Shown in pieces: positions 1 through 20,144 of a stretch of DNA of 20,144 bases (position 1 is its first letter; each line of letters opens with the position of its first letter). The translations under genes were made by a program, and so were the position numbers. Under the pieces are notes generated by a model. The model was not told the origin of the DNA, did not search any database, and was given only the letters and a program-made list of their open reading frames with translations. Source of the stretch: a virus; the IMG/VR virus record IMGVR_UViG_3300021960_000683, positions 1 to 20,144 of that record. One strand, 5' to 3'.

Positions 1-1
1 A

Positions 2-532
2 AAGTCGCCCAAAAATAACCGCAACGCTGCCGACTTCTACGCAACCCCACCCGAATGCACCATCGCGCTGCTCAATAGATTTGAGTGGCTGTTCAGAGGT
101 CGGCGCATCTGGGAGCCAGCTTGCGGCGATGGGGCGATCTCAAAAGTCTTGGAGCTGCGAGGCTTCAGAGTGGTATCTTCGGATCTACATGATCGGGGAT
201 ATGGCGAAAGCAACATGAACTTTCTGAACGCAGAATGCGCCTGTGATGCCATCATTACCAACCCGCCATTTAATCTGGCCGCTGACTTCATTGAGCGATG
301 CGCCGAAAAGAAAGTGCCGTTTGCAATGCTTACCAAGGCCACATTTTGGCACGCTAAGAAACGGCAGCGACTGTTCAGGCAAACCAAACCAATGGCGATC
401 ATAGCTATGACGTGGAGGCCAGCCATGTCACCAGAGAGGGGCAAGAGCGCCACTATGGATTTCATCTGGACCGTATGGGGATCTATCCCAAATCACACAA
501 CAGAATACATTTTGGCAGGGAAAGACCAGTGA
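2..532 (+). CDS. DNA N6-adenine methyltransferase, 5' end outside window
   Basis: Class I SAM-dependent methyltransferase acting on adenine in DNA. The frame is open from base 2, so the true start lies upstream; 176 residues are visible. Motifs seen (counted from base 2): DFYATPP at 11-17, common near the N-terminus of phage adenine methylases; the SAM-binding loop EPACGDGAI at 38-46; an acidic residue after the next strand (SSD, 59-61); and catalytic motif IV NPPF at 87-90. The N-terminal position of DFYATPP suggests only a few residues are missing. No restriction endonuclease or specificity subunit is adjacent, so an orphan methylase that modifies phage DNA against host restriction, or marks it for regulation, is the likely role. 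The stop overlaps the next gene in GTGA form. The family call is firm; target sequence and biological role are inferred. Confidence 0.88.
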   Translation, partial: KSPKNNRNAADFYATPPECTIALLNRFEWLFRGRRIWEPACGDGAISKVLELRGFRVVSSDLHDRGYGESNMNFLNAECACDAIITNPPFNLAADFIERCAEKKVPFAMLTKATFWHAKKRQRLFRQTKPMAIIAMTWRPAMSPERGKSATMDFIWTVWGSIPNHTTEYILAGKDQ

Positions 533-678
533 CTAAAAATATCGAATTACAAAAGCTCCAAAGCAAGAACGCTGTGCAAAGAAATGAGATCGCACGGCTG
601 ACACAATTGGTTGAGAAACTGATGAAGCAAAGAGATGAACTAACCAAAGATTTAAAATGGATGAGGGGGGAGAAATGA
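529..678 (+). CDS. Small predicted coiled-coil protein
   Basis: A 49-residue protein starting at a GTG that overlaps the methyltransferase stop by four bases (GTGA). The frame is open further upstream, with an ATG at 412, but that part lies inside the methyltransferase in another frame and is not believed. The sequence is highly charged and helical, with Leu/Ile spaced in heptad fashion (IARLTQLVEKLMKQRDEL), so a short coiled coil that dimerises or binds a partner is likely. I do not recognise a family. Translational coupling to the methyltransferase and to the next gene (stop TGA overlapping ATG at 675) argues that it is expressed. Confidence 0.6.
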   Translation: MTKNIELQKLQSKNAVQRNEIARLTQLVEKLMKQRDELTKDLKWMRGEK

Positions 679-860
679 TTCGCAAGAATGGTTTTACATT
701 CGGGCCAGAAGCAATGGCCCACAACATTGGGAAGTTTCCCAGAACAAGAGTTGGCTACAAGCCAGACACTATGACCAGAGTGAAGATGAAAGTCGGATCA
801 GCCAAGAGACATATGTCCGACAGACCAGTCACTTTATCCAAGCCACCTTGGGAGAAATAG
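675..860 (+). CDS. Small basic hypothetical protein
   Basis: A 61-residue protein. An in-frame ATG exists at 657, but the one at 675 is preferred because a very purine-rich GGGGGGAG lies just upstream and it overlaps the preceding TGA in ATGA form. The product is rich in Lys, Arg and Pro (KFPRTRVGYKPDT, SDRPVTLSKPPWEK), has no Cys and no membrane segment, and matches no family I know. It is the last gene before the 350-base non-coding region. A nucleic-acid-binding role would fit the charge but is only a guess. Confidence 0.55.
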   Translation: MIRKNGFTFGPEAMAHNIGKFPRTRVGYKPDTMTRVKMKVGSAKRHMSDRPVTLSKPPWEK

Positions 861-867
861 GGCGATG

Positions 868-955
868 GCATTTATTGCAGTATTTATTGCAGCTCAAGGT
901 GGAGCTGTTTTGCTTAACAATATCAAGGCGTTAACAATTAATGTATTTATTGCAA
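868..955 (+). repeat. Iteron-like 13-mer repeats, three copies
   Basis: GCATTTATTGCAG at 868-880 and GTATTTATTGCAG at 880-892 form a tandem pair with a 12-base period, about one helical turn. A third copy, GTATTTATTGCAA, is at 943-955. The core ATTTATTGCA is identical in all three. The third copy also creates the perfect palindrome TTATTGCAATAA (947-958). Such spacing suits cooperative binding of an initiator or repressor; the MarR-type protein at 2095-2430 is one possible partner, with no direct evidence. Confidence 0.7.
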
Positions 956-994
956 TAATGCAGTCCAGTATTAGTACCTGTGGGTGGCCCCATG

Positions 995-1018
995 TCTCTC
1001 CCCCAGAGGGGGGAGGGA
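995..1018 (+). other. Strong G/C hairpin in AT-rich region
   Basis: Pyrimidine arm TCTCTCCCCC (995-1004) pairs with GGGGGAGGGA (1009-1018) around the loop AGAG. This gives a 10-bp stem with one G-T wobble. No T-run follows on either strand, so it is not a typical intrinsic terminator. It could be a pause site, an mRNA stabiliser or part of an origin. Confidence 0.55.
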
Positions 1019-1095
1019 AGGTAGTAAGTAATAATGTAATAAATATATATAATATATATATATACTATAAGAATAAGGGGTTTGGGCTAGGTTAT

Positions 1096-1123
1096 TTAAT
1101 GCAGTCGGGGCCACTGCAATTAA
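1096..1123 (+). other. Second inverted repeat in the non-coding region
   Basis: TTAATGCAGT (1096-1105) pairs with ACTGC and ATTAA on the far side (1113-1123, one bulged A) around a 7-base loop. It follows the TA tract and lies upstream of the promoter-like site. It may be a protein-binding dyad; no function can be assigned. Confidence 0.4.
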
Positions 1124-1158
1124 TATGCATTAAATGTAATTAATTTTATCTGTGACAC

Positions 1159-1186
1159 TTGTAATCTGTTCCAGATGGCATATATG
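1159..1186 (+). promoter_or_regulatory. Weak sigma70-like promoter for the accessory operon
   Basis: TTGTAA (1159-1164) and TATATG (1181-1186) are separated by 16 bases and lie about 30 bases before the operon's first gene. Each box matches its consensus in only four of six positions. A short dyad ATCTG-TTC-CAGAT (1164-1176) sits between them where an operator would be expected. The position supports the call more than the sequence does. Confidence 0.3.
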
Positions 1187-1212
1187 TTAGTTATAGAGAG
1201 AGAGGAAACAAA

Positions 1213-1434
1213 ATGATCAAACTTAAAAAAGTATCAGCCACACAGTGGAACGGAAACGGTCTTGGAACATCAACTGCCGAATGGTGTGTCAAAGGCGCAG
1301 AAAATATTCTCGTATACAAACTTGGATTACGCTGGGTCGCAGCCGACATCGCTCACGGCATGAACCGCATCGTATGTCGCGCTTATTCTCGCGCTGACCT
1401 TTTGGAAATCATGGAAGCAAAGGAGATCGTGTAA
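1213..1434 (+). CDS. Hypothetical protein, first gene of accessory operon
   Basis: A 73-residue protein opening the operon after the non-coding region, with a purine-rich AGAGGA ribosome site 6-11 bases before the ATG. The sequence looks like a compact alpha/beta fold: an N-terminal strand-like part with Trp (ATQWNGNGLG), a middle WCVKGAENILVYKLGLRWVAAD segment, and a C-terminal helix (RADLLEIMEAKEIV). No recognised motif or membrane segment. The stop and the next start share one base (TAATG), so translation is probably coupled. Function unknown. Confidence 0.65.
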   Translation: MIKLKKVSATQWNGNGLGTSTAEWCVKGAENILVYKLGLRWVAADIAHGMNRIVCRAYSRADLLEIMEAKEIV

Positions 1435-1718
1435 TGTCTATACGCAGAATGGAATACAAAAAGAATGGCTTCGACATCAGATGCCGCGTCGAGGGATCTG
1501 GAGAATACGCAGAGGGTCTTATCCTCTGGAAGCGTTACGGTGAAGATCATTACATCTTGATCGGCACAATCTATAAAACCACAACAGCGCCATGTGGCAC
1601 AACACGCGATACCCCAACTTGGCATCACGTCAAAGGCGAAAGCCCAATTATGAAAACCAAATGGCACGAAGCAGCCATCAAGCTATACGATGCCTTCAGA
1701 AAAAAGGAGGCAGCGTGA
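1434..1718 (+). CDS. Hypothetical protein
   Basis: A 94-residue protein whose ATG overlaps the previous stop (TAATG). It begins MSIRRMEYKKNGFDIRCRVE, has a strand-rich middle part with several aromatics, and ends in a Lys-rich helix (IKLYDAFRKKEAA). Two Cys are present (residues 17 and 54), not arranged as a metal site. I recognise no family. Its stop TGA overlaps the next start in TGATG form, continuing the coupled operon. Confidence 0.62.
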   Translation: MSIRRMEYKKNGFDIRCRVEGSGEYAEGLILWKRYGEDHYILIGTIYKTTTAPCGTTRDTPTWHHVKGESPIMKTKWHEAAIKLYDAFRKKEAA

Positions 1719-1903
1719 TGCGGTTTATCCAGCAAAAAAATATCGATGGTGGAACATACCTAACACCATCAACTCAAGTCTCAGTCACAGAGCAAGAGAT
1801 CGAGTGGCTGATCGAAGGATTGGACGCATTGATCCTGCCAGACAGAGCAAAGCGTATCAAACGAGCTTTAACTCGCGCACTGGGCGAAATAAATAATGAC
1901 TGA
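1718..1903 (+). CDS. Small hypothetical protein
   Basis: A 61-residue protein. The ATG at 1718 is chosen because AAGGAGG lies at ideal distance before it and it overlaps the preceding stop. Upstream in-frame ATGs (1592, 1690) lie inside the previous gene. The C-terminal half is predicted helical (EIEWLIEGLDALILPDRAKR), with a basic tail. No known motif. Its last eight bases overlap the zinc-ribbon gene. Confidence 0.6.
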   Translation: MRFIQQKNIDGGTYLTPSTQVSVTEQEIEWLIEGLDALILPDRAKRIKRALTRALGEINND

Positions 1904-2093
1904 ACCAAATTACGATACAGTCTCGCATTGCCCAAACTGCAAAACAAAAATGACAGCCATAGACTCAAGACCAAATCTGACGTATGGCTTTCAGACAATT
2001 AAACGCAGACGGAAATGTTTGACGTGTGACTTCAGGTCATCAACAATCGAAGTGCCAATCGATCTGGCCAAAGATATATTCACAGAGGAATGA
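1896..2093 (+). CDS. NrdR-like zinc-ribbon protein without ATP-cone
   Basis: A 65-residue protein with two Cys pairs, CPNC (12-15) and CLTC (41-44), forming a zinc ribbon. Between them are IDSR (22-25) and a basic run IKRRRKC (35-41), followed by FRSSTIEV. This order (CPxC, then IDSR, then RRRxCxxC, then a short Thr/Glu strand) resembles the N-terminal DNA-binding zinc ribbon of NrdR, the bacterial repressor of ribonucleotide reductase genes. The ATP-cone that follows in NrdR, about 100 residues, is absent: the protein ends some 20 residues after the ribbon. It may be a small DNA-binding regulator. Resemblance to NrdR is from motif order; regulation of nrd genes is not shown. Confidence 0.72.
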   Translation: MTEPNYDTVSHCPNCKTKMTAIDSRPNLTYGFQTIKRRRKCLTCDFRSSTIEVPIDLAKDIFTEE

Positions 2094-2094
2094 A

Positions 2095-2430
2095 ATGAAA
2101 CAAATAGAAATGCTCGAAACGCAAATCAAAAATTTCACAACCGCGTTAGACAACGCGCAAACTTCAATCAATCACATGCTTGTGTTCTCAGAAATCTGCA
2201 AAACACAGCCAATCAATAGCGCGGATCTCATAATCAAATTGGATATGCAAAAATCTTGCGTCAATAGAGTGCTGCACTCACTGTCAGAAAATGGCAGAGG
2301 AAAAGTCAAAGCAGCCAAACTAATCGATATCAAAATGGATATGAAAGATAGGCGGCAAAGAAACATAACACTAACCACCAAAGGCAAAAGCCTTATGGAT
2401 AAAATGTTCGGAGCAAAACATGATCGTTAA
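2095..2430 (+). CDS. MarR-type winged-helix regulator
   Basis: A 111-residue protein with start at 2095, one base after the zinc-ribbon stop, with GAGGAATG as ribosome site. Residues 28-65 read as a helix-turn-helix (LVFSEICKTQPINSADLIIK, then a recognition helix around KSCVNRVLHSLSE). Residues 85-97, DRRQRNITLTTKG, match the MarR wing and post-wing signature (D-R-R, then LTxKG). The usual MarR N- and C-terminal dimerisation helices are short here, the family normally being 135-160 residues. It is likely to bind DNA as a dimer and regulate phage genes; the repeats at 868-955 or the dyad at 1164-1176 are conceivable operators. Target and ligand unknown. Confidence 0.68.
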   Translation: MKQIEMLETQIKNFTTALDNAQTSINHMLVFSEICKTQPINSADLIIKLDMQKSCVNRVLHSLSENGRGKVKAAKLIDIKMDMKDRRQRNITLTTKGKSLMDKMFGAKHDR

Positions 2431-2695
2431 ATCTTGGAAGTTCACAGGCTTCAAATCAAACTTCCCAGATTGGGTGCAGGAAAACTCCTCAAAAAGAAAA
2501 GGCTCAGAATTACTGTGGGTCCACACGCAAACAGGCGAAGTGCCAGCCGAAGAAGGAATGTACATAGCAATCAATCTGCGCGGCCATGTCGATGTCTATG
2601 ACTTCAAACCAGAAGGATGGATGAAAGAAATCGCAACAGGAATAGTCTTCGCAATCCTAGTCGCTGCACTGCTGGTGTTTATGCTCGCATGGTAA
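2420..2695 (+). CDS. Small protein with one C-terminal membrane segment
   Basis: A 91-residue protein with a soluble, aromatic-rich N-terminal part (MIVKSWKFTGFKSNFPDWVQ) and a single hydrophobic segment at residues 71-91 that ends the protein. This topology fits a tail-anchored inner-membrane protein with the N-terminal domain in the cytoplasm. It overlaps the MarR gene by 11 bases and the HD gene by 7. No family recognised. A membrane-anchored phage accessory protein or part of a host-takeover function is possible. A holin is less likely, because there is one segment, no charged tail and no endolysin nearby. Confidence 0.6.
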   Translation: MIVKSWKFTGFKSNFPDWVQENSSKRKGSELLWVHTQTGEVPAEEGMYIAINLRGHVDVYDFKPEGWMKEIATGIVFAILVAALLVFMLAW

Positions 2696-3177
2696 ATAAA
2701 CAATTCGCAAAGCATTGCTATGAGCAATACCAAATGAACCACCAAGGATATCATGGCTTCCAACACTGGGCGCGTGTGTTCCAAAATGGAAGACACATTG
2801 CAAAAGCAGAAAACGCCAACACAAAAGTTGTCGATCTATTCGCACTCCTGCATGACACCCAGCGCAAAAACGAAAACAGAGATCCACAGCATGGATATCG
2901 TGCAGCAAAATATGCCCACTCAATCAGAGGCCAATGGTTCGACCTGTCCAATAAAGATATGCGACTCTTAGATGAAGCACTCACATACCACTCAGATGGA
3001 TATACAAACGCAGACATCACAGTACAAACATGCTGGGATGCAGATCGCCTCGACCTTGGCCGCGTTGGAATAAAACCATCCGCAAAAAAACTCTGTACCC
3101 AAACAGCTAAAGACGCTATCAATAATTACTGCTCGACAGACCCACGCCTGTGGCCTGCCTCGACCTCATACAACTGA
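2689..3177 (+). CDS. HD-domain phosphohydrolase
   Basis: A 162-residue metal-dependent hydrolase of the HD superfamily. The ATG at 2689, overlapping the previous stop, gives a start right before the conserved part; the frame is open further upstream without reason to use it. Visible metal-ligand pattern: His22/His26 in HGFQHW, the defining HD in LLHD (His55-Asp56), His68 in DPQHGYRAA, His101, and a late acidic cluster CWDADRLDLGRVG (Asp117, 119, 122). Families of this pattern act on nucleotides or other phosphoesters. In phages they may dispose of dNMPs or alarmones, but the substrate cannot be read from sequence. It is the last gene of the operon; its stop codon lies inside the terminator stem. 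Confidence 0.8.
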   Translation: MVNKQFAKHCYEQYQMNHQGYHGFQHWARVFQNGRHIAKAENANTKVVDLFALLHDTQRKNENRDPQHGYRAAKYAHSIRGQWFDLSNKDMRLLDEALTYHSDGYTNADITVQTCWDADRLDLGRVGIKPSAKKLCTQTAKDAINNYCSTDPRLWPASTSYN

Positions 3178-3204
3178 CCCGCTTCGGCGGGTCTTTCTTT
3201 TTTT
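3176..3204 (+). terminator. Rho-independent terminator
   Basis: GACCCGC (3176-3182), loop TTCG, GCGGGTC (3187-3193), followed by TTTCTTTTTTT. A perfect 7-bp G/C-rich stem with a stable tetraloop and T-tract. The stem begins inside the stop codon of the HD gene. It separates the accessory operon from the packaging genes. Confidence 0.93.
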
Positions 3205-3243
3205 GAACTTCTAAATTACATTCAAAGTTAGAAAGGTATTAAC

Positions 3244-3732
3244 ATGGCAAAGAAAAAATCTAAAAACCCCGTTGGAAGACCCAAGTTCGAAGTCACTGAA
3301 GAAGTGCTGCAAAGAACAGAAAGAGCAATGGCGCAAGGCTTAACGAAAGAACAATGCGCTGCTGCACTGGGAATTTCACGCTCTAAATTCTTTGAAATTC
3401 AGGAACAAAATGTGGATTTCTTGGACGCTATAAAAAGGGGAGAGGCGATGGGGATCGAAGAAGTAACCAACGCGCTCTTCGAAAATGCAACGCTGGAACG
3501 CGATAACACAGCCATCATCTTCTACCTGAAGAACCGCGCAGGATGGGTGGATAAGCAGGAGCATAAGGTTGCAACAGAAACAACGGTCACACTCGACCTA
3601 ACAAGGATTGGCGTTAATGAACTCGCAGCAATTGAAAGAGCTTTTGAGCAATCTAACTCTGGAGCAAGTCAGAGCGGAGAAATACCGCAGATCATTGAGG
3701 GAGTTTACGAAAGCAGCTTGGCCGACGATTGA
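3244..3732 (+). CDS. terS: Terminase small subunit
   Basis: A 162-residue DNA-recognition subunit of the packaging motor. A basic N-terminus (MAKKKSKNPVGRPKFE) leads into a homeodomain-like helix-turn-helix, roughly residues 22-55 (GLTKEQCAAALGISRSKFFE). An acidic and hydrophobic region around ENATLERDNTAIIFYLKNRAGW is typical of phage small terminases, and the tail is Glu/Ser-rich. It is expected to form a ring that binds the pac or cos site and hands DNA to the large subunit. The start has GAAAGG nearby and follows the terminator directly. The last 116 bases overlap the large-subunit gene in another frame. Family call is secure from the sequence pattern plus the neighbour. Confidence 0.88.
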   Translation: MAKKKSKNPVGRPKFEVTEEVLQRTERAMAQGLTKEQCAAALGISRSKFFEIQEQNVDFLDAIKRGEAMGIEEVTNALFENATLERDNTAIIFYLKNRAGWVDKQEHKVATETTVTLDLTRIGVNELAAIERAFEQSNSGASQSGEIPQIIEGVYESSLADD

Positions 3733-5125
3733 ACCGGGCGTTGACTTTCAAAACAACTGGCATGTCGATGCAATCAGCGATCACCTCCAAGCAGTGGCAG
3801 AAGGCGACATCAAACGCCTGATCATTAACGTGCCGCCACGCCACATGAAGTCGATCAGCGTGGCCGTTGCGCTGCCAGCTTGGACGTGGACCCACCAGCC
3901 AGAAAAGAAGTTTCTGTACGCATCATATGCCTCTTCCCTGTCCATCAGAGACAGCACCAAGTGCCGCCGCCTGATCGACAGCCCGTGGTACAAGCGCCAC
4001 TTCGGTGAAAAGTTCGAGCTAACTGGCGATCAAAACCAGAAGCAAAGGTTCGAAAACGATAAGACAGGATACCGCATAGCAACGTCTGTCGGCGGCGCTC
4101 TGACTGGTGATGGCGGTGACATCATCTGCATCGATGATCCGCACAACGTAGTGGACAGCGACAGCTCCAAGGTGCGTGAAGGCGTTCTAGAGTGGTGGGA
4201 TCAGGCCATGCAGACCCGACTTAACGATCCGCGCACTGGTGCTTTTGTCATCATCATGCAGCGCGTCCATGAGCTGGATCTCACAGGACATATCTTGGCC
4301 AATGAGCTGGGCAATGAGTGGAACCACCTATGCCTGCCTGCCAGATACGAAATCGGCCACCCAACCCCAAGCAAATCAGTGCTGGGCTTCTCAGATCCGC
4401 GCACCAAAGAAGGCGAGCTGCTGTGGCCTGAACGCATTGATGACAGAACCCTGTCAACATTAGAGCGTAGCCTTGGATCTTACGCAGCCGCAGGCCAGCT
4501 ACAGCAGCGGCCATCGCCAAAAGGTGGTGGAATCCTAAAGGCAAGCTGGTGGGTTCCTTGGGAAAAGGAAGACTTGCCCGACATCGAATATGTTCTGCAA
4601 TCATACGATACTGCATTCGAAGCAAAGGAAAGTTCCAGCTTCAGCGCCAGAACCACTTGGGGCGTGTTTACCCATAAAGGCGCAACATGCGCCATTGTGC
4701 TGGAGGCATGGTGGGATAAGGTAAGCTATCCTGACCTACGCAGGCTGGCCCAAGAGGCTTACGAAGAGTGGGAGCCAGACGCTGTGCTGATTGAAAAGAA
4801 GGCGTCAGGGCAATCCCTGCTGCAAGACTTACGCATGGCAGGCGTACCAGTTTTGGCCTACAGTCCAGATCGTGACAAGGAGGCTCGCGCCCATGCCAGC
4901 TCCGCACTTTTGGAGGATGGAAGGATTTTCTTCCCTTCCAGCAGAAAATGGGCTAAAGATTTAATTGATATATGCGCGGCGTTCCCAGCACATCCCAATG
5001 ATGATGTTGTTGATACATGCACACAGGCTTGGCTACGGTTGCGAAAAGGATGGTTTGTGGGTCATAGTGAAGATCCAGATGATGACGATTTTGTAGAAAC
5101 AAGAAGGATGACGCTCTATGGCTGA
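3617..5125 (+). CDS. terL: Terminase large subunit
   Basis: A 502-residue ATPase-nuclease that drives DNA packaging. The N-terminal ATPase has a variant Walker A VPPRHMKS (72-79), Walker B IICIDDPH (169-176) and the coupling-like segment VIIMQR. The C-terminal RNase H-like nuclease shows SYDTAF (Asp330), LIEKKASGQ (Glu393) and a final NDDVVD (462-467). The C-terminus is acidic (DPDDDD). The start at ATG 3617 is preferred to the in-frame TTG at 3608. No later Met precedes the conserved SLREFTKAAWPTIEPG segment, so the overlap with terS is real. Headful or cos cutting cannot be told from this. The stop overlaps the portal gene by eight bases. Confidence 0.96.
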   Translation: MNSQQLKELLSNLTLEQVRAEKYRRSLREFTKAAWPTIEPGVDFQNNWHVDAISDHLQAVAEGDIKRLIINVPPRHMKSISVAVALPAWTWTHQPEKKFLYASYASSLSIRDSTKCRRLIDSPWYKRHFGEKFELTGDQNQKQRFENDKTGYRIATSVGGALTGDGGDIICIDDPHNVVDSDSSKVREGVLEWWDQAMQTRLNDPRTGAFVIIMQRVHELDLTGHILANELGNEWNHLCLPARYEIGHPTPSKSVLGFSDPRTKEGELLWPERIDDRTLSTLERSLGSYAAAGQLQQRPSPKGGGILKASWWVPWEKEDLPDIEYVLQSYDTAFEAKESSSFSARTTWGVFTHKGATCAIVLEAWWDKVSYPDLRRLAQEAYEEWEPDAVLIEKKASGQSLLQDLRMAGVPVLAYSPDRDKEARAHASSALLEDGRIFFPSSRKWAKDLIDICAAFPAHPNDDVVDTCTQAWLRLRKGWFVGHSEDPDDDDFVETRRMTLYG

Positions 5126-7583
5126 ACCAGAAAACATTATCCCGTTTGCTGAAGGCGCTCCATCAGACGATCTAATGGTCGAACAACTTCCAGACGGCGA
5201 TGTTCTTATTGGCGATCCAGAGTTGGACATGATGGATGAATTGGAAGATGCAGAGTTTGATCAAAACCTTGCGGAAACAATTGACGAAAGAGAGCTGGCG
5301 CGAAAAGCGCAGGAGCTGATTGGCTTTTTTGAAAACGACAAAGAAGCCAGATCCGAATGGGAAAACCGCTACAAGCAAGGCTTGAAGACGCTAGATCCAG
5401 ACGGTGGTCTTGATGAAAGCGAAGATGAACGCGCAACTCGCGGTCTGTCCATCGTCATCCACCCAATGATCGCAGAGGCAGCAACCCAGTTTAACGCTCG
5501 CGCTGTTGCGGAGTTGTACCCATCAGGCGGTCCAGTCAAATCTGTCATCATTGGCGAGCCAGACGAAAAAATGGAAGAGCAAGCTCGCAGGGTGCGCGAG
5601 TTTATGAACTATCAAATCACGCAGGAAATGCCTGAGTATTTCCCTGATCTGGACCAAATGCTGTTTCACCTCCCACTGATCGGCCACACCTTCAAGAAAG
5701 TCTGGTGGGATGCAAACATGGATCGGCAGTGCAGCCAATTCGTAAAGGCTGAAGACTTTGTGGTCGCCCCAGAAAGCAAGGATCTCTACACCTCGCCGCG
5801 ATATACGCACGTCATTCGTATGCCGAAGAATGACTTCAATCGATATGTTAAAAACGGTTACTATCTCCCGACAGCCTACATTGGCGACAGCGTAGATCCC
5901 ATCGATGACGTGATCGGAGAGATCGAAGGCGTTGATGAATACAGCGATAACAGCCAAGACGATGTAATGACGCTGCTCGAAATGCACGTCTATGACTTGT
6001 TCGAAGGCATCGATGGTCAAGAAATGGATAGCGATGAGGCAGACGAAAACGCTGTCGCCATCCCATATGTCATCACAATCGATTATGAAAACCAGCGCGT
6101 TGTCAGTGTTCGACGCAACTGGAAGCAAGATGATGAGATGAAAAAGCGCCGTGACTGGTTTGTGAGCTATAAGTTCTTGCCCGGTCTAGGCTTCTATGGC
6201 TTTGGCTTGTACCACATGATCGGCGGCTTGGGCAAAGCAGCGACTGGTTCGCTTCGCGCTCTACTCGACAGCGCAGCATTTGCCAACATGCAGGGTGGCT
6301 TCAAGCTGCGTGGCCGCGTTAATGGCGGCGACATGCAAATCAGCCCCGGTGAGTTTGTGGATCTCGACAGCACAGTCGATGATGTGAACAAGGCGATTAT
6401 GCCATTGCCATTCAAGGAACCAAGCAGTTCCCTGTTTAGCTTGCTAGGTTACATTGTTGAAGCAGGCCAGCGTTTTGCCAGCACTGCTGATCTCAATGTT
6501 GGTGACGTGAACCCAAACGCTCCAGTTGGCTCTACAGTTGCGCTTATTGAGCAAGGTTCCAAAGCATTTAGCGCAATTCACAAGCGCCTGCATTACGCAC
6601 AAGGTCAAGAATTTAAACTTCTGGCTGGCCTGAACGCAGAGAATTTGCCTGATGAGTTTAGCTTTGCAAAGGTCGGGGCGGCAGATATTATCTATCGGAC
6701 TGACTTTGATGATCGCATTGACATCGTGCCAGTGTCAGATCCAAACATATTCTCAACAGCCCAGCGCATTGCACAGGCGCAAGCTGTTTTGGAAATGTCT
6801 AGATCAGCGCCACAGCTTCACGATCTTTACGAAGCATACAAGCGCATGTATGAAGCGATCCGCATCCCAAACATTGATGAGATCCTGAAGAAGCCTGAAG
6901 AGGCGGTTCAGATGGACCCAATCGATGAAAACATGAGCGTGATGTATGGCAAGCCAATCCGCGCATTCCCAGAGCAGGACCATGACGCGCACATTGCGGT
7001 TCACATGCAGTTCCTGCAAGATCCATCTTTGGCAGGCAATCCCGGTGCAAAGGCAATGCAGCCTGTATTGATCGCGCATATCGCGGAACACATCGCATTG
7101 CTGTACCGTCAGCGCATGGAGGCAAGCGTTAATATCCCACTGCCACCACTGCCAGATTTCAAAGATATGAAGATCAAGTTTAACGATGTAGATCCAGAGC
7201 AAGATCGCTTGATTAGCCAACGCGCTGCACAAGTTGTGGCAGCATCGCCTCAGATGAAGCAGATCGAAGCGTTGCGCGGCATGGGTCAAAAGGGTGGACA
7301 GCAAGGAAATCCTTTGCAATACGCACAGGAATTGGCCAAGCTGGAGACAGAAGCTCTGAAGGCGAGAACGCAGGCGCAGATTCAATCAGATCAAGCCAAG
7401 GCGCAATCAAACATTCAGATCAAGCAAGCAGAAGCAAGGCAGGATATGGAGATCGAAATGGCCAAGGCGCAAGCAGATATGCAGGCCAAGATCACCAAGC
7501 TAGAAGCAGAGTTGCAGCTTGAGAGGGAAAAGAACGCAGCTAAAATTCAGATGGAGGCGATGAAGAATGTACCCAGAGTATAG
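5118..7583 (+). CDS. Portal protein, P22-like
   Basis: An 821-residue protein forming the dodecameric ring at the head vertex through which DNA enters and leaves. The core has segments typical of the P22-type portal family: LSIVIHPMIAEAATQFNARA, LPGLGFYGFGLYHMIGGL with a following AATGSLRALLDS, and NPNAPVGSTVALIEQGSK. The N-terminal ~45 residues are acidic and probably disordered. Residues about 735-815 are a long Ala/Gln/Lys/Glu helix (ALKARTQAQIQSDQAKAQ and on), fitting a C-terminal helical barrel that projects into the capsid. Length is somewhat above P22 portal (about 725 residues), mainly from the two ends. It overlaps terL by eight bases and the next gene by 17. Confidence 0.92.
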   Translation: MAEPENIIPFAEGAPSDDLMVEQLPDGDVLIGDPELDMMDELEDAEFDQNLAETIDERELARKAQELIGFFENDKEARSEWENRYKQGLKTLDPDGGLDESEDERATRGLSIVIHPMIAEAATQFNARAVAELYPSGGPVKSVIIGEPDEKMEEQARRVREFMNYQITQEMPEYFPDLDQMLFHLPLIGHTFKKVWWDANMDRQCSQFVKAEDFVVAPESKDLYTSPRYTHVIRMPKNDFNRYVKNGYYLPTAYIGDSVDPIDDVIGEIEGVDEYSDNSQDDVMTLLEMHVYDLFEGIDGQEMDSDEADENAVAIPYVITIDYENQRVVSVRRNWKQDDEMKKRRDWFVSYKFLPGLGFYGFGLYHMIGGLGKAATGSLRALLDSAAFANMQGGFKLRGRVNGGDMQISPGEFVDLDSTVDDVNKAIMPLPFKEPSSSLFSLLGYIVEAGQRFASTADLNVGDVNPNAPVGSTVALIEQGSKAFSAIHKRLHYAQGQEFKLLAGLNAENLPDEFSFAKVGAADIIYRTDFDDRIDIVPVSDPNIFSTAQRIAQAQAVLEMSRSAPQLHDLYEAYKRMYEAIRIPNIDEILKKPEEAVQMDPIDENMSVMYGKPIRAFPEQDHDAHIAVHMQFLQDPSLAGNPGAKAMQPVLIAHIAEHIALLYRQRMEASVNIPLPPLPDFKDMKIKFNDVDPEQDRLISQRAAQVVAASPQMKQIEALRGMGQKGGQQGNPLQYAQELAKLETEALKARTQAQIQSDQAKAQSNIQIKQAEARQDMEIEMAKAQADMQAKITKLEAELQLEREKNAAKIQMEAMKNVPRV

Positions 7584-7869
7584 ACTTCCTCCAATTAATC
7601 CTGCTGCGTTCGGCGGTTTACCGCAGCAGGGTCCACGAAGTGGCCCTCCTAATCCTCCCATGCAAGGAGGGCCACAGGGCCAGCCTCCTATGGATATGAG
7701 CAAATACTTGATGAATAAAGTGGCTGAGATCCGCGAAAGAATGGGCGCGGGTGATATGGGTGCGCTGAGTGCAATTGCAGATGCAATGCCACAGCCTCAA
7801 ATGAATGTTGCGGCACAGCCTGCACCACAGCAACCGCCACGCTCACAACCCCAGCCAATGAGGGCGTGA
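7567..7869 (+). CDS. Pro/Gln/Gly-rich small protein after portal
   Basis: A 100-residue protein starting inside the last codons of the portal gene, with GGAGG about ten bases before the ATG. Both ends are low-complexity (PPINPAAFGGLPQQGPRSGP at the front, PQPQMNVAAQPAPQQPPRSQ at the back). A short predicted helix sits between (MSKYLMNKVAEIRERMGAGD). The composition suggests a flexible virion linker or an assembly factor that works with the portal. No family recognised. Its stop overlaps the next start (TGATG). Confidence 0.6.
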   Translation: MYPEYRLPPINPAAFGGLPQQGPRSGPPNPPMQGGPQGQPPMDMSKYLMNKVAEIRERMGAGDMGALSAIADAMPQPQMNVAAQPAPQQPPRSQPQPMRA

Positions 7870-8276
7870 TGCTGCGCGATGCCTTAGATCTTTGGACTAG
7901 CTCTGATTCTTACAAAGATTTTAAGTCATCTACTATTGCGTGGAGGTTACTTCCTGCAATTGACAACAATCAAATCAGATTGTTTTACAGGGATGGGAAG
8001 TGCGTTGGCCTTACAACGTGGGCATTTATGACCCGCGAAGAGTTCGAAAGCAAAGAATATTATGGACCAGAGATCTTTGCCCGTAAAGATGGCGAGGTAA
8101 TGGTTGTTGTAGATATGATTTCCACGATGGGTAAAAAAGATGTATTGTGGATTAGTAAAGAAATGAGAAAGCAGTTTTGGACACAATACCCAGACGTAAC
8201 TGAAGTGCTTGCTCATCGCGGAAATCGGAACGCTTCGTTCCCAAATAAAGGTAATTGGCATGACAAAGCTGTTTGA
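7869..8276 (+). CDS. HlyC-like (RTX toxin-activating) acyltransferase homologue
   Basis: A 135-residue protein matching the toxin-activating lysine acyltransferase family (HlyC), a GNAT-like fold that moves acyl chains from acyl-carrier protein to internal lysines. Against E. coli HlyC as I remember it, the match runs: LWTSSDSYKDF (8-18) to LWASSPLHRNW; LLPAIDNNQIRLFYRDGKCV (27-46) to VLPAIRANQYALLTRDNYPV; TTWAFMTREE to CSWANLSLEN; VVVDMISTMG (79-88) to FIDWIAPFG. The catalytic Asp92 corresponds to Asp82. The catalytic His23 corresponds to Tyr15. The protein is about 35 residues shorter than HlyC, mostly at the C-terminus. ATG 7869 is preferred over the GTG at 7866. Family membership is likely; activity is doubtful given the missing His. 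Confidence 0.75.
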   Translation: MLRDALDLWTSSDSYKDFKSSTIAWRLLPAIDNNQIRLFYRDGKCVGLTTWAFMTREEFESKEYYGPEIFARKDGEVMVVVDMISTMGKKDVLWISKEMRKQFWTQYPDVTEVLAHRGNRNASFPNKGNWHDKAV

Positions 8277-9924
8277 TTTAATGGGTATGAACCCTATAAA
8301 ACCACAAATTTTCTATGGCGGCGGCGATAGCGGCGGCGGTGGAGGTGGCGGTAATGACAATGACAGCAACGATAGCAACAGCTTTACAGAAACGCTGGCA
8401 AACATATTTACGCCAAACGATGGCGCATCTTATGTTGGTGGGCAACTCGTAGATGATGCTACTGGCGCATCAATATCTGCTGGTGGAACAACATCCACAG
8501 GCAATGTTATTTCTGGAGCGGCAAACACTACTAGCAATGACAGAGATGACAGACCAGCTCCTGTAACTGCCACAACTGCCACAACTGCAATACAGCCAGT
8601 AGAAAGAACATCTACCACAACATCCACAAGACCAACTTCTGCAACAGGTGTTGAAAACAGCACAAGAGAAGATTTGGCTAATTTCCTCACACCTTTTGAT
8701 GGAGCTTCTTACGTCAATGGCCAATTGGTTGATGATGAAACTGGAGCGTCTTTGACAGGTGGCGGTTACTCTTCAGCAGGCGATTACATCTATGGCGTTT
8801 CTGATGATCCCAGCAACAATGTGATAGACACAACTGGAATGGATGCAAACGAAATTTCAATAGCAACAGCTACGCAGCAAATGACTGAAGACTTGCCGCC
8901 AAGTGATATGGCTTACTTTGCGTCTTTCTTACCGGGAATGTTTGTTCCAGTTTTTGGTGGCGCTATTGGAGAACAGATGTTGTCGGGCGGCATAGCTGAC
9001 AGGCAATCAATAATTGATCAGCAAGTTGCTGCTCTGGAAATGGGAGCCACACCACAATTCGATGCACAAGGGAATTACGTTGGGTTTGATGATTCAACTA
9101 TGTCCTCGTTTGCAGATCAGGTTTTATCATCTGATAATATCGGCGCGTTTTTGCCGCCATCCCTACCAGCATCAAGTTTTAACGTCACTCAAACAGATAT
9201 TAATCAGCTCAGAGCTGCTGGCCTTGAAGATCGGGCAAACGAATTGCAAGTTGGGCAGACTTTAAGTCTATCAGCATTCGATAATCCAGCTTACAGCACA
9301 GACGCAAATAAAGATGGTATAAACGATTATGATCGCTTCCAAACAGTGTTTGGCGTTCAGTCAGATGCTGCTAATGCAGATCCATACGGCATGAGTACAG
9401 AAAACGGATTTATCACAAGTGATGGTCGATCTTTTTATGCTATGGGTGATGGTAGCGTACAGGAAGTTGTTGATAACTTTGTGCCATATAATGATGCCGC
9501 AAGTGGATCTACTGTAAACCAAGTTTATGGAATAGATGATGTTAACATTTCAACGGCTGGCCGCGATGAAAATGAGCGCAGAGGCATTTACGGCACTCGC
9601 GGAACTTCTGAAGATTATGATCGATATTCTCGCGGTGGCGGTGGTTATGCGTTTATGCCAGCATACATGCGTAAATATATGACTGGCGAAAACTTTGATG
9701 TAATGGCCCAGCAAATTACTCTTGCAGATGGATCTATTGCATATCAAAGGCCAGATGGCAGCATTTTAAGCCCAGAGCAATTTTCTAATACAGCTCGCAC
9801 AGAAAATGCATTGACTGTTGAGGGTCCAGATGAGCGGTATTTGCAAGGATACAGCCAAACAGGGCCAGATGGATTGCCAATATACTTTGATGCAGAGGGC
9901 AATCCAGTGGATAATTTGGGATAA
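8260..9924 (+). CDS. Large virion-type protein, paralogue of next gene
   Basis: A 554-residue acidic, Gly/Ser/Thr/Asp-rich protein. The start at ATG 8260 overlaps the HlyC-like gene by 17 bases. Parts seen: poly-Gly near residues 20-31; a 31-residue segment at 46-76 repeated at 139-169 (23 of 31 identical) with a Thr/Ala-rich linker between; a hydrophobic stretch at about 218-236 (YFASFLPGMFVPVFGGAIG); a degenerate LysM-like end LQVGQTLSLS (329-338); an Asp-rich DANKDGINDYDRF (348-360) like a calcium loop; and a C-terminal domain (459-554) shared with the next protein. Probably a minor or internal virion protein, or one contacting the cell wall. Function otherwise unknown. Confidence 0.7.
   Translation: MTKLFDLMGMNPIKPQIFYGGGDSGGGGGGGNDNDSNDSNSFTETLANIFTPNDGASYVGGQLVDDATGASISAGGTTSTGNVISGAANTTSNDRDDRPAPVTATTATTAIQPVERTSTTTSTRPTSATGVENSTREDLANFLTPFDGASYVNGQLVDDETGASLTGGGYSSAGDYIYGVSDDPSNNVIDTTGMDANEISIATATQQMTEDLPPSDMAYFASFLPGMFVPVFGGAIGEQMLSGGIADRQSIIDQQVAALEMGATPQFDAQGNYVGFDDSTMSSFADQVLSSDNIGAFLPPSLPASSFNVTQTDINQLRAAGLEDRANELQVGQTLSLSAFDNPAYSTDANKDGINDYDRFQTVFGVQSDAANADPYGMSTENGFITSDGRSFYAMGDGSVQEVVDNFVPYNDAASGSTVNQVYGIDDVNISTAGRDENERRGIYGTRGTSEDYDRYSRGGGGYAFMPAYMRKYMTGENFDVMAQQITLADGSIAYQRPDGSILSPEQFSNTARTENALTVEGPDERYLQGYSQTGPDGLPIYFDAEGNPVDNLG
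8395..8766 (+). repeat. Two in-frame protein repeats, 31 residues each
   Basis: Bases 8395-8487 and 8674-8766 encode segments that begin LAN, contain TP-DGASYV-GQLVDD-TGAS and end GG. They are identical at 23 of 31 residues. The DNA has diverged more than the protein, so this is an old duplication kept by selection. Confidence 0.85.
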
Positions 9925-9929
9925 ATTAA

Positions 9930-12407
9930 ATGCCAAACCAAAGAAATGCCAACAGATTAAAGCAAAAAACCACCAAGGGATTGGCCGCGTGGGATTTTAG
10001 AAGCGATAAATCAAAAGCAAGGTTGAACGATAAACCTGAGAAGACGCCTGAAGTTATGGGTGAAGAAAATCCAATGGCTGCGTTTGATAACATCCCAAGA
10101 GAAACTCAAATCATGGGTCAGCCTCACATGCTGTCTTACATCAATCCTGAAGAAGAGGCGATGTTGCAGAAGATGAGGGGTGGGATGCCACCACTTGCAG
10201 GACCGGGCGGTGTGCCTGCTTTTTGGAGCCTTAGTGGTTGGGCGAATGATACTTTTGGCACAAGTTTTGGGGATGGTAGCGGGGGTGTAGCCACAAACAA
10301 CAACAACAATAACAATAACAACAATAACAACAACAGCTACACTGTAACATCAGGCGATACTCTCTCTGAGATCGCACAAGACAATAATATGTCTGTCGCT
10401 GAATTAGCAGCCGCAAGTGGCATCACAGATGTGGATCAAATCCAAGTTGGCCAAACGCTAGACTTGTCTGGCGCAAACTCTGGCAGTGATACATATGCTG
10501 GCGGCGTTGGTTTAGGTGGCATAGGCAGTGAGCCAGATGATGATCCTGTCGTGGTCGATAATACTCCTACATTTACTTCTGGCGGCTTGGAAGTACGTTC
10601 CCTAGATAGCGGAACACAATACTATGTGGATGAGGGTGGTGAATTTGTAGGTTTGGTTCCAGAAGAGACTTACACGGGTTCGACGATTAACGGAGTACCG
10701 ACAGAAGTATATTTAGACAATAGGCAGAAAACAGGCAATGAATCTGCGAATACAGGCTACGACGATTTAGATGGTGCGCTGACCAATATCCCAGTTACTA
10801 CAACTGATTCTTCTAACCAATTTATGATGGATCAAGCTGTTAGTGATTTTTATAATCAAGAAGACGATACAGATTTTTCACTGACATCAGGCGATAGCCG
10901 CGATGATTTATCGTTTGACTTAACTGATCCATCAGAGCCGTTAGTTACTGGAAATGGTGTGAATTTTACTGGTCAATATGAAGGTGTAACTTACGTTGAT
11001 GGCTACCCAGAAACTGCACCACTTCAAGTCACAATAGATGAATCAACATATGTTCCCGGCCAAGATACGTTTGAATCTACGTTTTTAGCCAATTACGGTG
11101 TGCCAGTGCCGAAGAGTGAAAGCGAATTTATGGCGCTTCCAGATGGGGCAAAGACAGACTTAGCGTTGCTTCCTAAAGATGACATGGAAGACTTGCTTCA
11201 GACAATCAGCACCACAAGCGGTGATAACTCGAATGTTGCCACAACTTTAATTAATTTTGGTGCAGATTTAATTGGGGTCAGAGGCGTTGGCGACGATCCT
11301 TTGTATGGTGTTGAACTGACTGACAACCCAGCAAATCTTCTGCCTCCAGCCACAGAAACAACACCTTTAAACGTCGATCTTATTTCGACTGAAGATTTTG
11401 AAAAATTAACAAACAGCGAATCTTTTATGGATGACGCTGTTGCTGAATTTTATGCGAACCAACAGAAAGACAGCAGCGTTGTTGGCGGTTATGACGAAGC
11501 TGGGATGAATGTTGGCGGTGGCGTTGGCGCAACTGACGATGATCTTGCAACGGATTTTAGTGCGTTTGATACTACAGGAACAGATAACAGCGTTGTTGGC
11601 GGCTATGACGAAGCTGGGTTGAATGCTTTTGATGCTATACCATCAACGGCAACAGAAGTAGACATTGAAACTACAGAAGAACCAGAAATACAAATAAACT
11701 CACCAGACTTGCCTGTCTACACCGTTACAAGCCCAGATGGAGAGATTTTAACTTTTACTGACATGGACGAATACGAAAAAGTTGTTAGGTCCATAATTGA
11801 CGGCACTTACGGCGAAACTGGCAATGGTGATGTTGAGATTGTTTTTAACGATGATGGATCGGCTGGCACAGGTGATGGAGGTGAATTTGATGACGTTCAA
11901 GGAGCAGTTAATGGTGCGCTTGATGGAAATGGCACAGACACTGGGGGCGATGGTTCAGGAGATGGAGAAGGATCTGGATCAGGCACTGGCGATGGTTCAG
12001 GAGATGGTTCAGGGCAAGAAGAAGTAGTTGATGACACAGTCATAGAGCCAGAAGATGTTTATAAAGTAGATCAAAATTTTGCTGTCAGGGATCTTATGGC
12101 AGACTTCCAGAGGCGCAGAAAAGGTGGAACGGGATACGGTCTGCCTCAATATATGCAAAGATACATGAGCGGTGAAATCATTGATGAGTTGGTTAGGGTC
12201 GTAGAATTAGCCGATGGAACTATTTTATATCAAACTCCAGACGGTAGATATCTAGATCCAGAAGAGTTTATTGGAACAGCGGAACTTGGCGATGCACAGT
12301 CTATAAAGATTGGTGACGAAGAATATCAAACTGGATATACAACCACCAATTTAAACACTGGTCAGGCCGTCAGATACGATATGAGTGGAAATCCGATCAT
12401 AACTTAA
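9930..12407 (+). CDS. Large LysM-domain virion-type protein
   Basis: An 825-residue acidic protein. A basic N-terminus (1-40) precedes a segment with Pro/Met. A run of 13 Asn (123-135) links to a textbook LysM domain at 137-180 (YTVTSGDTLSEIAQDNNMSV... IQVGQTLDLS), which binds peptidoglycan or related glycans. A long Asp/Thr/Gly-rich part follows, with two near-identical SVVGGYDEAG segments. Then comes a Gly/Asp/Ser tract at about 660-695, and a C-terminal domain (732-825) shared with the preceding protein. Only five bases separate it from that gene and the ribosome site is weak. Likely a virion protein that touches the cell wall during entry, or a spike or internal protein. No catalytic domain was recognised. 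Confidence 0.75.
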   Translation: MPNQRNANRLKQKTTKGLAAWDFRSDKSKARLNDKPEKTPEVMGEENPMAAFDNIPRETQIMGQPHMLSYINPEEEAMLQKMRGGMPPLAGPGGVPAFWSLSGWANDTFGTSFGDGSGGVATNNNNNNNNNNNNNSYTVTSGDTLSEIAQDNNMSVAELAAASGITDVDQIQVGQTLDLSGANSGSDTYAGGVGLGGIGSEPDDDPVVVDNTPTFTSGGLEVRSLDSGTQYYVDEGGEFVGLVPEETYTGSTINGVPTEVYLDNRQKTGNESANTGYDDLDGALTNIPVTTTDSSNQFMMDQAVSDFYNQEDDTDFSLTSGDSRDDLSFDLTDPSEPLVTGNGVNFTGQYEGVTYVDGYPETAPLQVTIDESTYVPGQDTFESTFLANYGVPVPKSESEFMALPDGAKTDLALLPKDDMEDLLQTISTTSGDNSNVATTLINFGADLIGVRGVGDDPLYGVELTDNPANLLPPATETTPLNVDLISTEDFEKLTNSESFMDDAVAEFYANQQKDSSVVGGYDEAGMNVGGGVGATDDDLATDFSAFDTTGTDNSVVGGYDEAGLNAFDAIPSTATEVDIETTEEPEIQINSPDLPVYTVTSPDGEILTFTDMDEYEKVVRSIIDGTYGETGNGDVEIVFNDDGSAGTGDGGEFDDVQGAVNGALDGNGTDTGGDGSGDGEGSGSGTGDGSGDGSGQEEVVDDTVIEPEDVYKVDQNFAVRDLMADFQRRRKGGTGYGLPQYMQRYMSGEIIDELVRVVELADGTILYQTPDGRYLDPEEFIGTAELGDAQSIKIGDEEYQTGYTTTNLNTGQAVRYDMSGNPIIT
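10296..10334 (+). repeat. AAC/AAT trinucleotide run encoding 13 Asn
   Basis: Thirteen consecutive Asn codons, a mixture of AAC and AAT, just before the LysM domain. The codon mixture limits but does not remove slippage. It probably encodes a flexible linker. Confidence 0.92.
11474..11618 (+). repeat. Near-identical 31-bp direct repeats
   Basis: Bases 11474-11504 and 11588-11618 differ at one position only (silent, GGT versus GGC) and encode SVVGGYDEAG. The spacing of 114 bases keeps the reading frame. The high DNA identity suggests a recent duplication or gene conversion. Confidence 0.88.
11949..12007 (+). repeat. GATGGTTCAGGAGATGG repeats in Gly/Asp/Ser tract
   Basis: The 17-mer occurs at 11949-11965 and 11991-12007, 42 bases apart and in frame. 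It encodes DGSGDG units in a low-complexity linker before the C-terminal domain. Not an RTX nonapeptide array. Confidence 0.8.
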
Positions 12408-12445
12408 CTATAAAAATAATTAACAGAATTGGCAGGAGCTACAAA

Positions 12446-12811
12446 ATGGACGAAAAAATGCAAGCAAACCCAGATTATCAACTGGTAATGAGGTTTTTAA
12501 GCAGCATCACTCCCGGTGACATGGACAAAGAAGCGGCAGATCAATTGCGAATGATTGGCCAGCGTATTCAGGCTGGTGGAGCTTTGTCCGACAAAGAGCG
12601 CGAAATGTTTCAAAGCGTAGTTGGCGCAATGCCAGCAATGCCAGATGAAATGCCTCCAATGCCAATGGACCCTAATCAGGGCGTTTACATGCCACCACCA
12701 CAGCCAATGCCCAGCGCCCAAGGAATATACGGTCGATCAAGTGGTGTGACTGTAGATCCAAGTGCCGCGCCAATGACATCACCGCGCCCACCAGCGCGAC
12801 CAATGAAATAG
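12446..12811 (+). CDS. Met/Pro-rich small protein
   Basis: A 121-residue protein with AGGAG eight bases before the ATG. The N-terminal 60 residues look helical (PDYQLVMRFLSSITPGDMDK through DKEREMFQSVVGAM). The rest is Pro/Met/Gln-rich and likely disordered (MPAMPDEMPPMPMDPNQGVY). The build, a short helical head with a Pro-rich tail, is like the 100-residue protein after the portal (7567-7869). The two may be scaffold-like or linker proteins of the virion. No family recognised. Confidence 0.6.
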   Translation: MDEKMQANPDYQLVMRFLSSITPGDMDKEAADQLRMIGQRIQAGGALSDKEREMFQSVVGAMPAMPDEMPPMPMDPNQGVYMPPPQPMPSAQGIYGRSSGVTVDPSAAPMTSPRPPARPMK

Positions 12812-12820
12812 GAGGCTATT

Positions 12821-13141
12821 ATGGCTGAGATAAATGTAGCAAATATGGAAGAAAACGCAGAACTCTTCATGGCAAAGATGGGTTTTCCGCATGACGCTGA
12901 TGGTCTTAACATGACCGAAGAGCAGCTTGTGAACTTTGTTTTGCTTTGCCAGCAAGAATACATGCTTGGCGGCGAAGATGAATACGAAGAAGATTGCGAT
13001 TGCGATCACGGCGATGATGACTGCGATTGCCATCACGATGAAATGATGATGCCCGAAGAAGGTGACGTTAAGGTCAAGGTCATGCGCCTTGGTGGTGGCA
13101 ACGTCCATGAATTAATGAATGAGATACTTGGTGGCCACTAA
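12821..13141 (+). CDS. Acidic protein with Cys/His metal-site-like cluster
   Basis: A 106-residue protein with TAGGAGG before its ATG. Residues 1-50 look helical (FVLLCQQEYMLGG). Residues 52-72 are very acidic and carry Cys59, Cys61, His63, Cys68, Cys70, His71 and His72 in CDCDHGDDDCDCHHDEMMM, followed by three Met. Such clustering suggests binding of zinc, copper or another soft metal. Alternatively it is only low-complexity sequence. The C-terminus returns to an ordered look (GDVKVKVMRLGGGNVHELMN). No family recognised. Its stop overlaps the next gene (TAATG). Confidence 0.6.
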   Translation: MAEINVANMEENAELFMAKMGFPHDADGLNMTEEQLVNFVLLCQQEYMLGGEDEYEEDCDCDHGDDDCDCHHDEMMMPEEGDVKVKVMRLGGGNVHELMNEILGGH

Positions 13142-13266
13142 TGCCTGTAATGAAAGTCAAAGGCGGGTATCGCTGGGGCAAGAAGGGCAAGGTTTACAAG
13201 ACTAAGGCTGAAGCTGAAAAGCAAGGGCGAGCGATCAAAGCGTCTGGATATAAGGGCAAGAAGTAA
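13141..13266 (+). CDS. Small basic protein, 41 aa
   Basis: ATG overlaps the previous stop and the TAA overlaps the next ATG, so it sits in a fully coupled chain. The product MPVMKVKGGYRWGKKGKVYK, then a KTKAEAEKQGRAIKASGYK helix, follows a pattern I know from many phages: a GGYRWGKxGK head with Y, then AExQGxAIxASG. Strongly basic (12 Lys, two Arg, two Glu). Function unknown; it resembles DNA-binding microproteins. Confidence 0.7.
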   Translation: MPVMKVKGGYRWGKKGKVYKTKAEAEKQGRAIKASGYKGKK

Positions 13267-14411
13267 TGTCAAACCTCTTTAAAAGACTTGCTGGTGAAAT
13301 TGGCAGGATTGGCATTACTCAAGTTCAAAGAATGCTCATTGAAGCTGGTGATGTTTCTGTTTTAGGCGAACTCATCAAGCGTCCTACTAAAGAAATGTTA
13401 GATCCTGCGGGTCTGGGTAGCGTTAAACTCCCAGACTATGTAGAGAACATAGAGTATGATTTTGCTCCACAAGCTGACGCATTAAAGCCTGCACAAACAA
13501 TTGATATTGGCGCTCTGCAAGGCAAAACTCTTATTCCAGCTTTTGGCGATAGAACATATGCTGGCGGTGCTTTGCAGGGAATTGGTGATGTAACTTTCGA
13601 TCAGCCTGTAAATATGCAAGGCGGCAATCAATTTATGCGCCTCCAAGGAGAAGGAATCTGGGCTTCTGAAAAAGATCCCATGACGCAAAAAGCAAAATTT
13701 GCAGATTTCTTAAAAGACAGTGAAGGTGAAGATGTAAGATTGATGTATACATCTATGGGTGGCCAATCTGGTGACTTTTCTATGATGATGGCAGACGCCA
13801 CTATGGGAATGGTTGAGCAAAGCAAAATCACTAAAAAAGCAGCAAAAGAATATGATAAATGGGTTAGGGAAGGTGGAACTAAAGATTCACCTAATGACCC
13901 AAATTGGCCGGGTATATTAAGCCCAGATGCGCGTGATTATTTGAAAAACAATATGACTGGAACAAACAGACGCTTGCTATGGCAAGAAATGGACAAGAAT
14001 AAATACCAAAAAGATGGCTTCCCAAATGTTGGAACTATTAGAGCTGCAATAACAGAGCCTGATTTGCTGACAACTCCTGCGTTTTCTTCTGGAAGGGCAA
14101 TAGGAACAATCGACGGTCCTGCGGTTGAGGTAAAGCCTAATAAAAATGCTAATACATCTAATCAATTAGTTTATTCACCACATGAAACCTATAGTTATCA
14201 GGCGGCTGGAGATTACCAAGGGGGATTAGACTCTGATGTTCCGGGCGAAATGGTGTTTAGAGATTTCTTTCAAGATAGACGCGCTGCTGGTATAAAAACA
14301 TCAGGGGATCAAAGGTCATTTATGATGTCTCCATATACTAGGCAAAAAGTAGACCAACAAATGGTTGACGAAATAAGCCAGTATCTTGAAGCTATGAAGA
14401 AATCGGAGTGA
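13266..14411 (+). CDS. Protein with polyvalent-protein-like segment
   Basis: A 381-residue protein whose ATG overlaps the previous stop. From memory, the segment GDRTYAGG (94-101), PVNMQGG (114-120), FMR (123-125), IWAS (131-134) resembles a domain found inside very large 'polyvalent' phage and plasmid proteins. There GDRxxAG is followed by a PVxxQGGxxF strand and a VWAS motif. Residues 155-185 (VRLMYTSMGGQSGDFSMMMA onward) look like a helical extension of that domain. No signal peptide, membrane segment or identified catalytic triad. Polyvalent proteins are usually packaged and injected, so an internal or delivered protein is plausible. Family call is tentative. Confidence 0.55.
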   Translation: MSNLFKRLAGEIGRIGITQVQRMLIEAGDVSVLGELIKRPTKEMLDPAGLGSVKLPDYVENIEYDFAPQADALKPAQTIDIGALQGKTLIPAFGDRTYAGGALQGIGDVTFDQPVNMQGGNQFMRLQGEGIWASEKDPMTQKAKFADFLKDSEGEDVRLMYTSMGGQSGDFSMMMADATMGMVEQSKITKKAAKEYDKWVREGGTKDSPNDPNWPGILSPDARDYLKNNMTGTNRRLLWQEMDKNKYQKDGFPNVGTIRAAITEPDLLTTPAFSSGRAIGTIDGPAVEVKPNKNANTSNQLVYSPHETYSYQAAGDYQGGLDSDVPGEMVFRDFFQDRRAAGIKTSGDQRSFMMSPYTRQKVDQQMVDEISQYLEAMKKSE

Positions 14412-14415
14412 TCTA

Positions 14416-14580
14416 ATGCCAGCAAAAAAGCCCAAACGTGATGCATGTTATAGGAAAGTAAAGGCGCGTTACACACGCAATGGTGGAACGTGGCCATCAG
14501 CGTATGGATCTGGGGCTTTGGTAAAGTGCCGAAAGGTCGGCGCAAAAAACTGGGGTAAGAAAAGTGCCAAAAAAAAGTAG
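14416..14580 (+). CDS. Basic Cys-containing microprotein (DUF5872-like)
   Basis: A 54-residue protein with 18 Lys or Arg and one acidic residue. The segment RDACYRKVKARY, then WPSAYGSGALVKCRKVGAKN and WGKK, matches a small family common in marine phages and large viruses, which I believe is DUF5872. Two Cys (11 and 38) may pair or bind metal. It is likely to bind nucleic acid and be packed with the genome; the function is not established. It overlaps the next gene by 17 bases. Confidence 0.78.
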   Translation: MPAKKPKRDACYRKVKARYTRNGGTWPSAYGSGALVKCRKVGAKNWGKKSAKKK

Positions 14581-14812
14581 CAGCAGCGATAGCTTACGCA
14601 CATGGTTTGGCCGCAATAAGGGCAAAGGCTGGGTCAATTGCAAGACAGGCGGTCCATGTGGCCGCAAAGATCGCACAAAAGGATCTTATCCAGCCTGTCG
14701 GCCAACTATGGCGCAATGCAAAAGCAAATCGGCTAAGTCAGCAGCAAAAAGCAAGACATCAGCCAAGCGCGTAAACTGGAAAGGAAAGAAAAGTGGCAAA
14801 AAAAGCAGTTGA
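14564..14812 (+). CDS. Basic Cys-rich protein, WF...GWVNC family
   Basis: An 82-residue protein starting at a GTG inside the end of the previous gene. The N-terminal half has a conserved look: LRTWFGRNKGKGWVNC, TGGPCGRK, YPACRPTMAQC, with four Cys (28, 33, 45, 53). I recall the same string in many aquatic phages. The C-terminal half is a Lys/Ser/Ala tail resembling a histone tail (SAKSAAKSKTSAKRVNWKGK). The Cys spacing could hold zinc. A virion or nucleic-acid-binding role is likely; function unknown. Confidence 0.76.
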   Translation: MPKKSSSSDSLRTWFGRNKGKGWVNCKTGGPCGRKDRTKGSYPACRPTMAQCKSKSAKSAAKSKTSAKRVNWKGKKSGKKSS

Positions 14813-14939
14813 AGCTCCTAAAGGTTACCATTGGATGAAGTCTGGCAAAGGCTTTAAGCTAATGAAGGGCGAATATAAACCGCATAAAGGCGCTGTTAAG
14901 AAGGCGTCATTTGACATTCAGAAGGCGCACAAAGCATGA
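14793..14939 (+). CDS. Small basic protein with YHWMKSG motif
   Basis: A 48-residue product starting at GTG 14793, with GGAAAGGAAAG just upstream. It overlaps the previous gene by 20 bases and the next by four (ATGA). The pattern KGYHWMKSGKGFKLMKG recalls small phage proteins with GYHxMxxGxLM. It is rich in Lys and His and near-free of acidic residues. The overlap with annotated neighbours on both sides makes it easy to miss. Function unknown. Confidence 0.62.
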   Translation: MAKKAVEAPKGYHWMKSGKGFKLMKGEYKPHKGAVKKASFDIQKAHKA

Positions 14940-15046
14940 AAAAACTAAGCCCAGCACAAAAAAAAATTGCAGCCAAAGCAAAGCCTAAAAACAAGATTAC
15001 TGGCGCTGATTTCAAAAAGATGAAGAAGAAAAAGGCTAAGAAGTAA
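14936..15046 (+). CDS. Lys-rich 36-aa microprotein with ITGADFKK motif
   Basis: Sixteen of 36 residues are Lys and one is acidic. The motif KLSPAQKKIAAKA, then KNKITGADFKKM, matches a tiny protein family I recall in many marine phages (KQxKIAxxAxPxxKITGADFxxLR). The start overlaps the previous stop as ATGA and the stop overlaps the next start as TAATG. Likely binds DNA or RNA electrostatically. Confidence 0.68.
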   Translation: MKKLSPAQKKIAAKAKPKNKITGADFKKMKKKKAKK

Positions 15047-15303
15047 TGGCAACGTACAAAGGTAAAAGCGTATCGCTTAATAAACCCCGCCGAATAGCCA
15101 AGGGCGAAACATCCTATGGCAAAAAGAAGTCTGTGGTATATGTGAAAGATGGCGACAGGGTAAAGCGCGTGACCTTTGGGGATCCCAAGATGACTATTAA
15201 AAAGACCCAGAAGGGGCGTCGATCTAACTTCAGAGCGCGTCATAACTGCGACAACCCCGGTCCAAAGACTAAAGCCAGATACTGGTCATGTAAGGCGTGG
15301 TAA
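15046..15303 (+). CDS. Basic protein, RHNCDNPGPKTKARYWSC family
   Basis: An 85-residue protein with ATG overlapping the previous stop. The N-terminus is Lys-rich with strand-like parts (SVVYVKDGDRVKRVTFGDPK). The C-terminus, NFRARHNCDNPGPKTKARYW followed by SCKAW, is a highly conserved signature in marine phages, a family I think is named DUF6321. The conserved Cys pair with His, Asn and Trp may hold a metal or fold as a small knot. It ends one base before the spacer to the next gene. Function unknown; a packaged nucleic-acid-binding protein is plausible. Confidence 0.77.
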   Translation: MATYKGKSVSLNKPRRIAKGETSYGKKKSVVYVKDGDRVKRVTFGDPKMTIKKTQKGRRSNFRARHNCDNPGPKTKARYWSCKAW

Positions 15304-15304
15304 G

Positions 15305-16864
15305 ATGGCAAACCCAGTAAAAGGTGCAATCAGTCAGCTTGGTGAAAGAGTTATTGACACAAGTAAAGGTTTTTTCGAGGCGATTCGTGATGCCTTTGGA
15401 AGAGAAAGCGCAGGCAATTTTCAAGAATTACAAAGACAAATTCGAATTATGCCATCTGTTCCAGAACCAACAGTAGACAACGCGCCTTTGATGGCAGTGC
15501 ATAATACAAGCCTTGAAGGTATATTGGCCGCAAATGAAATCGGCGGCATTCCCAGCCCATCTATTGGCATTTCAGATCCAGCAAACTTGCAAAAGTTTGG
15601 CGAGATTAGCTTGATTATGGACCCCAATAAGCTAAACCCTAGAATGAACATCTATCCGACAGATGCTTACACAGGCAGACAGCCCAAAAGTAAATTAAAA
15701 ATAAAAAATACAAAACAATTTAAAGAACGTCTTAAAGCAGACATAAATTTTGGCCACATAGCTGACGATACTGCCAAATATTTATCATCAGGAGCATTAG
15801 AAGATTCTGACTTAGATTTAAGAATGGTAAATGCTGCTATAGATTTTGATTTGGTTGACCCAAAAGACTTTGATAGCTTTGGAGAATTGTTTGGAGAAGC
15901 AAGCAGAGCATTAAGAGGTGATGGCCGCACTGCAAGACTTGTCGATAATAAAGAACTTCTTTCTGCATATGATGGCATTTCAGAATATGCAGATGTAGGG
16001 CGAGTGCTGCCTCCAAAGGATCCATATTATTCTGATGGAAGTCCAAGGCCATACAGACCAGCAACATTATCAACAAGCCTAAAAGATATGCGTGAAGGCA
16101 CATATGGGCCAATGTATTTACCAGCTTCTGAATATGGATCTCAAAACTATGCAGGCGCATTGCGAGCGGCTACATCACGACCATTTCAAAGTATTGATGA
16201 GGTCAAAGGTTCTAGAGGTCAAATTTTTGTTGATGAAAGAGATAATCCAAATTTTAGAACAAACCCTCTTGAAGATTTATTCAGTAAATTTCACGAAGTA
16301 AAATATTCTTTTATTGATGATCTTACAAATAAGTTCAAAAAAACAGAAATCAGAACACGCAGATCCAAAAATGAAGACGGCGAGTTAGTTACAACTCAAG
16401 AGCCAATTACGCGCATGATGGGTATGGATACAGCAAATGAGCTGCTTTTAGCTATAGCGCGAAATGATTCAGACATTGCTCAAACAGCGGCTGTGTCTGA
16501 AGGTTTCGTGTCTATGGACGATATCCCTGCACTTCGGGATGCAGTAAATCGCGTTGGTGAAATCATGCAAAACGCTCCTACAAAGTATTTTGAGGCAAAG
16601 CCAAATTATGCAATGAGCCTCAGTGATTTTGACACTGCTTTGGTTCCTAGAGAGCTTACTGAAGACAAAGAAGTGATGCGGATCTTCAGGGAAAACAATT
16701 TGCCTGTAGCGACTTACACTGACTTTGGTCCAAATAAAGATGAATATAGAGAAGGCGTAATGCGACAAATGAAGGAAAATTTGTTTTCTGTACCTCTGGC
16801 TGGTACAGTTGGGTACGGCGCGTTGCAAAGCGTAGGAGAAGATGATGGCCAAAGCGGCAGTTAA
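15305..16864 (+). CDS. Second polyvalent-protein-like gene
   Basis: A 519-residue protein. The N-terminal 130 residues carry AVHNTS (64-69), GGIPSPSIGI (80-89), FGEISLIMDP (98-107) and YPTDAYTGRQP (117-127). I remember this order from the front of large polyvalent and MuF-type phage proteins (VHNxS, then GGxPxPSxxV, then FGxITLI, then DAYTxRxP). The remaining 390 residues are helical and charged, with no motif I know; MSLSDFDTALVPRELTEDKE near 430-450 may be another short domain. The C-terminus has a short hydrophobic patch (FSVPLAGTVGYGALQSV). No signal peptide. A delivered effector or virion-internal protein is plausible; enzymatic activity unproven. Confidence 0.58.
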   Translation: MANPVKGAISQLGERVIDTSKGFFEAIRDAFGRESAGNFQELQRQIRIMPSVPEPTVDNAPLMAVHNTSLEGILAANEIGGIPSPSIGISDPANLQKFGEISLIMDPNKLNPRMNIYPTDAYTGRQPKSKLKIKNTKQFKERLKADINFGHIADDTAKYLSSGALEDSDLDLRMVNAAIDFDLVDPKDFDSFGELFGEASRALRGDGRTARLVDNKELLSAYDGISEYADVGRVLPPKDPYYSDGSPRPYRPATLSTSLKDMREGTYGPMYLPASEYGSQNYAGALRAATSRPFQSIDEVKGSRGQIFVDERDNPNFRTNPLEDLFSKFHEVKYSFIDDLTNKFKKTEIRTRRSKNEDGELVTTQEPITRMMGMDTANELLLAIARNDSDIAQTAAVSEGFVSMDDIPALRDAVNRVGEIMQNAPTKYFEAKPNYAMSLSDFDTALVPRELTEDKEVMRIFRENNLPVATYTDFGPNKDEYREGVMRQMKENLFSVPLAGTVGYGALQSVGEDDGQSGS

Positions 16865-17036
16865 GCGCGTAGCGCAAGCAGAGATCAGAGCGGCTAAGAG
16901 CTTCTTAGAGAGGCGTGGGTTGAAGTCTAGTGAGATATCCCCCAAAAAGTTCGCTATGGCCGCTAAAGAGCTGGATAAAGGGTTCTCAGATACACTCAAG
17001 GTGTTGGCGCGTGAATTGTCTGGAGGCAATGTCTGA
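16845..17036 (+). CDS. Small basic helical protein
   Basis: A 63-residue protein. Two adjacent ATGs exist (16842, 16845); the second is chosen because AGGAG (16834-16838) is then six bases away. Rich in Ala, Lys, Arg and Glu (AKAAVKRVAQAEIRAAKSFL), with helix-forming sequence throughout, possibly a helical hairpin. It overlaps the previous gene by 20 bases and the next by one. No family recognised. Confidence 0.62.
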   Translation: MAKAAVKRVAQAEIRAAKSFLERRGLKSSEISPKKFAMAAKELDKGFSDTLKVLARELSGGNV

Positions 17037-17593
17037 TGGCTGGCTTTTGGGAAACTTATGCAAAACTGTCTGCGCCACCCATGTACGATCTCAGTGAGGC
17101 AGATCCAGAGCAAATCAAAGGCATGGGGCGCACTATGCTAGACAGCGCAACTATTTTGGGTTTGGGCGGTGAGATCGAAGCTGGCGTAAGAGCGCCGTTT
17201 AGCGATAAGACTTTTCAAGAGATCGACAGCGAAATCAACAAAGAACAAGCTGCGTACAAAGAAAAATATCCAGCAGAATACACAGCATTTAGTGGTTTGG
17301 GTATGCTGCCAACAATTGCAGTTGGCGCTCCAGCGGCTGTAACCAGAATAGTCGGCGGCAAGGTTTTGCCAAATGTTGCGTTTGGAACTGGGGTTGGCGG
17401 CTTGAGTGGTTTTGTAGGAGGCACTGGAGAGGGCGAGAGCGCAGATCAGAGGCTACAGACAGGCAAGGAAGAAATAGCACCAATGGCAGTTGGCACAGGC
17501 GTTATAACAGCGGCTATGATGGGCGCAATGAAGGCAGCGCCCCCCGTCATTAGGTTTTTTGGTAATATGGCCAATAAGGTTATGGGGCGATGA
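17036..17593 (+). CDS. Gly-rich protein with hydrophobic segments, injection-protein-like
   Basis: A 185-residue protein. MLDSATILGLGGEIEAG (34-50) resembles the TLGFGDEIEA motif I recall from internal virion and injection proteins of marine podo- and siphophages. KEKYPAEYTAFSGLG (75-89), with a Tyr-Pro and a following Gly-rich hydrophobic run, belongs to the same pattern. Hydrophobic, Gly/Ala-rich stretches at about 88-103, 110-130 and 148-167 could insert in a membrane, as expected for proteins that form a conduit during DNA entry. Alternatively it is an integral membrane protein of unrelated role. The stop is ATGA-overlapped by an in-frame extension of the next gene. Confidence 0.6.
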   Translation: MAGFWETYAKLSAPPMYDLSEADPEQIKGMGRTMLDSATILGLGGEIEAGVRAPFSDKTFQEIDSEINKEQAAYKEKYPAEYTAFSGLGMLPTIAVGAPAAVTRIVGGKVLPNVAFGTGVGGLSGFVGGTGEGESADQRLQTGKEEIAPMAVGTGVITAAMMGAMKAAPPVIRFFGNMANKVMGR

Positions 17594-17637
17594 ACCGCGC
17601 TAGTTTTGGCGCATTAATGTCTAAAGGAGGACAAAAG

Positions 17638-17724
17638 ATGAAGTATGGCAAAAAGAAAACTTCCAAACCTGTCAAAAAAAAGGTAATGAAGAAAAAGGCA
17701 AAGCCTAAAAAGAAAGCGTACTAA
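17638..17724 (+). CDS. Poly-Lys microprotein, 28 aa
   Basis: Fifteen of 28 residues are Lys, with none acidic (KYGKKKTSKP, KKKVMKKKAKPKKKAY). A perfect AAAGGAGG lies seven bases before this ATG. The frame is also open from ATG 17590, which overlaps the previous stop in ATGA form and would add 16 residues (44 aa total), so the start is uncertain. The stop overlaps the next ATG (TAATG). Likely a nucleic-acid condensing or virion DNA-binding peptide. Confidence 0.6.
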   Translation: MKYGKKKTSKPVKKKVMKKKAKPKKKAY

Positions 17725-17855
17725 TGTCAGAAACAAAAGATGTCGAAGTTCATGTTACTGGCGTGTCAATGTCGGGAGCTGTGAAAGATGACAACAAGCG
17801 ATCTGCTCCAACAGATCAGAAAAAATCTGGAAACAAAACGGCTGGAAATAGCTGA
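17724..17855 (+). CDS. Possible 43-aa hydrophilic protein
   Basis: ATG overlaps the Lys-rich gene's stop. The product is Asp/Lys/Thr/Ser-rich and looks disordered (MSETKDVEVHVTGVSMSGAV first). Its last 68 bases overlap the helical-protein gene in another frame, which is unusual here. No clear ribosome site apart from coupling. Plausible but not sure. Confidence 0.4.
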   Translation: MSETKDVEVHVTGVSMSGAVKDDNKRSAPTDQKKSGNKTAGNS

Positions 17856-17985
17856 ATACATGGTTGATGGTCGGGTGACCGACCTCAACGCATACCATAA
17901 AAACGTAGGGATCGCAGAAGGTTTAATGCAAGCCTCTGAGGTTATCCGCGAAACATTGAAAAAATTAAACGAAGAGGATGTATAA
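17788..17985 (+). CDS. Small helical protein before GroES
   Basis: A 65-residue protein with CGGGAG upstream of its ATG. Pattern SDLLQQIRKNLETKRLEIAE, then GRVTDLNAYHKNVGIAEGL and a terminal helix. This two- or three-helix layout, with Tyr-x-x-x-x-Gly-x-x-x-Gly-Leu in the middle, is common for a small protein near the head genes of marine phages. No enzymatic motif. It overlaps the GroES gene by eight bases and is therefore probably made with it. Confidence 0.68.
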   Translation: MTTSDLLQQIRKNLETKRLEIAEYMVDGRVTDLNAYHKNVGIAEGLMQASEVIRETLKKLNEEDV

Positions 17986-18391
17986 CGTGTCTCATCAGCA
18001 TGATCGAATATTTACAGATGAAGAAACCAATGCAACAATTGGATCTCATCAATTACCAATCCCCTTAAATTGGAAAGTTTTAGTTCAGCCTAATCAGGTT
18101 AAAACCAAAACAGCAGGCGGTATCTTGCTGCCCGAATCATCCAAAGACAACGAAGAATACCTGACAGCTCACGGCACAGTCTGCGCCTTGGGCGATTTAG
18201 CGTATCGTGACAGAGATACAGGCCAGCGATGGCGGTCTGATATTTGTCCAAAGGTTGGTGACCGCGTGACCTATGGTAAATACGCTGGTCAAAAAATTGT
18301 TGTAAAAGGCGTCAAGTTCCTTCTGCTAAACGATGATGAAATAACATCGATATTGCCAGACGGTGTTGAAGTCGCAGCATATGTAGGGTGA
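17978..18391 (+). CDS. groES: Phage co-chaperonin (GroES family)
   Basis: A 137-residue GroES (Cpn10) homologue, the lid that closes the GroEL chamber. The core matches well: VLVQPNQVKTKTAGGILLPE (34-53) contains the mobile loop with TAGGILLP, and VGDRVTYGKYAGQ (93-105) the GroES signature. GVKFLLLNDDEITSIL completes the beta barrel. Compared with bacterial GroES (about 95 residues) it has a 27-residue N-terminal addition and a longer loop at 73-90, probably the roof. No GroEL is in the window, so it presumably works with host GroEL, as T4 gp31 does. Its place just before scaffold points to coat folding. The GTG at 17987 is an alternative start. Confidence 0.92.
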   Translation: MYNVSHQHDRIFTDEETNATIGSHQLPIPLNWKVLVQPNQVKTKTAGGILLPESSKDNEEYLTAHGTVCALGDLAYRDRDTGQRWRSDICPKVGDRVTYGKYAGQKIVVKGVKFLLLNDDEITSILPDGVEVAAYVG

Positions 18392-18396
18392 TTGAT

Positions 18397-19302
18397 ATGG
18401 CAGAAAAGGAACAAATTCTGGAAGAAATCGAAGCCGAAATTCAAAAGGCTAAAGGTGATCCAGAGGAATTTGAAATAGAGGTTGTAGACGAACCTGTACA
18501 AGAAGCCAAAGAAGAAGCTAAAGATAAGGCTCAAGAGGCTCAAGAGCAGGATGATGACTATGGACCTAAAGTTCAAAAGCGTATTCAAAAGCTGGTCAGC
18601 CAGCGTAGAGATGCTGAAATCCAAGCTAGGCAAACTCAGGAGCAAAATGCACAGCTCCAAAAACGCCTTGAAAGATTGGAGCAAGGATCTCAAAAATCGG
18701 CTGAACAAGCGTTTAACCAGCGTTATAACCAAACTAAAGCAGCTCTTGAACAGGCTGTGGAAGAAGGTGACACGAAATCGCAAGTAGCTTTTCAAGAGCA
18801 AATGGCCGACATGCGAGCGGCTATGCGTATCGCAGAAATGCAAAAGCAACAAAGTCAGCAACGTGCTGCTGCATCGCCCACAGTTGGCCGCGCACAGCAA
18901 GCTGCACAAAATCCAGCCCCACCAAAAGCTATGCAATGGTGGCAGGCAAATAATTGGTTCAATGCCCAAGGCTTTGAGCGAGAAACGGCGGCAGCGCGTT
19001 CAATTGATGTCCAACTTGACTTGGAAGGTTTCGACAAAAATTCGGACGAATATTACCACAATTTAAACAGCCGTTTACAAAAAATGTTTCCTGAGTTATC
19101 TTCAGGGGCAAGTCCAAGTAAGGCAAGAGCAAAAAGTAGACCACCAGTCGCCCCAACTACAGGCGGTTCTTCCAGTTACAAGGGCAATAGAGTGAGGATG
19201 TCGCAAGAACAACTCAGAATGGCTAGAGAACTTGGAATCAATGATGAAAAAGGTCTTAAAAAATACGAAGCCGAAATTCGGCGTCAGCAAAGGAGCCAGT
19301 AA
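18397..19302 (+). CDS. Scaffolding protein
   Basis: A 301-residue, highly charged helical protein. ATG 18397 is chosen over the in-frame GTG at 18388 because AGGGTG lies six bases before it. Acidic N-terminus, then a long coiled coil from about 56 to 155 (KRIQKLVSQRRDAEIQARQT onward) with heptad Leu/Ile. A Trp-rich patch WWQANNWFN at 181-189 and EGFDKNSDEYYHNLNSRL follow, then a basic helix-rich C-terminus (QEQLRMARELGINDEKGLKK). A basic C-terminal helix-turn-helix binds coat in P22 scaffold, and this looks similar. Length and place before the capsid genes agree. It directs head assembly and is expected to leave the mature head. Confidence 0.82.
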   Translation: MAEKEQILEEIEAEIQKAKGDPEEFEIEVVDEPVQEAKEEAKDKAQEAQEQDDDYGPKVQKRIQKLVSQRRDAEIQARQTQEQNAQLQKRLERLEQGSQKSAEQAFNQRYNQTKAALEQAVEEGDTKSQVAFQEQMADMRAAMRIAEMQKQQSQQRAAASPTVGRAQQAAQNPAPPKAMQWWQANNWFNAQGFERETAAARSIDVQLDLEGFDKNSDEYYHNLNSRLQKMFPELSSGASPSKARAKSRPPVAPTTGGSSSYKGNRVRMSQEQLRMARELGINDEKGLKKYEAEIRRQQRSQ

Positions 19303-19784
19303 TGTCTGAGTCAAGAAATGTTCGTGCAAACCAAACTCGAAACTCTGTGCGTGATGAGGAATCTCGTCCTATGACCGCATGGAAACCACCATCACTTTTG
19401 GACGCCCCCGAAGCACGTCCCGGCTATGTCCAAAGGTGGGTTGCTACCTCGATTCAGGGTAAGGAAAGCCCAGACAACGTGTACAAACGTATGCGTGAAG
19501 GATGGGAACCGCGCCCTGCTGACACTGTGAAAAGTAAGTTGTACCCAACTATCAATCATGGCCAGTGGGCAGGATCAATTGGAATTGAAGGCATGTTGCT
19601 TTGCGAAATGCCAGAAGAAATTAATGCTCAAAAGCAAGATTATTATTCTGGTAAAAACGAAGAGCAAAATGAATCGATTGCAGGGGATCTTGATGCGTTA
19701 GGACGGCGTAGTGGACAACCAATCTATCAAGAGCGGAAGTCTGAAACCAGTCGTGGTAGATCTCTTTCTGCCGCAAGCGACTAA
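19302..19784 (+). CDS. Conserved phage head-region protein
   Basis: A 160-residue protein whose ATG overlaps the scaffold stop. WKPPSLLDAPEARPGYVQRW (27-46), GKESPDNVYKRMREGWEP and MLLCEMPEEINAQKQDYY form a pattern I know from many phages, always between scaffold and a major structural gene. No function is established for it, and no enzyme motif, membrane segment or Cys pair is seen. It ends in a polar tail with RRSGQPIYQERKSETSRGR. Likely a head-assembly or minor capsid component. Confidence 0.75.
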   Translation: MSESRNVRANQTRNSVRDEESRPMTAWKPPSLLDAPEARPGYVQRWVATSIQGKESPDNVYKRMREGWEPRPADTVKSKLYPTINHGQWAGSIGIEGMLLCEMPEEINAQKQDYYSGKNEEQNESIAGDLDALGRRSGQPIYQERKSETSRGRSLSAASD

Positions 19785-19806
19785 TTAACGCTAAAAGGAG
19801 CGAAAA

Positions 19807-20144
19807 ATGGCAAATGCAGATGCAGCCTTTGGGTTTATCCCAGTTCGTCACATGAGCGGTAATGCACCTCGCACTAACCAATACACCATCACAAGTGGTC
19901 TTGCAGAAAACATCTTCACAGGTGATCTCTGCGTTCTCACAGCAGATGGGGTTGTTACGCCACATACGGCCACAGAAGCTAACAACATTGGTGTATTTGC
20001 GGGTGTGTCTTACACAGCAAGTGACGGTTCTTACGTCTATAGTGAATACTGGCCGTCAGGCACAGTAGCCACTGACATCATCGCATATGTATATGATTGT
20101 CCATATACTGTGTTTAAAGTTCAGTCTGCGGGTTCCCCTGCTCA
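19807..20144 (+). CDS. Major structural protein, 3' end outside window
   Basis: The first 112 codons are visible, with AAAAGGAG before the ATG; the end is cut by the window. MANADAAFGFIPVRHMSGNA, then IFTGDLCVLTADGV, GVFAGVSYT, EYWPSGTVATDIIAYVY and PYTVFKVQSAG are beta-rich. The order (ANADAAFGFxPVRHxSG, then NxFTGDxVxLT, GVFxGVxYTD, YWP) is one I recall from marine-phage head or capsid-decorating structural proteins. Its place after scaffold suggests a coat or coat-associated protein. Capsid or decoration cannot be separated from this fragment. Confidence 0.75.
   Translation, partial: MANADAAFGFIPVRHMSGNAPRTNQYTITSGLAENIFTGDLCVLTADGVVTPHTATEANNIGVFAGVSYTASDGSYVYSEYWPSGTVATDIIAYVYDCPYTVFKVQSAGSPA

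Follow-up and report, generated by a model that had tools for sequence, protein, structure and literature searches.

Background

In bacteriophage P4, as set out in passages of PMC4234260, a single protein, alpha, recognises the repeats of an iteron-type origin by means of a winged helix and then unwinds and primes the DNA; its primase is of the bacterial Toprim type. Passages of the same source describe ORF904 of pRN1, which unites a prim-pol, a helicase and a C-terminal winged helix in one protein, with a small regulator gene ahead of the prim-pol gene and, 3' of it, an origin in the form of a ~100-nt stem-loop without iterons. Phage NrS-1 has a prim-pol with a C-terminal helicase-like region, which reads TTTGGTTA on the template and is thought to start at a specific site (PMC8718748, PMC7102993); the passages of these papers only propose the replication start site, and a winged-helix/iteron pair is not described in them. 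Among the papers listed on CRP-901, on the NrS-1 polymerase, on roseophage origins and on the origins of prim-pol/DUF3987 phages, no description of the origin module reported here was found.

The module is a stretch of ~300 bp that lies in a non-coding gap of a roseophage genome and consists of half-sites TTTATTGCA, a C-run and a G-run, a TA tract, an invariant CTATAAGAATAAGG block and then inverted half-sites. It is best interpreted as an iteron-type origin whose reader is the prim-pol itself, a pairing of a P4-like origin with an enzyme like those of pRN1 and NrS-1. As in P4, the origin is of the iteron type and recognition by a winged helix is predicted (PMC4234260); unlike P4 alpha, however, the enzyme is an archaeo-eukaryotic Prim-Pol (PF09250, E 1.8e-19) with a DUF3987 part, and no Toprim-type primase was among the domain matches listed for it. 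As in pRN1 (PMC4234260), prim-pol, helicase and a predicted C-terminal winged helix share one protein, the putative origin lies 3' of the prim-pol gene and a small regulator gene precedes that gene, but the module has iterons and a TA tract in place of the pRN1 stem-loop. A long stem-loop of the pRN1 kind is absent from the module, where the only hairpin is that of the C-run and G-run, which in most representatives is weak when set against shuffled sequences. Since a defining feature of each family was looked for and is lacking, the module is regarded as a member of neither the P4 nor the pRN1 family. The resemblance to NrS-1 lies in the enzyme, a phage prim-pol with a C-terminal helicase-like region; TTTGGTTA, the signal read by the NrS-1 polymerase (PMC8718748, PMC7102993), is not conserved here and was rejected as a candidate: in clade A the block reads AAGGGGTTTGGGCT, and elsewhere it reads AAGGTACTTAGGG, AAGGTGTTTCG or AAGGAGTAT. 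Both kinds of system are known, and the arrangement proposed here joins P4-type iteron recognition by a winged helix with a prim-pol of the pRN1/NrS-1 type.

Genomic context of the module

The stretch analysed (the window) is a virus record of 20,144 bases, a fragment of a CRP-901-type roseophage, whose TerL shares 98.8% identity with its counterpart in Roseobacter phage CRP-901 and 94.6% with the one in CRP-902. These two lytic phages of CHAB-I-5 strain FZCC0083 (PMC10149686) belong to the same group as the window; in the text of that paper covered by a term search, neither an origin site of replication nor intergenic regions are mentioned. In complete relatives, read in the orientation of the window, the order is HTH (gp12), prim-pol (gp11), small genes, methyltransferase, a small gene, the 861-1212 gap, a variable small-gene cassette, terminase and portal. 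The window begins within the methyltransferase, and its own prim-pol gene is therefore absent from the record, lying just to the left. Over the compared stretch the modules of L088 and L001 are identical to that of the window, L001 being nearly identical to the window as such, and the prim-pol upstream in L088 is 99% identical to gp11; from L088, with its matching module and near-gp11 prim-pol, we infer the kind of enzyme that the window's own phage would carry. No tRNA or tmRNA was detected in the window, and an Rfam search of 600-1600 at E up to 1 returned no match.

Architecture and conservation

The elements named in the preliminary description, namely three 13-mers, a TTAACAAT pair, a TA run and two hairpins, are all present where it placed them (Table 1). 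The 13-mers GYATTTATTGCAR are exact at 868-880, 880-892 and 943-955, with spacings of 12 and 63, and have no other exact copy anywhere in the window; as the count with up to two mismatches is only 6 against 3.6 expected in the window, their strength lies in three exact, clustered copies. The core TTTA[TC]TGCA occurs three times in the 20-kb window, three times in the 53-kb genome of CRP-901 and twice in the 52-kb genome of CRP-902, every copy being on the coding strand and at the gap locus alone; its complement has one further occurrence in the window, at 16540.

Table 1. Features at and around the candidate origin (window coordinates)
Feature	Position	Strand	Remarks
DNA methyltransferase	2..532	+	Among the genes between prim-pol and module in the window's clade
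ORF over the module, homologue of CRP-901 gp06	865..1143	+	Judged non-coding
Box A, two forward half-sites TTTATTGCA	871..891 (871-879, 883-891)	+	12-bp period
Box B, forward half-site 946-954	946..962	+	Near-invariant in 31 relatives; reverse half-site 951-958 overlaps the forward one, palindrome TTATTGCAATAA; ATAATGCA at 955-962
Two TTAACAAT copies, at 914 and 931	914..938	+	Unconserved
C-run facing G-run, hairpin-capable	995..1018 (995-1004/1009-1018)	+	Without T-run
A+T tract (TA run ~1038-1069)	1030..1069		Candidate DNA-unwinding element
Block CTATAAGAATAAGGGGTTTGGG	1065..1086	+	Almost invariant in clade A
Box C, forward TTTAATGCA 1095-1103; reverse half-sites 1115-1123 (TTAATTGCA) and 1126-1134 (TTTAATGCA)	1094..1135	-	Second dyad
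Promoter-like CTTGTAATC..CATATATG and GA-rich ribosome-binding leader of the downstream gene	1158..1208	+	Outside the conserved core

In two exact pattern scans of a viral collection, the block or box B turned up in 38 and 36 stretches. When 31 unique full regions were aligned, TGCAGTATTTA, ATTTATTGCAATA, CTATAAGAATAAGG, TGCAGT..ACTGCA and GCA(T/G)TAAAT were found to be invariant or near-invariant, TGCAGTATTTA of box A being invariant across all 31, and the stretches between the conserved boxes vary freely. With nhmmer at E<1e-10 the module was found in 122 loci (74 unique) and with a widened profile in 204, one in each; it is likewise single-copy in the complete isolate genomes of CRP-901 and CRP-902, where the candidate origin falls at about 1.6-1.9 kb and 2.25-2.55 kb of the respective records. 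Because many of these loci are overlapping pieces of one contig, unique counts were used for the co-variation described below.

Forward half-sites lie to the left of the AT tract in all 78 regions with enough flank and reverse half-sites to the right in 72 of the 78; each side also has some half-sites facing the other way. The locus has what is expected of an iteron origin, namely several short repeats of one unit at one genomic locus and, in all clades, an adjoining A+T-rich tract, for which unwinding is a candidate role. A TA or TAA tract is found in every clade, and the counterpart of the CTATAAGAATAAGGGGTTTGGG block in the other clades is TATA..AA(T/C)AAGG.

The remaining elements fared differently. 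The second dyad (1094-1103/1126-1135) is perfect. The TTAACAAT repeats, although present, are not conserved: both copies occur in the window and L001 only, with a single copy in L004, and they are probably not part of the module, to judge from the sequences compared. The G/C hairpin is present, with a DNA fold z of -2.9 in the window, and the order of C-run then G-run is kept in all clades and in all representatives read; a z below -2 was, however, obtained in just 6 of the 19 representatives, and a conserved hairpin as a functional unit was rejected, since folding beyond that of shuffles is confined to this minority.

At the edges of the module some further signals were seen. The promoter-like element with its GA-rich leader (CTTGYAATC..CATATATG..GAGAGAGAGGAAA) recurs ahead of several small cassette genes, in CRP-902 and L012 upstream of the o1434 homologue, and is perhaps a shared middle/late promoter; a simple sigma-70 scan gave no match at 1158-1208 and one match overall against 2.1 expected. 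One terminator-like stem-loop with a T-rich tail was found at 889-908 against 0.4 expected, just above chance, and may end the upstream transcript.

Linkage to the prim-pol gene

A search with the prim-pol protein, from which 80 of 192 relatives were taken in, together with a first profile built from 18 aligned regions, showed that 101 of 134 prim-pol loci have the module, without exception downstream and on the same strand. After two further scans and with the widened profile it was found in 184 of 249 prim-pol loci, and in 184/184 it is downstream of prim-pol on the same strand, -3 to +4038 bases past the gene. Of the 65 prim-pol loci without it, 61 end short of the place expected from the nearest relative; the other four are the distant phages L213-L215 and L262, which ends inside another gene. 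In L059 and its relatives the module starts directly past the prim-pol stop codon, with TTTATGTCA/TAATGGCA replacing TTTATTGCA, and the architecture of the module is kept in prim-pol loci where its letters differ.

A predicted reader of the half-sites

AlphaFold2, run on an alignment of 70 rows with L128 left out, predicts a C-terminal winged helix in the prim-pol protein at pLDDT ~88-91 (model residues 207-283, corresponding to aa 687-763); pLDDT is under 50 for model residues 1-118, and hence no helicase fold is claimed. With VIA-align the tail matches known winged helices at Z 8-10 over ~63-74 residues, mostly at 1.6-3 angstroms. As the winged helix is a common fold, only the fold class is claimed for the tail. 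With Foldseek no PDB structure matched at E 0.001 or better, and a PDB sequence search returned nothing useful.

Other candidate readers were considered. The Cro-type HTH protein gp12 was rejected because an identical gp12 occurs in L219 (G-type half-sites) and L221 (T-type). The MarR-type and zinc-ribbon proteins encoded at 1896-2430, which the preliminary description had put forward for binding assays, are unlikely binders, as tblastn found no match to them in the available flanks of L053, L055, L057, L059 and L060, all five of which have the module. The 65-aa protein encoded at 1896-2093 matches an NrdR-like zinc ribbon (PF22811, E 2e-8), without any further domain.

Concerted half-site switch and residue 710

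Between clades all half-sites switch jointly, from TTATTGCA to TTATGGCA, TTATGTCA or AACGTCA. Regions of the TTATTGCA type contain no other 8-mer types, save one TTATGACA in the L106 group, and TTATTGCA is absent from the other clades; the regions of L002 and L005 are truncated and contain no half-site. Such a change of all half-sites of a genome together is what a single reading protein would lead one to expect. In each of the G-type forms TATGGCA, TATGTCA, TTGGCA and AACGTCA, G stands fourth from the end, in place of the T of the other class.

Among 49 full prim-pol sequences, residues 710 and 711 alone separate the two half-site classes. Of two control partitions of the same clades, one gave 9 separators, all at 723-763, and the other (AC against BD) likewise gave two columns, 202 and 237, though these are non-adjacent and outside the tail. 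Across 71 sequences and 283 columns residue 710 is the only perfect separator, and in the predicted structure (model residue 230) it stands at the start of the second helix of the winged helix. With duplicates collapsed to 93 unique tail/region pairs, and L052 left out since its prim-pol is cut before the site, Ser710 goes with TTATTGCA (T) in 58/58 and Arg710 with G-type half-sites in 35/35; the mixed cases SE (L246) and RA (L268) are included and both fit the residue-710 rule.

On the best tree built without the tail, residue 710 and the half-site class each change five times. Well-supported branches force at least two changes, and grouping all R/G sequences in one clade is rejected (p 0.001); the two independent pairs are concordant, but with so few a sign test cannot reach significance. 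The closely related L217 and L226 have opposite residues at 710 and opposite half-sites, with differences at 13 of 200 helicase-side and 18 of 83 tail residues. The tail and the origin lie close together, and recombination that passes them on jointly contributes to the correlation.

Going by protein-DNA contacts in general, the Ser710-T/Arg710-G co-variation would reflect a contact of Arg with G in the half-site. It is conceivable, at a little under an even chance, that one phage polypeptide serves for origin recognition, helicase, primase and polymerase, with residue 710 and the fourth base (Ser-T, Arg-G) forming a one-residue/one-base code that was switched several times and blocks cross-firing among co-infecting relatives or satellites. 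The pairing makes such an origin-recognition code directly testable, and it offers many natural initiator/origin pairs, some closely related and yet opposite in class, on which changes in origin specificity could be studied.

Origin function and alternative explanations

We regard it as highly probable that 865-1135 is the origin from which a CRP-901-type lytic roseophage replicates its DNA, with half-sites that are bound by the winged helix of the phage's own prim-pol/helicase. The half-sites point inward on both sides of a TA-rich putative unwinding element that adjoins the C-run/G-run. The winged helix of the enzyme, encoded just upstream, would bind them; the bound prim-pol would assemble as helicase rings, these would melt the TA tract next to the C-run/G-run, and the Prim-Pol would carry out priming and begin synthesis on the strands so opened. 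For phages with a prim-pol this gives an exact candidate of ~300 bp for the start of replication, in a group of marine phages that is abundant and has an isolated host, and it names the domain and the residue expected to read the half-sites, so that the outcome of a residue swap can be predicted.

The preliminary description had allowed for either an origin or a master operator region. Conservation, architecture, and the linkage and co-variation with prim-pol favour the origin, and the operator reading was not borne out. Under the latter the half-sites would be transcriptional operators, acting on a promoter at 1158-1190 that feeds the small-gene cassette and the terminase genes, with the prim-pol tail or some other regulator as the controlling protein. 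The layout in the window's clade would suit it, as the promoter-like element and ribosome-binding leader come after box C and the module sits between the replication genes and the cassette and packaging genes. Nevertheless we consider it unlikely: the promoter-like element also precedes other cassette genes that have no half-sites (CRP-902, L012), the downstream genes vary by clade whereas the module stays tied to prim-pol, and neither the Cro-type gp12 nor the MarR and zinc-ribbon proteins go along with the half-sites. That tie, with the module directly past the prim-pol stop codon in other clades, also speaks against a packaging site, pac or cos, to which the small terminase subunit encoded ~2 kb downstream would bind; although the terminase genes come next in the window's clade (3244-5125), the letters of the module co-vary with residue 710 of prim-pol, and a packaging role is very improbable.

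Least credible of all is that the gap codes for a small protein and that the repeats are incidental. An open frame, annotated as gp06 in CRP-901, does run through it, and the frame is open in 14 of the 31 aligned relatives; it is broken, however, in the other 17, spacing shifts by 1-4 bases, and the module is preserved as DNA in clades with different letters. Since the frame is mostly broken and length changes are not in threes, the gap is judged non-coding, and the earlier description of it as such holds. The origin reading had also been linked to a switch in GC skew at the gap. No such switch was seen: the cumulative skew of CRP-901 and CRP-902 tracks gene direction, its extremes coinciding with changes of gene direction, and we take the missing switch as weak evidence either way.

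More distant phages

The residue-710 rule is limited to the CRP-901-like prim-pol group, because H188, 1.005.O and JY40 are unclear and the repeats of Mcat11 differ; it is not clear in pCB2051-A or Mcat11. In the Pseudoalteromonas phages C7 and H40/1, whose prim-pol is 31-32% identical over about half the protein, Ser occupies the position aligned with residue 710. A gap of 508-614 bases, in which ACTTATTGCACA-type repeats face inward around a hairpin and an AT tract, adjoins their prim-pol upstream, unlike the downstream module; the repeat layout and the Ser count in favour of the origin reading, the upstream position against it.

The Loktanella phage pCB2051-A has a 511-base gap directly past prim-pol (L213:6324-6834), in which an AT tract lies between two large inverted repeats, one of 41 nt at 93% and one of 56 nt at 79%; this gap is more like pRN1. 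In the Vibrio phages H188 and 1.005.O (L326:1918-2400, L327:772-1236), TATAGAATAAGG lies beside an AT tract near a distant prim-pol (27-28% identity) and resembles the invariant block of the module, but on the other side of the tract. The Moraxella phage Mcat11 (L328:3553-4138) carries CGCAGACA/TGTCTGCAA repeats and an AT-rich stretch directly past prim-pol, with Arg-Asp at the place aligned with 710, and its region may be a further form of this kind of origin.
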